From: Thermococcus sp.
GTDB taxonomy: Archaea > Methanobacteriota_B > Thermococci > Thermococcales > Thermococcaceae
NCBI RefSeq assembly: GCF_015523185.1
Contig: NZ_WAKV01000055.1
Coordinates: 1-64,000 of the forward strand
DNA length: 64,000 nucleotides
Reading direction: 5' to 3'
Shown here: positions 1 to 64,000 of the stretch, piece after piece
Layout: every line of letters starts with the position of its first letter
How positions within the stretch are numbered: position 1 is the first letter of the stretch
The notes under the pieces: model-generated
Told to the model about the DNA's origin: nothing
Database searches by the model: none
Seen by the model: the letters and a program-made list of their open reading frames with translations, nothing else
Position numbers and translations under genes: made by a program

Positions 1-128
1 GGGGCTTTGATTTTGACCTTCAAGCGACCGCGCCACTCATCTATTCCCTCGATTTTGTTTTTCTTGGCCTTTGGGTGGACGTAGATTAACAAGATAGTCC
101 CCTCCTTTGTCTCCCTCAGGAACTCCAT
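1..128 (-). CDS. UPF0235 (DUF167, YggU-like) protein, 3' part cut off by window edge
   Basis: Only the first 42 codons are inside the window, starting from an ATG at 126-128. The translation begins MEFLRETKEGTILLIYVHPK and continues AKKNKIEG. The hydrophobic strand followed by HPKAKKN and a GRLKVKIKAP segment is typical of the small DUF167/YggU family, whose members are about 95-110 residues long and whose function is unknown. A GGAGGG ribosome-binding site lies just upstream, inside the end of the DUF402 gene. One base separates that gene's stop from this ATG, so the two are probably translated from one mRNA. The family call rests on the N-terminal motif alone. Confidence 0.75.
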   Translation of the reverse strand, partial: MEFLRETKEGTILLIYVHPKAKKNKIEGIDEWRGRLKVKIKA

Positions 129-129
129 T

Positions 130-648
130 TCAATCCCTCCATTCATACCTCCAGACGATTTCTGGAGGAAACTCCCCGCGCTTAAGTCTTTCGAGTACCT
201 CCCTCGCGATGCGGTAGGCAAAATCGAGGGTTCTCCTGTCAATCAGGCCGTAATTGAAGGCCATCTCAAGCTCATCCTCGTCAAGAAGAAAGGCTTCACC
301 ATCGGGGAAAACGAAGATATCCAGGAAAAGGTCCAGCATCTCGATTACGTTTCCTCTGCGCTTTGTATATGCCAAAACGTCAATGTAGAGACCCTTAAAG
401 TTTCCTTTCGTGTCGTAGACCTTCAGAATGTCGTAGTTCTTCCCGACGAATGCGAAGTAAAGCATGCCGTAGCCGTTGTCTATAACCTTTATTCCATTCA
501 CCCTAAGAGGGGCAAGCATGCCCTCGAAACGAGACCTGGCAACCACAATGTCCCCTAAGTCATCTATTACCTCGTCGTCCCTCTCCAGAACCCTGTTGGG
601 AACGCGCCTGTAGATGAGGTGGATTTTGGACGGCATTAAAGTTCCCAT
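130..648 (-). CDS. DUF402 domain protein
   Basis: This 172-residue soluble protein has the hallmark DUF402 segment near the C-terminus (FPDGEAFLLDEDELE at about 115-130, then an acidic and aromatic tail). DUF402 proteins are beta-barrel proteins. Some relatives are nucleoside-phosphate phosphatases and others are the C-terminal part of the archaeal FAU-1 type RNA-binding ribonuclease, so a nucleotide or RNA role is possible but not shown. The ATG at 648 has no ribosome-binding site, but a TATA-like CTTTTTAACC (minus strand, about 671-680) lies about 27 nt upstream, which fits a leaderless start. The second ATG, four codons in, is an alternative. The gene is directly followed by the UPF0235 gene. 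Confidence 0.8.
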   Translation of the reverse strand: MGTLMPSKIHLIYRRVPNRVLERDDEVIDDLGDIVVARSRFEGMLAPLRVNGIKVIDNGYGMLYFAFVGKNYDILKVYDTKGNFKGLYIDVLAYTKRRGNVIEMLDLFLDIFVFPDGEAFLLDEDELEMAFNYGLIDRRTLDFAYRIAREVLERLKRGEFPPEIVWRYEWRD

Positions 649-854
649 TTTGGATAGGATATGGGGGGTTAAAAAGCTGGCTAATTTGTTCGTGACACGT
701 TAAACCTTCCAGCACATGATTTTGGCCAGCTTGACCTCACCTTATGTTCCTCCAGGATATTACCCAAGGAAAATGGGGTAGATTTGTACCTTAAATTTAA
801 ATCGTTAGATATTGAACTTAGTGTTGTTTTTGGAGCTCTTATTGAAGTTTCCTG

Positions 855-1314
855 ATGTTTGCTTATGGTCAAGACATCTGGGACACATACGGGCAATTGA
901 GAGTTATCCTTACAAGTGTTTTAATTGGAACGGGCATTATGATGAGTCTCCTGGTAGTTGACAGCTTAAACGAGTTCATAACTGGGATGGATCCAAATCA
1001 GATACTGTCAGAGTGCAAACGTCGAGTGGAAGGCAATTTAGAAAAGGCCTATTCTCTAGCTGCCGAAAGGGCTCATGCCCTTTCGTCAACTTTTTGGTGT
1101 CTTGGATAATCCCTGGCACTATCAACGGAGCGCTCATCTACTATGGGCCCCCTCACTGGTTGACGACTCTCTCAATAGGCGTGTTCTCCCTTTTCAGTTT
1201 CGTGAGTTTTGTGCTCTGGATAATCTCCTATTAAGATACAGGGACTACAGCAAAAAACTACTTATAATTCAGCTGAAGAAAAACGAGAAAGCGAAAATAT
1301 CGATAAAAATCTGA
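855..1314 (+). pseudogene. Degenerate small membrane-protein gene
   Basis: Three overlapping reading-frame pieces continue one another. The first frame (855 to about 1100) holds a hydrophobic segment (VILTSVLIGTGIMMSLLVV) followed by an amphipathic stretch. A second frame (about 1090-1234) holds two more hydrophobic segments (GTINGALIYYG and LSIGVFSLFSFVSFVLWII). A third frame (about 1235-1314) ends in a basic tail (KKLLIIQLKKNEKAK). Two frameshifts would join them into one multi-pass membrane protein of about 150 residues. I do not recognise the family. Placement beside a broken MNT/HEPN pair suggests an eroding accessory region. A set of unrelated chance ORFs cannot be excluded. Confidence 0.4.
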
Positions 1315-1390
1315 ATCTTTCCTTTTCTTTATTGATTTCTCTGTCGAGTTGCCAAGAGCTTTTTTATATTTCCGTGTTGATTTTTGATTG

Positions 1391-1686
1391 ATGACCAAGA
1401 AACTTGAGAAAATTGAGGCCATTCGCAGAAAACATAAGGAAGAGCTTAGAGAACGCTTTGGGTAGTCAATAGCCATATCCTGCTCCTACGCAAGGGGCGA
1501 AGAGACCGAGCTTAGCGACGTGGACATACTAATCGAATTTACAAGACCTGTAGGGTGGGAGATAGTTGACCGCAGGACCACTTGGAAAACCCCTCGGCCT
1601 GCCTGTGGACGTGATCACAAAAAAACGCCGTCATGAGCAGAAAAGAGCTGTGGGAGCACATTAGGGAGAACTTGGTATATGTCTAA
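1391..1686 (+). pseudogene. Broken MNT-type nucleotidyltransferase (antitoxin of a HEPN/MNT pair)
   Basis: From the ATG at 1391 the frame reads MTKKLEKIEAIRRKHKEELR and then hits an in-frame TAG at 1463-1465. Past it the same frame gives SIAISCSYARGEETELSDVD and LIEF. Minimal nucleotidyltransferases have GSYARGE...SDVDILIE at this place, where the GS pair and the two Asp residues form the active site. Here the GS is CS. Further on, GLPVDVITK and then MSRKELWEHIRENLVYV appear in two other frames, ending at a TAA at 1684-1686. The gene therefore has a nonsense codon, an altered catalytic Gly and at least two frameshifts, and cannot make a working protein. The HEPN partner follows at once. Confidence 0.8.
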
Positions 1687-2022
1687 TACGGAATCCCAGC
1701 CTGTTCTTAAATGATATCCTCAAGGCTGTTGGAAGAATTAATGAATACATTGATGGATATGACTTTGGATGGTTCGTGAACGACAGGAAGACGTCGATGA
1801 AGTCCTGAGAAACCTTGAAATCATTGGAGAAGCTGCGAGAAACGTTCCGGACGAAGTTGAGAATAGGCATCCCTCAGTTCCTTATAGGAGAATCGTCTGT
1901 CTTAGAAACTTTGTCATTCATCACTACTTCGGTGTTGACCTTTCAGTTGTTTGGGTTATCGTGAGTCCCCAGCTTGATGAGTTGGAAGAAGAAATCAAAA
2001 AATCATCGAGCGGGAGTGTTAG
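1687..2022 (+). pseudogene. Broken HEPN (DUF86-type) RNase toxin gene
   Basis: One frame gives NPSLFLNDILKAVGRINEYI followed by DGYDFGWFVNDRKT, ending in a stop near 1808. A second frame continues with VDEVLRNLEIIGEAARNVPD and then RNFVIHHYFGVDLSVVWVI. DUF86 HEPN toxins show this order, and the R-x4-H motif (RNFVIH) is their RNase active site. Near the end a run of six A bases at about 1997-2002, where seven would keep frame, shifts the tail, which in the corrected frame ends KIIEREC and a TAG at 2020-2022. Two indels thus break an otherwise recognisable toxin. It converges on glyS with a 4-nt overlap. A weak internal start at 1769 could still produce the HEPN C-terminal half. Confidence 0.8.
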
Positions 2023-3731
2023 CTCCCAAAAATCAGCTCCCTTAGCTTGTCGGGCAGTTCCTCTATGCTAACCCTCACCTGCTCTCTCGTGTCGCGGTCG
2101 CGGATTGTAACGGTATTATCTTCGGGCGTCTGGTTGTCTATTGTCACACAGTAGGGCGTTCCTATCTCGTCGTATCTTAAGTAACGCCTTCCAATCGTGT
2201 CTTTCTCGTCGTAGACGACTATAAAGCCGGCCTTCTGGAGGGTTCTGAAGACGTCGTAGGCTATGCTCTTGAGCGGTTCCTTGGCGACCAGCGGTAAAAC
2301 CGCGACTTCTATCGGCGCCATGTCCTTTTTAAGTTTCAGGTAGGTCCTGTCCTCCTCGATAACCAGCGAGTTCTCAAGGAGCAGGTAGAATGGCCGGTCT
2401 ATTCCGAAACTCGGCTCCAAAACATGCGGAATTATCTTCTCGCCCGTTATCTTCTCCTCAACTTCCCTGATTATAAAGTCGTCCTTCTCGAGTTCGTAGC
2501 CCTCGATTGTAACTTTTCCTTCCTTCTCAAGCTTCTCAACAAGTTCGCGCTTCTCCTCCTCGCTCAGGCTCTTTATCAGCTCATTTATCCTCTTAGCATC
2601 TTTCCTGAGCTTTGGACCAACGCGCTTGAGGTTAAGGTTCACCTCGAGCTTCCTTACTATCTTTGGCTCGTCGTAGTGGATGAGGACCGTTAAATCAGCC
2701 CCGCTCTCGCGCATGTGCCTACTCAAATCGTAATCACCGCGGTTGGCTATGCCCACGCACTCCACCCAGCCGAAGCGCTCGCTGTGTATCTCAGCATCCC
2801 AGGTGTCACGCGAGTAGTGGGCCCTCTCCTCGGGCAACTGCTGTCTAAAGCGTATCTTATCTTCCGGAATGCCGATGTCAAGGAGGGTTCTCTTGACCAT
2901 CACCATGTAGTAGGCGAAGAAGGTGTTCATCACGTAGCCCCTCTTTACTGCCTCCTCCGCGGTTACCTCAATGGTTCCAATGTTCTTGAGCTGGTGTTCA
3001 ATCGGATAGAGCCTCAAAACCTCATCTTTAACCTCATCGAAGTGCGGGTGCTCTGTTTCCTTCGGGTTGAAGAATATCTCTGCTTCCGCCTGCGTAAACT
3101 CCCTGAGGCGAAGCATCCCCTGCCTCGGTGAAATCTCGTTGCGGTAGGCCTTACCAATCTGGAAGACCCCGAAAGGCAGTTTGTTCCTCGCGAAGTGAGC
3201 TAACCTTCTAAAGTTCACGAACATGCCTTGTGCCGTTTCGGGTCTCAGGTAGCCCTTCTGGTCGCCATAGGGACCGATTCTCGTCTCGAACATGAGGTTG
3301 AAGTACCATACATCGCTCAGTTCCCCACCGCACTCCGGACAGCGGATGTCGTGTTCCCGGATGAGATTGGTCAACTCCTCGGCAGAGAGACCCTCTACGT
3401 CCATTCCAAGGGCCTCTTCTATAAGGTGGTCTGCTCTAAAGCGCGCGCCGCACTTCTTACACTCGACCAGCGGGTCAACGAACTTCTCGACGTGACCGCT
3501 CGCTATAAAGACCTTCTCGGGTGTTATGTCGGGGGTTTCAACTTCGAAAAAGCCCTCCCTCTGAAAGGCCTCCCTGATTTTCTGCTCGATTTTCCTCTTT
3601 ATAGTCGCTCCAAGAGGGCCGTAGTCATAGAATCCACGTGAACCGCCGTAGATTTCAAAACTCCCCCAAGCGAAGCCCCTTCGTCTCATCAAATCCTGAA
3701 GAATCTCGTATTTGTCGGGTTTCTCTCCCAT
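2019..3731 (-). CDS. glyS: Glycyl-tRNA synthetase (archaeal/eukaryal alpha2 type)
   Basis: This 570-residue class II aminoacyl-tRNA synthetase charges tRNA-Gly. The N-terminus (RRRGFAWGSFEIYGGSRGFYDYGP) is the typical GlyRS start with class II motif 1 nearby. A zinc-finger-like insert follows (CKKCGARF about residue 92, CPECGGEL about 135), then motif 2 (RPETAQGMFVNF, FRNEISPRQGMLRLREF-like) and motif 3 (EPSFGIDRPFYLLLE). The C-terminal anticodon-binding domain (VAVLPLVAK to the end) completes the protein. The length is normal for archaea. The ATG follows AGGTGGT, and a TATA-like CCTTTTTATG sits about 3762-3775 on the minus strand. It is a single-gene unit convergent with the HEPN pseudogene. 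Confidence 0.97.
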   Translation of the reverse strand: MGEKPDKYEILQDLMRRRGFAWGSFEIYGGSRGFYDYGPLGATIKRKIEQKIREAFQREGFFEVETPDITPEKVFIASGHVEKFVDPLVECKKCGARFRADHLIEEALGMDVEGLSAEELTNLIREHDIRCPECGGELSDVWYFNLMFETRIGPYGDQKGYLRPETAQGMFVNFRRLAHFARNKLPFGVFQIGKAYRNEISPRQGMLRLREFTQAEAEIFFNPKETEHPHFDEVKDEVLRLYPIEHQLKNIGTIEVTAEEAVKRGYVMNTFFAYYMVMVKRTLLDIGIPEDKIRFRQQLPEERAHYSRDTWDAEIHSERFGWVECVGIANRGDYDLSRHMRESGADLTVLIHYDEPKIVRKLEVNLNLKRVGPKLRKDAKRINELIKSLSEEEKRELVEKLEKEGKVTIEGYELEKDDFIIREVEEKITGEKIIPHVLEPSFGIDRPFYLLLENSLVIEEDRTYLKLKKDMAPIEVAVLPLVAKEPLKSIAYDVFRTLQKAGFIVVYDEKDTIGRRYLRYDEIGTPYCVTIDNQTPEDNTVTIRDRDTREQVRVSIEELPDKLRELIFGS

Positions 3732-3839
3732 GCCCTACCACCTGAGAGTTGAGCGGGGAAGTTTCATAAAAAGGTTTTGGGCGTTGGGGATGAATATAAA
3801 GATAAAAATAGCAGAAGAAAGCAGGAAAAAATTTCGACT

Positions 3840-5045
3840 TCATCCAATGGAAATGCGGAACTCAACCCAGTCTTCTCCAGTATAATGCCAGTACCACCTG
3901 GGTTCCCACCAGCTTGGAGGTTTTGCGTAGAGGACACCATAGTGCTCTCTCCACACTTTTGCCCCAACATCCCACTCCCTAAATCTCAGAGTTGCTCCTG
4001 GTTCTATTTGATACGTAGCCATTCCCACGGCTTTATCAGGTGCAATCTTATGTACCCACTTTGCGAGTTCTTGGGAGTAATCGCTCTCATCATAAACTTG
4101 GACGTCTGGAATAGTATAACTCCACGACTGAGATGCACTTACTTGTGCCCCATCATCTCCTACGGAAACACCTATTGAAACTCCAACCGTTGTTGTTCCA
4201 GATGTTGTGGTGGGGGAGTAATCCGAGAGGAAGCAGTTTGGGTTGTAGTAGTTGGCCTTTATCCAAGTGTACATCCTGGCCGTTCTCCAATCAGACCATC
4301 CAAGCTCTTTACCCGGAATAGACTGTTGTCTTACATGCACATCATACCAGTCGTACTGGGATGAGCCATCGTTCATAAGTTTGTAATAGATTGTTCTCAC
4401 GTTTAACCTTCCGTACGGTTTCCAACTGTCTCCTGTTGTGAAATCAAGCTGGCTCTGATAAGACCAGTACGCTCCAGATGAGAGAGGCTCCACTCCAAGC
4501 TTGAAACTCCCGATGTTGGGTTTGATGTTTTTGACTGCCCACTCATACGCTTCCCTAAGGGCATTGGAGACTGAATCGATTGATACAAACTCTCTGCTTT
4601 GGAGTATTCCCTTGTGAGAATAGACTACATACCCATAAACTGTTGCATGGTTAATTTTTCCATTTGGTCCCCGACCAGCTACAAGCTCTGCAAAAAACTG
4701 TCCCTTGAAAGTTCCGTTGATAATACTTGGATTTCCAATTACAATCACTGGAATCCCAGAAAGGATTTCCATTCTAACGAGCTGTTTGAGACTTGGATTG
4801 TTCTCTACGTAAGAGCTCTCAACAATGAGAATATGCGGAGTTCTGATATCTTGGTTGGGATTTACTCTCCTTGTCTTTACAAAGTACTTAGGGATATCGC
4901 TACCAATGTAATAAACAGGAACAGTGTTGTTAATCTTTTCTCCAAGATTTGTGGACTTGATGTTCCCGTTCGTTGGATACGCGGAGACAACAAATAGACT
5001 TCCAACCAAAACACCAAGTATGAACCATACCACTTTCTGTCGCAT
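3840..5045 (-). CDS. Secreted protein of unknown function, AT-rich
   Basis: The 401-residue product starts with a signal peptide (MRQKVVWFILGVLVGSLFVV, then SAYP). Residues 60-170 form an alpha/beta region (HILIVESSYV, IPVIVIGNPSIING). The C-terminal half is rich in Tyr, Trp, Ser and Thr, and includes a strand-like alternating stretch (TTTVGVSIGVSVGDDGAQVS) followed by SWSYTIPDVQVYDESDY. There is no C-terminal anchor, so the protein is probably released or bound to the cell surface. The DNA is visibly more AT-rich than its neighbours, suggesting acquisition. A minus-strand TATA (CACTTAAATACT, about 5089-5100) precedes the start. I do not recognise the family. The general style resembles the secreted protein at 35955-37268, but I see no clear alignment. 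Confidence 0.75.
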   Translation of the reverse strand: MRQKVVWFILGVLVGSLFVVSAYPTNGNIKSTNLGEKINNTVPVYYIGSDIPKYFVKTRRVNPNQDIRTPHILIVESSYVENNPSLKQLVRMEILSGIPVIVIGNPSIINGTFKGQFFAELVAGRGPNGKINHATVYGYVVYSHKGILQSREFVSIDSVSNALREAYEWAVKNIKPNIGSFKLGVEPLSSGAYWSYQSQLDFTTGDSWKPYGRLNVRTIYYKLMNDGSSQYDWYDVHVRQQSIPGKELGWSDWRTARMYTWIKANYYNPNCFLSDYSPTTTSGTTTVGVSIGVSVGDDGAQVSASQSWSYTIPDVQVYDESDYSQELAKWVHKIAPDKAVGMATYQIEPGATLRFREWDVGAKVWREHYGVLYAKPPSWWEPRWYWHYTGEDWVEFRISIG

Positions 5046-5233
5046 TCAACCCCCCAACAGAGTTGTCAAGTAAAATTAGATAACTTGTAGTATTTAAGTG
5101 TTTCGTCACCTCAAAATTAAGGATTCACGAAAGTACTCATTGGATTAAGAAAATTTAGCAAGTCCCCTATCCCGAGTGCAACAACATAGCCAACACTCAA
5201 GAAAGGGTCTTTCCCTGTGTTATTTTGGGGAAA

Positions 5234-5243
5234 GAGTTATAAA
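5234..5243 (+). promoter_or_regulatory. TATA box of the LSm-L37e operon
   Basis: The sequence AGTTATAAAC lies about 55 nt before the LSm ATG, with purine-rich GGGGAAAG directly upstream as a possible BRE. Transcription should begin near 5265, giving a leader of about 30 nt that carries the GGAGGTG ribosome-binding site at 5281-5287. Confidence 0.6.
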
Positions 5244-5294
5244 CCGTTCCCGTCGTTTAGGCTATGAGCTTTGATTGTTTGGAGGTGCGTGAAA

Positions 5295-5525
5295 ATGGCG
5301 GAAAGACCACTTGACGTTATTCACAAGTCCCTTGATAAGGACGTACTCGTGCTCCTTAAGAGGGGTGGCGAGTTCAGGGGCAAGCTTATCGGTTACGACA
5401 TCCACCTGAACGTCGTCCTCGCCGATGCCTCGCTCATGCAGGACGGCGAGGAGGTTAAGAAGTACGGTAAAATCGTCATCAGGGGAGACAACGTTTTGGC
5501 TATCTCTCCGGTCGAGATAGAGTGA
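5295..5525 (+). CDS. LSm (Sm-like) archaeal protein
   Basis: This 76-residue protein has the bipartite Sm fold: Sm1 (RPLDVIHKSLDKDVLVLLKR, GEFRGKLIGYDIHLNVVLADA) and Sm2 (YGKIVIRGDNVLAISP). Archaeal LSm proteins form heptameric rings that bind U-rich RNA and take part in RNA processing and tRNA metabolism. The IRGDNV motif and the conserved Asp and Asn of the HLN loop are the RNA-binding positions. The ATG at 5295 is chosen because GGAGGTG lies just upstream; an earlier in-frame codon at 5271 has no such site. The gene is followed after 18 nt by ribosomal protein L37e, a pairing conserved in euryarchaea. Confidence 0.95.
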   Translation: MAERPLDVIHKSLDKDVLVLLKRGGEFRGKLIGYDIHLNVVLADASLMQDGEEVKKYGKIVIRGDNVLAISPVEIE

Positions 5526-5543
5526 GCTTAGCGGGGTGATACC

Positions 5544-5735
5544 ATGGGAGCTGGAACTGCGCCGAAGGGAAAGCGCAATAGGACTCCAACCCACATCAGG
5601 TGCAGGCGCTGTGGTAGGAGGGCCTTCAACGTCAAGAAGGGCTACTGTGCCGCCTGTGGCTTCGGCAGAAGCAGGAGAATGAGGAAGTACAGCTGGAGCC
5701 ACAAGTGGAAGAAGAAGAGGAACCTCTCCTACTGA
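5544..5735 (+). CDS. rpl37e: 50S ribosomal protein L37e
   Basis: The 63-residue, very basic protein carries a C2C2 zinc ribbon (CRRCGRRAF near residue 20 and [17 protein letters not shown] near 35). This is diagnostic of L37e, a protein of the archaeal and eukaryal large subunit. The ATG follows GGGGTGATACC. It is cotranscribed with LSm. The T-rich stretch after the stop (about 5737-5760, repeated CTTTT blocks) is a likely termination region, as is usual in Thermococcales. Confidence 0.97.
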
Positions 5736-5844
5736 ACTTCTTTTCTTTTCCGCTTTTGTTCCCTGTTCAGATATTTCTAGAGCCTAATAGACCACAAACC
5801 TTATTAGATGAAATGCTCTTTTACTCGTTCAGAGGGACATCTTA

Positions 5845-7212
5845 ATGGGGCTCAACGAGACCCAGCGGAGGATATGGCAGTTAGCGTGGCCAGCAATCAT
5901 AGCCAACATCTCCCAAACCCTGCTCAACCTAGTGGACACCCTGATGGTCGGCCACGTGAGTTCGCTGGCAATAGCGGCGGTGGGCCTCGGCGGGCAGGTA
6001 AGCTGGTTCATGTTCCCGATAATGATGTCCGTCTCCGTCGGAACGCTGGCCCTTGTTGCTCGCGCCGTCGGCGCAAAGGATTTCAAGAGGGCGGAGCTGG
6101 TCCTCGAACAGAGCCTTTATCTTGCCTTTCTCCTTGGAATCCCAGTTCTGCTCTTTGGATGGTTCCTGGGTGATGACGTTCTCCGCATAATGGGCGCCAA
6201 AGGCGAGCTTCTGAGCCTTGCCTATGCCTACCTTAAGGTTGTTTTCCTCTTCTACCCGGTTCGCTTCGTCGTCTTTACGATTAACTCCGCCCTCAGGGGT
6301 GCGGGCGACACGAAGACGCCGATGAAGGTTGGCATTCTAATGAACGTTTTTAATGCCGTCTTTGACTACCTCCTCATCTACGGAAAGCTGGGCTTTCCAA
6401 AGCTCGGTGCAGTTGGCGCCGCGTGGGCCTCCGGCATCGGTATCACCTCTGCCTTCATCGTTCTGATTGCTTTACTCGTCTCCAACAGGCTTGTACTCAA
6501 GTTTGAACCAAGCTGGCGCTTTGACACCTTGATTGTGGAGAGAATAGTCCGCATCGGCACCCCTACGCTCGTCGAGAGGAGCCTCTTCAGCTTCTACAAC
6601 TTCCTTTACATGAGCATCGTCACGCGCTTCGGAGACGTTGCCCTAGCCGCGCATCAGATAGGCCTCAGGATTGAGAGCATCGCCTACATGCCGGCCTTCG
6701 GTTTCAACGTGGCGACCTCAGCGCTGGTCGGACAGAATCTCGGGGCCAACAGGCCGGATGAAGCGGAGAAGACTGTTTACGAGGCCCTCAAAATGGCTGG
6801 CCTCTTCATGGGCGTGATGGGTGCAATACTGGTCCTCTTCCCCCACTATCTGGTTATGCCCTTCCTAAACCCTAGCGACCCACACTACTCAGAAGTCCTT
6901 CGCCTTGCACAAATCTACCTCATAATAGTCGGAATCAGTGAGGTTCCGCTCGGCTGGGTGTTCGTTCTGAGCGGTGCCTTGAGAGGGGCCGGTGACACCA
7001 AGAGCCCTATGTACGTTACTGCAATAAGCAAGCTCCTCTTCAGGATAATTCCCGCCTATCTACTCGGCTTCGGCTTCTCACTCGGGCCCATAACCTTCAA
7101 GGGTCTTGGCGTTGTAGCGGCTTGGATAGCCATGAGCCTTGAGACCTTCACGAGCGCCCTGATGTACTGGTGGATTTTCAAGAAAGGAAAGTGGAAGTAC
7201 GTGAAGGTATGA
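5845..7212 (+). CDS. MATE family multidrug/cation exporter
   Basis: This 455-residue inner-membrane protein has about 12 hydrophobic segments arranged as two related halves. It begins RRIWQLAWPAIIANISQTLL and VDTLMVGH, the classic MATE N-terminal signature, and repeats the pattern in the second half (RIGTPTLVERSLFSF, AAHQIGLRIESIAYMPAFGF). MATE proteins export cationic organic compounds using a sodium or proton gradient; the substrate here is unknown. The phrase LRGAGDTKTPM occurs once in each half, showing the internal duplication. The gene stands alone downstream of L37e. Confidence 0.93.
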   Translation: MGLNETQRRIWQLAWPAIIANISQTLLNLVDTLMVGHVSSLAIAAVGLGGQVSWFMFPIMMSVSVGTLALVARAVGAKDFKRAELVLEQSLYLAFLLGIPVLLFGWFLGDDVLRIMGAKGELLSLAYAYLKVVFLFYPVRFVVFTINSALRGAGDTKTPMKVGILMNVFNAVFDYLLIYGKLGFPKLGAVGAAWASGIGITSAFIVLIALLVSNRLVLKFEPSWRFDTLIVERIVRIGTPTLVERSLFSFYNFLYMSIVTRFGDVALAAHQIGLRIESIAYMPAFGFNVATSALVGQNLGANRPDEAEKTVYEALKMAGLFMGVMGAILVLFPHYLVMPFLNPSDPHYSEVLRLAQIYLIIVGISEVPLGWVFVLSGALRGAGDTKSPMYVTAISKLLFRIIPAYLLGFGFSLGPITFKGLGVVAAWIAMSLETFTSALMYWWIFKKGKWKYVKV

Positions 7213-7429
7213 CAAAACCGTTTGTACCTACGTTTTTGGCCTTCCCCCAAGCGTTATTCTCTTGGAGCAGAACTGATTACCCGTGGGAGGTGGGAGAAAT
7301 AGCAGTTGGGCATGCCATACCAATTTACGAGGCATTCTACTAGTTAGGCCCCCAAGTACTGGAACTCGCCATGGGTGATGAGAAACAGGGAAAAATAGCC
7401 GAAAGGCTTGGTATCAGCGTTGTTCACCT
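7213..7429. other. Intergenic stretch with a possible gene remnant
   Basis: A plus-strand frame from about 7289 reads VGEIAVGHAIPIYEAFY, stop, and then LELAMGDEKQGKIAERLGIS up to a TAA at about 7432. The last part resembles the first two helices of a helix-turn-helix (KIAERLGIS). With an in-frame TAG in the middle it could be the end of a decayed gene, but it is short and may be coincidence. I see no RNA gene or repeat here. Confidence 0.25.
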
Positions 7430-8527
7430 CTAAAGCGCCGAGACGTGGAAGACAGCCTCCATAAGCCTGCCGAAGAGGTAGCTCAGGAACGCCGCGCCGA
7501 GACCTGTGGCTACCATCTCCGCGACCTTCTTCCTTACCGAGATTCCCGAGAGGAGCGAAATTAGAGTAGCTACTATGGCAAGTGCCGAACCGGCCAGCAG
7601 AACCGAAAATGCAAGGGCAGTCAGAGAATTCGAGGCCAGGAAATAAGGCGTTACGGGGAAGACCACGCCGAGTAGATATGAGAGCCCCGTGTAGAGGGAC
7701 GCGCGAACCTCATTTTCTTCAGTCTCCGGGAGAAGGAGCCTCTTAACGGTCTCGGGATTGGTCTTGAGCTTCTCTGCTATCTCTTCGGCTATTTCCTCTG
7801 GCAGTCCACCCTCGGTGAGCTTTTCCTTGAGTTCTTCAACCGTTTTTTCGGGGGAAACCTTGAAGAGGACTTCCATCCTCGAGCGAATCGATTCCTTAAC
7901 CTGTCTCTGGGAACGGACGGAAATGAAGGTTCCAATCGCCATTGAGAGCGCCCCGGCAACGCCGACGACCAGACCACTAACACCGACGATTTGGGGGTTG
8001 TTCGGATACACGGCAGAGAGGCCAGTAACAGCGCCCAGAAGTTCAACCAGTCCGTCGTTCATTCCAAGGACGAGGTCCCTGATGTTCTCGACGTGGAAGG
8101 CCTTCTCCTCCTCGCGGAAGAACTTCTCGTGCTCTATCTCATCTAATGTTATCTTCCTGAGCGTCTCCCTCTCCTCGTCGCTTAGCTCCGTTGAGTATTC
8201 CGTCAGAAACCTGAAGTACTTCTCTATCGCGCTGTTCTCGCCCATCTCAAGGAGTGACGCCACCGAACCGGGTCCAAGGATTTTTCTGAGGAGTTTAACG
8301 CCCCAGAGTGTGAGTCTGCTTATCTTTGGCTTTGGAGGTTCCTCGTTCCTTTTCTCTAGGAAAGACTTCCAGAACTCGGCGTGCCATGCCTCTAGCTCTG
8401 CAAGTCTCTCGAACTCCTTCCTTATTTTCTCGTTTCTCTCCCATTCGGCGAGCTTTTTATAGAGCATAGCATCGGCCCACTCGTCCAAATAAAAGCGTTT
8501 CGCTAGTTTAATCGCCTCTGAGGACAT
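7430..8527 (-). CDS. Ferritin-like/rubrerythrin domain fused to VIT1/CCC1 iron-manganese transporter
   Basis: The 365-residue protein has two parts. Residues 1-140 form a four-helix rubrerythrin-like domain with two carboxylate/histidine pairs typical of di-iron sites ([10 protein letters not shown] about 45, DEIEHEKFF about 130). Residues 150-365 are a VIT1-type transporter with about five membrane helices; the first carries the family motif [19 protein letters not shown]1 proteins move Fe2+ or Mn2+ out of the cytoplasm. The attached ferritin-like domain probably binds or oxidises iron before export, as in bacterial MbfA. It overlaps the end of trm1 by 20 nt on the same strand, with a GAGGTGGT ribosome-binding site. 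Confidence 0.9.
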
Positions 8528-9638
8528 CTATTACCACCTCAAAGGGCGCGTTGGTCTTTACAGAAGTTGGCGAGAAGTGAGTCCTGCTCGCCAAATAGCC
8601 GAGCTCTTCAAGTCTCTCAATGACGGTTGAAACCTTTACAGCCTGCAGGCCGTTCCTCTTTGCTAGGGCGTGGGTGTCGTAGTGGAAGGGAACGTCCAGC
8701 TCCCCGGAGAGTAGCTTGAGGAATGGCTTTGTCTTCTTATGGGCCGGTTCAAAGCCTTCAAGCTCCTTGGAGACCTCTTCCATGAGAGCCTCTCCCTTCA
8801 GAGGGCCAAGCCATAGAGGGCCATACGCGTTAGGCCTCTCAGGGAGAAAAGTCCGTTCGTAGCTGAACCGCCCGCTTTCCTCCTGCCACAGGTAGCCGAG
8901 CTGGGAGAGGCTCTTCTCGGCCTTCCTGGCACCGCTTTTGAACCCCAGAAATGCCCTGAAGTAGTGGTCGCGGTAGTAGGCGAGAAGAACCTCGACGCCT
9001 AGGTCATACTTTGCCGCGTATCTGACAACCGTCCCGAGGAGTATTCTCAGGCCGGCCTCGTGGCAGAGTTCTCCCCTGATTGGCCTCGCGAGGTAGTTCT
9101 TGAGGCATGCCCGTGCGTAAGCACCGCAGAGAACGCCGGTATCAGTTGCCGTAACAGCTAAAACCCCCCTTCGTCTGACACTCCTTAGAGCTGTATCGAG
9201 GAACTCCATCGGCGAGCCGAAGGGGTCGAGGTCAAGCAAATCGAAGTAGCGGAAGTTCTCAGCCATCAGCCCGTTGGCATCGCCCCTGTTGATTACAATC
9301 AGCTTCTTCCCCCAGAGGTAGGCCCTGTCGCCTTCTTCATAGAGCTCCCCTTCGAAGTTCAGGCCAACGTTCTGCTTCATAATGCTATAGGCCTCTTCGC
9401 TTATGTCGTTGAGCCAGACCTCTTCAGCGGGACTTTCGAGGGCGTACCGGATTCCCCTTATGCCCGTGGCGGAGAGGGCATCCAGAATTCTCTTCGGCTT
9501 GAGAACCCTGGCGACGAGGACGCTCACGTCCCTGTTGAGTGCCATAATGGGGTTGTAAAAGACCGGGGCATCGTAAATTCTCTCGGCCTTTGGAACCAGA
9601 AACCTTGCCAAACCTTCCCTTCTCTCGACGAGCTCCAT
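8508..9638 (-). CDS. trm1: tRNA (guanine26-N2)-dimethyltransferase Trm1
   Basis: This 376-residue SAM-dependent enzyme makes m2,2G at position 26 of tRNA. The methyltransferase core has the SAM site ([17 protein letters not shown] about residue 55) and the catalytic motif [13 protein letters not shown] (about 130), followed by [10 protein letters not shown]. The C-terminal half is the Trm1-specific domain. The ATG at 9638 follows GGGTGAGAGA; an upstream in-frame GTG at 9650 would lie inside that site. The gene is downstream of L35Ae and overlaps the VIT1-fusion gene, so the three are probably one translation-centred transcription unit. Confidence 0.95.
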
Positions 9639-9680
9639 TCTCTCACCCACAAAGAAAAGGGTGGAGGGGCTTTAAAGGTT

Positions 9681-9947
9681 TCAGAGAATCTCGACGTAGT
9701 CACCGAGGGCCTGGCCAGGTAAACCGGGCTTAAAGACGGCCTTGACCTCACCGCGGTTTCCATGGGTCTTGATGACCTTTCCGAACATTTTTCTGCCTGT
9801 TGGCGTTCTCCAGACGACCTTCCTGCCGATTAAGCGCGCCGCGCTTCCCCTGTCGTCTATGCCGAGTGGTTTTAGAATCATCCTGTGGTTGTCCTGGTGC
9901 TCATGAGAACCCGCGTAGGAGAGGACGATAGCCTTCACCCTAGCCAT
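9681..9947 (-). CDS. rpl35ae: 50S ribosomal protein L35Ae
   Basis: The 88-residue basic protein contains the L35Ae signature ([50 protein letters not shown]). L35Ae is a small beta-barrel protein of the archaeal/eukaryal large subunit. The start at 9947 is preceded by GGGTGAGGGCG; the in-frame GTG three codons earlier falls within that site. It leads a minus-strand series with trm1. Confidence 0.95.
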
Positions 9948-9981
9948 CGCCCTCACCCGGGCTTATTTGGAGGGGGGATTT

Positions 9982-10647
9982 TTAAGTTTTATCGCCAAGG
10001 AACTCGCTCAGTCCATCGTCTATCTCAAGGACTTCCCTGATAGATTTTATTTTAATGAAGTTAACCCTGTCGAATAGCAGTGGAACGTCGCTTTTGTAAG
10101 GCGATGCCTTCTGAACCAAAAGCGTGTTCTCGTCTATGATGTAGGTAAAGCGCGCGGGACTGTCGTCAACCCAGACGAAGGGCTCCTTGGGATAGAGCTC
10201 CCTGAGGGTCTCGAACTTGTGGAGCATGTCCTTCGTGCCCTTGAATGTCACGACATCGTCAAATTCGTCGTACCAGTTGGTCTTCTTGAGGAATATCACC
10301 TTGCCCCCGGGATATGTGTGCTCTCCGGAGAAACTTATCACCTTCCTCCCCCTTTTTCTCAGCTCCCTAACGACGTGTCTTGCGAAGGGAAAATCCTTGA
10401 TATACTCGGGCATGAGCTTGTAGTACTCGTGAATCGTCCCCTGTGCAACAAGCTCGTGAATTACGCCAAGATGCTGGTAGGTTAGCTTCCCCTTGATGAA
10501 GAGGAAGAGGGCCTTGTAGTACTCATCGTAGAGGTCGCTCTCTATCACCGCCGGAATCGTCTTCTCAATCGCTATTCTGAGCGCTTTCTCAACGGCGCCG
10601 GTGCTATCAACGAGCGTTCCGTCGAAGTCAAAGAGATAAACCGTCAT
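9982..10647 (-). CDS. HAD superfamily hydrolase
   Basis: This 221-residue protein begins with the HAD nucleophile motif DFDGTLVD. It continues with a helical cap, motif II (VISFSGEH), a Lys in motif III (FKGTKDMLHKFE) and an acidic motif IV (PFVWVDDSPARF). It should be a Mg2+-dependent phosphatase, but the substrate is unknown. The start is placed at 10647, where the conserved first strand (MTVYLFDFDG) begins and a CAGGTG ribosome-binding site lies upstream; the longer frame adds about 50 residues of non-conserved sequence that overlaps the divergent prolidase start. It sits divergently from pepQ. Confidence 0.85.
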   Translation of the reverse strand: MTVYLFDFDGTLVDSTGAVEKALRIAIEKTIPAVIESDLYDEYYKALFLFIKGKLTYQHLGVIHELVAQGTIHEYYKLMPEYIKDFPFARHVVRELRKRGRKVISFSGEHTYPGGKVIFLKKTNWYDEFDDVVTFKGTKDMLHKFETLRELYPKEPFVWVDDSPARFTYIIDENTLLVQKASPYKSDVPLLFDRVNFIKIKSIREVLEIDDGLSEFLGDKT

Positions 10648-10737
10648 TATTAACACCTGTTCGGGCTTAGGTGGAGGGGTATATATCGTTTCCGAAACCG
10701 TTTTATCCTTTCGATTTAACTCCCCTAGGTGGTGGCA

Positions 10738-11784
10738 ATGAGGATTGAAAAGCTGAAGGAATACATCGCCGAAAAGGAACTCGACGGCGTGATAATAACC
10801 CATAAACCGAACCTCTACTACTTCACGGGCTCAGCCCCGGTTCTTGGCGGTTACCTGCTCGTTACTGCCGATGAGGAGCTTTTCCTCGTTCCCCAGCTAG
10901 AGTATGAGGAAGCTAAGGAAAGCTCCCGCGTTCCAGTGGAGGCATTCAAGCGCGGGCCTGAGCTCTTTGAAAAGCTTAAGTCCTTCAAGTTGAAAAAGCT
11001 CGGAATCGAGGGAAGAACGGCTTACTCAACGGTTCAAAGCTACCGCGAGAAGCTCGGCGTTGAGGAGTTCGTCATCGTTGACGAGGTCATAAAGGAGCTC
11101 AGGATGGTGAAGATGAGGGAGGAACTTGAGGTTATCCAGAAGGCCTGCGAGATAGCGGACCAGGCTATGCTAGTGGCTATAGAGGAGATAAGCGAGGGCA
11201 AACGCGAGAGGGAGATAGCGGCAAAGATGGAATACGTTATGAAGATGAACGGTGCAGAAAAGCCGGCTTTTGACACGATAATAGCGAGTGGCTGGCGCTC
11301 GGCATTACCGCATGGGGTAGCGAGCGACAAGAGGATTGAGAGGGGAGAGCTGGTCGTTATAGACGAAGGCGCCCTCTACAACCACTACAACTCCGACACG
11401 ACGAGGACAATAGTCGTTGGCAGTCCAAACGAGAGGCAGAAAGACATGTACCAAGCGGTCCTTGAGGCCCAGATTAAGGGCGTTGAGATGGCGAGACCCG
11501 GCATCACCGCTAAGGAGCTCGACACCATCGTGAGGGATGTTATTGCGAAGTACGGCTACGGAGATTATTTCATCCACTCAACGGGACATGGCGTTGGCCT
11601 TGAGATACACGAGTGGCCCGGCGTGAACCAGAGAGACGAGACCGTTCTGAAGCCTGGCATGGTGATTACGATAGAGCCCGGCATCTACATCCCAAAGTTC
11701 GGGGGAGTCAGGATAGAGGACACGGTAGTGATAACGGAAAACGGGGCGAAGAGGCTCACGAAAACCGAGAGAGAGCTTATTTAG
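10738..11784 (+). CDS. pepQ: Xaa-Pro dipeptidase (prolidase)
   Basis: This 348-residue cytosolic metallopeptidase cleaves Xaa-Pro dipeptides and matches Pyrococcus furiosus prolidase in length and sequence. The N-terminal creatinase-like domain (1-120) is followed by the pita-bread domain. The metal ligands are visible: Asp in VVIDEGALYN, Asp in NSDTTRT, His in STGHGVGLEIHEWP, Glu in TIEPGIYI and Glu in GVRIEDTV. The ATG at 10738 follows GGTGGTGG. Its last 8 nt overlap the convergent lhr gene. In this heterotrophic, peptide-fermenting order, prolidase completes peptide breakdown. Confidence 0.96.
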   Translation: MRIEKLKEYIAEKELDGVIITHKPNLYYFTGSAPVLGGYLLVTADEELFLVPQLEYEEAKESSRVPVEAFKRGPELFEKLKSFKLKKLGIEGRTAYSTVQSYREKLGVEEFVIVDEVIKELRMVKMREELEVIQKACEIADQAMLVAIEEISEGKREREIAAKMEYVMKMNGAEKPAFDTIIASGWRSALPHGVASDKRIERGELVVIDEGALYNHYNSDTTRTIVVGSPNERQKDMYQAVLEAQIKGVEMARPGITAKELDTIVRDVIAKYGYGDYFIHSTGHGVGLEIHEWPGVNQRDETVLKPGMVITIEPGIYIPKFGGVRIEDTVVITENGAKRLTKTERELI

Positions 11785-14700
11785 CCCCTATCATCGCCAT
11801 TATTTTTTGATGGAGCTGTTTTATCAACTCCCTCCTATCCTCCATGAGAACTACGTCGCTTGAGCCTATCGCCTCCAAGTTGAAGGCGAAGGGACTCGGC
11901 ACGCTGTGGGTTTCGAAGATGACCTTTATCTTACCCTCCCTGACCCAGCTCAGGAAGAGTTCAGCGCTCTCAACGTCCATCTTGTCCTCCATAATCTCGC
12001 GGTAAACCTCCTTGAGGAGCGGGAAATCCGGATAGTTATCTTTCAAGACCTTCAGCAGTGCAACGGCCATAACCTGCTGTCTTCCAAGCCTCTTGCTCCT
12101 TCCTACGTAGCGCCTTAGGATTAACAACCCGCGGTTGGCCACGTGCCGGAAGCGCCTTTTCAACAGCTCGGTGTTGTCAAGGGCCAACTTCAATGTTTCT
12201 CGTAAATCATCGAGCCGGAAAAGTTCCTTCACTTCATCCTCGCTCAGCGTTACCTCAGGTGGAAGGAGCAAAGCGAAGCCGTTGTCGTTTATCGCTACCC
12301 CTACGTTGCAGTTTTTCCTCTTGCTAACGAGGTAGGCGAAGGCCCTGCTGAGTGCGTCGTTGGCGCGCCTTCCAATGAGCGTGTGGAAGAAGTATCGGTT
12401 TCTCCTCTCTCCCGGCACGAACTCGACCAAGAGTGTCTCGTCGTCGGGGATTACCGAATACCTCGCCTGCTCGCGGAAGTAAGCTACAATTGCCCTCGCC
12501 GCTTTTTCGTCTATTCCGTACTTTCTCATTAGTCTTCTAACTCCATCTTTCCTACCGAGAAGACCTTTAACTTCTCTTCTAAACCTCTGTATGTCGAGGG
12601 CCAAATCAAAGCTCAGCGGGAGCATCTCGGAGAACCATGCTGGAATTGTAGGTTTTGCGCCCTCGCGCGGAATAACGTATATCTTGTTCCCTCTGCTTTT
12701 GACGAACTCGTAGGTTCTGCCAGCTAAAACGAAGATATCACCGGGCATTAACCTTTCGGCGAACTCTTCTTCAACCGTCCCAATGAGCTTCTTGTCCATG
12801 GTGTAAACGCGAATTTTGGCCTCATCCGGAATCGTGCCGACGTTCATGTAGTAGATAGCTCTAGTCATCTTACCGCGCCTTCCAAACTTCCCGTCCTCAA
12901 GCCATATTTTGGCGTAGACCTTTCTCTCCTCAAGGCCCGCGTATTCACCCGCCAGATACTTCAAAACGCTCATGAAGTCCTCGAAGGGTAGCTCGTGGAA
13001 GGGGTAGGCTCTCCTAACGACTCGGTAGGCTTCCTCAACCTCCCAAACCCTGTTGATGGCCATCCCAAGGAGGTGTTGCACCAAAACGTCGAGCGGGTTT
13101 TTGGGTATCTTAACCCTATCGAGCCTCCTGTTCCTTGCGTTGTGCGCCAAAACCGTAACCTCGACCAAATCGTCCCTGTCGAGGGCGAGGATAACGCCTT
13201 TGCTAACCTCGTGGAGCCTGTGGCCGGCCCGCCCAATCCTCTGCAACGCGCGGTTCACGCTCTTTGGTGAACCGATGAGAACAACTAAGTCAATTGTACC
13301 AATGTCAATCCCTAACTCAAGGCTTGTTGAGCTGTTTTTCGAGATGAAGCCGTTAACAACGTAGTTCCCGGTTTCGGAGTTTATTATTCCGTAGGCGTAA
13401 TCAATATAAGAGGGTTCGAGTAACGCTATTCTGTCGAAGAATACATCACCCTCGGCGAGTTTTCTCAGTTCCTGAATCTCCTCTATGACCTCCCGCATCC
13501 CTTTATCCTTTGCCTCTTTCTCATACACCTCTAGGAGCTTTAGGAGATTCCTCCTGCTGATTTCTCGCGTCCCAAGTTCGACTTTCACGGGATTATAAAG
13601 GCCCATTTTCTGGAGGCGATAGGAGCTTATCCTAAGCCTCTTCCGGAGTTTTCTCAAGCGCTTCCCGATTCCAGGAATGACGTCGAGGTTTGAGTACCCT
13701 TCAGAGTAGAGTTCCTCCCAGTTGGAGAAATCGCTCCTCCAGGGTCGTATCTTCTCGAAGAACCGTCCGAGATACTCTCCTCCTATGACGGCCACCGTAT
13801 AAGAGATTCCTTTCTTCGCAATTTCTCTGCCCCCGAAACGCTGAACCTCATCGTAATCCCTGGCTCTGATGGAAGATACTATCCCGAGCTGAAGGAGCAC
13901 GTCCCTAATCCCCTCTGCGAAGTCCCTGTTGAACGTCGAAAAGCCCGCTGAATAGATTCGCCCATCCTTGATCTCAAGGTAGCCGTCTCCGTCGAAGTAG
14001 CCTGCCAAGAACTCCCTCTTATGCTCCTCGGGAAGGACATAAACTATTGAGGGAAAAACTCCCCTCTTCGACTTTCTCCCTGTGTTTCCCGTTAGGGCCT
14101 TGAAAATCCTTGGAATCAGGACGAAGGGAATCTCAAGCGCCCACGTGCTCTCGTTCTGCTTCCTTATAATTCCCTCAACGCCAAATTCTTTCTTACACAG
14201 CTCCAAATACCTTTCGAGCATTCCCCTGTCAGTCGAGAACAGGGTCAGAGTCCCGCTTTTCCACGAGCCATCGGCCATCCAGAAGCCCAGCAGTCTGGCC
14301 ATTCCGGGAGTGAATTTAAGCGGCAGAGTGTAACGACCTTTGTCGGAGGTTATCCTTTCAACGTTTTCCTGGCTTATTTCAAGCTCAGTATCCTCCAGAA
14401 GAGTCTTTAACTTACCCCACCTAAATGGATAAACGCCGTTGAGTTGCTTGTTGAGATAAGAGGCACTCCACCCTCTGTGGCGTGCATATGCCCTAATCGA
14501 GCCAAACTTTGCCCGTATAGAGAGCTTAAGCTCCTGGAGAAAGCCCTCCTTAAGGTGCAGGTAGGCTGAATCCGGGAGAACTTCAAAAATTGGAACTTCC
14601 CTCTCAGGGCTCGGAAGCCTTCTGACTACGGCTACGTAATCCCCCTCTCTAAGCTTCCACGCCTCAATCCAGGTGAGTTCTCCATCTCTCACCGTTAGGA

Positions 14701-15946
14701 ACTTGTGCTCTTTCGTAGCCAAGACATCAAAGCCAAGCCTAGTTTTAATTCTTATGCCTTCACGCTCATAAGATATCCTATGTGGCTCCTTAAATTTCAC
14801 GAATTTCGTTTTGAGAGAATCCATTCCCGTAATGTGTGAGGAATCCAGCTCTTTAATCGGAAGAGGGCCGTTGTCGGTTAGAATCTTTGAGTTCCCCGAT
14901 ACACAAACAACTGCCTTAAGCTCGCCTCTCTTCAGCTTCTCCTCGACGTCAAGGCGAACTTCTCTAGACAGTGAAGAGTGATGGGCCTCAATTAATCCCT
15001 CGAACTCTGGGTAGAGCTTCTTCAGGTTGAAGGCAACCCTCTCGGCACCGCTCCTCGTGTTCGTGAAGATGAGCGTCGTCCTGTGGGCTTTTATCAGCTC
15101 GGCCAGGCGTTTGTAGAGGGCATCGCTCAGAACGCTTGCCGGGGTATAGATTAAGTCCTCCACGACGCTTTCAACCTTTATCTCCGTTTTCTTGGCGAAG
15201 CTCACATCAACTATAAGGCCGGGCCTCGGGTTTCCTTCGTCGTCAAAGCCGAAGACGAACTTGGCTATCTCCTCGAGGGGGTGTATCGTCGCGCTCAGGC
15301 CTATCCTCACGAAGTCATTATCGGCCATCTCCTGGAGTCTTTCAACGCTTAACGCAAGGTGTGAACCACGCTTGTTCTCGGCTAAAGCGTGCACCTCGTC
15401 TATTATGAGGTATTTTACTGTTTTCAGCCTCCCGCGGAACTTGGGGGCGTTTAAAGCGATGGCGAGGCTTTCCGGTGTTGTGATGAGTATGTGGGGAGGC
15501 TTTTTTATCATCTTACTCTTCTCGTAGCTTGAGGTGTCGCTCGTCCTTATTCCAACGCGAATCTCGGGCAAATCGTAGCCGAGCTCCTTTGCAACTTCCT
15601 TTATCTCAGCCAAAGGCCCCTCAAGGTTGCGCTTTATGTCGTTGTTGAGAGCCCTAAGCGGAGAAACGTAGAGGACGTAGATTTTATCCTCGAGCTTTCC
15701 CTCCTTGCCTAGGAGAATCAGCTCGTTTATGGCCGAGAGGAAAGCGGAGAGCGTTTTTCCGGAACCCGTTGGGGAAGAAATTAGCACGTTCTCCCCCCTG
15801 TGTATCTCCAAAACGGCGTAGCGCTGTGGTGGGGTGAAGGTTCCAAACTTCCGCCTAAACCACTCCCTAACGGGCTCGCTCAGGATTGAGAATATCTCCT
15901 CGTCGCTGTATTCCCTCTCGGCCCACCTTATCCTTTCCTCCGCCAT
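11777..15946 (-). CDS. lhr: Lhr-type superfamily 2 DNA helicase precursor with intein
   Basis: The 1389-residue precursor consists of an 865-residue Lhr helicase interrupted by a 524-residue intein. Helicase motifs include the Q-motif region (FTPPQRYA), Walker A SSPTGSGKT (about 57-65), DEVH (about 183-186), SAT (about 218-220) and, after the intein, SSTSLELGIDIG (motif V) and QRIGRAGHR (motif VI). Winged-helix and Lhr-core domains follow. Lhr proteins translocate 3'-5' on single-stranded DNA and are linked to DNA repair. The intein lies exactly before motif V, so splicing is needed for activity. The ATG has no strong ribosome-binding site that I can see. It converges with pepQ by 8 nt. Confidence 0.95.
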   Translation of the reverse strand: MAEERIRWAEREYSDEEIFSILSEPVREWFRRKFGTFTPPQRYAVLEIHRGENVLISSPTGSGKTLSAFLSAINELILLGKEGKLEDKIYVLYVSPLRALNNDIKRNLEGPLAEIKEVAKELGYDLPEIRVGIRTSDTSSYEKSKMIKKPPHILITTPESLAIALNAPKFRGRLKTVKYLIIDEVHALAENKRGSHLALSVERLQEMADNDFVRIGLSATIHPLEEIAKFVFGFDDEGNPRPGLIVDVSFAKKTEIKVESVVEDLIYTPASVLSDALYKRLAELIKAHRTTLIFTNTRSGAERVAFNLKKLYPEFEGLIEAHHSSLSREVRLDVEEKLKRGELKAVVCVSGNSKILTDNGPLPIKELDSSHITGMDSLKTKFVKFKEPHRISYEREGIRIKTRLGFDVLATKEHKFLTVRDGELTWIEAWKLREGDYVAVVRRLPSPEREVPIFEVLPDSAYLHLKEGFLQELKLSIRAKFGSIRAYARHRGWSASYLNKQLNGVYPFRWGKLKTLLEDTELEISQENVERITSDKGRYTLPLKFTPGMARLLGFWMADGSWKSGTLTLFSTDRGMLERYLELCKKEFGVEGIIRKQNESTWALEIPFVLIPRIFKALTGNTGRKSKRGVFPSIVYVLPEEHKREFLAGYFDGDGYLEIKDGRIYSAGFSTFNRDFAEGIRDVLLQLGIVSSIRARDYDEVQRFGGREIAKKGISYTVAVIGGEYLGRFFEKIRPWRSDFSNWEELYSEGYSNLDVIPGIGKRLRKLRKRLRISSYRLQKMGLYNPVKVELGTREISRRNLLKLLEVYEKEAKDKGMREVIEEIQELRKLAEGDVFFDRIALLEPSYIDYAYGIINSETGNYVVNGFISKNSSTSLELGIDIGTIDLVVLIGSPKSVNRALQRIGRAGHRLHEVSKGVILALDRDDLVEVTVLAHNARNRRLDRVKIPKNPLDVLVQHLLGMAINRVWEVEEAYRVVRRAYPFHELPFEDFMSVLKYLAGEYAGLEERKVYAKIWLEDGKFGRRGKMTRAIYYMNVGTIPDEAKIRVYTMDKKLIGTVEEEFAERLMPGDIFVLAGRTYEFVKSRGNKIYVIPREGAKPTIPAWFSEMLPLSFDLALDIQRFRREVKGLLGRKDGVRRLMRKYGIDEKAARAIVAYFREQARYSVIPDDETLLVEFVPGERRNRYFFHTLIGRRANDALSRAFAYLVSKRKNCNVGVAINDNGFALLLPPEVTLSEDEVKELFRLDDLRETLKLALDNTELLKRRFRHVANRGLLILRRYVGRSKRLGRQQVMAVALLKVLKDNYPDFPLLKEVYREIMEDKMDVESAELFLSWVREGKIKVIFETHSVPSPFAFNLEAIGSSDVVLMEDRRELIKQLHQKIMAMIGAK
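13334..14905 (-). mobile_element. LAGLIDADG homing-endonuclease intein in lhr
   Basis: The intein spans residues 348-871 of the precursor. It starts at Cys348 (CVSGNSKILTD, block A) and has the block B Thr and His (T411, H414 in TKEHKFL). It ends NGFISKN, with the host resuming at Ser872 (SSTSLELG), so the +1 nucleophile is Ser. Both DOD endonuclease motifs are intact with their Asp residues (LLGFWMADGS at 552-561; FLAGYFDGDGYLE at 646-658). A helix-turn-helix-like stretch (YARHRGWSASYLNKQLNG) lies between block B and the endonuclease. The residue before the terminal Asn is Lys, not the usual His, which may slow C-terminal cleavage. Removing it joins LKAVV directly to SSTSLELG, restoring the helicase motif. 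Confidence 0.93.
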
Positions 15947-16036
15947 CGCGCCATCCTCTTCTCTTCGGTTTTTAAACTATTCGGTTGGTTAAGCAAACTT
16001 TTTAAGTCATTTTCACGAACCCATTTCGGTGGGAGA

Positions 16037-16345
16037 ATGGTGGTAAAGGAGAAGCTTGAGAAGGTCCTCGAGGAGTTCAACAGGCTCCACGGTAGCGAGG
16101 CTAACGCTAGAATCCTTAGGATGGAGGGGGATGAGGTTATAATCGAGTTCGAGGGCTCGTTCTGCGCAACCTGCGGGCTTTACGACTACTTCGATGACAT
16201 CAGGTGGGAGGCTATGGACTTCGGCCTTGAGCTCGAGCCGGTGGAGGTCCTTGAGGCAGAAGAGGATGACTTCGAGCACGGGAGGTACGTTGTGAGATAC
16301 CGCCTCGGAAAGAAGCCTATCCTAACTCTAAACGCCAAGGATTAA
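16037..16345 (+). CDS. Small acidic protein with NifU-like CxxC region
   Basis: This 102-residue protein reads like a NifU C-terminal-type domain: a helix (KEKLEKVLEEFNRLHGSEAN), a strand pair (ILRMEGDEVIIEFEG) and a single CxxC (FCATCGLYDYFDDI). NifU-type domains carry Fe-S clusters using a CxxC. The spacing of strand, GSFC and the following helix fits, but the family match is my impression only. The acidic C-terminal extension is not typical. The ATG follows GGTGGGAGA. The gene is divergent from lhr and is followed after 24 nt by a glycosyltransferase with no obvious functional link. Confidence 0.6.
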   Translation: MVVKEKLEKVLEEFNRLHGSEANARILRMEGDEVIIEFEGSFCATCGLYDYFDDIRWEAMDFGLELEPVEVLEAEEDDFEHGRYVVRYRLGKKPILTLNAKD

Positions 16346-16369
16346 AACACCTTTTTCGGAGTTTCTTCC

Positions 16370-17428
16370 ATGAAACTGCTCATACTGGCCTTGGCAGTAA
16401 TCATCCTATGGGACGGCTACTTCTTCTTCAATTACATAATTAGCCTTTTCAGGAATTACAGAATTAGGGAATGGAGGCCGAGGGTTTCAATCATAATCCC
16501 CGCCTACAACGAAGGGAAGAGAGTTTTAAGGGCTATAGAATCTGCCTTGGCGCAGAATTATCCGAACTTTGAGGTTATCGTCGTTGATGACGGAAGCAGT
16601 GATGACACCTTCCAGGTAGCCTCTTCCATTGAGGACCTTCGCCTGAGGGTTTACCGAAAGGAGCACGGCGGAAAGGCGAAGGCCCTGAACTTCGGCCTTT
16701 CAAAAGCTTCCGGCGATGTGATAGTTACAACGGACGCTGACAGTTACCTCGAACCGGAAGCCGTTAAGGAGCTCGTAAGGAGGTTTTACTCCGATGAAGT
16801 CTTGGCCGTCGGCGGTCAGGTAAGGGTGAGGGGGGATTCGTTCCTCGAAATGGCACAGGACGCGGAGCATTTGAGGATAGCGATGTTTCGCAGGGCGAAG
16901 GAGCTCGATGATTTGAGCCTCGCACCGGGCCCAATAGCAGCCTTCAGGAGAGAGGCCCTAGGAAAAATAGGGGGCTTTGTAGAGGACATTGTTGAGGACT
17001 ACGCCACGACAAAAGCCCTCAAGGGAAATGGGAGGGTCGTTTACGCTCCGAAGGCGAAAACTTGGGTTGAGATGCCAAAATCCCTAAGAATCCTCTGGCG
17101 GCAGAGGAAGCGCTGGTTTCTGGGGGATTTAAAAAACCTCGGCGGGGGCTTCACCAAGGACTGGGCCTTCCTTCTGCTCGGTGATTTTGTAGCGTTTTTG
17201 GACGTAGTCGTTCCCCCACTGTTGCTTTTTCTGGGCTTTTGGGGACTCTTTTTACTCTGGTGGGCTTTTGAGGCCGTTACCATGCTCATCCCAACTTTCG
17301 CCGAGGGTGGAAGACTTTCAAACGCCTTTCTTTTCCCCATACTCGTCTGGTTCTGGGCTCTGTTTTATCTCTCGCTCCACCTCTACAGCTACGTTAAGTT
17401 CCTCTTGGAAAAATTGGAAAAACTCTAG
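16370..17428 (+). CDS. Membrane glycosyltransferase, family 2, processive type
   Basis: The 352-residue protein has an N-terminal membrane helix (LLILALAVIILWDGYFFFNY), then a GT2 domain with SIIIPAYNEG (about 40), VDDGSSDDT (about 75), TTDADSY (DxD-like, about 120), VEDYATT and QRKRW (about 240). Two or three C-terminal membrane helices follow. The D, D, D, QxxRW set is that of processive enzymes such as poly-N-acetylglucosamine and cellulose synthases, so the product is probably a surface or exopolysaccharide. The substrate is unknown. The ATG follows TTCTTCC without a good ribosome-binding site. Confidence 0.9.
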   Translation: MKLLILALAVIILWDGYFFFNYIISLFRNYRIREWRPRVSIIIPAYNEGKRVLRAIESALAQNYPNFEVIVVDDGSSDDTFQVASSIEDLRLRVYRKEHGGKAKALNFGLSKASGDVIVTTDADSYLEPEAVKELVRRFYSDEVLAVGGQVRVRGDSFLEMAQDAEHLRIAMFRRAKELDDLSLAPGPIAAFRREALGKIGGFVEDIVEDYATTKALKGNGRVVYAPKAKTWVEMPKSLRILWRQRKRWFLGDLKNLGGGFTKDWAFLLLGDFVAFLDVVVPPLLLFLGFWGLFLLWWAFEAVTMLIPTFAEGGRLSNAFLFPILVWFWALFYLSLHLYSYVKFLLEKLEKL

Positions 17429-17484
17429 TGTGCCACAACGCTTTTAAAGGCGAAACCCTTTTAAAATGTCCAACTCTGTACTAC

Positions 17485-17502
17485 ATAGACTATATAGACT
17501 AT
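17485..17502 (+). repeat. Tandem 9-bp repeat at the phosphate permease promoter
   Basis: ATAGACTAT occurs twice head to tail (17485-17493 and 17494-17502), just upstream of the GAGGGAGGG ribosome-binding site of the permease gene. A BRE/TATA-like ACCCTTTTAAAAT at about 17455-17465 puts the expected transcription start at about 17485-17492, inside the repeat. That is a typical place for a repressor operator in archaea. A regulator-binding role is inference. Confidence 0.45.
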
Positions 17503-17514
17503 AGAGGGAGGGAG

Positions 17515-18441
17515 ATGCTGGAGGTCGTAGCGACTGCCATTTTTATGGCATGGGCCGTTGGAGCGAACGACAGTGCAAAGGCTGTAGGAACCGCCGTCGG
17601 CTCCGGGATAGTGGGTTTTAAGCGGGCTGTCCTGATAATAGCCGTCTTTACCACCCTTGGTGCCGTTATAGGACACTCGGCGGTTTCAGGAACGATAACA
17701 AGGTTAGCTAGCGGACTCCTTCCGGGAGAAGTTGCCCTGGCCCTCTTCAGTGCGGCCTCCGCAGTCACAATAGCGAGTCTCTGGGGCAGGCCAATCTCAA
17801 CGACCCAGTCCATAATAGGCGCCCTAATAGGTTCATCCCTTGCCCTTGGCCTTCCCGTTGACTGGTGGACTATCGCTAAAATAATCTCCGCCTGGTTCTT
17901 CTCGCCGGTCTTTGCCTCCCTCTTAGCAATAGCGATATACAAACTCTACAAACCCCTACTGAGGAGGATAAAGTGTCTCAAGAACCTTGAGCTGACCCAG
18001 AAGTGGCTCGTCTTCCTGGCCTCGGCATACTCGGCCTTCAACCTCGGAACTAACGAGGTCTCAAACGTGATAGGCCTGGCCAAGGCAGGCGGTATGTCAA
18101 ACCCCAACGCTTTCCTTGCTCTCATCATGGCACTTGGAACTCTCACCTTCAGCTACGAAGTCATGATGACCATAGGAAGAGACATAGCCCCACTCGGGCC
18201 GACTTCGGCCTTCTCAAGCCAGTTCGGTGCATCCATAGCTGTGAGCGTCGCGAACCTCTTTGGCCTACCCGTGAGCTCGGGACAGGCGATAGTGGGGGCG
18301 ATAAGCGGGCTGAGCGCCTACAAGGGAGAAAGGGTAAACAAAAAGCTCCTAGTTGACATCGTGAAGAGCTGGGTGAGGGCACCCCTTTTTGCGGGCCTTC
18401 TGGCGTTTCTCCTGATTAGGCTCTTCTCGGCAGGCTTTTAA
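17515..18441 (+). CDS. PiT-family inorganic phosphate permease
   Basis: This 308-residue membrane protein has about nine hydrophobic segments and the duplicated PiT signature: GANDSAKAVGTAVGSG near the N-terminus and NLGTNEVSNVIGLAKAGG in the middle. PiT carriers import phosphate, or metal-phosphate complexes, with a proton or sodium ion. The start at 17515 is set by GAGGGAGGG and by the first conserved segment (MLEVVATAIFMAWAVGANDS); the open frame extends further upstream but through the promoter. No PhoU-like partner gene follows, unlike many archaeal PiT genes. The protein is at the short end of the family. Confidence 0.92.
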   Translation: MLEVVATAIFMAWAVGANDSAKAVGTAVGSGIVGFKRAVLIIAVFTTLGAVIGHSAVSGTITRLASGLLPGEVALALFSAASAVTIASLWGRPISTTQSIIGALIGSSLALGLPVDWWTIAKIISAWFFSPVFASLLAIAIYKLYKPLLRRIKCLKNLELTQKWLVFLASAYSAFNLGTNEVSNVIGLAKAGGMSNPNAFLALIMALGTLTFSYEVMMTIGRDIAPLGPTSAFSSQFGASIAVSVANLFGLPVSSGQAIVGAISGLSAYKGERVNKKLLVDIVKSWVRAPLFAGLLAFLLIRLFSAGF

Positions 18442-18445
18442 GTTG

Positions 18446-18461
18446 AAGGGAGAGCTCCCTT
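18446..18461 (+). promoter_or_regulatory. Inverted repeat between TATA and start of tgtA
   Basis: AAGGGAG-AG-CTCCCTT is a perfect 7-bp inverted repeat. It lies after a possible TATA element (GGCTTTTAAG, about 18433-18442, inside the end of the permease gene) and before the tgtA ribosome-binding site GAGGTGAG. It could be a repressor site or a small RNA hairpin in the leader. Confidence 0.3.
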
Positions 18462-18473
18462 AGAGGTGAGAGC

Positions 18474-20213
18474 ATGGAGTTCAGGTTCGAGGTTAAGGCC
18501 AGAGACGCCGCTGGAAGAATTGGAAAGCTGACCGTTAACGGGAAGACCATAGAAACCCCCGCAATAATGCCTGTGGTTAATCCAAAACAGCTCATCGTAA
18601 CGCCAAAGGAGCTCAAGGAGATGGGCTTTGGGATTATCATCACGAACTCCTACATCGTCTACAAGACACCTGAGCTCAGGGAAAAGGCCCTTGATATGGG
18701 AATTCATAAACTGCTCGACTACGATGGGATAATCGAGGTTGATTCCGGCAGTTTCCAGCTCATGCGATATGGGGATGTTAAGGTCACGAACCGCGAAATA
18801 GTCCAGTTCCAGCAGGCAATAGGCGTCGACATAGGCACTTTTCTCGACATACCAACTCCGCCTGACGCTCCAAGAGAGAAAGCTGAGGAGGATTTAAGGA
18901 TAACGCTGGAGAGGGCCAGGGAAGCGGAGGAAATAAAGGAGATAGCGATGAATGCGGCCGTTCAGGGTTCAACCTACCCAGACCTCAGGACTTACGCCGC
19001 TAAAAGGCTCAGCGAGATGAACTTCGAGATTCATCCAATCGGTGCGGTAGTTCCGCTGATGGAGAGCTACCGGTATAGAGACCTTGTTGACGTAGTTATC
19101 GCATCGAAGCTCGGCCTTAGACCTGACAGGCCAGTCCACCTCTTCGGTGCAGGCCATCCGATGATTTTCGCTTTAGCCGTTGCCATGGGTGTTGACCTCT
19201 TTGATTCTGCCAGCTACGCTCTCTACGCAAAGGACGACCGCTATTTAACGCCGGAGGGGACGAAAAAGCTTGAGGAGCTCGAGTACTTCCCCTGCTCCTG
19301 TCCCGTCTGTTCCCGCTATACCCCTCAGGAACTCAGGGAGATGCCAAAGGAAGAGAGGACAAGACTTTTGGCAATCCACAACCTCTGGGTTATTAAGGAG
19401 GAGCTCAACAGGGTGAAGCAGGCGATAAAGGAAGGAACGCTGTGGGAGCTGGTTGACGAGAGGGCGAGGAGTCATCCAAAGCTATACTCGGCTTACAAGC
19501 GTCTGCTCGAATACAGGGACTACCTCGAGAAGAACGAGCCGATAACCAAAGCCAGCGCCTTCTTCAAGGTGAGCGAGGAATCCCTGAGGTGGCCCACAGC
19601 CGTTAGGGCCAGAGAACGGGCCGAGCGTGTAAAGAGAAAATTCCCGGAAACGGTAAGGCACCCGATTTTCGGCGAGATTCCGAGGCACCTCAGCTTAAGC
19701 TATCCTTTTGCCCAGAGCGAGGGCGAGGAGGACTTTACCATAGAGAAACCCAAAAAGACGGAGGCCAAAAAATACGTAATGGCCATAGCAGAATACCAGT
19801 TCGGGGAAGGGGCTGGAGAGGCTTTCAGGGATGCCTTCGTTGAGCTTTCAAGAAAGACAGGCATGCCGAGGCAGATTAAGGTCAAGGGCAAGCACCTCGC
19901 TACCTTTAGAGCCGAGGACGGTCTCTTGACGCTTGGAATAGAAGGAGCCAAGAGGCTCCATGAAGTTCTTCCGTTCCCGAGGATGCGTGTCGTTGTGAAG
20001 GGCGATGCCGAGCCCTTCGCAAGAAAGGGGAGGAACGTCTTCGCGAAGTTTGTAGTTGATGCCGACCCGGGAATAAGGCCTTATGATGAGGTTCTGGTGG
20101 TGAACGAGCGGGATGAGCTTCTCGCGACAGGCCAAACGCTCTTAAACGGTGAGGAGCTGAAGGTTTTCCAGAGCGGTTTGGCCGTGAAAGTGAGGAGGGG
20201 GGTTGAGAAGTAG
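18474..20213 (+). CDS. tgtA: Archaeosine tRNA-guanine transglycosylase
   Basis: The 579-residue enzyme exchanges guanine 15 of archaeal tRNAs for preQ0, the first committed step of archaeosine formation. The N-terminal TIM barrel shows PAIMPVVNPKQ, EVDSGSFQLMRYGDV, the nucleophile region FDSASYALYAKDDRYLT and the zinc site CSCPVCSRYTPQEL with a downstream His. The C-terminal extension (about 420-579) ends in a PUA domain (VVVKGDAEPFARKGRNVFAK, DEVLVVNERDELLATGQ). The length matches full-length archaeal TgtA. The ATG follows GAGGTGAGAGC. tRNA-Val lies immediately downstream. Confidence 0.97.
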   Translation: MEFRFEVKARDAAGRIGKLTVNGKTIETPAIMPVVNPKQLIVTPKELKEMGFGIIITNSYIVYKTPELREKALDMGIHKLLDYDGIIEVDSGSFQLMRYGDVKVTNREIVQFQQAIGVDIGTFLDIPTPPDAPREKAEEDLRITLERAREAEEIKEIAMNAAVQGSTYPDLRTYAAKRLSEMNFEIHPIGAVVPLMESYRYRDLVDVVIASKLGLRPDRPVHLFGAGHPMIFALAVAMGVDLFDSASYALYAKDDRYLTPEGTKKLEELEYFPCSCPVCSRYTPQELREMPKEERTRLLAIHNLWVIKEELNRVKQAIKEGTLWELVDERARSHPKLYSAYKRLLEYRDYLEKNEPITKASAFFKVSEESLRWPTAVRARERAERVKRKFPETVRHPIFGEIPRHLSLSYPFAQSEGEEDFTIEKPKKTEAKKYVMAIAEYQFGEGAGEAFRDAFVELSRKTGMPRQIKVKGKHLATFRAEDGLLTLGIEGAKRLHEVLPFPRMRVVVKGDAEPFARKGRNVFAKFVVDADPGIRPYDEVLVVNERDELLATGQTLLNGEELKVFQSGLAVKVRRGVEK

Positions 20214-20216
20214 AAA

Positions 20217-20228
20217 ATTTTATAACCG
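20217..20228 (+). promoter_or_regulatory. TATA box of tRNA-Val
   Basis: TTTTATAACC lies right after the tgtA stop, about 28-30 nt before the first base of the tRNA. This is the standard archaeal promoter spacing. Confidence 0.6.
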
Positions 20229-20251
20229 CCATCATTTTTCCTATTTAGGGC

Positions 20252-20328
20252 GGGCCCGTGGTCTAGATGGTCATGACGCCACCCTTACAAGGTGGAGGTC
20301 CGGGGTTCGAATCCCCGCGGGCCCACCA
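20252..20328 (+). tRNA. tRNA-Val (anticodon UAC)
   Basis: A complete cloverleaf can be drawn. The acceptor stem GGGCCCG pairs with CGGGCCC. The anticodon stem CCACC/GGTGG encloses the loop CTTACAA, giving anticodon UAC. The T arm is CCGGG-GTTCGAA-TCCCCG-like. The CCA end is encoded (20326-20328) after discriminator A. No intron. Confidence 0.97.
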
Positions 20329-20331
20329 TTA

Positions 20332-20355
20332 CAAACTTCGCCTGCGCGAAGTTTG
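20332..20355 (+). repeat. Perfect hairpin downstream of tRNA-Val
   Basis: CAAACTTCGC and GCGAAGTTTG form a 10-bp perfect inverted repeat around the 4-nt loop CTGC. It begins 3 nt after the encoded CCA end of the tRNA. It is followed by GATCAAAGTTCG, a partial copy of the same motif. It could be a processing or termination element, or part of a dispersed repeat. Confidence 0.6.
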
Positions 20356-20690
20356 ATCAAAGTTCGTAGCTCCTTTCTAAAAAGCCAAATTCTAAGTGGT
20401 TTTTCCTCATGAACAGCTATTTTGGAGAGAACTTTATAAAATGCTTCACGGTTAACTCTAAAATCGACGCCCGAAGGATGTCAAAAGAGGAGTAAACCAT
20501 TACCAATGGTCCACTCAAAACGTTCCCTCTTGGAAATGAGCTGTTGGAGGATAAAAACCCTATAGCATGCTCTCTCAAAGAAGAGCTACCAACTTTTGGT
20601 CAAGCTTTTTCCAAAAGCCTCTCGTACTTCCAAACCTTAAAGTAAGAAGAAAAATCGAAAACTTTCCCGAGAATTTGTAAAGCAAAGGGC
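20356..20690. other. 335-bp intergenic region without a supportable gene
   Basis: The stretch is AT-rich with stops in all frames; the longest plus-strand frame from an ATG is about 28 codons (near 20409). It contains a short inverted repeat (ACCATT-ACC-AATGGT near 20498) and several A/T runs. Its left edge is the hairpin at 20332-20355. I see no coding, tRNA or C/D-box features. It may be a remnant of a repeated element. Confidence 0.5.
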
Positions 20691-21986
20691 TCATGGATAC
20701 AGCCTGCTCGGTGTCCTCGGGAAGAGGGTCGCCCAGCGAACGTGGTCGAGATTGAGAACCCATGCGACGAGCCTTTCCAAGCCAAGACCGAAACCGCTGT
20801 GCGGGACTGAACCGTACTTCCTTAAATCCAGATACCACTCGTAGTCCTCGGGCTTCATGCCCTCCTCAAGGATTCTCTGCACGAGCTTGTTATAATCGTC
20901 CTCACGCTGGGAACCACCTATAATCTCGCCGTAGCCTTCCGGAGCCAGCATGTCCGCTGCGAGGACCTTCCTCGGGTCTTCGGGGTCTTCCTTCATGTAG
21001 AAGGCCTTGATGCCCTTTGGATAGCCGTAGACGAAGAACGGGGCCTCGAACTCTTCTGTCAAAACTCTCTCTTCATCCGCCCCCATGTCCTCGCCCCATT
21101 CTATGTTTACTCCCTTGCTCTGGAGTATCTCTATAGCCTCGTCGTAGCTTATCCTCGGGAAGGGTGGAATCGCGTTTTTAAGGGTCGTTAAGTCCTTCCT
21201 GAATGTCTCAATCTCGCTCCTCCTGAGCTCGAGCGTTCTCTGCACCATGTAGCTTACGAGTTCTTCCTCCACCTTCATGATGTCCCAGAGATCCATCCAG
21301 GCGGCCTCAAGCTCAAGGTGCCAGAACTCGGTGAGGTGTCTCCTTGTCCTGCTCTTCTCTGCCCTGAAGCTCGGCGTAAGCGACCAGACCTTTTCGAGGC
21401 CGAAGATGGCCGCCTCAAGGTAGAGCTGTGCCGACTGGCTGAGGTAAGCGGTCTTATCGAAGTACTTGAGCTTGAACAGGGTTGAACCGCCTTCAACCGC
21501 TCCAGTAACGAGTATCGGAGGAAAGACCTCGTACCAGCCGTCCTGGAGGAGCCACTCTCTGGCCGCTTGAACGAGAGTGGCTTTAACCTTCATTATGCTC
21601 GCTACCTTCGGCGAGCGGAGGTGGAGGTGCCTAACGTCAAGGAGGAATTCTGGACTGGCGTCTTTCGTTATCGGGAAGAAGTCAACGTTCTGGATTATCT
21701 CGAGCTTGTCGGCCTGAACTTCAGCTCCGGTCGGAGCACGGGGGTCGGCTTTTACCGTTCCCTCAATGATTACGCTCGATTCGATGCCGAGCTTCTTCGC
21801 TTCCCTGTAGGCCTCTTCGTTCAGGTCCTTTGAAAAGACGACCTGGACGATTCCGCTTGAGTCCCTCAGCACTATGAAGACCTTCTTTCCGACCTCCCTC
21901 TTCCTATAAACCCAGCCTGCGAGTTTAACCCTCTTTCCTTCCATTTCGGGTTTAACATCGGCACAGTAAACCTTATCAATCACCAT
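20691..21986 (-). CDS. asnS: Asparaginyl-tRNA synthetase
   Basis: This 431-residue class IIb synthetase has an N-terminal OB-fold anticodon-binding domain (KRVKLAGWVYRKREVGKKVF, SSVIIEGTVKADPRAPTGAE). The catalytic core shows motif 2 (SFRAEKSRTRRHLTEFWHLE) and motif 3 (GFGLGLERLVAWVL). It closely follows the Pyrococcus AsnRS sequence I remember, including GAVEGGSTLFKLKYFDKTAY, rather than the archaeal AspRS. The ATG at 21986 follows GGAGGTGATA; an upstream TTG at 21998 is inside the leader. A TATA-like GTTATAAAC (minus strand, about 22014-22022) precedes it. Confidence 0.95.
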   Translation of the reverse strand: MVIDKVYCADVKPEMEGKRVKLAGWVYRKREVGKKVFIVLRDSSGIVQVVFSKDLNEEAYREAKKLGIESSVIIEGTVKADPRAPTGAEVQADKLEIIQNVDFFPITKDASPEFLLDVRHLHLRSPKVASIMKVKATLVQAAREWLLQDGWYEVFPPILVTGAVEGGSTLFKLKYFDKTAYLSQSAQLYLEAAIFGLEKVWSLTPSFRAEKSRTRRHLTEFWHLELEAAWMDLWDIMKVEEELVSYMVQRTLELRRSEIETFRKDLTTLKNAIPPFPRISYDEAIEILQSKGVNIEWGEDMGADEERVLTEEFEAPFFVYGYPKGIKAFYMKEDPEDPRKVLAADMLAPEGYGEIIGGSQREDDYNKLVQRILEEGMKPEDYEWYLDLRKYGSVPHSGFGLGLERLVAWVLNLDHVRWATLFPRTPSRLYP

Positions 21987-22203
21987 TATCACCTCCAAAA
22001 GCTTTCCCCACGAGTTTATAACGCTAACCCAATCAGAAGAGGCTATTCAGCCAGAGCGAGAGAACCCTTGTTCCCGAATCAATTCTGATGAGCCGGGGCA
22101 TGGAGGAAGTTTCCTATCTCCAAATTTAAGTTCTTTGGGCATTTGTCTGCCATAACGTCAAAAGGTTTAAGTCACCAACTGCCGTATGTTCAACGGTGAG
22201 AGC

Positions 22204-23421
22204 ATGTTTGCTTTACTTGGAAAGCTCGTTGATTATAACTCCCTCCGCGACGGCGCTGTTATAGTCGATGGAAACATTATCCAGGCGGTTATTTCCGAGG
22301 AGGAGCTGAAAGACTGGGGAATCGATGAGGTTTACGGCGGGGAAGACTACATTATAACACCCGGATTTGTCAACGCCCACACCCACGTGACGATGGCAAG
22401 GTTTAGGGGTCTGGGTGAGGATTTACCCACGGAGGAGTGGCTTGAAAAAATCATATGGCCTATGGAAAAGACTTGGAGCAAAAAAGAAGTCAGAGAATGG
22501 GCGGAGGTTGGCATTAGGGAAGCGCTCGCGAACGGTTCGACGACGATAAACGACCACTACTTCTTTGCCAATGAGATAGCCAGAGTCGCTGAAAAACTCG
22601 GGATAAGGGCCTTCATCGGGCAAACGGTTATGGACGAGGTGGACTTCCCCCTCGCCAGCCCTGAGGAAGGCTTTAGGTTCTTCAAACGCTGGGATGGAAA
22701 AAGCGAACTCGTTAAACCCGTGTTTGCCCCCCATGCGACCAACACCGTCTCGGAGGAGCTTATGCGTGAACTTGCTGGTCTTTCGGAGGAAACCGGCGCG
22801 AGGGTTCACATACACCTTGCCCAGAGCAGGGCGGAGGTTAGAGAAGTCAAGAAGCGCTATGGCTTTTCGCCAGTTAGTTTGCTGAAAAGAGCTGGTCTCT
22901 TGAACGAGAGGCTGGTAGGGGTTCACGGCGTTTACCTTGGCGTTTCAGACTTCAAAGCTCTCACTCAAGCAGGCTCGACGCTCGTCCACTGTCCGACGAG
23001 CAATGTCAAGCTTGAGGCGAAGACTGTTAACCTGAGACTTCTTCTGGATTTTGGACTCAACGTTGCCCTCGGCAACGACTCGCCAAACCCAACGGGAATC
23101 CTTGACCCGTTCCTTGAGATGAGGACGGCTGGAGTAATAGCAAACATGACAGCTGGAAAAGCCCACGCGGTTCCGGCGCGGGAAATATTCGGTATGGCGA
23201 CGCTCTTTGGGGCGAGGGCGCTCGGCCTGAGGGCAGGGCTGATAAAGCCAGGCTACTTAGCGGATTTGGTCCTCATAAACGCCGACAAACCGTGGTTCAT
23301 GCCGATGGAAAACGTTTATTCGCTCCTCGTTTACTCCGCGAGGGGAAGCGATGTCGAAAAGGTTGTGATAAATGGAAAGATTGTGTGGACTAACCCTTCA
23401 TCATCTTTTCAATCTCCCTGA
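22204..23421 (+). CDS. Amidohydrolase, MTA/SAH/5'-deoxyadenosine deaminase-like
   Basis: This 405-residue metal-dependent hydrolase has the family layout: a small beta domain, then a TIM barrel with HTH (VNAHTHVTMARFRGLGED about 60), HIHLAQSRAEV (about 195), GVHGVYLG, CPTSNVKLEA and NDSPNPTGILDPFLEMR (metal-binding Asp). These are features of the methylthioadenosine/S-adenosylhomocysteine deaminase family (MtaD, DadD), though atrazine-hydrolase-like relatives use other substrates. The likely role is recycling adenosine by-products of SAM reactions. The start at 22204 follows GGTGAGAGC. It converges with the ESCRT-like gene, overlapping by 32 nt. Confidence 0.88.
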   Translation: MFALLGKLVDYNSLRDGAVIVDGNIIQAVISEEELKDWGIDEVYGGEDYIITPGFVNAHTHVTMARFRGLGEDLPTEEWLEKIIWPMEKTWSKKEVREWAEVGIREALANGSTTINDHYFFANEIARVAEKLGIRAFIGQTVMDEVDFPLASPEEGFRFFKRWDGKSELVKPVFAPHATNTVSEELMRELAGLSEETGARVHIHLAQSRAEVREVKKRYGFSPVSLLKRAGLLNERLVGVHGVYLGVSDFKALTQAGSTLVHCPTSNVKLEAKTVNLRLLLDFGLNVALGNDSPNPTGILDPFLEMRTAGVIANMTAGKAHAVPAREIFGMATLFGARALGLRAGLIKPGYLADLVLINADKPWFMPMENVYSLLVYSARGSDVEKVVINGKIVWTNPSSSFQSP

Positions 23422-23938
23422 TTTTCTTCTCCGATGGTTCTATGTCGAAGAAGGCCTCCGTTTCCTTTATCACATCCTCGTCAAAGTTTCCACTCAGGAT
23501 GCTCTCGCTCGTCATGTCGAGCATCGCACTGAGGGCCTCGTCGAGGCTTTCCACCTTCGTCATTGCCTTCTCGAACTCGACCTGCATTCTGGCGATGTCC
23601 TCCGCCCCCGGTCCCTCGGCGATGCTCTCGACGATGTCCCTGCTGAATTGGAGGAACTCCGCGGAGACCTTGACGAGCTCCCTTTGGATCTCGGCCTCCT
23701 CCATCAGGAGGAGCAGACGCTTTGCCTGCTTTATCCTGTTCTCAAGGGTTAGGTACTTGACGGCACTCCTCATTAACAGTGCATCATCCCTGAGCTTCGC
23801 CGCTTCCCTCCCCTGGAGGAAGACCCTGCGCTTCAGTGCCTCAAGGTTGCTTATGTACTGTTTAAGGGCCATCTTGGCCTTTCTGGCCCGGATTTTTCGC
23901 TCTATCTCTTTCTCCTCCTTGGACTTCCAAAACTTCAT
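23390..23938 (-). CDS. Helical ESCRT-III/PspA-like protein, last gene of the kinase operon
   Basis: The 182-residue, all-helical charged protein begins with a basic helix and long hairpin (KEIERKIRARKAKMALKQYI, LEALKRRVFLQGREAAKLRD), then a second long helix (ENRIKQAKRLLLLMEEAEIQ). Shorter helices with IARMQVEFEKAMTKVESLDE and ALSAMLDM follow, and the tail is acidic with a final basic helix (SEKKIREIEKMMKG). Basic N-terminal half, acidic C-terminal half, a helical hairpin of about 100 residues and a closing five-helix region are the general design of ESCRT-III/Snf7 and PspA proteins, which polymerise on membranes. This is a shape-level call; no homology search was possible. It starts 3 nt after the kinase stop. 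Confidence 0.7.
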   Translation of the reverse strand: MKFWKSKEEKEIERKIRARKAKMALKQYISNLEALKRRVFLQGREAAKLRDDALLMRSAVKYLTLENRIKQAKRLLLLMEEAEIQRELVKVSAEFLQFSRDIVESIAEGPGAEDIARMQVEFEKAMTKVESLDEALSAMLDMTSESILSGNFDEDVIKETEAFFDIEPSEKKIREIEKMMKG

Positions 23939-23941
23939 CCT

Positions 23942-25903
23942 TCACACCCCGTTTTCGCGCTCTATCTTGTGGAGGAGGACCTTTAGCCTCTCAACAAAGT
24001 CCTCCCCCACGGGCAGGTTCTCCCTAATCATCAACTCAAGGGTCTCGATGGCCTTTCCCAGTTCCTCCCTGTTTTGCGTCGTGTAGAACTTCAGGTCGTT
24101 GAGCGTGTTCAGCAGTTCCGCCTTTTTGTTGAGCTCCGCGTAGGCCAGGGCGAGCTTTGAGAGCGTCTGCACGACGAGCCTGCTGTTTTCCCTGACTTCC
24201 TCCGCGGTCTTGCTTCTCTTTAACGCCTCCACGCTTTTGGCCAGGGTCTTCTTCAGCTCCTCCACCCGGGATTCAAGTTCCGCCCTGCGTTTTTCACTCT
24301 CCTCAAGCTCGTTGAGGTCCTTCAGGAACTCCTCAACCGACTGATAGCGCTCCTCCTTCCTCTTTGCAAGTAACTTCTCAAAAATGCCGTCGTACTTCGC
24401 AAGGGCGGGGTTAAACTCCGAAGGGGGTTTGTGGCGGTAGTTCTCGTCGGTTATCTTGCCGAAGACCTCCTCGTATGTGTAGCCCTCGAAGGGAACTTTG
24501 CCGGTCAGCAACTCGTAGAAAATCGCCCCGAGTTGCCATACGTCGGTTCCCGCATCGGTGTTGCCGTATTTACTGGGCATCAGGTGCTCGGGTGCGGCGT
24601 AGAGCGGTGTGTAGCCCATGACGCTCCTTCCCGAGCTCATCGTTCCGATTTTTGCGAGTCCCCAGTCGGTTATCTTTGGCGTTAGGTCACTCTTGAGGAG
24701 AACGTTTCCAGGCTTTAGGTCAAGGTGGTAGATGCCTTTCGAGTGGGCATGTTTTAGTCCTTCGGCGATTCCCCTTACTATCCTCAGAGCGGTTTGCTCA
24801 TCAACGGGCTTGGACAATTTCTCAAGCGTTCTAACTACCTTCCCGCCAACGTTGGCGCCTTCAACAAACTCCATCTCAAGGTACGGGACCGGGAGAATGT
24901 CGGCATCGTAGAGCTTTACAATGTTCGGGTGGTTCAACTGGAACCATGTCGAAACCTCGCGGAGGAAAGTCTTGCTCGTCCTCTCGTCTATCCTTGGGAT
25001 TTTCAGCGCAACTACCTTACCGTCCTTCTTTCGTCTCACCTTGTAAACCCTGGCGAACCCACCCTCACCAAGGAATTCCAGGGGCTCGTAGCGCTGAAGA
25101 AGCTCCAACGGGAAACCTGGAGCGTTCCTCGTACCCGTCCTCCCGGTTCTGCGCGCGTTACCTGGAAACGTAAGAACCCACTTCGTCCCTCTTTCCCGCC
25201 CTCCGGTAACAGAGTCTTCCCTGAGCCTCTCCAGGGCTCGATTTATCCTCTCCACGATTAACTGTGCCTCTTCGCTGGTGATAACCTCATGCCGTCTTTT
25301 CACCTCCTCCAGGAGCCTTTTGACCTGGGCTGGGGTTATCCTGTAGGTTATCTTCCACTGTCCGCCGATACGAGAGACGCCCAAATCCTCCGGGAAAACC
25401 TCCAGATAAGCCTCGGGCAAAAACGATGCCGAGCACTCCTTGGGGGCGACGAGCGTGCCCAGGTATTCCTCCTCACCGGAGAGAACCCGCGAGACGTAGG
25501 CCAGATGCCTGTCCTTCCAGTTCGGGTTCCTCAGTAGCTCCTCGAGTTCCATTATGACCTCATTCGGGAGAAGGTTCCTGATTGGAACCCCTGGGGAGGC
25601 GTCCGTTGGGGGTCTAACGGCATCGCAGTAAAATCCAACGAAGTACCATCTCCTGTTAAGGGGGTTCATACTTATGAAGAGCACGATTCCACGGTGGAAC
25701 TTCTGAGGGGTCCTAATTGTGAAGCCATAGTACTTGTTGGGGGAAAAGTCCTCGTAGAAGTTCCACCACTCATGAGCATAGCCGGTTCTCCTGACGAACT
25801 CAAACCCGGAGTCGTACCTCCTCTCAAAGGATTCCCAATCGAAGCCCTTCCATCGGTTGAAGGACCAGTTTATCTTCGCCACAAGCCTGTCCAAGGTTTT
25901 CAC
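23942..25903 (-). CDS. Serine/threonine-type protein kinase with novel N-terminal domain
   Basis: The 653-residue soluble protein has three parts. Residues 1-230 are an aromatic-rich alpha/beta domain (HEWWNFYEDFSPNKYYGFTI; RRWYFVGFYCDAVRPP) reminiscent of EVE/PUA-like folds, uncertain. Residues 270-535 are a Hanks-type kinase: glycine loop GEGGFARVY (279-287), VALKIP with Lys301, Glu316 in the C-helix, HLDLKPGN (393-400), DWG (413-415) and APE (437-439). The catalytic loop has Leu where Arg is usual and DWG replaces DFG, but Lys, Asp, Asn and Asp are all present, so it should be active. Residues 540-653 are helical and end like the neighbouring kinase. It is 3 nt from both neighbours. Confidence 0.9.
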   Translation of the reverse strand: MKTLDRLVAKINWSFNRWKGFDWESFERRYDSGFEFVRRTGYAHEWWNFYEDFSPNKYYGFTIRTPQKFHRGIVLFISMNPLNRRWYFVGFYCDAVRPPTDASPGVPIRNLLPNEVIMELEELLRNPNWKDRHLAYVSRVLSGEEEYLGTLVAPKECSASFLPEAYLEVFPEDLGVSRIGGQWKITYRITPAQVKRLLEEVKRRHEVITSEEAQLIVERINRALERLREDSVTGGRERGTKWVLTFPGNARRTGRTGTRNAPGFPLELLQRYEPLEFLGEGGFARVYKVRRKKDGKVVALKIPRIDERTSKTFLREVSTWFQLNHPNIVKLYDADILPVPYLEMEFVEGANVGGKVVRTLEKLSKPVDEQTALRIVRGIAEGLKHAHSKGIYHLDLKPGNVLLKSDLTPKITDWGLAKIGTMSSGRSVMGYTPLYAAPEHLMPSKYGNTDAGTDVWQLGAIFYELLTGKVPFEGYTYEEVFGKITDENYRHKPPSEFNPALAKYDGIFEKLLAKRKEERYQSVEEFLKDLNELEESEKRRAELESRVEELKKTLAKSVEALKRSKTAEEVRENSRLVVQTLSKLALAYAELNKKAELLNTLNDLKFYTTQNREELGKAIETLELMIRENLPVGEDFVERLKVLLHKIERENGV

Positions 25904-25906
25904 CCC

Positions 25907-27502
25907 TCAGAAACCACCAACCGAGTGAACGATAACCTCACCCTTCTCAACGAGCTCCTCCGGAACGGGGAGCCCCTCTTCAATCCTCAGTTCAATCTGT
26001 TCGATGAGTCCTTCAAGTTCTTTCCTCTCCTTCCCCTTCGCGTACCGTAGGAAGTCCCTCGCGTATTTTAACGCCTCCTTTGTGTCTCCAATCCTGAGAT
26101 GGAGGAGAAACAGCTGGCCCGCGTAGTAGGCCGAGCGCGACAGCTCGACGCTCCTTTTGAGCCCCTCCCTGTATTTGACACCGAGTATTTCGGCCAGGTC
26201 CCTCTGCAGTTCTTCCATACTTTCGTAGCGCTCCTCCTTATCCTTCCTCAGACAGCGGAGGATTATTCCGTCAAGGGGCTTTGCCTTGGGGTTCAGCTCG
26301 CTCGGTTTCACCGGTTCCTCCATGACTATCCTTCCGGCAACCTCGACAAAATCACTCCCCTCAAAGGGCCTCCTTCCGGTCGAGAGCTCGTACATGAGAA
26401 CTCCCAACTGCCACACGTCGGTTCTCTCGTCAACTTCCCCGAAGCGTGAGGGGCTTATCTGCTCCGGCGCGGCGTAGTAGGGCGTCATAGCCGTTACCGT
26501 CGTGGTTCCACTCTCGAAGAGAACCTTCGCCAGCCCCCAGTCGCTTATCTTCGGCTTGGAGCCCTTGAGAAGGACGTTACTGGGCTTCAAATCGCGGTGG
26601 ATTATCCCCTTGGAGTGGGCGTATTTTAATCCCTCCGCTATTTCAAAGGCTATCTCAGCAACTCTTCCAGGGGAAAGGGGTTTCTTAACGTCCTCAAGGG
26701 AGCGGTCGCAGAGTTCCATCTCTATGTAGGGGTATGGAGCCAGATTGGCGTCGTGGAGTTTCACTACGTTGCCATGTTTGAGTTCGCGCCATACCGAAAC
26801 CTCGCGGAGGAAGAGCTTTCCGGTTCTCTTGTTTACAACGTGGGGAACCTTGAGAGCGATCCATCTGCCATCCTTTAGGGCACGGTAGACCCTGCCAAAG
26901 CCCCCTTCGCCTATGAGCTCGACCCTTTCATACCTCGACAGGAGCGCATCCAGTCCGCTAACCCCGCTCTCCCCGGTAATCTCGATTTCGAAGGTTTTCA
27001 CCTCCACAAACGGCCCTGAGCTAACGCGAACTGCAATCGAATGCCTCCCAGCTTTAGAAGGCACGAAACGCACGTACTCGCTCCTCTCCTCCCCGGGGAG
27101 AAGGTAAAAGCCGATGACCTTTCTCTCCAGCTTCCCATGAAGAGCTAACTCGGACAGGTCTATCGAAACGCGAAGGCTTTTTCCTGTCCTGTTCCTGAAG
27201 CCGACCTTTATCAGTGCCTCAGTTCCCCGGATTAACTTTTTCGGCGCCTCAAAAATCAACCCGTCAGCGAGAGGAATCCCACGATTTCTACTCTTGCTAC
27301 TCGGTTCCCTCGGCATCGGCCTCGGAACCTGTCTGGGCCTGGGATATGGCCCCCGTGAGCCGGTTTCCCTCAGGAACCTCTCCACCCACGGTAGGAAGAC
27401 GAAAAACGATATGAGTAACCCAAAGCCCTTCAGGAGGGCAATCAGGAAAATCGAGATGACGAGTCGCCTGACGAAGTCCTCTTCGAGGCTCTTCCTCGGC
27501 AT
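25907..27502 (-). CDS. Membrane-anchored serine/threonine-type protein kinase
   Basis: The 531-residue protein has a hydrophobic segment at 14-39 (VISIFLIALLKGFGLLISFF), a proline/arginine-rich linker and an Ig-like beta-sandwich at 80-178 (LIRGTEALIKVGFRNRTGKS; FVPSKAGRHSIAVRVSSGPF). The kinase domain at 190-440 has GEGGFGRVY (198-206), Lys218, Glu234, HRDLKPSN (302-309), DWG (321-323) and APE (345-347). A helical tail (SAYYAGQLFLLHLRIGDTKE) resembles TPR-type helices, ending EGLPVPEEL, parallel to ENLPVGEDF in the other kinase. With only one clear membrane helix, the beta-sandwich and kinase lie on the same side, presumably the cytoplasm. The DWG motif is shared with the paralogue. Confidence 0.92.
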   Translation of the reverse strand: MPRKSLEEDFVRRLVISIFLIALLKGFGLLISFFVFLPWVERFLRETGSRGPYPRPRQVPRPMPREPSSKSRNRGIPLADGLIFEAPKKLIRGTEALIKVGFRNRTGKSLRVSIDLSELALHGKLERKVIGFYLLPGEERSEYVRFVPSKAGRHSIAVRVSSGPFVEVKTFEIEITGESGVSGLDALLSRYERVELIGEGGFGRVYRALKDGRWIALKVPHVVNKRTGKLFLREVSVWRELKHGNVVKLHDANLAPYPYIEMELCDRSLEDVKKPLSPGRVAEIAFEIAEGLKYAHSKGIIHRDLKPSNVLLKGSKPKISDWGLAKVLFESGTTTVTAMTPYYAAPEQISPSRFGEVDERTDVWQLGVLMYELSTGRRPFEGSDFVEVAGRIVMEEPVKPSELNPKAKPLDGIILRCLRKDKEERYESMEELQRDLAEILGVKYREGLKRSVELSRSAYYAGQLFLLHLRIGDTKEALKYARDFLRYAKGKERKELEGLIEQIELRIEEGLPVPEELVEKGEVIVHSVGGF

Positions 27503-27503
27503 C

Positions 27504-28085
27504 TCACTCCGTCTCCTCCTCGATTACCTTCTTCGTGGCCTCCTTCGGCTCAAGTTCGCCCTCCTTGACAGCTCTTATTGTGCTCAGTATCTCCTCAAGC
27601 TCCTCGTCGGCCTCAAAGTCCTCGACTCCGATCGTCCTGTCGGTCATGCCGAGCATCTTCTCAAGGCTCTCGTTGAAGTTTCTCGCATCTAGCTCCATCT
27701 CGATTAACTTCTCCTCCAGCTCCCTTGGCGACATTTTCTTGAGCATCTCCCAGGTTGGCGTTCCCTTCAGGAGCTCCTCGTTCTCCTTGATGATGAGCAG
27801 GTTGCTGACGAGCATCAACTGCTTGTTCAGCTGGGCGTGGGTCGCCTGGAGGTTCTTCTTGCGTTTGTTGAGGGTCTTTATCTTCGTGGCTATCGTGAGT
27901 TCCTCGCTCCTGCTCCTGACCTTCTTTGCCCTCTCAAAGAGCTCGGCTATCTCCGCTTCTATGGCCCTGAGCTCGCGCTCAACCTTCTCAATCTGGGCCT
28001 CAAGCTTCATCTGGTTCTCAAGTAGGTCCTTGAGGGGAACGTCCAGCGGATTCTTCGGTCCAAAAAACTTTGAGAGGAGCCCCAT
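27504..28085 (-). CDS. ESCRT-III/PspA-like helical protein, paralogue A
   Basis: This 193-residue protein starts MGLLSKFFGPKNP, an amphipathic segment that could insert in a membrane. It continues as a long helical hairpin (LLENQMKLEAQIEKVERELR; AIEAEIAELFERAKKVRSRS; TIATKIKTLNKRKKNLQATH), short helices (EKLIEMELDARNFNESLEKM) and an acidic tail (EDFEADEELEEIL). The same order, with matching short phrases (LLIIKENEELLKGTPTWEML versus LIVVKKYEKELRKVGVWDKL), is seen in the upstream gene, so the two are tandem paralogues. The basic-hairpin/acidic-tail plan is that of ESCRT-III subunits. One nucleotide separates it from each neighbour. Confidence 0.72.
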   Translation of the reverse strand: MGLLSKFFGPKNPLDVPLKDLLENQMKLEAQIEKVERELRAIEAEIAELFERAKKVRSRSEELTIATKIKTLNKRKKNLQATHAQLNKQLMLVSNLLIIKENEELLKGTPTWEMLKKMSPRELEEKLIEMELDARNFNESLEKMLGMTDRTIGVEDFEADEELEEILSTIRAVKEGELEPKEATKKVIEEETE

Positions 28086-28086
28086 G

Positions 28087-28671
28087 TCACTCCTCCTCCG
28101 TCTCGGCCTTCAGGACCTTCTCCACAACTTCCTCTGGTTCCGCCTCACCGCTCTCAACCTGGGTCCAGGCCTCGAAGAGCTCCTTCTCCGTCTCGTCTTC
28201 GCCCTCCTCGAACTCGGCTATCTCCATCTCGAAGACCCTGTTAAGGCTCTCCACCATCTCGTTGAACTCCTTGCCGTCGAGGTTTATCCTTATGAGGGCC
28301 TTCTCAAGCTCTCCAGGTTCCACCTTCTTGAGCTTGTCCCAGACTCCAACCTTGCGGAGCTCCTTCTCGTACTTCTTGACGACGATTAGGTTCTTTATCA
28401 GGGTGTACTGCTTCTGGGCCGTCGTGAACTCCTTGAGCTTGAGCTTCTCCTCCATATCCAGGCTCTTAATTTCCTGGGCGAGCATCTTTTTCTTGAGTTT
28501 GTCGGCCCCTGTGCCCTGCTGGAAGATCTCCTTCTTCCTCTTTTCTATGGCGTTTATGTCCTTCTTCAGCCTCTCGAGCCGGTTCCTAAGCCTAATCTCC
28601 TCCTCCTGGAGTTCCCTGAGGGAGAGCTTCTCAACGGTGCTTTTCCTACCAAAAACGTCTCGTATTCCCAT
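28087..28671 (-). CDS. ESCRT-III/PspA-like helical protein, paralogue B
   Basis: The 194-residue protein begins MGIRDVFGRKSTVEKLSLRE, followed by a helical hairpin (RLRNRLERLKKDINAIEKRK; KKKMLAQEIKSLDMEEKLKL), a segment shared with paralogue A (KNLIVVKKYEKELRKVGVWD), short helices (ALIRINLDGKEFNEMVESLN) and a Glu-rich tail. The start at 28671 is chosen because GGAGGTG precedes it and because MGI..VFG aligns with MGLLSKFFG of paralogue A; the longer open frame runs back into the upstream gene. Its ATG is 1 nt after that gene's stop. Members of this design assemble into filaments in other organisms; this one is untested. Confidence 0.72.
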   Translation of the reverse strand: MGIRDVFGRKSTVEKLSLRELQEEEIRLRNRLERLKKDINAIEKRKKEIFQQGTGADKLKKKMLAQEIKSLDMEEKLKLKEFTTAQKQYTLIKNLIVVKKYEKELRKVGVWDKLKKVEPGELEKALIRINLDGKEFNEMVESLNRVFEMEIAEFEEGEDETEKELFEAWTQVESGEAEPEEVVEKVLKAETEEE

Positions 28672-28672
28672 C

Positions 28673-30520
28673 TCATTCACCTCCAAACTCCTTTGAAACG
28701 AGGACGTATCCAACACCCTCCACGTACTTGGCAACGTAGCCCTCCCCTTGGAGGGAGAGGAAGGCCTTCCTTACGATTTCAACGGGCAGGTTCAGCTCGT
28801 TCAGCGCCTCCTCAAAGCGGACGTAGTGCTTGTAAGTTAGCCGGTTGCGCAGGAAGCTCCGGGCCTTTTCAAGCAGTTCCTCGTCGAACTCAAGCCTGAG
28901 GAGCGGGGCAAAGGCCCTTGCGTAGGGATCGTTGGGATTGTGAATCATCTCGCCCGAGCCGAGGTCAAGGAGTAGCAGGGAAACGTTTGCGTCAACGAAG
29001 TTCCTGTGGAACTCATCGGAGGAGACGTAGTTGTAAATCCTCCTCTCAAAGCCGGTTGGTGAAGCTATGAGTAAAACAGTTCTCTTTTCTCCTTTTCTTA
29101 CGTCGTCGAGGATGGCGTTCAGCTCGGCGAGCTCTACAGGATCCGTGTCAAAGCCGTATTCGGCGTAGCGCTCAGGTCTTGAGAGGTAAAGGGCCCTGAC
29201 GATGAGGTTCTCCTTCTTACCAAGGAGCTTCTTCTCCTTCAAGCTAGCTTCGATGAGAACGTTGGTTGGAACGTTTTTGAGGGCAATCTCGTCGAGTTTT
29301 TCCCTGTATCTGGAGCGGTCAAAGGTTTCCTTCTCCTCTATGGCCTCGACCTTGAAGGTCTTTCCGAGCAACCTTACCTCGTTTCTAAGCTTGCCCCTAA
29401 TCCTGCCTGCGAAGTTCATCTCCATCATCCTGGCCTCATCGCTTCTGACGAAGCGCGAGCCTTTCTCCACCTTTCCAGCAAGTCTAAGGACTTCCTCAAT
29501 CTGCGTTCTGGCTTCCTCTTCAGCTTTCGAGAGCTCCAGTTCTCGTTTTTTGAGTTCCATCTCCTTTTTCCTCAGCTCAAGTTCCCTCTGTCTAAGCCTC
29601 TCGGCGATGGCAACGACTTCGGCCTTCATCCTCTCCTCTGCCTTCCTGAGTTCTTCCTCCAGTTTTTCCCTTAGCTCTTCATCCTTCATCCGCGATATCT
29701 CCTCGATGAGTCTGGCCTTCTCCTCCTCGAATTGTCTTCTGAGCTCCTCGTTCTTCCGTTTTAGCGCCTCGATTTCTTCCTCCTTGGCCGATTCAACCTC
29801 AGCCCTAATCCTCTCAACCTCCTCCTTCCAGCGCTCGCGGATGAGTTCTATGGCCCTTCTCAGCCTCTGGACTTCCAGCTCCTTCTCCTCAAGCTTTTTC
29901 CTGTAAACCCTCTCGACTGCCTCCGTCTCCTTTTTGGCTTCCTCAAGGAAGTCCCTGAACCAGTCGAAGCGCGCGGTTGCCTCCGCAATCGCGAGGTTTA
30001 TCTTCTCCCTGTACGAGTCCCAGGTTGACTTCAGGAAGTCCCTGAGGGCCAGTCCGTGCCTTGGATTTCTGAGGAACTCCTGGAGCCACTTGTCAAAGGA
30101 GTAATACTCCCGAAGGAGAGAAAGAACTTCGTTGTCCCTGTGCATTATCAGCTTCATGACGTCCTCCCTTGAGTAGATTTCAAAGACGTTGTAGCGGAAG
30201 AGCCTCTCAATGGCCCCCAGCTCCTCGGGGGTGAACCTTCTCTTAGCGGGTTCAAAATCCTCTCCGTTTCTGCTAAACGACCACGCCAAAAGGGCCAGCG
30301 CCCCCTCGAACTTTGCCCTGAAGCGCCTGTCCAGGTCCCTAAGGAAATCCCCGCATTCACCCTCCTGGTAGCGGTTGTAAGCCTCCACGATTCTGCCCCA
30401 TAGCTCAGCCCTGGTTCCGTAGCTTTCCCGCCAGACGTCGGTTCCTAGCCTCAAAACCCGTTCCGCTGGGCGGAGAAGTTCTTTAACGCAGTTCGCGTTT
30501 CCCTCCTCAAGGAGCCCCAT
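28673..30520 (-). CDS. Coiled-coil protein with C-terminal winged-helix-like domain
   Basis: The 615-residue product has a globular helical N-terminus (1-190), a long charged coiled coil (about 195-345; heptads such as KRKNEELRRQFEEEKARLIE), an alpha/beta domain (about 400-545; NLIVRALYLSRPERYAEYGF, KRTVLLIASPTGFERRIYNY) and a C-terminal helix-turn-helix with wing (LTYKHYVRFEEALNELNLPV then EGYVAKYVEGVGYVLVS). I do not recognise the family. A winged helix at the end of a scaffold recalls adaptors that recruit ESCRT-III subunits, but could equally bind DNA. The start at 30520 follows GCGGGTGATTCCC, overlapping the upstream gene by 14 nt. Confidence 0.8.
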   Translation of the reverse strand: MGLLEEGNANCVKELLRPAERVLRLGTDVWRESYGTRAELWGRIVEAYNRYQEGECGDFLRDLDRRFRAKFEGALALLAWSFSRNGEDFEPAKRRFTPEELGAIERLFRYNVFEIYSREDVMKLIMHRDNEVLSLLREYYSFDKWLQEFLRNPRHGLALRDFLKSTWDSYREKINLAIAEATARFDWFRDFLEEAKKETEAVERVYRKKLEEKELEVQRLRRAIELIRERWKEEVERIRAEVESAKEEEIEALKRKNEELRRQFEEEKARLIEEISRMKDEELREKLEEELRKAEERMKAEVVAIAERLRQRELELRKKEMELKKRELELSKAEEEARTQIEEVLRLAGKVEKGSRFVRSDEARMMEMNFAGRIRGKLRNEVRLLGKTFKVEAIEEKETFDRSRYREKLDEIALKNVPTNVLIEASLKEKKLLGKKENLIVRALYLSRPERYAEYGFDTDPVELAELNAILDDVRKGEKRTVLLIASPTGFERRIYNYVSSDEFHRNFVDANVSLLLLDLGSGEMIHNPNDPYARAFAPLLRLEFDEELLEKARSFLRNRLTYKHYVRFEEALNELNLPVEIVRKAFLSLQGEGYVAKYVEGVGYVLVSKEFGGE

Positions 30521-31028
30521 GGGAATCACCCGCCAGGGGTTTTAGCTCCTCGTCAATTCGAGAAATGAGATAATCAACGACCTCACCGTAGCCCGAGACC
30601 GTGACCCTGACGAGGGTACTCGCTCCAACTCCAGTGAGGTCGAACTTTATCGTTCCCCTCCCCTTCCTCGTGTAAACCTCGCAGGTCTCATCGAGCCTGA
30701 ACGTCCCTCCGAGCTTGGAGCACAGGTAGGTGAGAAACCTCCTGACGAAGCCCTCCTCCTCTGGTATCCGGTACTCCCTCGTAACACTCCTTTCCCTGAG
30801 TTCAGGCCACTCCTCAGCAACGCGAAAGACCCTGACTTTCTCGGCGGGATTGCCCTCTATTTTTGAAAACAGCTCCTCAAAGAACTCCCTATCGCGGTCG
30901 GTCTCTATGATGAACGTCATACCCCTTGGCTTTTCAACGCCTGCCCTCTCGGCCCACTTGGAGAGAAGGTAGTCAACGCGCTTTCGCTCGGCGTCATCAT
31001 CGTACGAAACAACGACGAGGTACTTCAT
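30507..31028 (-). CDS. Small alpha/beta protein, first gene of the kinase operon
   Basis: This 173-residue protein opens MKYLVVVSYDDDAERKRVDY, a beta strand followed by acidic residues and a helix. It continues with FIIETDRDREFFEELFSKIE and a second half with a conserved-looking TREYRIPEEEGFVRRFLTYL and TRKGRGTIKFDLTGVGASTL. The N-terminal strand-DDD-helix start resembles ferredoxin-fold proteins of the Cas2/VapD kind, but there is no cas gene nearby and the match is weak. I do not recognise the family. It heads the seven-gene minus-strand operon, with the promoter at 31081-31088. Confidence 0.75.
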   Translation of the reverse strand: MKYLVVVSYDDDAERKRVDYLLSKWAERAGVEKPRGMTFIIETDRDREFFEELFSKIEGNPAEKVRVFRVAEEWPELRERSVTREYRIPEEEGFVRRFLTYLCSKLGGTFRLDETCEVYTRKGRGTIKFDLTGVGASTLVRVTVSGYGEVVDYLISRIDEELKPLAGDSHGAP

Positions 31029-31080
31029 ACGCCATCACTACCCCGGTTCTCTCAAACGCTAGTATTTGGCGTTATTGCCT

Positions 31081-31108
31081 ATTTAAAGTTTTCTCCATTT
31101 TGGAGAAA
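31081..31108 (-). promoter_or_regulatory. Promoter and inverted-repeat operator of the kinase operon
   Basis: On the minus strand, a TATA box CTTTAAAT (31081-31088) lies about 53 nt upstream of the first ATG of the operon. Directly upstream of it is a perfect inverted repeat, TTTCTCCA-AAA-TGGAGAAA (31090-31108), with 8-bp arms. A dyad placed just before the BRE/TATA in archaea is typical of an activator site, or of a repressor blocking TFB. I do not recognise it as the site of a known Thermococcales regulator. Confidence 0.55.
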
Positions 31109-31163
31109 CCTGTGAGTGGGTAATTCCGGTAAAACAGAGGCTGAGTAAAAAAGATTTGAAAAA

Positions 31164-32327
31164 TCAGAGCCTCCTCCTCAGTAGGAGAGGCGCCACCGTA
31201 AGTCCGACAATCAAACCGGGACCGCAGATACTTGAACCCTTCTTACCCTCTGTCGTTGTCGTCCTGTCCGATGAACTCGTTTGGGTTGGCGATATTTCCT
31301 CGGGCTTTTTGCCCTCGACCATCAGTTCCCTCCATTCTTTGAGCCACTTGTCTGTGTTCTTAGCGAGCTCCTCGGCCGGTATCGAGATGACTTTCGCTGA
31401 GCTAACGTTGAGTGCATAGTTGAAGCATGTCGGGGGCTTTACTTCCTTATTGACAGGATACATCCACTGGGTAGTTGGAAGCTTCTCCTGGGCTTCCTTA
31501 CTTATCAGGAAGTTTATGAACTCCTGGGCGAGCTTAAGGTGCTTAGTTCCCTTGACGATTCCGGCACCCTCAATCTGGACGTAAGCTGTGTTGTTGAGGA
31601 AAATCGCACCGATGTTTGTGCTGTTCTCCTCACAGGCAGCATAGGCGGGGTCTGTGGCGTAGCTGACAAAGAGAGGGGCCTGGTTCTTGTCCCACATCTC
31701 CCAGCCGGCGCTCCAGCCTTTGACAATTATTACGTCGTTCTGCTTGAGCTTCTCCCAGTAGTACGGCCACCTGTCGCCGTAAACTCCTATCGTCCAGAGG
31801 AGGAACGCCATTCCCGTTGAGCTTGTGAGTGGGTTCTCAACTATTAGCTTGCCCTTCCATTCCGGCTTGGTCAGGTCTTCAAAGGTCTTCGGCGGGTTCT
31901 TAATGACATCCTTCTTGTAGACTATCGCTATGGCTCCATAATCGTAGGGGGTCAGGTGGAAGGTCGGGTCAAAGTCCTTGATAATCCACTCCGGTATGTA
32001 CCTCGCGTTTTCGGGCTTGTATGGGATTAGAATGCCGGCCTGCAGGGCCTTCTGGAGGTAGCTGTTATCTATTCCAACCACGACGTCAGCCTGAGGGTTG
32101 TTCTTTTCGATTATAAGCTTGCTCAGGACTTCTCCGGCATCTCCAAAGGTCACAAGCTGAACCTTGACCCCATACTCCTTCTCAAATATTGGAATTATCT
32201 CCTTCATCCAGGGTTCAATGCTGTCGTAGGAGTAAACTGTCAGCGTCTCCTCGGCCTTGACTGGCCTCGCCCCCGTGAGGGACACAAGGAGAACGGCCAT
32301 CAGGAGCAGTGCCATTATTCTCTTCAT
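31164..32327 (-). CDS. CGP-CTERM surface-anchored ABC substrate-binding protein (thiamine-binding-like)
   Basis: The 387-residue protein has a signal peptide (MKRIMALLLMAVLLVSLTGA) and a type II periplasmic-binding fold: LTVYSYDSIEPWMKEIIPIF, VKVQLVTFGDAGEVLSKLI, PQADVVVGIDNSYLQKAL, VKGWSAGWEMW and LPTTQWMYPVN. This pattern is closest to thiamine-binding TbpA/ThiB proteins, although ferric and other relatives are similar. A Thr/Ser linker leads to ICGPGLIVGLTVAPLLLRRR, the CGP-CTERM tail, so the protein is probably processed and anchored at the surface. The ATG at 32327 follows GGAGGTGATTC. No permease or ATPase gene is adjacent, so its transporter must be elsewhere. Confidence 0.88.
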   Translation of the reverse strand: MKRIMALLLMAVLLVSLTGARPVKAEETLTVYSYDSIEPWMKEIIPIFEKEYGVKVQLVTFGDAGEVLSKLIIEKNNPQADVVVGIDNSYLQKALQAGILIPYKPENARYIPEWIIKDFDPTFHLTPYDYGAIAIVYKKDVIKNPPKTFEDLTKPEWKGKLIVENPLTSSTGMAFLLWTIGVYGDRWPYYWEKLKQNDVIIVKGWSAGWEMWDKNQAPLFVSYATDPAYAACEENSTNIGAIFLNNTAYVQIEGAGIVKGTKHLKLAQEFINFLISKEAQEKLPTTQWMYPVNKEVKPPTCFNYALNVSSAKVISIPAEELAKNTDKWLKEWRELMVEGKKPEEISPTQTSSSDRTTTTEGKKGSSICGPGLIVGLTVAPLLLRRRL

Positions 32328-32412
32328 TGAATCACCTCCAATTAACCGGTTGTTGAGTTCCATAACCTAATAATCACGGGATTAAAAAAGGTTTGCTTCA
32401 CATAGTTGTCCA

Positions 32413-32892
32413 TTACTCCTTCTTGCCTACCATTTTGATGACGTAGTCCGCTGCGTTCTGCAACGCTACAGAAAAGCCAGGTTCTGTTCCTATGACTATC
32501 GTTTCCTTCCCCCTCCTCTTAGCTTCTTGGATTATAGGCAGGAAATCGGCGTCGCGCGTGGCCAACGCTATGACATCAACTTCAGAGTTGTAAATCAGCT
32601 CCATCGCCTCAATGGCTATTCTCACATCGGTATCGCCAGCAACAATTACAGGTTCAAGTCCTTGGTTAACGACTGCCTCTATAAGCCCCTGCGGTGCGTA
32701 CTGGTTGAGCACGACCTTCGCCACCCTTATTCGGCCGATTCGTTCGAGTGCCTCAATGATGTCCTCAAGTTTTATGCCGAGCTCCTTTCGGAGGATGTTT
32801 GGGCCGTCAATTATGAGCCCGATACTCTTCCCATGGGTCTCCTCATGTTCTTCTTTCTCACGCTTCAGAACCTTGATTAGCGTCTCCTTCAT
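32413..32892 (-). CDS. NYN-domain (LabA/TIGR00288-like) protein, copy 2
   Basis: This 159-residue protein has the NYN/PIN-like nuclease fold: [15 protein letters not shown] with the first acidic residue, [45 protein letters not shown] with the acidic pair, and [15 protein letters not shown]. The positions of Asp in IDGPN, in TDVR and in RDADF match metal-binding residues of NYN RNases. Its ATG overlaps the stop of the upstream copy by 4 nt. The two are clear tandem paralogues. The natural RNA substrate is not known. Confidence 0.88.
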
Positions 32893-33410
32893 CCCTCGTT
32901 CCCCCTCTCGTTCTTTGACTGCAGTATTATAGCATAATCCGCGGCGTGCTTCAGTGCAACGGAGAAGCCTGGCTCGATTCCTATGACTATCGTTTCTTTC
33001 CCCTTTTCCTTTGCCTTGAGGATGACCGGAAGGAACTCTGCGTTCCTGGTCGCTATGGCTATAACGTCTATGTTTGGATTGTAAATTTCGCGCATGGCCT
33101 CTACGGCGAGCTTGACTCCTGTCTCACCGGAAACGACAATGGCCTCAAACCCCTGATTTGAAACGGCCTCAATAAGACCCTGTGGCGCGTATTGGTTCAG
33201 AACGACCTTAGCGACCCGAATGTCTCCAAGATTCTCAAGCACCTCGACGATGTCCTCAAGCTTTATCCCAAACTCTTTGCGAAGAATGTTCGGACCATCT
33301 ATGAGAAGTGCAATTCTCTTCCCGCGCCGAGAATTCCGTTTGATAATTCCGATACTTCGAATTCCGTCCTTCGTCATCGAGATTATCTTCTCCCAGCTTC
33401 CCCCTGGCAT
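32889..33410 (-). CDS. NYN-domain (LabA/TIGR00288-like) protein, copy 1
   Basis: The 173-residue paralogue has [40 protein letters not shown], a [12 protein letters not shown] segment and [20 protein letters not shown]. The second copy has TDVR and RDADF where this one has TGVK and RNAEF, so several presumed metal-binding acids are lost here and catalysis may be reduced. The start at 33410 is preferred because GGTGACAGCT precedes it; an ATG at 33449 lies too close (about 20 nt) to the TATA box TTTATATG at about 33463-33471. Inactive/active pairs can form heterodimers, which is inference. Confidence 0.85.
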
Positions 33411-33477
33411 AGCTGTCACCGTTGAAACCGCTGAGATGAACATGACCATTTAGATGCTAATCATATAAAAATGTTCG

Positions 33478-35907
33478 TCAGAGGAGCCTCTTGTAGTAGT
33501 ACCAGAGGCCCCTTATGATGTCGCGCACCTCAATCATTGTGAAGGTCTCGGTCCTGTCTATGAGCTTCGCGGTTTCTTCCCAGCTGTGGGCCTGTAGAAC
33601 ACGGTAGATTAAGAGCTTTATCTGCCTCTCATCCAGATAAGGCTTCATCCAGCCGTCGAGGAAGTATAGCTTCACTATTGGCTTTACGGCATCTACCACC
33701 GTGTCGTAGGTCAAAACCTTGCCTGTGAAGGCGTCAAGGCGCTTCTTCTGAATTTCGGTGAGGTAAACCGGGTAATCAACGGCCTCGCCGAAGGGCGTCT
33801 CGAAGAGCCAGCGCGCTATCTCAGGCTCGAGCTCACGGTGAGTATCTCCAAGCCACTCTGTAAGCCTAATCCTGAACTCGTCATTGGCTTTCTTGATTAA
33901 TTTTTTAGCCTTCTCGCTTATCGGCTTGAGGACTATAGCGGTAAACTCTCCACTGACAGGGTTTCTGGCCGGACTGAGGTGAACCACGGCAAAGCCGTTC
34001 CTGACCCAGAAGCGGACGAGCTCTTCACTCGCTCCAAAGCCGGAACCAATCCAGTCGAGACCTTTCTCTCTGGCTTCTTTTTCAAGGAGCTCAAGAGCCT
34101 TGCTTCCGAGTCCCATGTCCATGGCATCTGGATGAGTCGCTATCCTGACTATCCTGTAGCCTTTCAGCCTGGCGAACTCCTTCAGATAATGGTGCTTGAC
34201 CATCATGTCGGGGATTATGTTCCCGCGTGGCTTGTAACCCTTGGCCATCTTGTCTATTACCTTTTTCGGAATGCTACCCTCTTTGGCTATCTGTATCGCC
34301 GTCACTATCTTGCCATTCTTGAGCCTCAGAACCCTCGCTTCGTGGTGCGGAGCGTCTGCCAAAAGAGCCACATCGCTCGGCCTGTTGCGGTAATGAGCGA
34401 GAATGTAGATTCCAACGAAGTTTCTCAAATCCTCTCTGTCGTTTTCGAACCAGTTATCCAAATCAGGCTCCTCAAGGTAGACTTCCTTCCTCTTTATGAG
34501 CTCGTAATCTTCCTCCGTCAGCTCGACCGGCTCCGCATCGAGGAGCAGAACGTCGAAGAGCCACCTCTCAATGGGGTCGTTTTCAGCGTAGCGAATCGGT
34601 TCGTCCATGTGGAGCTCCTTAAAAGAGCGCTTCTCCCTTGCTTTCTTGAGGAACTTGACCGAGAAACCCCTACCCGCTCCCTCATAGCCGTGTATGGTTG
34701 ACGAGTAAACCACTCGCTCCTTGTTGAGGTACTTGTGGAGTACCGGCACGTGGATTCCGGCAGCTTCATCCAGAATGTAGAGGTCGGCGCTCTTTTTATG
34801 CCCTTCAGCTGGCGGATAATAGCGTAGGCCTATCTTCCTCGCGTAGAGTTCCTTTATGAGGCCCTTCTCTTCCACCACGTAGGGCTTGAAGCCGAGCCTT
34901 TCAAGGGCCCTCTTAGCGAAGCGGAACAACGCTTGGACGTTCTCAAGCTCTGGAGCAGTAACAACTATCCTCGTCCTTTTCTTGAGTGCGAGTGCAAGGC
35001 CGATAGACGCTATACCAACTGAAACGCTCTTACCCCTCCCTCTATCGGCGGTTAAAACGAGCATTCCGCCGTCAACGAGCTCTTCAAAGGCTTTAATCAC
35101 TTCAACCTGCCCCTTGGTTAGGGCCATCTCGTAGAGCTCCTTCGGGAAGAGCGTCTCCTCGGGAATTGGAACGCCCTTTCTTCCTTTAATCCTTGCCTGA
35201 CTCTTCGAGCGCTTTGGTTTCTTTCTCGCTTTCCCGTTCTCGGTTATGATATAAATCCCATCGTGCTCCGTGAACTTTCTGATGAGCCTTCTGTTGAAGC
35301 GCTTCTTCACATCGTCTATCGTGTAGGGAGGAGTAACTAGGCTCTTGTGGAAGCCCGTCCACATGTCCTTCCACTTTTCGAAGGGGTTGGCAAGGATGAA
35401 TATCAGCCCGCCACCGCGAACCGTCTCGATTATCCTTCCCAAATCGTTGGGGGAGTAATCGTAGCTCATATCAAGGACGAGAAGGTCGTATGTCCTTCCG
35501 AGTATGTCGCGGGTGTGCTTGAAGGTTACTGCCTTTACATCGACGTTTGAACCAGCTAGAACGTCAAAGTGCTTCCTAAAAGCTTCGTATCTTTTTCTTC
35601 CAAAGGTTTCCTCCCCGAGGGCGTCTGTGGCGTAAAGAACTTCGATTTTATCCTCGCTCTCATCCCTGAGGCGCTTCCTAATCAGCTCATCGATAACATC
35701 GCTCAGAACTCTAGCAGAGGCCCCTGCAAGAATTCCGGCCAGTTCCGCCTTCCTTAGCGTGTCCCCTTCGATTACAATCATTCTCCTATGGAAGTTTTCG
35801 AGTGCCTGAGCTAATGCCGTCTCGGTGAGCTTGAGAATCGAGTCCTTAACCTTCTCGCCTTTAGCGTAGTCTCTCACTTCCTTATCGAAGCGGACCTTGA
35901 CGGTCAT
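33478..35907 (-). CDS. tmcA: tRNA/RNA cytidine acetyltransferase TmcA (Nat10/Kre33 family)
   Basis: This 809-residue enzyme makes N4-acetylcytidine. It has an N-terminal DUF1726-like domain (1-200), an RNA-helicase-like module with Walker A (TADRGRGKSVSVG about 290) and Walker B (DLYILDEAAGIHVPVLHKYL about 390), then a GNAT acetyltransferase domain (RIVRIATHPDAMDMGLGSKA about 610; WVRNGFAVVHLSP). The C-terminal domain binds tRNA. The closely related Nat10 enzyme of Thermococcus kodakarensis acetylates many RNAs in a temperature-dependent way. The gene is monocistronic, upstream of the NYN pair on the same strand with a 67-nt gap. Confidence 0.95.
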   Translation of the reverse strand: MTVKVRFDKEVRDYAKGEKVKDSILKLTETALAQALENFHRRMIVIEGDTLRKAELAGILAGASARVLSDVIDELIRKRLRDESEDKIEVLYATDALGEETFGRKRYEAFRKHFDVLAGSNVDVKAVTFKHTRDILGRTYDLLVLDMSYDYSPNDLGRIIETVRGGGLIFILANPFEKWKDMWTGFHKSLVTPPYTIDDVKKRFNRRLIRKFTEHDGIYIITENGKARKKPKRSKSQARIKGRKGVPIPEETLFPKELYEMALTKGQVEVIKAFEELVDGGMLVLTADRGRGKSVSVGIASIGLALALKKRTRIVVTAPELENVQALFRFAKRALERLGFKPYVVEEKGLIKELYARKIGLRYYPPAEGHKKSADLYILDEAAGIHVPVLHKYLNKERVVYSSTIHGYEGAGRGFSVKFLKKAREKRSFKELHMDEPIRYAENDPIERWLFDVLLLDAEPVELTEEDYELIKRKEVYLEEPDLDNWFENDREDLRNFVGIYILAHYRNRPSDVALLADAPHHEARVLRLKNGKIVTAIQIAKEGSIPKKVIDKMAKGYKPRGNIIPDMMVKHHYLKEFARLKGYRIVRIATHPDAMDMGLGSKALELLEKEAREKGLDWIGSGFGASEELVRFWVRNGFAVVHLSPARNPVSGEFTAIVLKPISEKAKKLIKKANDEFRIRLTEWLGDTHRELEPEIARWLFETPFGEAVDYPVYLTEIQKKRLDAFTGKVLTYDTVVDAVKPIVKLYFLDGWMKPYLDERQIKLLIYRVLQAHSWEETAKLIDRTETFTMIEVRDIIRGLWYYYKRLL

Positions 35908-35954
35908 TTCTCATCCCCTGGTAAAGGGGGAAAAAGGTTTTAAAAAGTTGGGGA

Positions 35955-37268
35955 TTACCAATGAATAAAGAGCTCATAATTCCTTGGGTCATTGTTTTTA
36001 TACCAGTATTTTGCCCCAACGGCATTGTAAGCAACTACAAAAGGTGTCCCATAGGACGAACCACCAGCTTGTCTGTAGAGAGTTACTGAAACATCTGCAT
36101 CTGCTCCACCATAGTTGAGCCCAAAACTGAACGTAACTTCTTTGACCATCCAGCCGGAGCCAGAGTTTCTTGGCTCAAATCCAAATGCTACTCCGTTCTG
36201 ATTGATTGTATCACTGTAACTTGGAACGGCAGGGGGAGTTTCAACGGACACTTGACCACTAGAGAGCCCACTTATTCTCACAGGCTTAAGGATATACTGG
36301 GTTACCGTAAGTCCGGTTATCCAGGATGTATAGACGTAGGCATTAAGCTCATACATAACGTGAGCCATCACTGTTTCTTTCTTATATTTCCCGGAGTTTG
36401 TGTTATCAAGTGTAACCCAAGTGGTTACATAGGAGACCGCTTTGTCCTTGCCGCTCTTCCCCCATTCATGGGGATTCGGTGGGGTTAAATATCCAATTAT
36501 GTATTGATCAAAGGAATCATACCAAAGAGCCGTTTGTTGATCTGTTCCATAACCGTTAACTATGTAACCCCCTGATATCCACCAAGAAACCTTGGTCCAA
36601 GGGGCACTATGTATGACTCCTGCTGGGAGGTAAACGGTTTGTGTTTGAGTTTTTACAGGGGTTGAGGAGTAAGCAATGCCTTCTGAGTATTTAAGATTGA
36701 TTCCTTGACTTTCCAGGTCTCTAACAAGAGTTTTTCCTTTGAATACAGCCGATTTGGAGACGTTTTTTTCGACGAGCTTTAACTGAATGTTCAGTTGTGT
36801 TATTGGTTTTTTGGGTTCAAAAACAACAAACTTTCCACCGCTGTAGAATTTCCCATTTACATATCCAAAGACCCCTACATAGTACTCTCTATCCCTAAAA
36901 GCAGTTCTAGTTCTCTGAACTAGCTTACCGTTTTGAAGAGTACTAAATTTTCTTAAACCTACTGGGATTCTTTCTATTTTGAATGCAGTTTGAGAATAAC
37001 CATTTATGTGTTTTACAAGAACAATCTTTGGAGAATCTGAGGAATAATTAATAATTGTCAGAATCAAATCCCCCGTAAACTCCTTTCCGTTAATCATTGG
37101 CTCAACGTTGAACACTGCAAGCCCAACTGGCTTTCCCTGGAGCCAGTCTCCGTATAGTGAGTACAGTTGCCCAGAATATGCTGGAGGGACACCCTCAATT
37201 GCCGGTGCAAATAATAGAAATCCGACAACAAAGATAGATAGGTAAGCTACTACATATTTTCTTCTCAT
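35955..37268 (-). CDS. Secreted beta-rich protein of unknown function, AT-rich
   Basis: The 437-residue product has a signal peptide (MRRKYVVAYLSIFVVGFLLF followed by APAIEG). The rest is rich in Ser, Thr, Tyr, Gly and Val and looks all-beta (TQTQTVYLPAGVIHSAPWTK, VTFSFGLNYGGADADVSVTL). It has no membrane anchor or CGP-CTERM tail and is probably released or bound to the S-layer. Base composition is clearly more AT-rich than the flanks. The start at 37268 follows GAAGGTGAATTT, and a minus-strand TATA (GTTAAATATAC, about 37311-37321) lies about 45 nt upstream. I do not recognise the family. It is divergent from the S9 peptidase. Confidence 0.75.
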   Translation of the reverse strand: MRRKYVVAYLSIFVVGFLLFAPAIEGVPPAYSGQLYSLYGDWLQGKPVGLAVFNVEPMINGKEFTGDLILTIINYSSDSPKIVLVKHINGYSQTAFKIERIPVGLRKFSTLQNGKLVQRTRTAFRDREYYVGVFGYVNGKFYSGGKFVVFEPKKPITQLNIQLKLVEKNVSKSAVFKGKTLVRDLESQGINLKYSEGIAYSSTPVKTQTQTVYLPAGVIHSAPWTKVSWWISGGYIVNGYGTDQQTALWYDSFDQYIIGYLTPPNPHEWGKSGKDKAVSYVTTWVTLDNTNSGKYKKETVMAHVMYELNAYVYTSWITGLTVTQYILKPVRISGLSSGQVSVETPPAVPSYSDTINQNGVAFGFEPRNSGSGWMVKEVTFSFGLNYGGADADVSVTLYRQAGGSSYGTPFVVAYNAVGAKYWYKNNDPRNYELFIHW

Positions 37269-37391
37269 AAATTCACCTTCTTTAATTTTCAATGATAACT
37301 ATAGACAAAAGTATATTTAACCTTTTTTTCTATATTCATCGAAACGCCAAGTTTTTATATGAAAAGAGCCGAATTAGTTCGGTGATTCTAA

Positions 37392-39284
37392 ATGGCGAAA
37401 GGTCTGACCGAGAAAGACCTCGGAAAGTTCAGGCTCGTCGGAAACATCGACGCGTTCAGGAGAAAGCTCGTCTTTCAGGTGACGGAGATAAGCGTTGAGA
37501 AGGACGACTACTTCTCAAGGCTCTACCTCTACGACGGAAGGAGAGTTAAACCCTTCACCTCCGGCAAGAAGGACGGGAATCCAAGGTTCTCGCCGGACGG
37601 GAAGCTCGTAGCTTTTACCTCCAAACGCGATAAAGGCGAAGAGGCAGAGATGTACGTCATCCCGACCGATGGGGGGGAGGCAAGGCTTTTAGCGAAGTTC
37701 AAGTACGGGATTAAGAACCTCCGCTTTACGGAGGATGGAAAGGGCATAGCGGTCGTTACTCCGATAGACATCGAAAAGAAGCCCAAAGACGATGTCCACC
37801 TGATTAAGGAGATTCCATTCTGGTTCAACGGAATCGGCTGGGTCTATGGGAAGAGGAGCGTGGTTTATCTTGTGGACGTTAAAACGGGGAAGAAGAAACG
37901 CCTAACGCCGAAGAACCTCGACGTCTCTCAAATCCGCTTCCACAGAGGAAAGCTCTACTTCATCGCTCAGGAAGACCGCGAGAGGAAGCCGATGGTGAGC
38001 GACCTCTACATCCTCGAAGGGAAGAAAGCTAGACGCCTAACACCAGGGAAGTGGAGCATCTCGGATTTCATACCCCTCGACGATGGAACCTTCATTTTAA
38101 AGGCCAACACCCGCGAGCGTGGAATCCCGACCAACACCCACATCTACCACTACGACCCCGAGAGTGGGGAACTCAGAAAGCTTACAAAAGACCTTGACAG
38201 GTCAGCCTACAACTCGCTTAACAGCGACGTTCGCGGTGCCCAGAGGGCAGAGCTGGTTTTTAAGGATGGCTGGGTTTACTACGTTGCCACCGACGGTCCG
38301 AGGGCGAACCTCTTCAGGGTGAACCTCAGCGGGAAGATTGAGCGCGTTGTTGGTGGAAACAGAAGCGTTGAGAGCTTTGCAATAGGGGATTACATAGCCT
38401 TCACTGCCCAGGACGAAGTAACTCCGACAGAGCTTTACATCCTGAGGAACGGGAAGGAGAAGCGCGTTACCAACTTCAACGACTGGATTAAGGAATACAG
38501 CCTCTCGAAGCCCGAGCACTTTGAAGTTAAGGCCAGCGATGGGGTTGAGATAGACGCGTGGGTAATGAAGCCCGTTGGCTTTGAGCCGGGCAAGAAGTAT
38601 CCGGCAGTTCTTGAGATACACGGCGGGCCTAAAACCGCTTACGGCTACTCCTTCATGCACGAGTTCCACGTCTTGACGGCCAAGGGCTTTGTGGTTATCT
38701 TCTCCAACCCCAGAGGAAGCGACGGCTATGGAGAAGAGTTCGCCGACATAAGGGGGCACTACGGTGAGAAGGATTACCAGGATTTGATGGAGGTCGTTGA
38801 TGAGGCTCTAAAGAGGTTTGATTTCATAGATGAGGAGAGGACAGGCGTCACCGGCGGTTCCTACGGCGGCTTCATGACGAACTGGATTGTTGGTCATACG
38901 AACCGCTTTAAGGCGGCAGTTACTCAGCGTTCAATCTCAAACTGGGTAAGCTTCTTCGGAACGACGGATATAGGCTACTTTTTCACTCCGGACCAGATTG
39001 GCGGCGACCCCTGGAGCAACGCTGAGGGCTACTGGGAGAAGAGTCCGCTGAAGTACGCACCGAACGTTGAAACCCCCTTGTTAATAATCCACTCTACAGA
39101 TGACTACCGGTGCTGGCTTCCAGAGGCGTTGCAGTTCTTCACGGCCCTCAAGTACCTCGGAAAGACGGTTGAGCTGGCGCTCTTCCCGGGCGAGAACCAC
39201 GACCTATCCCGCTCTGGGAAGCCTAAGCACCGCGTGAGAAGGCTCGAGCTGATTGTTGGCTGGATGGAGAGGTGGCTCAAGTAG
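37392..39284 (+). CDS. S9 family serine peptidase (acylaminoacyl-peptidase-like)
   Basis: The 630-residue cytosolic enzyme has an N-terminal beta-propeller (about 1-370, with repeats such as GNPRFSPDGKLVAFTSKRDK and LRFTEDGKGIAVV) and a C-terminal alpha/beta hydrolase. The catalytic triad is visible: Ser490 in GGSYGG, Asp570 or Asp571 in HSTDDYRC, and His603 in PGENHDL. Such enzymes remove acylated or free N-terminal residues from short peptides. The ATG follows CGGTGATTCTAA. A TATA box at about 37352-37361 gives a very short leader. It fits the peptidolytic metabolism of Thermococcales. Confidence 0.94.
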   Translation: MAKGLTEKDLGKFRLVGNIDAFRRKLVFQVTEISVEKDDYFSRLYLYDGRRVKPFTSGKKDGNPRFSPDGKLVAFTSKRDKGEEAEMYVIPTDGGEARLLAKFKYGIKNLRFTEDGKGIAVVTPIDIEKKPKDDVHLIKEIPFWFNGIGWVYGKRSVVYLVDVKTGKKKRLTPKNLDVSQIRFHRGKLYFIAQEDRERKPMVSDLYILEGKKARRLTPGKWSISDFIPLDDGTFILKANTRERGIPTNTHIYHYDPESGELRKLTKDLDRSAYNSLNSDVRGAQRAELVFKDGWVYYVATDGPRANLFRVNLSGKIERVVGGNRSVESFAIGDYIAFTAQDEVTPTELYILRNGKEKRVTNFNDWIKEYSLSKPEHFEVKASDGVEIDAWVMKPVGFEPGKKYPAVLEIHGGPKTAYGYSFMHEFHVLTAKGFVVIFSNPRGSDGYGEEFADIRGHYGEKDYQDLMEVVDEALKRFDFIDEERTGVTGGSYGGFMTNWIVGHTNRFKAAVTQRSISNWVSFFGTTDIGYFFTPDQIGGDPWSNAEGYWEKSPLKYAPNVETPLLIIHSTDDYRCWLPEALQFFTALKYLGKTVELALFPGENHDLSRSGKPKHRVRRLELIVGWMERWLK

Positions 39285-39324
39285 CCCGAAATCTTTTATT
39301 TTTTACCCTTGAAAGTTCCCAGGT

Positions 39325-40203
39325 ATGAAGGCCATCGAAGTCGAGAATCTGACAAAGTACTATGGAAGCCTAAGGGCCCTTGACGCCGTCTCCTTTTCTG
39401 TCCCCGAGGGGGTTATCCTAGGGATAATCGGGCCTAACGGTGCCGGGAAAACCACTCTCATCAGGATTCTGAGCTGTCTACTGACCTATGACGAAGGAAC
39501 CGTCAGACTCTTCGGAAAGGAAATAACGAAATGCAGAGACGGGATAAAGAAGAGAATAGCCCTCCTCCCACAGGAGGCTAGAGCGCATTTCTACACGCTG
39601 ACGCCCTTCGAGTACGTCTATTACTACCTCAGGATGCGCGGTCTGCCGAGGGGAAAAGCCAAAAGCAGGGCAGAGAAGGCCATGGAGGAATTTGAGATTG
39701 ATTATCCGGACAGAATAGTCTCGACGCTCTCGGGAGGGATGGTGAGAAAGACCCTCCTCGCGATGGTTCTATCGGCTGATGCCGGGCTCTACTTCCTAGA
39801 CGAACCTACGGTTGGCCTCGACGTTGAAAGCAGGCTGAGGCTGTGGGAGATACTTCGGGAGAGGGCAGAGAGTTCAACTATAGTCCTGACAAGTCACTAC
39901 CTCAACGAGATATCGAGCGTGTCAGATTTGGTCCTGCTGGTCAAGGGCGGAAAGGCCCTCGCCTTTGGAGAGCCAGAGAAAATAGCAAAACGCTACCTCT
40001 CCGGCTTCACCTCGAAGCTCGTCGTCTTCGACCGCTTTGAAGGCGATTTCGTGGTAAGAAGGGCTGGGAAGGACACCTTCGTTTACCTCCGCTCAAAGGC
40101 CGAGGAAAGAGAGGCTACAAACTTACTCGAGGAGCTTGGAGTACCGTTCAGGCGGGAAGAACTCACGATAGAGGATATCTTCCTAATGGGTGGTCTGGAA
40201 TGA
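39325..40203 (+). CDS. ABC transporter ATP-binding protein (ABC-2/export type)
   Basis: The 292-residue ATPase has Walker A GPNGAGKTT (about 35-43), signature LSGGMVRKT, Walker B GLYFLDEPTVGLD and the switch His in LTSHYLNE. A C-terminal extension of about 80 residues is typical of DrrA/CcmA-type exporters. A TATA-like TCTTTTATTT centred about 27 nt before the ATG suggests a leaderless mRNA. The stop overlaps the permease start (ATGA). Substrate unknown; relatives export drugs, lipids or peptides. Confidence 0.93.
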   Translation: MKAIEVENLTKYYGSLRALDAVSFSVPEGVILGIIGPNGAGKTTLIRILSCLLTYDEGTVRLFGKEITKCRDGIKKRIALLPQEARAHFYTLTPFEYVYYYLRMRGLPRGKAKSRAEKAMEEFEIDYPDRIVSTLSGGMVRKTLLAMVLSADAGLYFLDEPTVGLDVESRLRLWEILRERAESSTIVLTSHYLNEISSVSDLVLLVKGGKALAFGEPEKIAKRYLSGFTSKLVVFDRFEGDFVVRRAGKDTFVYLRSKAEEREATNLLEELGVPFRREELTIEDIFLMGGLE

Positions 40204-40886
40204 TTCTTGCGATAGTGGAGTATTACCACAGAGCCCTGATGAAGGGAAAAAGCTCGATGCTCAGCTTCGCGATACAGCCCCTTTCCTTCATCTTCATAGT
40301 CTACGTCGTCAGTGACGGAAGGTTTCTTTCCTCAGCGATAGCCGGTGCGATGGTGAGCTTCATCGTCGGGGTTGGAATAGCGGACCTCTCGATAGAGCTC
40401 GTGGGCATGAAGGTCCGCTCGAAGTTCTACGACATCTTCACTTCCCTCCCGGGGAGAGGAATCGAGAAGACCCTCGGGATTTCAATCGGCATGAGCCTGC
40501 CCGCCCTTCCTTACGTCATTGTGCTGGGGTTTTTCCTCACAATGAGCGGGGGAGTTGAGAACCTTCTCCGCATTCTCTTTGCGGTAACAGCTCTCTGGCT
40601 CTGGAGTGTCTCTCTAGGAACGTTTCTTGGGGCGAGGATAAAGGAGCCCCTAACGGTTATGAGGTTCTCAACGATTCTAACGACACTCCTGACGGTCTTT
40701 CCGCCAGTTTACTATCCTCTCAGTGTGGTTCCAGAGCCACTGAGGAAATCCCTGCTCCTTATCCCAACAGTGAGCGCTTCAACAGTCATGAGTGGAGAAA
40801 AGATAGGGCTTGCCTTTATTTCCTTGGCTTTCTGGGCTGTAATTGGAGTATTCATGCTCCTCAAATTTGAACTTAGGGAGAGGTAA
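40200..40886 (+). CDS. ABC-2 type transporter permease
   Basis: The 228-residue protein has about six hydrophobic segments (FAIQPLSFIFIVYVV, AIAGAMVSFIVGVGIADLSI, LPYVIVLGFFLTM, LWLWSVSLGTFLGA, ILTTLLTVFPPVYYPLS, GLAFISLAFWAVIGVFMLLK). The phrase LTVFPPVYYPLSVVPEPLR is typical of ABC-2 permeases. It overlaps the ATPase gene by 4 nt, so the pair forms one exporter, presumably as a 2+2 complex. Confidence 0.9.
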   Translation: MILAIVEYYHRALMKGKSSMLSFAIQPLSFIFIVYVVSDGRFLSSAIAGAMVSFIVGVGIADLSIELVGMKVRSKFYDIFTSLPGRGIEKTLGISIGMSLPALPYVIVLGFFLTMSGGVENLLRILFAVTALWLWSVSLGTFLGARIKEPLTVMRFSTILTTLLTVFPPVYYPLSVVPEPLRKSLLLIPTVSASTVMSGEKIGLAFISLAFWAVIGVFMLLKFELRER

Positions 40887-40918
40887 AAGTCTTAAATAAA
40901 TCCACATAATTGTCCAAT

Positions 40919-41041
40919 ATGATCCTTCTCCGCCCCCTTAGAAAGGAGCCTGGGGAAACGCCGGTTGAGAAGTACGAGGAAGCGCTCAAAGAAACGAGGA
41001 ATGTAGAATGGAAGAGGCTCTCTACGACACCGACGTCCTGA
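40919..41041 (+). pseudogene. Remnant of VapB-type antitoxin
   Basis: From an ATG at 40919 the frame reads MILLRPLRKEPGETPVEKYE and EALKETRNVEW, then shifts into nonsense and stops at 41039-41041 inside the toxin gene. Only the C-terminal, toxin-binding type of sequence appears to remain; the N-terminal DNA-binding part of a normal antitoxin of 70 or more residues is missing. The call depends mainly on the adjacent PIN-domain remnant. Confidence 0.45.
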
Positions 41042-41320
41042 TTGAGGCAGTCAAATCCGGGGAGGAGCTCAATGGGCATACAACGGTTCTCAACGTCGTA
41101 GAGTTCCCCAGGGGGCCTTGAGCTGGGACTGACCGTGATAATCTCAACTCTGGAGGACTATCTTCTCGCAATCAAAATTTCGCAGGCGATGGTGAAAAGG
41201 GAAACCCCAGTTCCAGAGGTTGATGCAATAGTTGTCGCCGTGGCCATTAACAGGCGTTTAAGCTCGTGACAAAGGACAGACACTTCGAGTGGATAAAGAA
41301 AGAGTTTGGGGAGTTAAAGC
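41008..41320 (+). pseudogene. Broken VapC-type PIN-domain toxin
   Basis: Pieces in three frames together give a PIN domain. MEEALYDTDVLIEAVKSGEE with VLNVVEFPRG (ATG at 41008, stop at 41121) is followed by LELGLTVIISTLEDYLLAIK with VPEVDAIVVAVAINRR in a second frame (stop near 41270). [20 protein letters not shown] comes in a third. The four PIN acidic residues are still recognisable (YDTD, VVEF, EVDA, TKDRHF), but two frameshifts and an apparent internal deletion prevent a full product. The last codons run into the 3' end of the convergent DUF1931 gene; the exact end is uncertain. Confidence 0.8.
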
Positions 41321-41775
41321 GTGTAGTCCAGAACTTTCTTAGCTTCCTCGACATGCTCTGGATAGACGTTCTTAATCTCGGGATGGAGAGCCTTGATGAC
41401 CCTTCCGATGAGGACGAAGAGCGTTCCCGCTATAATCGGAAGCTCGTTTATCACATCTTCCTCAAGTGGAATGTCACCCGGTATCTTCTTGAGGACGTAC
41501 TTCCTGATGGGCTCAATCTGAACGTTCTCGTCCTCGATGACGGCCCTGAAGAGGTTGAGGCTGTTCTTGAAGCCCTTGGTAATCGGGATGTGGCGCATCT
41601 TTATTGTGCTTGAGCGCTCGGCCTTCGCGTTTTCGTAGGCAACCTCGAAGAGATCAGCGAGCTTCTTCTCAACTATGTCCATCATCTCCTCGGCACGGGG
41701 CTTTATGACAGCAAGCTCACAGGTTCTCTCCAGAATTTTCTGGAGCTGTGGGTAGGGTATTATCATCTCGGCCAT
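41314..41775 (-). CDS. DUF1931 family protein (double histone fold)
   Basis: The 153-residue protein consists of helix groups resembling two fused histone folds ([80 protein letters not shown]). DUF1931 proteins, known structurally from Aquifex, have a tandem histone-like fold but lack the full set of DNA-binding residues; their role is unknown. The ATG at 41775 follows GGAGGTGGTGG. It is the neighbour of the dead vapBC locus. Confidence 0.85.
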
Positions 41776-41841
41776 GTCCACCACCTCCTCGTTTTTGCCG
41801 GGAAATTTTAGTAACTCAGGGTATATAAAACTTTCGAACCC

Positions 41842-41850
41842 TTTTTAAAA
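41842..41850 (+). promoter_or_regulatory. TATA box giving a leaderless mobA-like mRNA
   Basis: TTTTTAAAA is centred about 26 nt before the ATG at 41871, and no ribosome-binding site is present. This supports that ATG as the true start rather than the TTG three codons earlier. Confidence 0.5.
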
Positions 41851-41870
41851 GCACTCCCCCATTGACGGAC

Positions 41871-42479
41871 ATGCTCGGAGTAATCATGGCGTTTCCAGAG
41901 AAGAGGTGGGAGAACTACACTACCCCAGTCAACGGCGAACCGGTGGTAAAGCTCACCGAAAAAAGACTGCGGACGAGCAAGAGGATAGAGAGAGCAATAA
42001 CAATCGTGAGGAGGGACAAGCTGAAAACCTACTCGCTCTACCTCTTGAACCCTGTTCCTGTTTCAGCGAGAAACAAAATCGAGGCCCTTCTCAAAGCCCT
42101 TCCGGACGAGCCGTTCTTTCTGGTTGAGGGGAACATGCCCCTGCTTATGCCATTTCTCGTGAACTATCTTGTTGGACTCTACTACGAGAACGAACCCGAG
42201 GCCGTAATCCCGGTCTGGCGCGACGGGAGCAGAGAAGTTTTCCACGCCGTTTATGAACCAGAACCGCTGAGAGATGCGGTGGAGTCTGCATTTGCTGAAG
42301 GATATAAGAGCTTTTCGAGGGTTGTTGAGTTCCTTGACTACGAGGCGATTTCGATAGAGGAACTTGCAAAAAGAAACCCAAAGGTCACGCTGAGCTTCTT
42401 CCGCGTTAAGAGCTCCTTTGATGTGGCCTTTGCAGAGAAAACTATAGAGGAGCTCAAAACTCAGGGAGAGCTCTTTTAA
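41871..42479 (+). CDS. MobA-like nucleotidyltransferase domain protein
   Basis: This 202-residue protein looks like a molybdenum-cofactor guanylyltransferase relative: MLGVIMAF in the first strand, VVKLTEKRLRTSKRIERAIT, FFLVEGNMPLLMPFLVNYLV with an acidic position comparable to the DMP of MobA, and VFHAVYEPEPLRDAVESAF. The canonical glycine-rich L-A-G-G-x-S loop at the start is absent (GVIMAFPEKRWENY), so true nucleotidyl transfer is doubtful and the protein may have changed function. It converges with bioY, overlapping it by 26 nt. Confidence 0.7.
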   Translation: MLGVIMAFPEKRWENYTTPVNGEPVVKLTEKRLRTSKRIERAITIVRRDKLKTYSLYLLNPVPVSARNKIEALLKALPDEPFFLVEGNMPLLMPFLVNYLVGLYYENEPEAVIPVWRDGSREVFHAVYEPEPLRDAVESAFAEGYKSFSRVVEFLDYEAISIEELAKRNPKVTLSFFRVKSSFDVAFAEKTIEELKTQGELF

Positions 42480-42972
42480 CGGCCCTCGCCATCCCAACGG
42501 CTACGAGGGCCTTTGCTATGTCCAGGGGCACGAAAGGAAGGACGCCGATGTAGAGGGCCTTTGCAAAGTTGCCCCCTAAGTAAAGGCCGAGCCTAAGCCA
42601 GCCGAGTAGATAGATGATGCCAAGGGCCAAAAGGGAACCGGCAATCCAGAGGTACGAACTCTTAAACCGCTCTGCAAAGAGGCCCGCGATAAACGAGGCA
42701 AGCGGAAAGGCCAGGAGGTAGCCACCGGTGGGGCCGTAAAGGTGGGCAAAACCACCCGTAAAGCCGGCAAATACGGGAAAACCAACCGCACCAGCTAAGA
42801 TGTAAATGGCCTGAGTTAAAAACCCGAGCCTCGCACCAAGGAGAAGACCTGACAGGATGACCATGAAGACCTGCAACGTGAATGGAACGGGCCCTAAGGG
42901 TATTTCAATCTGGGCACTCACGGCAGTTAATGCCACGAAGAGAGCGGTTAGAGATACTTCCCTCGCATTCAT
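42454..42972 (-). CDS. bioY: BioY, biotin-specific S component of an ECF transporter
   Basis: The 172-residue membrane protein has six hydrophobic segments and the BioY signature: IEIPLGPVPFTLQVFMVILS, YILAGAVGFPVFAGFTGGFA, LYGPTGGYLLAFPLASFIAG. It binds biotin and works with the EcfA/EcfT module encoded divergently next to it. The start at 42972 lies about 25 nt from a TATA box and has no ribosome-binding site, so the mRNA is probably leaderless. A GTG further upstream would fall in the promoter. Confidence 0.95.
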   Translation of the reverse strand: MNAREVSLTALFVALTAVSAQIEIPLGPVPFTLQVFMVILSGLLLGARLGFLTQAIYILAGAVGFPVFAGFTGGFAHLYGPTGGYLLAFPLASFIAGLFAERFKSSYLWIAGSLLALGIIYLLGWLRLGLYLGGNFAKALYIGVLPFVPLDIAKALVAVGMARAVKRALPEF

Positions 42973-42993
42973 GTCGGCTAAATCGGGGCTCAT

Positions 42994-43001
42994 ATTTAAA
43001 A
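42994..43001. promoter_or_regulatory. Shared bidirectional TATA box between bioY and ecfA
   Basis: ATTTAAAA, within CATATTTAAAAG, is nearly palindromic. Its centre is about 26 nt from the bioY ATG on the minus strand and about 27 nt from the ecfA ATG on the plus strand. Both fit leaderless or near-leaderless starts from one element. No second TATA box is visible in the 52-bp gap. Confidence 0.55.
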
Positions 43002-43024
43002 GAGTTAGTGCTCCCGTAGGTGTG

Positions 43025-43822
43025 ATGATTAGGGTGGAAAACCTCCACTTTGCCTACAACGAACAGGAAGTCCTTAGGGGGATAGACCTTACCCTCGGGG
43101 AAGAAGTCCTTGCCCTAGTTGGCCCGAACGGGAGCGGAAAGACGACACTGGCGAAGCACCTAAACGGCCTGCTCAAGCCGGAAAAAGGCAGGGTTCTGGT
43201 CGATGGGCTCGACACGAGGGAACATACGGTAGCCGAGCTCAGCAGAAAGGTTGGTTACGTCTTTCAAAATCCCGAACACATGTTCTTTGAGGAGACGGTT
43301 TTTAATGAGGTTGCCTTCGGGCCAAAGAACCTCGGACTCGATAAGAGAGAAGTTGAGGAACGCGTGAGATGGGCCCTTAAAGCTGTAAACCTCGAAGGTT
43401 TTGAGGAAAGGGCTCCATACTCCCTCAGTGGTGGTGAGAAGCAGAGGTTGGCAATAGCCTGTGTCTTGGCAATGAGGCCAAAATATTTAATCCTTGACGA
43501 GCCCACAACTGGACTCGATTTGAAGGCCGAGAGGAGCGTTGTGGAAGTCATTAAATTCCTCAGGAAAAAGGGCCACGGAATCCTTCTCATAACCCACGAC
43601 ATGGACTTAGTTCTAGAGCTTGCCGAACGGGTTGTTCTCCTTAACGATGGAAGGAATGTCTTTGATGGGTCCGTTGAGGAGTTCTTCAGGCTCAACGTTG
43701 AAGGATACGGCTTAGAACGGCCAGAGCTTATGATTTTATCTGAGAAACTTGGGACAGGCTTCGTGAGGAGCGCCGAGGAACTGGTCGGGAGGGTCGGCGG
43801 TGATTTATCAGTTCTACGTTGA
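43025..43822 (+). CDS. bioM: ECF transporter ATPase (BioM/EcfA/CbiO-like)
   Basis: The 265-residue ATPase has Walker A GPNGSGKTT (about 33-41), the ECF-type Q-loop VFQNPEHMFFEETVFNEVAF, signature LSGGEKQRL, Walker B LILDEPTTGLD and LLITHDMD. Only one ATPase gene is present, so it probably forms a homodimer, as in BioMNY. The ATG at 43025 follows GTAGGTGTG. The open frame extends upstream through the bioY start region and is not used. It overlaps the next gene by 23 nt. Confidence 0.94.
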   Translation: MIRVENLHFAYNEQEVLRGIDLTLGEEVLALVGPNGSGKTTLAKHLNGLLKPEKGRVLVDGLDTREHTVAELSRKVGYVFQNPEHMFFEETVFNEVAFGPKNLGLDKREVEERVRWALKAVNLEGFEERAPYSLSGGEKQRLAIACVLAMRPKYLILDEPTTGLDLKAERSVVEVIKFLRKKGHGILLITHDMDLVLELAERVVLLNDGRNVFDGSVEEFFRLNVEGYGLERPELMILSEKLGTGFVRSAEELVGRVGGDLSVLR

Positions 43823-44564
43823 AAGGAAGTCCTTCCTACACTCCCTCGACCCAAGGGTTAAAATAATAGCCACGTTGCTTGGGATATCTTCTCTCATGCT
43901 CTTCAACGACCCGAAGGTTCTCGTCCCCATGTTCTTCCTAATCCTGTTCTCGGGGAAGTTCCTAGGAAGGCTTGGAATTGGAGAACAGTTAAGGCTTTTG
44001 AAGCCACTGGCATTTCTGGTCGTTCTTACCCTTTTCCTATGGCCCTTGATTTACAAACCAAGGCTTATCGGCTTTCTCCTCGGAGTTTCGTTCTCGCTTC
44101 GCCTCTTGGGTTTTGGCCTGATAACGTTTCAGCTACTCATGACAACGAGGCAGAGGGAACTTATACTCGGCTTTGTGAAGCTCGGCGTTCCCTACGAGAT
44201 AGGCCTGACTCTCACCATAGCCCTCCGCTACATCCCAACGCTCTACGGCATAGCCAACACAATCATGGACGCCCAGAGGAGTCGCGGTCTTGAGCTCGAT
44301 AGGGGCAATATATTGAGCAGAATAAGGAAGACCGTCCCAATCCTGATTCCGCTGATAGTTGCCTCCCTCAAAACCGCCCACGAGCTCAGCATAGCCCTTG
44401 AGAGCAGGGCCTTTGGAGCGGGCAAGAAAAGGACGTTTTACAGGGACATTAAAATGAGAGGAACGGATTATGCTGTTTTCTTCACCGTTGTTTTGACCTT
44501 TGCCCTGCTCCTGTACCTGCGTTTTGTCCACGGGTTTGGGCACATACTCATCTACCAGCAATGA
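43800..44564 (+). CDS. bioN: ECF transporter transmembrane protein (BioN/EcfT)
   Basis: This 254-residue membrane protein has the EcfT layout: SLDPRVKIIATLLGISSLML at the N-terminus, several hydrophobic segments, and the two coupling motifs AQRSRG (about 160) and ALESRAFG (about 200) that contact the ATPases. It starts with GTG inside the ATPase gene. With bioY across the promoter it completes a biotin importer. Its 3' end overlaps the convergent hypothetical gene by 17 nt. Confidence 0.93.
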   Translation: MIYQFYVERKSFLHSLDPRVKIIATLLGISSLMLFNDPKVLVPMFFLILFSGKFLGRLGIGEQLRLLKPLAFLVVLTLFLWPLIYKPRLIGFLLGVSFSLRLLGFGLITFQLLMTTRQRELILGFVKLGVPYEIGLTLTIALRYIPTLYGIANTIMDAQRSRGLELDRGNILSRIRKTVPILIPLIVASLKTAHELSIALESRAFGAGKKRTFYRDIKMRGTDYAVFFTVVLTFALLLYLRFVHGFGHILIYQQ

Positions 44565-45186
44565 GTTTTACGAGAGAATCAACAGGAATCAAGTGGTCTC
44601 CAATGTTTCCTATTTGCTCAGGAGGGGCCTTTAGAACCGTTACGTTCAGCTTGTGGTGTCCCCTGTAGGAGCTTGTTCTGAGGACAAGGAGGGCATCGAA
44701 GAGCTCAGGGAGAAGGAACAGCCTTGCGAATTCACCGGGAAGGTCGAGCTCGTTGAGGGTCAGGGTTTCGTGGTGGAAGACTAATGTGAGCATCATGTCG
44801 TCCGTTTTCCGCCTGAGCTCCAAGAGGGTTTCCCGGGAGATGTTCTTGAGGGCTGGGAACTGGGAGACCAGAACGAGGGAACCATCGTCTACGTATTCGA
44901 GGGCCTGAAGAAGCTCGTCGCCGCTATAAACACTCGCCGATAACAGGTTTGAAGGCTCGACTTCGAGGGCCTTAAGAACCCCCGGAGCAAAGACCCTCTT
45001 CGGTCCGACGTGGTAGGCTTTTCCACCGCGAAGGGACTCGCCCAGAAGGGTGTGGACGAAGATAGAGCCAGCTAACTCATCGGTAGAGACAATGGCCGAG
45101 ATTGAGGCCTGACTGAACTCAAGGGGAAACCCCTCAAAGGGTTTTATTCCGCTGATTTCTTCCACTGGCTGGAAAAAGCCCGGCAT
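44548..45186 (-). CDS. Hypothetical protein with RecA-like layout but no P-loop
   Basis: The 212-residue protein alternates strands and helices (AISAIVSTDELAGSIFVHTL; GSLVLVSQFPALKNISRETL; MMLTLVFHHETLTLN; ARLFLLPELFDALLVLRTSS; KLNVTVLKAPPE). The order resembles the RecA/KaiC fold used by RadB-type proteins, with a possible Walker B-like strand at about 105, but there is no GxxGxGK loop. I do not recognise a family, and the fold call is weak. The gene appears real by its codon pattern and by lacking any alternative frame. It stands between the ECF operon and a membrane-protein gene. Confidence 0.65.
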   Translation of the reverse strand: MPGFFQPVEEISGIKPFEGFPLEFSQASISAIVSTDELAGSIFVHTLLGESLRGGKAYHVGPKRVFAPGVLKALEVEPSNLLSASVYSGDELLQALEYVDDGSLVLVSQFPALKNISRETLLELRRKTDDMMLTLVFHHETLTLNELDLPGEFARLFLLPELFDALLVLRTSSYRGHHKLNVTVLKAPPEQIGNIGDHLIPVDSLVKLIAGR

Positions 45187-45224
45187 CGTGAACCCTTCGC
45201 GGAAGTCCTATTTATCCTTTCCGC

Positions 45225-45635
45225 TCATGGATGGAACATTCCGAGGGTTGCAACTCCCATCAGTCCGAGGATTCCGGCGATGATTAGCTCAACCACAATC
45301 GCTATCAGCCACGCCAAGAACGCCCTAATCCAATCCGTGTGGAAGACGACCTTTATGACCCATACGTAGGTCACTATGAAGGCCAGCCAGCCGAGGGAGA
45401 TTCCAAACGGCCCCATTACCGAAAAGACCAGTGACACTATTCCGCCAATGATTAGCCCCAGGATTCCACCGCCGACGATTGCAACCATTGCGCCGATAAC
45501 CGATGCGTCCTTTATCCCGACAAGCTTCGCGCTGAAGGCCAGCACTAGGCCCGCTATGAATAGCGCGAAGAGAAAGCCTATCAGCGCAACTACTCCAAAC
45601 CCCGTGAAAGGTACCATTCCAGCATGCCCGTACAC
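45225..45635 (-). CDS. Small four-helix membrane protein
   Basis: The 136-residue product has four hydrophobic segments (ALIGFLFALFIAGLVLAFSA; VIGAMVAIVGGGILGLIIGG; LGWLAFIVTYVWVIKVVF; FLAWLIAIVVELIIAGILGL) and short loops. No catalytic motif is seen and I do not recognise the family. The GTG start at 45635 has GGTGAT four bases upstream; the internal ATG six codons later is an alternative. It is divergent from the DUF63 gene. Confidence 0.75.
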   Translation of the reverse strand: MYGHAGMVPFTGFGVVALIGFLFALFIAGLVLAFSAKLVGIKDASVIGAMVAIVGGGILGLIIGGIVSLVFSVMGPFGISLGWLAFIVTYVWVIKVVFHTDWIRAFLAWLIAIVVELIIAGILGLMGVATLGMFHP

Positions 45636-45726
45636 CCTATCACCCGAACTATTTACGGCGAGGTTGTTTAATAACTTGTCCCAAAAGGCCTATAAGGTTC
45701 AACTCCAACGGGAGCCGGTGGTTAGA

Positions 45727-46521
45727 ATGAGCGTTGAGAAGGCTCTATGGGACTTCTTCTACAACTACTTCTGGGAGCCGATGTTCACGAGGAGTGGCTA
45801 CAACGCTGTCAATACCTTCGTTTACGCCCTGCTGTTCGGTTTAGGGGTCATTTATTCCTACCGCTACATAATCAAGCCGTTGAAAATAAATGTTGACGAG
45901 AGGCTTTTCTGGGCTGTAACTCCAATGGTCGTCTTTGGGGCAACTGTCAGGGCTCTCGTGGACGGTGGGGTATTGCCAGAGAACCCCCTGATTTTGACGC
46001 CGGGAATCTTCTTCACGGCCTTTGCCCTAATAGTCCCGGCAATCGTTGCCGATGCAAAGCTGAAGACGTATCCAAAAATAACGATAGCGTGGGGAACCAT
46101 TCTGGCGCTCTGGGCGAACTATCTGTTGATTACCCACGCAAAGAACTGGCGCCCCTACGAGCTGACCCTAATTCACACGGCCATAAGCTGGGCTGTGGTT
46201 CTGGCGTTCTACAAGTGGAAGCCCTTCGATAAGCTCTACCTGTATCCTGTGCTGGCTCACTACTTTGACATAGCCTCAACGGTGGTGGGAATCCACTTCT
46301 ACCACTACCATGAGGTTCACTGGGTCGAGAGCCACCTTGTCCGGTGGTTCGGGGCCTACATCTACTACCCGTGGATAACCCTTATCCTGATTATCGTCTA
46401 CTACGCCCTCCGGGAGCTCGTTCCCGACGAGGAGGAGAGGAAGTTCTGGTATCTGGCGATTTATATCCTCGGCCTCGGCCCGGCGATACGCGACCCGGCT
46501 CAGATGGTCCTTCAGGTGTGA
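45727..46521 (+). CDS. DUF63 family membrane protein
   Basis: This 264-residue archaeal membrane protein has about seven hydrophobic segments and the DUF63 features NAVNTFVYALLFGLGVIYSY, RALVDGGVLPENPLILTPGI, HYFDIASTVVGIHFYHYHEV and LGLGPAIRDPAQM. The conserved Asp, His and Glu residues within membrane segments suggest a membrane enzyme or transporter, but no function is established. The ATG follows GGTGGTTAGA; the open frame runs far upstream over the divergent gene and is not used. Its last 131 nt are overlapped by the helicase gene on the other strand. Confidence 0.88.
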   Translation: MSVEKALWDFFYNYFWEPMFTRSGYNAVNTFVYALLFGLGVIYSYRYIIKPLKINVDERLFWAVTPMVVFGATVRALVDGGVLPENPLILTPGIFFTAFALIVPAIVADAKLKTYPKITIAWGTILALWANYLLITHAKNWRPYELTLIHTAISWAVVLAFYKWKPFDKLYLYPVLAHYFDIASTVVGIHFYHYHEVHWVESHLVRWFGAYIYYPWITLILIIVYYALRELVPDEEERKFWYLAIYILGLGPAIRDPAQMVLQV

Positions 46522-49012
46522 GTGTTCTTCCCTCCTCTATTTCCCTCCTCAGCCTTTTAGCCTCTTCCTCGGCCTTCCTCACGCAGAAGACCCTCGCGAT
46601 TCTCTCTACTGCTTCAAGCTTTCTCACTATCCCATCTAACCAAGTGAAAACGTCACCGGGATAGACTATTAGCCCGTAAACCTTCCTGAAATGCTCCGCT
46701 ATCTGGGTCGGGTGCTTTCCATTCCTGCGGAGCTCTATAATAAGGTTCCCAACGCGCTCCATCGCGTACTCGGTGCAGTCATCCTCACCGCACATGAAGA
46801 ACTCCTGATAGATTGTGAAGAGCCTTTCAGCTGAGTTGGGACTTAACTCCGGGATAACCTTGTCGAGCTCCTCGAGGATTGAGGCGAAGCTTGAGGAAAA
46901 GACGTTGGAGCTTATCCTTCCCCTCACGGCGCTTTCAAGCTCCCTCTGAAGCGTCCCGCTCAAATAGAGGTTCTCAAAGGGGAGCAGTTTGAGGGCAATC
47001 CAGCGGACGGGCTTCTCCCCCAGGTTCTTCCTTATGAACTCTGCTTCCCTCGGCAGGAGGAAGCTCATACTCACAGCTCTTCCATAGGGGGTGACCTCAA
47101 CGAAGGGCCTCTTCAGCCTTACAAGCTCGGACTCCTCAAGCTTTTCCAGAACTTTCTCGGCGCTCTGGTTCGCCCCGAGGCATCTCGCCTGAACCTCCTC
47201 TATGACGTCAAGCCTGTTAAAGACGCAGGAATGAGCGAGAACATTGTCTTGCTCAAGCTCGTCGCTCCACTCAACGGTGACGGGCTCTATCGGGGCAGTC
47301 AAAAGCTTGAAGGCTACCTCTTCCTCCGTTCCCTCCATCCCAGCAGAATACTTCCTACCGGGTTCGACAATTAGGTAAACTTTGCCCTTCTCGTGGTAGA
47401 GCGGTCTGCCAGCCCTTCCGAGCATCTGGTGGAATTCCCTAACGCTAAGCCATTTGTTGCCCATCGCGAGACTTTCAAAGATGACCTGCGAAGCGGGAAA
47501 GTCAACGCCAGCCCCGAGTGCCGCCGTTGTAACCACCACGTCGAGCCTTTGAGCTAAGAACTCCATCTCAGTAAGTTTCCTCTGCTTGTATGGTAAACCG
47601 GAGTGATAGGGCTTTGCTTTGAGGCCTTTACTCGTTAAATATGCTGAAAGCTCGTGCGTCCTCTTGCGCGAGAAGGTGAAGACTATAGTTTGTCCCTTGT
47701 AGCCCTGCCTGGATTTCCTCATGGCTTCCGCCTTACAAAGGTTCGCTATGTGCCTCCACTTTTCCGATTCGTTGCGGGCGATGATTATGTGCCTCTCCAA
47801 ATCCACGGGCCTCTCGTCGTAGAGGACGAGCTTTAGGCCGAGCTCTTTCGCCAGCTCCTCCGGGTTTCCGACGGTAGCGCTCAAACCTATGAACTGGGCC
47901 TTTGGGTAGAGCCTCCTCAGCCTCGCGATTAGCCCATCCAAGCGGGGCCCGCGCTCCTCATCATCCAGCGTGTGAATTTCATCCACCACAATCGTTCCAA
48001 CGTTGCCAATCTTCCTTCCGGCCCTGAGGAGGTAGTCTATCCCCTCGTAGGTTCCCACTATTATGTCCGCATCTATTCCGGTATCAACGACCACGAGCTC
48101 GTCCCTCGTCTTTATACGGCTCATTCCAACGCGGATGGCAACCCTAAGGCCTAGCTTTGAATAGCGCCTCTTAAAGTCCTCGTACTTCTGATTCGCCAAA
48201 GCGACGAGGGGAACGAGGAAGAGCATCTTTTTGCCTTCCATCGCCTTTGGAATTCCAGCTAGCTCGCCGATGAGGGTCTTACCGCTGGCGGTTGCCGAAA
48301 CTACCAGGAGGTTTTCTCCTTCAAGGAGGCCGTTTTTCACGGCCAAACTCTGAACCGGGAGGAGTTCCTCAACCCCTTCCTTCTTCAGGACTTCCTTAAA
48401 CTTCTCTGGCAGTGAGAGCTCATCAATCTTAATCTTCTCAACTTTTACCCGTTTCGCCTTCAGCTCGTCCCACTTGGTTATCTCTGGATGCTTAGTCGGG
48501 TCGAAGCGGGGGTCGAAGGCGTATAGGACTTTATCAAGATCCCTAAACCTCTCCAGGAGCTTCTTCGCCTGTTCGAACATCGCTATGGTGTTGAAACGAA
48601 ACCGGAGCTCCCTCTTAAGCTCGTCCTCGGCACAGCGCTTGCAGATGTACTCGTTACGGTACTTTATCCTGTTGCCAGGCGTTAGAACCGTTATTCTACC
48701 CTCGAGGAGACAGAGACGACACAGCTCGGCCTTTTCAACTCTCTTGTTTTGAAGTCTTCGCCTGAAGTAGTCCTCCCACTCGTCGGCGTTGACTAGGACT
48801 ATTCTCGCCCCTCTCAAAAGCTTCTCTATCTCTTTAGGATTCCTGTATTGGCTTCCCTCAAGGACCTTAAAGAGCCTGCCCTCGCGCATTATGAATCGGT
48901 AAACTCTATCTGCCTTAAGTCCCTGCATCTGCGAGAGCTTCTCAGGCTCTTTCTCGATGAAAAATGCCTCAAGCTCGTTCTTCTTCCTTCCGGGCCTTAT
49001 AACGAAGAGCAT
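46391..49012 (-). CDS. Ski2-like DEAD/DEAH helicase with zinc finger and extended tail
   Basis: The 873-residue protein begins with an N-terminal domain and a four-cysteine zinc finger (CRLCLLEGRI about 102, YICKRC about 122). Helicase motifs follow: LLPVQSLAV (Q), SATASGKT (Walker A), VDEIHTLDDE, GLSATVGNPEE, FTFSRKRTHELSAYL, TTAALGAGVDFPA and QMLGRAGRP. A Ski2/Hel308-like C-terminal region comes next. The final 45 or so residues are low-complexity and Pro/Arg-rich (GRVSPGRGRGYKSPD) and are read antisense to the DUF63 gene, suggesting a lost stop codon. The start at 49012 follows GGCGGTGAAG; an upstream GTG/ATG at 49045/49042 is possible. Confidence 0.9.
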   Translation of the reverse strand: MLFVIRPGRKKNELEAFFIEKEPEKLSQMQGLKADRVYRFIMREGRLFKVLEGSQYRNPKEIEKLLRGARIVLVNADEWEDYFRRRLQNKRVEKAELCRLCLLEGRITVLTPGNRIKYRNEYICKRCAEDELKRELRFRFNTIAMFEQAKKLLERFRDLDKVLYAFDPRFDPTKHPEITKWDELKAKRVKVEKIKIDELSLPEKFKEVLKKEGVEELLPVQSLAVKNGLLEGENLLVVSATASGKTLIGELAGIPKAMEGKKMLFLVPLVALANQKYEDFKRRYSKLGLRVAIRVGMSRIKTRDELVVVDTGIDADIIVGTYEGIDYLLRAGRKIGNVGTIVVDEIHTLDDEERGPRLDGLIARLRRLYPKAQFIGLSATVGNPEELAKELGLKLVLYDERPVDLERHIIIARNESEKWRHIANLCKAEAMRKSRQGYKGQTIVFTFSRKRTHELSAYLTSKGLKAKPYHSGLPYKQRKLTEMEFLAQRLDVVVTTAALGAGVDFPASQVIFESLAMGNKWLSVREFHQMLGRAGRPLYHEKGKVYLIVEPGRKYSAGMEGTEEEVAFKLLTAPIEPVTVEWSDELEQDNVLAHSCVFNRLDVIEEVQARCLGANQSAEKVLEKLEESELVRLKRPFVEVTPYGRAVSMSFLLPREAEFIRKNLGEKPVRWIALKLLPFENLYLSGTLQRELESAVRGRISSNVFSSSFASILEELDKVIPELSPNSAERLFTIYQEFFMCGEDDCTEYAMERVGNLIIELRRNGKHPTQIAEHFRKVYGLIVYPGDVFTWLDGIVRKLEAVERIARVFCVRKAEEEAKRLRREIEEGRTLTPEGPSEPGRVSPGRGRGYKSPDTRTSSPPRRERAPGGRSRR

Positions 49013-49048
49013 CTTCACCGCCTCGGTTAGCCGTCCATTCATCACAGC

Positions 49049-49525
49049 TCAGAGTCGGGAGGCGTCCTCATCGGCGAGCCAGCAGTCCTTGAGCTCTTCC
49101 ACGACGAGGTTGGCCTCTATCGTCAGGGCGTTTATTCCAAAGGTCTTTTTTAGACTCCCCAGGAACTCCCTCAGCTCCTCCATGTCCTCGAATTCCGCCT
49201 TGATGATGACGTTGCGGTCCCCGGTTTTTATGTAGAGGAACTCGACGTTCTCGAGCGATGCGACTTCTCTCAGAAGGCTTCTCGTGTAGGGGTCAACCTC
49301 TTTGAGCCTTATGAAGATTAAAGCCCTGACGAAATTCCCTAGGAAAGACGGGTCTATAATCGCGGAGTAGCCCTTGATGGCTCCAAGCTTTTCAAGCTTT
49401 TCGATCCTGCTCTTCACGCTCGCGGGGGATAGGTTAACGCGCTTTCCCAGTTCGGTCAGAGTAATCCTGCCATTTTTTCTCAAAATCCGTAGAATCTCCC
49501 TGTCCTTTTCGTCAATTCCCGGCAT
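49049..49525 (-). CDS. Lrp/AsnC family transcriptional regulator
   Basis: The 158-residue protein has an N-terminal winged helix (DEKDREILRILRKNGRITLT; ELGKRVNLSPASVKSRIEKL) and a C-terminal RAM-type effector domain (RALIFIRLKEVDPYTRSLLR; VEFLYIKTGDRNVIIKAEFE). Such regulators respond to amino acids and control metabolic genes. The ATG follows GGTGATAGA. It lies between tyrS and the helicase; whether it controls either is unknown. Confidence 0.93.
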   Translation of the reverse strand: MPGIDEKDREILRILRKNGRITLTELGKRVNLSPASVKSRIEKLEKLGAIKGYSAIIDPSFLGNFVRALIFIRLKEVDPYTRSLLREVASLENVEFLYIKTGDRNVIIKAEFEDMEELREFLGSLKKTFGINALTIEANLVVEELKDCWLADEDASRL

Positions 49526-49553
49526 TCTATCACCGCATAAGGAAAGGAAAAAG

Positions 49554-50681
49554 TCAGCGGGTAATCTTTACCTGATTCATCAGCTCAAGCGGCTCTGGAT
49601 TTCTCTCGAAGTACTCCCTGACCGGCTTGAGGAGCTCGATGAGGTACTCAGCGACGGCGTTCTTCAAATCGAGCGGGTGGAGCTTTCCTTCGGCGAAGTC
49701 CCTCTTGAGCTCCTCGAAGGTCGTGTATGTAACGTCTCCGCCGAACTTAGCCGGCCTGTGGATGGTAAATTCAGTCGGCTCCTCGCGGAAGATTATGTAC
49801 TCGGCCCAGTCCAGAACGGGGTTGTAGTTGACCTCTTTAGCTGGACAGAAGGCCTTCCTGAGCTTCTGCCTGATTTCCTCTGGACTGTCGTGGATGAACA
49901 CTGCTGAGTAGGGCTTGCTCTTGCTCATCTTCATCTGGGTCTTGAGTTCTTTGAACTGCTCCTCGCTCTCTATTGGCCAGACCGGCGGTTCCTGAAGGCC
50001 GAGGAGGAGGTGGTGGTGTAGAGCTACCGGTTTGAGCTTCTCGCCCTTCCACTCGAGGGGATGATATTTTAGCTTCTGGGCCACTTCAATCGCTATCACG
50101 TGGGCCTTCCTCTGATCCATTCCTGCATGAGCGATAGTAACGCCCTGGTAGAATATGTCCGCCACCTGCATTGCCGGGTAAATCAGCTTGGCGAAGTCTA
50201 TGGCCTCTCCCATCTGCCGACCCATTATCGTTATCGAGCGCATCATTCTGGCTAGCGTTACGTTCTTTGAGATGTCTATTACCGTCTGCCAGTAATCACC
50301 TTTCTCCAGTATCTCGCTCGCTAAAACGAACTCAACCTTCTCCGGGTCGCCACCCATGACCTTAATACTCTGCTTCATGCCCTCCTTGAAGTATGTTAAG
50401 GCAACCTTCTGTATCGTCTCAAGGTCACCCCCGAGCTTGTCGTTAATCCAGCTGTGCCAGTCCGCTAAGAAAATTCTGGTCTTGATGCCAGCCTTCTGGA
50501 GGTCGGCTATTTTAGCGCCTGCCATCAGCCCGGTTCCGAGGTGAATGTAACCGCTTATCTCGAATCCGATGTAGTGTTGCATGGGAATTCCTACCTCAAA
50601 GAGGTGCCTCAGGTTCTCCTCGGTGAGGAGCTCCTCGGTCGGTTTCCTCTTTATGAGCTGAATCTTCTCCTTAACGTCCAC
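49554..50681 (-). CDS. tyrS: Tyrosyl-tRNA synthetase
   Basis: This 375-residue class I synthetase has the HIGH-type motif ISGYIHLGTGLMAGAKIADL (about 45), the KMSKS motif (KTQMKMSKSKPYSAVF about 235) and the archaeal TyrRS core (QVADIFYQGVTIAHAGMDQR). It is nearly the same length as, and very similar to, Pyrococcus TyrRS. The GTG at 50681 is chosen because AGGTGGTAGTG precedes it and because the result (MDVKEKIQLIKRKPTEE) matches the known N-terminus; three earlier in-frame codons lie within the leader. Confidence 0.95.
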   Translation of the reverse strand: MDVKEKIQLIKRKPTEELLTEENLRHLFEVGIPMQHYIGFEISGYIHLGTGLMAGAKIADLQKAGIKTRIFLADWHSWINDKLGGDLETIQKVALTYFKEGMKQSIKVMGGDPEKVEFVLASEILEKGDYWQTVIDISKNVTLARMMRSITIMGRQMGEAIDFAKLIYPAMQVADIFYQGVTIAHAGMDQRKAHVIAIEVAQKLKYHPLEWKGEKLKPVALHHHLLLGLQEPPVWPIESEEQFKELKTQMKMSKSKPYSAVFIHDSPEEIRQKLRKAFCPAKEVNYNPVLDWAEYIIFREEPTEFTIHRPAKFGGDVTYTTFEELKRDFAEGKLHPLDLKNAVAEYLIELLKPVREYFERNPEPLELMNQVKITR

Positions 50682-50804
50682 CACTACCACCTGAGCCTGA
50701 AACGGCGAAAGAGTTTAAGGGCTTTGCGGAAGTTTTTCTAACCCGTTAAACTTTCAAGCGATAAGATTTATAACCGTAATATTGCTAAAGAAGACGGTGA
50801 TACC

Positions 50805-51926
50805 ATGAAGAAGGTTGCACTGTTCCTGGCGGCAGTCGTCCTGCTGTCTGTTTTTGGGATGGTTGCCAGCCCAGTGGTCAGCGCCGCTGACACCGGCAAG
50901 GTTGTTATAGCAGTAGACCTCGCCCACGGCGAGAACCCCAAGGGTCTTACGGACGTTACCTATAAGGGTAAGGTTCTGACACAGGGAATGCTCAAGACAC
51001 TGACGCAGTACACCTTCGTCTACTTCGGTGACCCCAAGTACGAGAGCGACCTTGGAATCAAGAGGCTTGGTGACAAAATAACGTACGAGGCCCTGAAGAA
51101 CAACAACGTCACGATTCTTATCCTCGGCCAGCCGACGAGCCCGCTTCTCCCGGATGAAATAAAGGCCATAAAAGAGTGGCTCCAGGAGGGCGGTAAGGTT
51201 CTTTGGGTCGCCGGTGATTCCGACTACGGAAACGGTGCCAAGACCCAGCAGTTCATTGACAGCCTTCTTGACCAGCTAAACATAACCAACCTCCGTGTGG
51301 ACCTCTGTTCTGTCGAGGATGCCGTCAGCAACGCCGGTGGAAAGTCCTACCGTGTCGTTGCCTACGACGACCCGTGGAAGGACACCCCGAAGAGGGACAT
51401 ACTCGTCCAGAACCTCAAGTACGGCGGAAAGGTTCTCGCCCACGGTCCTGGTGTTGTCGCTTGGGTTGACGGCAAGGACGGAAGCGGAAACTGGCACCAG
51501 CTTAACGAGACCAGCAAGCCCCAGTACACCTATGTTATCGTCCACTCAAACTCAAGTTCTGACATCACCGAGAACAATGCCCCTGCGGCACACGCTTACC
51601 AGGCCGGTGAGACCGGCAAGTTCCCGATTGTTGCAGCCCAGATAGTTAAGGTCGGAGACAACAAGAAGCCCGATGTCATCATCGTCAGCGGTGAGACCCC
51701 CATTGGAGGATACGAGCCCATGTGGACAAGCGAATACTACGGTGTTAAGCTCGACGGCCCGACTGTCATCTCAAACATCTTTGAGTGGAGCCTTGAGATG
51801 ACAAAGGGACTTCCAGCTTCAAGCACTCCGAGCTCAACTACCACCAAGAGTGGCGGAGGAATCTGTGGTCCGGCCTTCATAGTCGGCCTTGCAGTGCTCC
51901 CACTCCTCCTCAGGAGGAGGAAGTGA
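50805..51926 (+). CDS. CGP-CTERM surface protein with GATase-like/ThuA-like domain
   Basis: The 373-residue protein has a signal peptide (MKKVALFLAAVVLLSVFGMV then ASPVVSA). It continues with an alpha/beta domain (GKVVIAVDLAHGENPKGLTD; NVTILILGQPTSPLLPDEIK; WLQEGGKVLWVAGDSDYGNG) of the class I glutamine amidotransferase-like superfamily, without a clear catalytic Cys, as in DUF4350/ThuA-type proteins. A Ser/Thr linker leads to ICGPAFIVGLAVLPLLLRRR, the CGP-CTERM anchor. TATA at about 50766-50773 and GACGGTGATACC precede the ATG. It lies just upstream of an ABC importer and may assist it, which is inference. Confidence 0.85.
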   Translation: MKKVALFLAAVVLLSVFGMVASPVVSAADTGKVVIAVDLAHGENPKGLTDVTYKGKVLTQGMLKTLTQYTFVYFGDPKYESDLGIKRLGDKITYEALKNNNVTILILGQPTSPLLPDEIKAIKEWLQEGGKVLWVAGDSDYGNGAKTQQFIDSLLDQLNITNLRVDLCSVEDAVSNAGGKSYRVVAYDDPWKDTPKRDILVQNLKYGGKVLAHGPGVVAWVDGKDGSGNWHQLNETSKPQYTYVIVHSNSSSDITENNAPAAHAYQAGETGKFPIVAAQIVKVGDNKKPDVIIVSGETPIGGYEPMWTSEYYGVKLDGPTVISNIFEWSLEMTKGLPASSTPSSTTTKSGGGICGPAFIVGLAVLPLLLRRRK

Positions 51927-51996
51927 CTTCCTTTTATTTATACTTTTGAACCAACACTCTTTTTAAAGGAACCTTGAAGAAAAGGTGGGGGTTGCC

Positions 51997-53454
51997 ATGA
52001 GGCGGATGCTCGGAATACTGCTTATATTTGTTTTGGGTCTTAGTGTTGTCGCAAGCGGGTGTATAAGTGGAAGTAGCAGTGGCACAAGCAGCAGTGCGAC
52101 CCAGGGCATTACTCTGGTTATAGTTACAAGGCACGACGCCACAATCCAGTACAAGACAAAGGAACTGTTTCTAAAGAGCGAGATTGCCAAGGAATACCAC
52201 ATAACCAACCTTAAGTTCATTGGCGTTCCGGAGTCACTCTGGCCTGAGTACATCAAGAAGGGTGCCGACGTTGGCTGGGGTGGAGGTCCAACCCTTTTCG
52301 ATGACATGTATAAGATGGGTTACCTCGCTCCAATAACAGACAAGAAAGTCCTGAGCCTTATAGGCACCCAGATTCCCAAGGAGCTCGCTGGAATGCCGAT
52401 GATTAGGGAGGAAAACGGTAAGGTCTACTGGATTGCGGCGGCTCTTTCGTCCTTCGGTTTCACCGTCAACAAGCAGGTCCTTGAGAAACAGAACCTTCCT
52501 TTCCCCCACAAGTGGGAGGACATAGCCACAGCAGACTGGGCCCGCGACCCGCCGATGTACGGCATAGCCGACCCAACAAGGAGCACCTCCAACACCAGGA
52601 TTTACCAGATTATCCTCCAGGCCTTCGGCTGGGACAAGGGATGGAGAATTCTGACCCTTATAGCGGCCAACTCCAAGGTTTACGAGGCGAGTGATGCCGT
52701 TAGAGACGCAGTTATAAACGGTGAGATTGCCGCTGGAAACACCATAGACTTCTATGGTTACACCGCAATGAAGCAGAACCCCAACTGTGTCTACGTTATA
52801 CCGAAGGGAGAGAGCATTATTAACGGTGACCCCATAGCGCTTCTCAAGTACAGCAAGCACCCCGAGGCCGCTCAGGCCTTTATCTACTGGGTCCTCACAC
52901 AGGGACAGGCCGTTTGGATGAGCCCCGACATCAACAGGCTTCCGATTAATCCGACGATTTTCAACCAGACCATCACCCAAGAGGAGGCCCAGGTTCTCTT
53001 TAACGGAAAATACGCCGGGGAGACCTTTGCACAGGCCCGCCCGACTCTGCTTAAGGCATACAAACTCTCTATATCAAGCAAGGGAATACCCTTCAACAGC
53101 ACCGAGGCACTTAACACTGTGAACGCCCTGCAGTACTACTTCAAGGCCACGCTCATTGACGTTAACGGGCCGCTTCACCAGACATGGATGGCCATAGTCA
53201 ACGCATACAAGAGTGGCAAGATAACCAAGGAGCAGTTCGAACAGCTCAAGGACGAACTTACGGCACCCATAGAGTTCAAAGACCCAGAAACTGGTAAGAT
53301 GGTGACGTTCACGGAGCAGTACGCGGCCAAGATAAACAACAGGATTGCAACCGACGCCGCGTTCCAGGGTCAGCTCATGCAGGAGTGGAGAAACGCCGCT
53401 CAGGCCAAGTACAACAAGGTCATGGAAGACCTCAAGAAGATGGAGGGTAGCTGA
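51997..53454 (+). CDS. Extracellular solute-binding lipoprotein of an AfuA/FbpA-like ABC transporter
   Basis: The 485-residue protein has a signal peptide ending in a lipobox-like VVASGC, then a Ser/Gly/Thr linker. The binding fold includes ITLVIVTRHDATIQYKTKEL, DVGWGGGPTLFDDMYKMGYL, ALSSFGFTVNKQVLEKQNL and TIDFYGYTAMKQNPNCVYVI. The general pattern is that of iron(III), thiamine and phosphonate binding proteins. It is about 150 residues longer than FbpA because of a helical C-terminal extension (about 350-485). The ATG at 51997 follows GGTGGGGGTTGCC; an in-frame GTG at 51985 lies in that site. The permease and ATPase genes follow. Confidence 0.88.
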   Translation: MRRMLGILLIFVLGLSVVASGCISGSSSGTSSSATQGITLVIVTRHDATIQYKTKELFLKSEIAKEYHITNLKFIGVPESLWPEYIKKGADVGWGGGPTLFDDMYKMGYLAPITDKKVLSLIGTQIPKELAGMPMIREENGKVYWIAAALSSFGFTVNKQVLEKQNLPFPHKWEDIATADWARDPPMYGIADPTRSTSNTRIYQIILQAFGWDKGWRILTLIAANSKVYEASDAVRDAVINGEIAAGNTIDFYGYTAMKQNPNCVYVIPKGESIINGDPIALLKYSKHPEAAQAFIYWVLTQGQAVWMSPDINRLPINPTIFNQTITQEEAQVLFNGKYAGETFAQARPTLLKAYKLSISSKGIPFNSTEALNTVNALQYYFKATLIDVNGPLHQTWMAIVNAYKSGKITKEQFEQLKDELTAPIEFKDPETGKMVTFTEQYAAKINNRIATDAAFQGQLMQEWRNAAQAKYNKVMEDLKKMEGS

Positions 53455-53604
53455 CCTTTATACCTCCTTTTTTAACAGGTCAAAGGCAAGAATTCTCTTT
53501 TTCTTTCCCAAAACTTCCCCTGGCCTTTTCAAAAACCTTTAAAACGAGTCCGTAAATTCTAAGGTAGTTGCGAGTGATTTAAAAACTGCGAGGAGGTAAC
53601 GCTA

Positions 53605-55449
53605 ATGAAGGTCAGTAAGTGGAGTGAAAGACTATTCGGAACTCCCCTCCCAGACCCGGTTGTTATAGTGTCCTTCCTGTTCCCACTACTATACCTCTTG
53701 GCGTTTTTGGTCATCCCTGTTCTCGTAATGCTTGGAACGGCCTTCGAGTACAACGGTCATATATCCCTCTACTGGTTCAAGAGCATCTTCGGGTCAAGCT
53801 ATTACTTTAACCTGCATCCCGATGGATATCTTGTCAAAACCGTGCAGTACGGAGGAAAAGAGGTCTACCACTTTTATGGATGGGACTTTGGTGTCGTTCT
53901 GAACTCAATCATCGTTTCCATAAGCGTCATGATTCTGACCACAATCCTCGGAACGTTCTTTGCCTTCATAATGGCCCGCTACGATTTCCCGGGCAAGAAC
54001 ATCATGCGTATCCTCCTCTTCATCCCACTCCTCGTTACTCCCTTCGTCAACGTCGTCGTTGTCAAGAAGATGTTCCTTCCTGATGGTCTCATAAACTGGA
54101 TTTTCTACCAGCACCTTCACCTCTTCCCGAAGCCGGTATGGATTGACGGTCTAGTGGGTGTCATCATTGCCCAGACAATAACATACTATCCAATAGTATA
54201 TCTCAACGCCTATGCGAGCTTCATTAACATAGACCCCAGCCTGGAGGAACAGGCAGAGAACCTTGGAAGCAGGGGCTTCCATCTCTTCAGAACGGTGACA
54301 TTCCCACTGGCCCTACCCGGTATAATGGCAGGAGCCATTCTCGTGGGAATATTCAGTCTTGAAGACCTGGCCGCACCGATAGTCTTCCAAGGAAGTGCAA
54401 TAGCAAAGAAGCTCATGTCATACCAGATTTACAGCTCGTTCGTTTCGGGTTTTGCAATCGGTAACCCACAAATGGCAGCTCTGGCTCTGATAATGCTCAC
54501 GATAGCCATCATAATGTTCCTAGCCGTCAGGTGGTACGTCGGACTCAAGCAGTATGCCATGCTCAGCAAGGGCGGAAGATGGAAGCCAAGGGTTGCCAAG
54601 CCCAAGTGGTGGCAGGCCCTTATCATAGCCTTTGTCGCAGTTCCCCTCCTGTTAATAACAATATTCCCGCAGATTGGGGTTGTCCTCCTGGCCTTCTCAA
54701 AGACCTGGTACGGAACATGGCCCAGTGGCTTTACCCTCGAGAACATGAAGGCTATAATAACACAGCCAGACATAAAGCGCGTTATACTCAACAGCCTGCT
54801 ATACTCAACGGTGGCAATATTTATTATTATACTCCTCTCTCTTACGGCCTCTTACGCCTCCAGCAGGTTCAAGAAGGCCAAGCTTGCCCCGATACTCGAC
54901 AGCCTCGCAACCATACCGATAGCGGTTCCGGGAATAGTCATTGCGATGAGCTATTTCTTCTTCTTCTCAACGGTCCCGCCGTTCAAGGGAACAATCCTCG
55001 ACCCCACGAACCTGCTTTACTTCTTCCCGGGAGCGGCGCTTATCTTGGCGTACTCTATCAGGCGTCTGCCCTTCGCGGCACGTTCTATCTCGGCCGGACT
55101 ACAGCAGGTCCACGTTTCGCTTGAAGAAGCAGCAATGAACCTTGGGGCGGGCAGATGGAAGGCTCTAACGAGCATACTCCTGCCCATGATTTCTCTGAAC
55201 CTTCTCGGCGGAGCGATGCTGAGCTTTGTCTACTGTATGAGTGAGACCAGTGTTGGTATCACCCTCGGTTCCATAAACTCCACATGGTACCCGATAACGG
55301 CCAAGATGAGAGAGCTCATTATGAGTGCCGTTGGAAGTGCAAACCTTGCGGCGGCTCTTGGTGTGTTCCTCATGCTCGTGCAGATAACGGCCATAGTTAT
55401 AGCCAATGTAATAACCAAACAGAGGTACTCCTTCATTGGCCTTACCTGA
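53605..55449 (+). CDS. ABC transporter permease, two fused permease domains
   Basis: The 614-residue membrane protein has about 12 segments in two halves, each with a binding-protein-dependent permease (EAA) loop: EEQAENLGSRGFHLFRTVTF (about 205) and EEAAMNLGAGRWKALTSILL (about 510). The fused double-permease plan is that of AfuB/FbpB iron and related importers. The ATG follows GAGGAGGTAACGCTA. The ATPase gene follows after 13 nt, and the binding protein precedes it by 150 nt. Confidence 0.93.
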   Translation: MKVSKWSERLFGTPLPDPVVIVSFLFPLLYLLAFLVIPVLVMLGTAFEYNGHISLYWFKSIFGSSYYFNLHPDGYLVKTVQYGGKEVYHFYGWDFGVVLNSIIVSISVMILTTILGTFFAFIMARYDFPGKNIMRILLFIPLLVTPFVNVVVVKKMFLPDGLINWIFYQHLHLFPKPVWIDGLVGVIIAQTITYYPIVYLNAYASFINIDPSLEEQAENLGSRGFHLFRTVTFPLALPGIMAGAILVGIFSLEDLAAPIVFQGSAIAKKLMSYQIYSSFVSGFAIGNPQMAALALIMLTIAIIMFLAVRWYVGLKQYAMLSKGGRWKPRVAKPKWWQALIIAFVAVPLLLITIFPQIGVVLLAFSKTWYGTWPSGFTLENMKAIITQPDIKRVILNSLLYSTVAIFIIILLSLTASYASSRFKKAKLAPILDSLATIPIAVPGIVIAMSYFFFFSTVPPFKGTILDPTNLLYFFPGAALILAYSIRRLPFAARSISAGLQQVHVSLEEAAMNLGAGRWKALTSILLPMISLNLLGGAMLSFVYCMSETSVGITLGSINSTWYPITAKMRELIMSAVGSANLAAALGVFLMLVQITAIVIANVITKQRYSFIGLT

Positions 55450-55462
55450 GGTGGTGATTAAG

Positions 55463-56527
55463 ATGGTTGATGTAAGGCTTGAAAACATCGTGAAGACCTT
55501 TGAGGGAACGACCGCCCTTAAGGGCATAAGCCTTCACATAAAACACAAGGAACTCTTTACCTTGCTCGGCCCGAGCGGGTGTGGAAAGTCAACGACGCTG
55601 AGGATTATAGCGGGCTTAGATTACCCAGACAGTGGGCACATCTACTTCGGCGACGAGGATGTTACTTACCTTCCTTCCTACCAGCGCGGTGCAGTCCTTG
55701 TCTTCCAGAACTACGCCCTTTGGCCTCACATGACCGTTTTTGACAACGTCGCTTACGGACTGAAGCTAAAGAAACTTCCAAAGGAGGAAATCAAGAGAAA
55801 AGTGGAGTGGGCCCTTGAGCTCGTCAAGCTGAAGGGCTTTGAGAACCGCTATCCAACCCAGCTCTCCGGTGGACAGCAACAGCGTGTGGCAATAGCGAGG
55901 GCCCTTGTCGTTGAGCCTAAAGTTCTTCTCCTCGACGAGCCACTGAGCAACCTCGATGCCAAGCTTAGACTTGAGATGCGCTCTGAGATAAGGAGAATTC
56001 AGCGTGAGCTCGGCATAACCGTCATCTACGTCACCCACGACCAGGAGGAGGCCATGGCAATAAGCGACAGAATAGCCGTCATGAACGTCGGAACCGTTGA
56101 ACAAGTCGGAACCCCAAGGGACATATACGAGAGACCTCGGACGGAATTCGTCGCGAGCTTTATGGGTAAGACCAACGTCATCCCGGCCAAAGTCGTCGAG
56201 AGGAACGGCGACCGCGTTACAGTGGAATTTGAAAGCTTCCGCCTCGATGGGCTTTACTACACCGAGAAGAACGACAACGTCGTCCTCGTCATAAGGCCGG
56301 AGCGCATAAAGTTCAGGCCCGGGGAGAACACGGTTTCGCTCGAGGGAACCGTTGACCTCATTGAGTACTACGGATTCTTCACCGAGGTCGTCGGCATATT
56401 CGGCAATACCAGAATCATTGCGAGGGCCATAAGCGACAAGGAAGTAGCAAACCTGAAACCGACTCAGCCGGTTACCTTTTACATTGATAGGGACGACATA
56501 ATAGTCCTGCCCAAGCAGACTCTCTGA
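55463..56527 (+). CDS. ABC transporter ATP-binding protein (FbpC/PotA/MalK type)
   Basis: The 354-residue ATPase has Walker [10 protein letters not shown], signature [15 protein letters not shown], Walker [16 protein letters not shown] and [20 protein letters not shown]. The C-terminal TOBE domain (about 240-354; [40 protein letters not shown]) is typical of importers of the iron/sulfate/sugar group. The start at 55463 follows GAGGTGGTGATTA. It completes the SBP-permease-ATPase operon. Confidence 0.94.
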
Positions 56528-56553
56528 ATTATATTCTTTTTTCGGTGGTCTTT

Positions 56554-57132
56554 ATGCTGGACGTTTTTGAGGAAAAAAAGGTCTATGAGGTTCTCCTTGT
56601 CACGAGGTCTAATATAACTCCCGCTGGTGTTGTTAGGGACGGCAAGAAGTTAAGGTTCAAGTTATTCCCCGGAAAAAGTTTCCGTGAGGTTCTTGAAACC
56701 GGTAAAGCCTCAATCCAGCTCACAAATGACCCCGAACTGCTCGTCAGAACGGCTCTAAACCTGCCGCTCAAACTTGAGTTCGAAGAACAAAATGGCCACC
56801 GTTGGATAAGAGGCCTTCCGGGAGTTTATGGGAACGTCACGTCAAAGGTCGAGCATTGGGAGGATAACCTTGGAGAAACGGAAGTTTTAATTTGTGAGCT
56901 GGTTCCTGAAGGTAAAATCGAGGGAATGCTCCCACTAAGGCCGTTCAGTAGGGCGGACTGCGTCCTTGTGGAAATGGCGGTTTTGTTTACGCGCTATCTC
57001 GTAAACCCCCGGGAGGACTTAAGGGAGAAGATTCTCGAGTTGTATTCCGTTTACCGGCATCTTGGTGGTATGTCACCGGTATCTAACTATATGGTATCAT
57101 TTCTGACAAAAAAGAATCAGAATGGGTGGTAA
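56554..57132 (+). CDS. DUF447 family protein
   Basis: This 192-residue soluble protein fits the DUF447 pattern: KVYEVLLVTRSNITPAGVVR (an NxTPxGV motif), LRFKLFPGKSFREVLETGKA, ASIQLTNDPELLVRTAL, and RPFSRADCVLVEMAVLFTRY near the end. DUF447 proteins have a flavin-reductase-like split-barrel fold; a flavin or cofactor role is likely but unproven. The ATG at 56554 follows GGTGGTCTTT. It sits 26 nt after the ABC ATPase stop, probably in the same transcription unit. Confidence 0.82.
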   Translation: MLDVFEEKKVYEVLLVTRSNITPAGVVRDGKKLRFKLFPGKSFREVLETGKASIQLTNDPELLVRTALNLPLKLEFEEQNGHRWIRGLPGVYGNVTSKVEHWEDNLGETEVLICELVPEGKIEGMLPLRPFSRADCVLVEMAVLFTRYLVNPREDLREKILELYSVYRHLGGMSPVSNYMVSFLTKKNQNGW

Positions 57133-57205
57133 AGGGACAAGTTAATACGGTATTCAAACGGGAAAGGTTTTAAGATGATTTTCCACCCCTTCAAACGGTG
57201 ATACC

Positions 57206-59218
57206 ATGGCCAGACGGCTGTTGGCTTTGATAATGGCTTTTGTGGCAACTCTTTCCATACTTGGAGCGGCGACCCCGGCACTGGCCCAGGAATACTCAAC
57301 AACATACAGCAACTATCTGTACCTCCCCGCGCCAGTAGTTCCCGCCTTTGCTGTCCCAGGAGGAACGTTCAACCTCTATCCCAAGAACGGGGTTCAGATT
57401 GAGTCTGTAACTGCAGTCTCGGTCTTACACGGGCCATACAACCTGCAGATTGTCTCCAAGAACGACAAGTCAGTTACCCTAAAGACGCCGGAAGATATAG
57501 CACCCGATGACTACTTCCTTCTCATAAAAACCAACAACGGAACCCTTGTTCTCCCGAACGGTCTCAAGGTCTTCAAGGAGTGGCCAAAGACCCTCAAGAT
57601 AGCTTGGGTAAGCGACACCCATGTAACAACCGGCGCAAAAATCGGTTACGTCTGTGGGCCATACTTCCAGAGCAGTATCTACAAACTCGAGGAACTCTGT
57701 TCTGACCCAATCCCATTACACAGCGTTGTTGCAACCTACAGTGCCTACCAGTACTGGGCAATGAATGGAGCGACGCTCCTCATAAACACCGGTGATGAAG
57801 TTGACACGAGTGGTGACGTTACGGGATACCAGATAGTCTACAACATCACCAAACTTGCATCCGCTTCAGGTCTCCCTGTGGTCGGAATTAAGGGTAATCA
57901 CGACGACCCGCCGACGGTTTACACCCAAATCCTCGGTCCAAGGTACTTCTACGTTACAATCGGTAAGTTTATTATAATTGGTCTCGACACAGGTGGTGAC
58001 CGCGGTTACCCCACTATGGATGAGATTGAGTGGATGGAAAATGTTCTCAACGAGCACAAAGGATACATCCCAATAATCCTCTACCACCACCCGTACTTCT
58101 TCAACCCACGCTGGAATTACCTCGGTGGCGTCATAAAGGGACTTGACCCGAGCACCGACTGGGACCAGATTAAGGAATACGTCGGCAGGTACTGGGGAGC
58201 TGACCCGGAAGTTGCAAAGCGCTTCCTTGAGGACGTCGTCAAGTACAACATCCCTCTCACCCTGAGCGGCCACATCCACCACGACATGTACTGGCTCTAC
58301 ATAGACAAGGAGGGACACAAGCACTACTTCCTAACGCTCACCTCAACAGGCGCCCCTGACAAGGAGCCAAACCCACCAGCCAACCCAAGGCACAGCCCAA
58401 CTTGGTACGGAAGCAACCTCGTTGTCGTAACCGAGAACGGCAGCGTTGAGATGCCCTACACCCCAGTCAAAATCGAAAACGACAAGGTCAGGAGTGACTT
58501 CATAAGCGTCCCCGTTCCACAAGAGTTCATGATATTCAAACATGAAACTAGCTTTGGAACAACCCTTAAGTTCATTAACGAACTCAACAACAGCGTTTCT
58601 GGACCGATAGTGGTTCCGGTTCCGGCCAACGCAAAGGTCGACCCGAGCGTTACCAACGTTACCTACAAGGTGATAGCCTCGAGGGAGATAGCCGGTAAGT
58701 ATTATATGCTCCTCAACGTTACCGTCCCTAAGGGCATTTCCCAGCTCGTCATCGATACGGGCAAGGACACGGAGAAACCGGTGGTTCAAATAGCCTACCT
58801 TCAGCCAAGCCACCCAACACCCGACTCCCAGTTCACCGTTTACTTCACGGCTCAAGACAACCTTGGTATAAGGAGCCTCTACGCCGTTCTTTATGACTCC
58901 CAGGGCAACCCTGTCAAGTACGCTAAAGTCGACAGGTACCCCGGAGAGCCCGTCAGCGGAAAACCCGGTAACGACTTTTACATCGTCGAGCTTCCGGGAC
59001 TCAAGGCGGGCAAGTATAAGCTTGAGATAATAGCCGAGGATTTCTACGGAAACAAGGCCGTCGTTACAAAAGAACTCGCCATAGGAACCAGCAAGCCACC
59101 TGCAACTTCAAGCACTCCGACTTCGACCACTTCCTCCAGCGGGAAGAGCGGAATCTGTGGCCCGGCCTTCATAGTTGGCCTAGCGGTACTCCCACTCCTC
59201 CTCAGAAGGAGGAGGTAA
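57206..59218 (+). CDS. CGP-CTERM surface-anchored metallophosphoesterase
   Basis: The 670-residue protein has a signal peptide (MARRLLALIMAFVATLSILG then AATPALA), an N-terminal beta domain (to about 125) and a calcineurin-like phosphoesterase domain with all metal motifs: WVSDTH (about 135), NTGDEVD (about 195), GIKGNHDD (about 230), LYHHPYF (about 293) and LSGHIHHD (about 353). A C-terminal Ig-like domain (about 530-645) and a Ser/Thr linker end in the CGP-CTERM tail ICGPAFIVGLAVLPLLLRRR. It should hydrolyse phosphoesters outside the cell. TATA at about 57167-57176 and ACGGTGATACC precede the ATG. It could feed the ABC importer upstream, which is inference. Confidence 0.92.
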   Translation: MARRLLALIMAFVATLSILGAATPALAQEYSTTYSNYLYLPAPVVPAFAVPGGTFNLYPKNGVQIESVTAVSVLHGPYNLQIVSKNDKSVTLKTPEDIAPDDYFLLIKTNNGTLVLPNGLKVFKEWPKTLKIAWVSDTHVTTGAKIGYVCGPYFQSSIYKLEELCSDPIPLHSVVATYSAYQYWAMNGATLLINTGDEVDTSGDVTGYQIVYNITKLASASGLPVVGIKGNHDDPPTVYTQILGPRYFYVTIGKFIIIGLDTGGDRGYPTMDEIEWMENVLNEHKGYIPIILYHHPYFFNPRWNYLGGVIKGLDPSTDWDQIKEYVGRYWGADPEVAKRFLEDVVKYNIPLTLSGHIHHDMYWLYIDKEGHKHYFLTLTSTGAPDKEPNPPANPRHSPTWYGSNLVVVTENGSVEMPYTPVKIENDKVRSDFISVPVPQEFMIFKHETSFGTTLKFINELNNSVSGPIVVPVPANAKVDPSVTNVTYKVIASREIAGKYYMLLNVTVPKGISQLVIDTGKDTEKPVVQIAYLQPSHPTPDSQFTVYFTAQDNLGIRSLYAVLYDSQGNPVKYAKVDRYPGEPVSGKPGNDFYIVELPGLKAGKYKLEIIAEDFYGNKAVVTKELAIGTSKPPATSSTPTSTTSSSGKSGICGPAFIVGLAVLPLLLRRRR

Positions 59219-59245
59219 TTCCTTTCCTTTCTTTTCTACCGCAAC

Positions 59246-59255
59246 TTTTATAAAA
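59246..59255 (+). promoter_or_regulatory. TATA box of tRNA-Arg
   Basis: TTTTATAAAA, centred about 28 nt before the first base of the tRNA, follows the phosphoesterase stop and a T-rich probable termination stretch (59220-59238). Confidence 0.6.
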
Positions 59256-59278
59256 CCGTCCCGAAACCCTATGAGCGA

Positions 59279-59355
<77 letters not shown>

Positions 59356-59375
59356 GAACTCTTTTGGTGATAAAG

Positions 59376-59669
59376 ATGGAGCTCAGGGAATTTCAGGAGA
59401 TGATTAAGGAAATTTATTTCCACAAGGATTCCAGGCGTGGCGTGGAAAGGACATTCCTTTGGTTCGTTGAAGAAATCGGAGAGCTGAGCGAGGCCATAAG
59501 AAAGCGGGATAGGGAATCCATGGAGGAGGAGTTTGCAGATGTTCTGGCGTGGCTCGCGAGTTTAGCCAATTTACTGGGCGTTGACTTAGAGGAAGCGGCC
59601 AAGAAGAAGTACCCCGGCGTCTGTCCATACTGCGGGAAGAAGCCCTGTGAGTGCGAGGAGAAGTTTTAG
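59376..59669 (+). CDS. MazG-like nucleotide pyrophosphohydrolase
   Basis: The 97-residue helical protein has the MazG/all-alpha NTP-PPase metal motif: LWFVEEIGELSEAIRKRD (ExxE) and EEEFADVLAWLASLANLLGV (ExxD). The C-terminus carries a small cysteine cluster, CPYCGKKPCEC, that may bind zinc. Such enzymes hydrolyse NTPs or dNTPs to the monophosphate and pyrophosphate, for example to remove damaged nucleotides. The start at 59376 follows GGTGATAAAG. It lies directly after tRNA-Arg. Confidence 0.92.
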   Translation: MELREFQEMIKEIYFHKDSRRGVERTFLWFVEEIGELSEAIRKRDRESMEEEFADVLAWLASLANLLGVDLEEAAKKKYPGVCPYCGKKPCECEEKF

Positions 59670-59698
59670 AACCAAAAGCCCAACATATTTAGTTTAGA

Positions 59699-59957
59699 TT
59701 ACTCGTACACGTTCTCCCGTTTTCCAAATTTGATGACAAGGATAAGCAGTTTCTTTCGATGAAGTTTACCTGTGCTCACCCAAACGAACTCTGAACGTAT
59801 TTTCCATCCCTTTGAGCTTTTTGACGTCAAACTTTTCAGAAGGAACCGGATTAAACTTAAGCTCTTCAACCAGCTCTTCGAATTTTCACCGCACGTTTTC
59901 CGGGGCATCTCTTAGCCTCTTTAGGACATTCCTGTGAATGAGAACCTCGTAGGCCAT
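59699..59957 (-). pseudogene. Broken RelE-type mRNA interferase toxin
   Basis: From the ATG at 59957 the frame reads MAYEVLIHRNVLKRLRDAPE and NVR, then an in-frame TGA at 59886-59888. The same frame then continues KFEELVEELKFNPVPSEKFD, VKKLKGMENTFRVRLGEHR. A second stop and frameshift follow before KLLILVIKFGKRENVYE and the final TAA at 59699-59701. The sequence order is that of RelE toxins (basic helices, RVRLG strand, C-terminal KRENVY). The central strand with VVYTV-type sequence seems deleted. The locus cannot produce a full toxin. Confidence 0.82.
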
Positions 59958-59967
59958 CAAAGGCACC

Positions 59968-60185
59968 TTAAAGGCCGAGCTCTTTCTTGGTCCCTTCCCA
60001 GGGTACTCCGTCCTTTAAAGTTTCCCTGGAAAGTTTCTCAAGCTCCTTGAGTTCCTCCCCGCTAACTTCCTCTTCCTCAAGTTCCCGAATCTTTAACTTG
60101 AGGAGCTCCTCCTCTATCTCATCCAGTTTTTTCGCATAAGCTGAATATCTTTGAGTATTAGGGCGAAGTTTACACTCTCACTCAT
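59968..60185 (-). pseudogene. Broken RelB-type antitoxin
   Basis: The frame ending at the TAA 59968-59970 reads YSAYAKKLDEIEEELLKLKI, RELEEEEVSGEELKELEKLS and a tail ending KKELGL, a typical acidic helical antitoxin. That frame has no start codon. The ATG at 60185 (MSESVNFALILKDIQLMRKN) runs in a different frame and stops early. A frameshift near 60135-60150 would join them. It lies 10 nt upstream of the relE remnant, as in intact relBE operons. Confidence 0.65.
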
Positions 60186-60262
60186 ACTCTCGCCAGCAAT
60201 TTTATTCGTTTCAGGCAACTTAAACCTTGCGTGTCTTTTCGACCCCTATCTAAACGAAAAGA

Positions 60263-60271
60263 CTTTTATAC
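60263..60271 (+). promoter_or_regulatory. TATA box of the tldD-tldE operon
   Basis: CTTTTATAC, with AAAAGA directly upstream as a possible BRE, lies about 47 nt before the tldD ATG. Confidence 0.5.
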
Positions 60272-60313
60272 TCCCCTGTGAACTATTCTATGCAGTAATC
60301 CGGGGTGATGTGC

Positions 60314-61732
60314 ATGGAGCTTTTGGAGTTTGCAGTGGAGAAGGCCCTCGAACTCGGGGCCAGCTATGCTGAGGTGCGCTTTGAGGAAAAAACTGGAACT
60401 CATCTGGCAATGAAGAACGGTTCTCCAGAGGGAATAAGCATCAACGCCGACAAGGGCGTCGGAATAAGGGTCATCGTCAACGGTGGAATGGGCTTCGCAA
60501 GTACGAACGTCCTCACGAAGGAGAGCTTGTCCGAGGCTGTGAAGAGGGCCGTGAAGCTCGCGAAGGCGGCCTCTCAGGTCAGGAACGAACCCATACGCTT
60601 TTCCAAAGAAAACTTCCACCGCGTTTCCTACAAGGTCAAGATGAAGAAGGACATCCGCGACGTTTCTCCGGAAGAGAAGCTTGAGCTCCTCAGGGAAATC
60701 GAGGAGGAGGTAAAGGCAACAGGTATAAACGTCCCGATGCGCTACCTGATGTACTCCGACGAGCTGTGGAAGAAGGAGATAGTGACGAGTGAGGGTGCCT
60801 ACGTGAAGAGCAAAATCCCAAGGGTCTCGGTGGTTTACAACCTCGTGATTTTCGAGAACGGCCAGATGGAGCAGGCTCCATTCGTTCAGAGGGCCTTTTC
60901 CGGTGGCTTTGAGCTACTTGAAAAGGACGAGCCATGGAACTGGGCAGTCAAGGACGTTAAGGCCCTGAGGAAGCTCATCACCGAGGGCAAGAAGCCTCCG
61001 GAAGGGAAGGTCGACCTCATCATAAGCCCGGAGGTTGCTGGCATAGCAGTCCATGAGAGCGTCGGTCACCCTTACGAGGCCGACAGGATTTTCGGAAGGG
61101 AAGCCGCTCAGGCAGGAGAGAGCTTTGTGAAACCGGATATGCTCGGCGAGAGGATTGGGAGTGAGGTAGTTACGGTAATAGACGACCCGACGATACCTAA
61201 CAGCTGGGGCTTCTACCTCTACGACGACGAGGGCGTTAAAGCCCGCCCGAGGTACCTCATAAGGGATGGAATTATCACCGAGTTCCTCACCAACAGAGAA
61301 TACGCCTACAAGCTCGGTCAGCACTCAAATGCTGCAGCAAGGGCTATCAACTACAACCGCGAACCGATAGTGAGGATGGCCAACACATACTTGGCTCCCG
61401 GAGATTACAGCTTTGAGGAGCTGATTGAAGATATCAAGCTCGGCGTCTACATGGTGTCCTTCAATGAGTGGAACATAGACGACAGGAGGTACCAGCAGAG
61501 GTACATAGGCAGGGAAGCCTACCTAATCGAGAACGGCGAGATGAAGCACCCGGTGAGGAGGCCAATCCTTGAGATAACCACCAGGGCGCTCTGGAGTAGC
61601 GTTGACGCGGTAGGTAAAGAGGTTGCCTTCTACCCTGGAACCTGCGGAAAGGGTGAGCCAGGACAGGGCGTCCCGGTCTGGATGGGTGGGGCCCATGCGA
61701 GGCTTCGTGACATACCCCTGAGGAGGCCGTGA
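60314..61732 (+). CDS. tldD: TldD metalloprotease subunit
   Basis: The 472-residue protein is the catalytic half of the TldD/TldE pair. The zinc site is HESVGHPYEADR (an HExxxH motif, about residue 248), followed by a distal Cys-containing segment (YPGTCGKGEPGQ) near the C-terminus. In bacteria TldD/E trims unfolded or leader peptides, for example in microcin and CcdA processing; the archaeal substrate is unknown. The start at 60314 follows GGGGTGATGTGC, in preference to the ATG at 60308 or GTG at 60305 that lie in the site. tldE starts 10 nt after the stop. Confidence 0.93.
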   Translation: MELLEFAVEKALELGASYAEVRFEEKTGTHLAMKNGSPEGISINADKGVGIRVIVNGGMGFASTNVLTKESLSEAVKRAVKLAKAASQVRNEPIRFSKENFHRVSYKVKMKKDIRDVSPEEKLELLREIEEEVKATGINVPMRYLMYSDELWKKEIVTSEGAYVKSKIPRVSVVYNLVIFENGQMEQAPFVQRAFSGGFELLEKDEPWNWAVKDVKALRKLITEGKKPPEGKVDLIISPEVAGIAVHESVGHPYEADRIFGREAAQAGESFVKPDMLGERIGSEVVTVIDDPTIPNSWGFYLYDDEGVKARPRYLIRDGIITEFLTNREYAYKLGQHSNAAARAINYNREPIVRMANTYLAPGDYSFEELIEDIKLGVYMVSFNEWNIDDRRYQQRYIGREAYLIENGEMKHPVRRPILEITTRALWSSVDAVGKEVAFYPGTCGKGEPGQGVPVWMGGAHARLRDIPLRRP

Positions 61733-61742
61733 GGTGAGAAAG

Positions 61743-63065
61743 ATGTTCGAGCTCAACGAGTTTATACTCAAAAAGGCCGAGGAGCTCGGCTTTGGCGACG
61801 TCGTTGTTCTGGGCTATGAAACGAACCGGAGGCAGGTTCGCTTTGCCAACAACGAGATAACCGTGGCAAAACACTGGCACGAGAGAAAGATTGAGCTCTT
61901 CGTCGAGAAGGACAAGAAAATAGCCAACACCACAATAACGGAGCTGAGCAGGGAGAACATCAAGCGAGTTCTGAAGACCCTCAAGAAGAACATCGAGGGT
62001 CTTTCGCCGAAGGAGGACTACTATGGAATAGCTGAAGGCCCATTCAAGTATGAGGACATCCCCGAGACCTTCGACAAGGCCATCGTCGAGCTCGACGAAC
62101 CGAACGAGTACGTTGAGGTTGCCATAAACACTGCCCTGAGCGAAGGGGCCAAGCGCGTTGCCGGCGTTCTCTACACCGACCACGATAGGATTTACCTCAC
62201 AACCAGCAACGGTGTGGAGGCCTTCGACGAGGGGACTGGAATAGAAATAAGTGTCAGGGCCTTCGTGGGGAACCTCGAAAGCGGACACGGGACGTGCTCG
62301 GCGCGCGTTTTGAAGAAGTTTGACCCAGAACTGGCCGGAAGGAAGGCCGGTGAGATAGCCCACATGGCCAGAAATCCTGAGCAGGGACCCGAGGGACGCT
62401 TTGACGTAATCTTCGACCCGTTAGCGTTCGCTAATCTGCTCAGCTACATGGGATTCATGCTCTCGGCCTACGCCGCGGAAGCCGGCTTCTCGTTCCTCGC
62501 CGGAAAGCTCGGAGATAAGGTCGCCAGCGAACTTGTGACTATAAAGGACGTTGGAAACCTGCCCAACGGCTATGGAACCAGAAAGTTCGACGACGAGGGA
62601 GTTCCCACAAAGGAGACCATCGTCATAGAGAACGGAACCTTCAGGACGTTCCTTCTCAACACGAGCCTAGCTAGGAAGTACAAAACCGAAACAACGGCCA
62701 ACGCGGGCCTAATAATGCCCCGCCCGTGGAACATCGTCCTTGAGCCGGGGGATTACTCCAAGGCCGAGCTCTTCAGCGAGGTAAAGAGGGGAATTTACAT
62801 CACCAACGTCTGGTACACCCGCTTCCAGAACTACGTCACCGGGGACTTCTCAACGATACCGCGCGACGGAATCTTCCTCATCGAGAACGGCGAGTTCAAG
62901 CCGATACGGAACATTCGCGTGAGCGACAACCTCCAGAGGATTCTAAGTAACATCGTCGCGATAGGCAACGAGCCGTTCCAGGTGCACTGGTGGGAGGTTT
63001 CAAGACCCGTGATAACTCCCTACGTTCTGGTAAAGGACGTCGGGATAACAAGGGCCACGAAGTGA
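61743..63065 (+). CDS. tldE: TldE/PmbA, non-catalytic partner of TldD
   Basis: The 440-residue protein shares the PmbA/TldD fold (RQVRFANNEITVAKHWHERK; VIFDPLAFANLLSYMGFMLS; NGYGTRKFDDEGVPTKETIV; ETTANAGLIMPRPWNIVLEP) but has no HExxxH. In characterised pairs TldE lacks the zinc site and shapes the protease dimer. The ATG follows GAGGTGAGAAAG. It forms a two-gene operon with tldD. Confidence 0.93.
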   Translation: MFELNEFILKKAEELGFGDVVVLGYETNRRQVRFANNEITVAKHWHERKIELFVEKDKKIANTTITELSRENIKRVLKTLKKNIEGLSPKEDYYGIAEGPFKYEDIPETFDKAIVELDEPNEYVEVAINTALSEGAKRVAGVLYTDHDRIYLTTSNGVEAFDEGTGIEISVRAFVGNLESGHGTCSARVLKKFDPELAGRKAGEIAHMARNPEQGPEGRFDVIFDPLAFANLLSYMGFMLSAYAAEAGFSFLAGKLGDKVASELVTIKDVGNLPNGYGTRKFDDEGVPTKETIVIENGTFRTFLLNTSLARKYKTETTANAGLIMPRPWNIVLEPGDYSKAELFSEVKRGIYITNVWYTRFQNYVTGDFSTIPRDGIFLIENGEFKPIRNIRVSDNLQRILSNIVAIGNEPFQVHWWEVSRPVITPYVLVKDVGITRATK

Positions 63066-63071
63066 TTTCCC

Positions 63072-64000
63072 TCATTTTTCTTCTACTCCCAACGAAAGGT
63101 GCTCCCTTAACAGGCCCAGGCTTAGCGTTTTGAACACGAGTCCCAAAAGAAGGAAACCGAGAGCAAACAGTAGCCTCGCATTTGAAAGTCCTAGAAAATC
63201 CACTGCAAAGCCGTAGATTGTGTAGAACGCCGAGGTAACGAGGGCCATCACCATGTTCCTAAGGGATATGACCGTCGCCCTCTTCTCGCTTGAAATCCGC
63301 CTCTGGAACTCCACCGAGAAGTTGAAGGTAAAGGCAGAGGCAAAAAGCGTTGCCACAATACCTAAGGCGACTATGAGGAGTGGGTTGGGAAAAAGGACGG
63401 ACAGCGCGGTTGAAAGGGGAATTCCGATTGGGGCCATCTCGTGAAGGGCCCTTCCGACTCTTCCCCTAAGGGCCACGCCGAGGTACTTTGGCACGACCCT
63501 TATCAGAACCTCAACGATACCGAGTATCCCAAGGGTCCCCGTCAGCGTCGTGCCTAGGGTGAGAGCCAGAACGTTGCCGAGGTATGGTTCGAAGAACTTC
63601 CTGAACTGGTTTAGGGCGAGTGTAACGGAGAGGAGGTAGGTGATAAGCCACGCTATTTCGGGTTTCTTCAGCTCGCGCCACGCTCCAAGAAGGTGGAGCG
63701 TGTAGGACGTCTCAGGCTGTGAGAAGCCCATCTCCGGTATCTTGAGAGCAATGAAAATCGTCAAAACCTGAACAATGGTGGTAAGAACTATCGCGACACC
63801 AAAGCCCAAAAACTGAGCTATAAAACCCCCAAGAATCGTCGTTGTGGAGCTCACGATGAGTGAAGTCTTCTGGGCCGACCGCCAGAGCTCCCTGAACCGG
63901 TCTTCTATGCCTCCAGCCCGGAGGTTGTCGAAGAACCACGCCTGAAGGCTACCGCTCACGAAGGACGCTCCCAAAGTCCCGAGTAGCTCCGAGGCGAGGA
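63072..64000 (-). CDS. MFS transporter, 5' end beyond the window
   Basis: At least 309 residues are present, with about nine hydrophobic segments and no stop up to the window edge (LASELLGTLGASFVSGSLQA at the visible start). The visible motif EDRFRELWRSAQKTSLIVSS is the cytoplasmic loop after membrane helix 4. The lines RVGRALHEMAPIGIP and VEFQRRISSEKRATVISLRN in the second half are typical of MFS proteins annotated as drug or sugar exporters. The substrate is unknown. It converges with tldE, 6 nt apart. Confidence 0.88.
   Translation of the reverse strand, partial: LASELLGTLGASFVSGSLQAWFFDNLRAGGIEDRFRELWRSAQKTSLIVSSTTTILGGFIAQFLGFGVAIVLTTIVQVLTIFIALKIPEMGFSQPETSYTLHLLGAWRELKKPEIAWLITYLLSVTLALNQFRKFFEPYLGNVLALTLGTTLTGTLGILGIVEVLIRVVPKYLGVALRGRVGRALHEMAPIGIPLSTALSVLFPNPLLIVALGIVATLFASAFTFNFSVEFQRRISSEKRATVISLRNMVMALVTSAFYTIYGFAVDFLGLSNARLLFALGFLLLGLVFKTLSLGLLREHLSLGVEEK

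Follow-up and report, generated by a model that had tools for sequence, protein, structure and literature searches.

The window (the whole 64,000-nucleotide stretch of Thermococcus sp. DNA that was analyzed) contains a seven-gene operon that is a real ESCRT-type membrane-remodeling cluster, of a type already described in euryarchaea by Makarova et al. 2024 (PMC10936438). The form of this cluster found here, which has no Vps4 gene, is new. In the reading that we consider probable, a 'Main'-type system has lost its own Vps4 together with a second kinase and a PP2C phosphatase, and remains as an auxiliary ESCRT-III/kinase module in a genome that carries a second, complete locus.

Operon organization and relation to 'Main' clade loci

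Seven packed genes on the minus strand had been described for this region in the earlier note, and the seven open reading frames, their coordinates (23390-31028), order and gaps were all verified. The intergenic spacings, in transcription order, are -14, +1, +1, +1, +3 and +3 nt. With corrected starts, the coiled-coil gene is best placed at 28673-30520 and the first hairpin gene at 28087-28671. The operon and its promoter comprise the following features:

31091..31107, minus strand: inverted repeat TTCTCCAAAATGGAGAA, 17 bp, putative operator, conserved in 20 ESCRT-operon promoters
31080..31087, minus strand: TATA-box-like TTTAAATA of the operon promoter, recognized from sequence; spacing to the inverted repeat conserved
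30507..31028, minus strand: gene 1, 173 aa α/β protein, probable arCOG08177 type by linkage (homologues, alignment)
28673..30520, minus strand: gene 2, 615 aa coiled-coil protein, probable arCOG09748 type (linkage, architecture, alignment)
28087..28671, minus strand: gene 3, ESCRT-III-like hairpin protein b, 194 aa (paralogue of gene 4; Vps4 linkage in relatives)
27504..28085, minus strand: gene 4, ESCRT-III-like hairpin protein a, 193 aa (Snf7 E 0.0071; AlphaFold2 model; CdvB2/CHMP matches)
25907..27502, minus strand: gene 5, membrane-anchored protein kinase, 531 aa (PF00069; TM segment; catalytic motifs)
23942..25903, minus strand: gene 6, soluble protein kinase, apparently composite, 653 aa (PF00069; chimera analysis)
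23390..23938, minus strand: gene 7, third ESCRT-III-like hairpin protein, 182 aa (Snf7 in 18/18 orthologues; AlphaFold2; CdvB top match)

In order, composition and sizes, these genes fit the 'Main' clade of euryarchaeal ESCRT loci as described by Makarova et al. 2024 (PMC10936438). According to that survey, 'Main' loci encode Vps4, ESCRT-III, arCOG08177 and arCOG09748 proteins, often with a membrane STK (TM, Ig-like, kinase and PCI-like parts) and a protein phosphatase, and Thermococcales are among the listed carriers of the clade. Measured against that description, the window locus is like the 'Main' clade in having ESCRT-III genes, a probable arCOG08177-type and a probable arCOG09748-type gene (both assigned by linkage and architecture; these proteins have no Pfam match) and a membrane STK, but it differs in the absence of the defining Vps4 and of PP2C, in its composite second kinase and in belonging to a genome that has a further, complete locus. 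A 2021 review had described Thermococcales as having Vps4 homologues but no ESCRT-III (PMC10117752). The loci analyzed here, resolved gene by gene in about 20 genomes, back the 2024 view over that review.

The presence of two protein kinases in the operon, one of them membrane-anchored, was borne out by PF00069 matches to gene 5 (E 6.8e-48) and gene 6 (E 8.1e-47) and by an N-terminal hydrophobic segment in gene 5 (Kyte-Doolittle 2.47 around residues 14-37); the other six operon proteins have no comparable hydrophobic segment. Both kinases retain the glycine loop, the ATP-binding lysine, the catalytic loop (HRDLKPSN in one kinase, HLDLKPGN in the other) and the DWG motif. The Ig-like part of gene 5 showed a weak match to Transglut_C (E 0.18). 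Known anti-phage kinase systems were considered as a candidate and rejected: the PADLOC matches fall on the two kinases, for the most part on the kinase domains; for the other five operon proteins PADLOC returned marginal coiled-coil matches or none. One more kinase-like match (L069, G000:C55:73682-74104, E 3e-14) is located on the same contig outside the window, ~43 kb from the operon.

ESCRT-III identity of the hairpin proteins

The assignment of the hairpin proteins to ESCRT-III is well supported; no one test is conclusive, and the case is made jointly by the sequence and structure matches and by the unbroken linkage to Vps4 in relatives. In the window, the Pfam Snf7 family was matched by hairpin protein a (27504-28085, E 0.0071) and by the third hairpin protein (23390-23938, E 0.25), and hairpin protein b (28087-28671) gave no Pfam Snf7 match. 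Genes 3 and 4, which the earlier note took for paralogues, are indeed related, with 31% identity and an hhalign probability of 98.6%. Among homologues, Snf7 matched 18/18 orthologues of the third hairpin (best E 4.5e-6 with 26.9 bits, below the curated cut-off of 27.3) and 12/29 members of the family of hairpins a and b (best E 0.00099, amid other coiled-coil matches), all Snf7 matches being under Pfam's curated cut-off.

AlphaFold2 models, built on shallow alignments, predicted a long α1-α2 hairpin followed by shorter helices for the third hairpin protein (helices 7-48 and 52-106) and a long α1-α2 hairpin for hairpin protein a (helices 18-53 and 59-101), both with pLDDT of about 80. When the third hairpin model was compared with solved structures using Foldseek, Sulfolobus islandicus CdvB occupied ranks 1-3 (prob 1.00, E 0.03-0.04; Foldseek E-values, 0.03 at best, are not significant alone), and CdvB2 entries and CHMP2A-CHMP3 followed at lower ranks. 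For hairpin protein a, the matches listed include CdvB2, CHMP2A-CHMP3, CHMP3 and Asgard ESCRT-IIIB with weaker scores, and a designed helical protein and CT398 outrank these ESCRT-III entries. A sequence search of the PDB for ESCRT-III relatives produced no usable match.

PspA, IM30 and Vipp1 are helical-hairpin proteins within the wider ESCRT-III superfamily, and the earlier note had called the operon proteins ESCRT-III/PspA-like. The first half of this description, an ESCRT-III system linked to kinases, stands on the Snf7 matches, the CdvB/CHMP structures and the Vps4 linkage, whereas the PspA half does not. The window proteins resemble PspA/IM30/Vipp1 in their helical hairpin, but no PspA family is among their Pfam matches (E<=1) and no PspA or Vipp1 structure is among the 50 Foldseek matches listed for hairpins 3 and a; a PspA/IM30 envelope-stress system was therefore rejected. 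With the crenarchaeal Cdv system (CdvA/CdvB/CdvC) the operon has the CdvB-type ESCRT-III fold in common, as seen in the best structure match of hairpin 3, but the window operon contains no Vps4/CdvC and its genome has FtsZ. By homology, the hairpin proteins would be expected to polymerize on a membrane.

Conservation of the cluster in Thermococcus

Gene 1, the adjoining gene 2 and the paralogous pair of hairpin genes were found together in 20 other Thermococcus loci, with kinases and Vps4 nearby. Since these first four genes recur jointly, a chance grouping is ruled out, and the scattering of neighbors in related genomes that the earlier note had named as evidence against its reading was not observed. 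Homologues of gene 1 are present in 30/61 Thermococcus genomes and the third hairpin in 23/61, and in the sampled phylum the third hairpin was detected in a single family. The system is patchy yet widespread within the genus. A distant gene-1 homologue (32% identity) was detected near the end of a Thermoplasmata metagenome contig, followed by an unidentified gene (L022:4421-5897).

In the other loci examined, including that on contig C35 of the same genome, Vps4 is encoded in 20/20 cases. Four relatives have Vps4 at the same genomic site as the window locus (G046, G070, G044 and G042). In G046 and G070, which share the flanking genes of the window locus, the order is membrane kinase, Vps4 (AAA and Vps4_C domains), second kinase, PP2C, a 1447-aa kinase protein and third hairpin, as read with a simple purpose-made gene caller whose starts may be wrong. 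G042 has Vps4 at this site without the third hairpin. The window locus has neither Vps4 nor the second kinase and PP2C of its closest relatives, in agreement with the earlier note, which had seen no AAA ATPase within the cluster; here the membrane kinase is followed by one 653-aa kinase and then directly by the third hairpin. No further countable Vps4-less locus was found among the related loci, G065, G069 and G059 having been left out because their contigs end before the Vps4 position. Beside the operon, the window contains two tandem related genes (32413-33410) with an NYN domain in 32413-32892, and these genes adjoin the locus in G046, G070, G044 and G042 too.

A composite kinase gene at the site of the inferred loss

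The soluble kinase encoded by gene 6 looks like a composite of the N-terminus of the Vps4-side kinase and the C-terminus of the kinase on the third-hairpin side, as would be left by a scar of the loss. Its residues 1-200 match the Vps4-adjoining kinase of G017, G042 and G012 at 56-86% per 50-block, versus 0-34% for the last kinases, and residues 301-653 match the last kinase of G044, G046 and G070 at 76-96% per full block. Across 68 informative sites, gene 6 is of the first type to residue 213 and of the second type from residue 399, with a mixed zone between. On this sequence pattern, the simplest reading would be a deletion by recombination between kinase genes, taking with it Vps4, one kinase and PP2C, and gene 6 would mark the site where Vps4 and PP2C were lost. 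A swap of the N-terminus of the last kinase combined with a separate deletion is a possible alternative. In L027, L028, L041, L060 and other related loci, the catalytic and C-terminal parts of the kinases are similar and the N-terminal extensions, of up to about 1000 residues, are very different, as if sensors were swapped among strains.

The main rival explanation is an assembly collapse, in which Vps4 and PP2C are still present in the real locus and were skipped when the assembler passed from one kinase gene to a similar one. The loss of Vps4 rests on one assembly, an 85-contig draft, the junction falls inside a gene whose relatives are repeated in the locus, and a false join would yield a composite kinase as observed. 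However, none of the genome's other contigs carries a stray Vps4 of this type, the change from one kinase type to the other is spread as a mixture over residues 213-399 with no single clean step, and the composite open reading frame is intact. The N-termini of the last kinases also vary among relatives with finished genomes. We consider a collapse of the assembly fairly unlikely, and favor a deletion that occurred in the organism.

A second, complete locus and a shared promoter element

The locus on contig C35 encodes homologues of gene 1 and gene 2, all three hairpins, four kinase domains, two Vps4 proteins and PP2C. Its PP2C (C35:54243) is the sole match in the genome, and the Vps4_C matches in the genome are the two on C35, a divergent third Vps4 on C85 and Cdc48-type matches. 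The GC contents of the two contigs are close (0.517 and 0.496) and the contamination estimate of the assembly is 0.48%, so that both loci probably come from one organism.

The promoters of the window and C35 loci both contain TCCAAAATGGAGAAAACTTTAAATA. Upstream of gene 1, TTCTCCAAAATGGAGAA is followed by AACTTTAAATA, and the only perfect match of TTCTCCAAAATGGAGAA in the window is the site at 31091..31107. The position of this element relative to the TATA box suggests that the inverted repeat is a putative operator. A 25-base pattern, TCCANNNNGGAGAAANNTTTAWATA, has 20 occurrences in the 61 Thermococcus genomes, each a short distance ahead of gene 1 in such an operon (57-78 bases where this was measured), whereas the reversed control of the pattern has 0 occurrences in the same genomes; because these same promoters served to define the pattern, part of its exclusivity is to be expected. 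Stronger evidence comes from the footprint seen when C35 is compared with the window: 28/30 bases agree within the element, against 17/43 upstream and 16/42 downstream. The bare palindrome CTCCANNNTGGAG is uninformative genome-wide, with five places versus three for a control pattern, and becomes informative only when combined with the TATA box. The promoter element is absent at the loci of G002, G003, G011, G014, G020, G021, G024, G053 and G076. No mention of the shared palindrome/TATA element was found in the available sections of Makarova et al. 2024 (PMC10936438), and a limited literature search found no earlier report of it.

Proposed mechanism and function

Vps4 and PP2C are absent locally but are both encoded on C35, where the locus has this promoter element too, so that their supply in trans from C35 would be the most economical model. 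In this model, two kinase genes of the window locus probably recombined with each other, and the local genes were lost in this way. On the inner surface of the cell membrane, the ESCRT-III-like proteins would form assemblies, and the membrane-anchored and soluble kinases would tune this assembly or the recruitment of cargo by phosphorylation. Disassembly and dephosphorylation would be carried out in trans by the Vps4 and PP2C proteins from C35, the two loci being expressed together via the shared promoter element. Which genes are present or missing, their homology and synteny, the composite make-up of gene 6 and the common promoter element are direct results; that the loss is biological, that C35 serves the window locus in trans, that the proteins polymerize, what the kinases target and which process is served are inferred from them. 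Phosphorylation of ESCRT-III factors is a known form of control in eukaryotes (PMC7618577).

The presence of FtsZ points to FtsZ-based division in the source genome. Because FtsZ is retained, a role of the module in division is less likely, and vesicle formation or membrane repair would be the more likely process. According to an unpublished result cited in the 2021 review, single disruptions of Vps4 homologues in T. kodakarensis left vesicle production unchanged (PMC10117752).

A different explanation is that the window ESCRT-III proteins work independently of Vps4, with kinase phosphorylation or proteolysis replacing ATPase-driven disassembly, or with a polymer that is used once. This would be in line with the retention of two kinases beside a missing local Vps4, and with the tail of the third hairpin protein. 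In orthologues of this protein, the C-terminus is a conserved RLKxIE-like predicted helix located where a Vps4-binding motif (MIM) would lie, and the tail has Lys-Ile in the window only, with Arg-Leu in 17/17 orthologues. Such a change is conservative and seen in a single case; it may be meaningless, or it may be a sign of weakened or relaxed Vps4 binding. Against Vps4 independence, the same genome also encodes two Vps4 proteins in a locus that shares the promoter element. We regard Vps4-independent operation as improbable, and the view that the altered tail reflects release from Vps4 as no less so, and prefer the supply of Vps4 in trans.

With one locus containing Vps4 and PP2C and the other devoid of them, and with a promoter element in common, the genome offers an experiment made by nature, in which to ask if a single Vps4 is able to serve two sets of ESCRT-III proteins and what role the kinases play. 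The shared element also opens a way to the regulator, and through it to the condition under which the system is switched on.

The window locus could also be a decaying remnant, a redundant and functionless second locus in the course of being lost, as the complete copy on C35 and the disappearance of Vps4 and PP2C would allow. However, its seven open reading frames are intact and tightly packed, the catalytic motifs and the promoter element are retained, and the dN/dS values of the window genes versus G046 are 0.04-0.11, a range that spans the whole divergence from G046 and not only the time since the loss. If the loss was very recent, none of these features would yet show decay. A remnant appears highly improbable to us, and an auxiliary module that persists in function remains the preferred reading. 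In the same comparison with G046, the paralogous ESCRT-III genes (27504-28671) have dS values of 0.42-0.54, against 0.77-1.5 for the other compared genes; gene conversion, recent transfer or strong codon constraint could account for the low dS of this pair.
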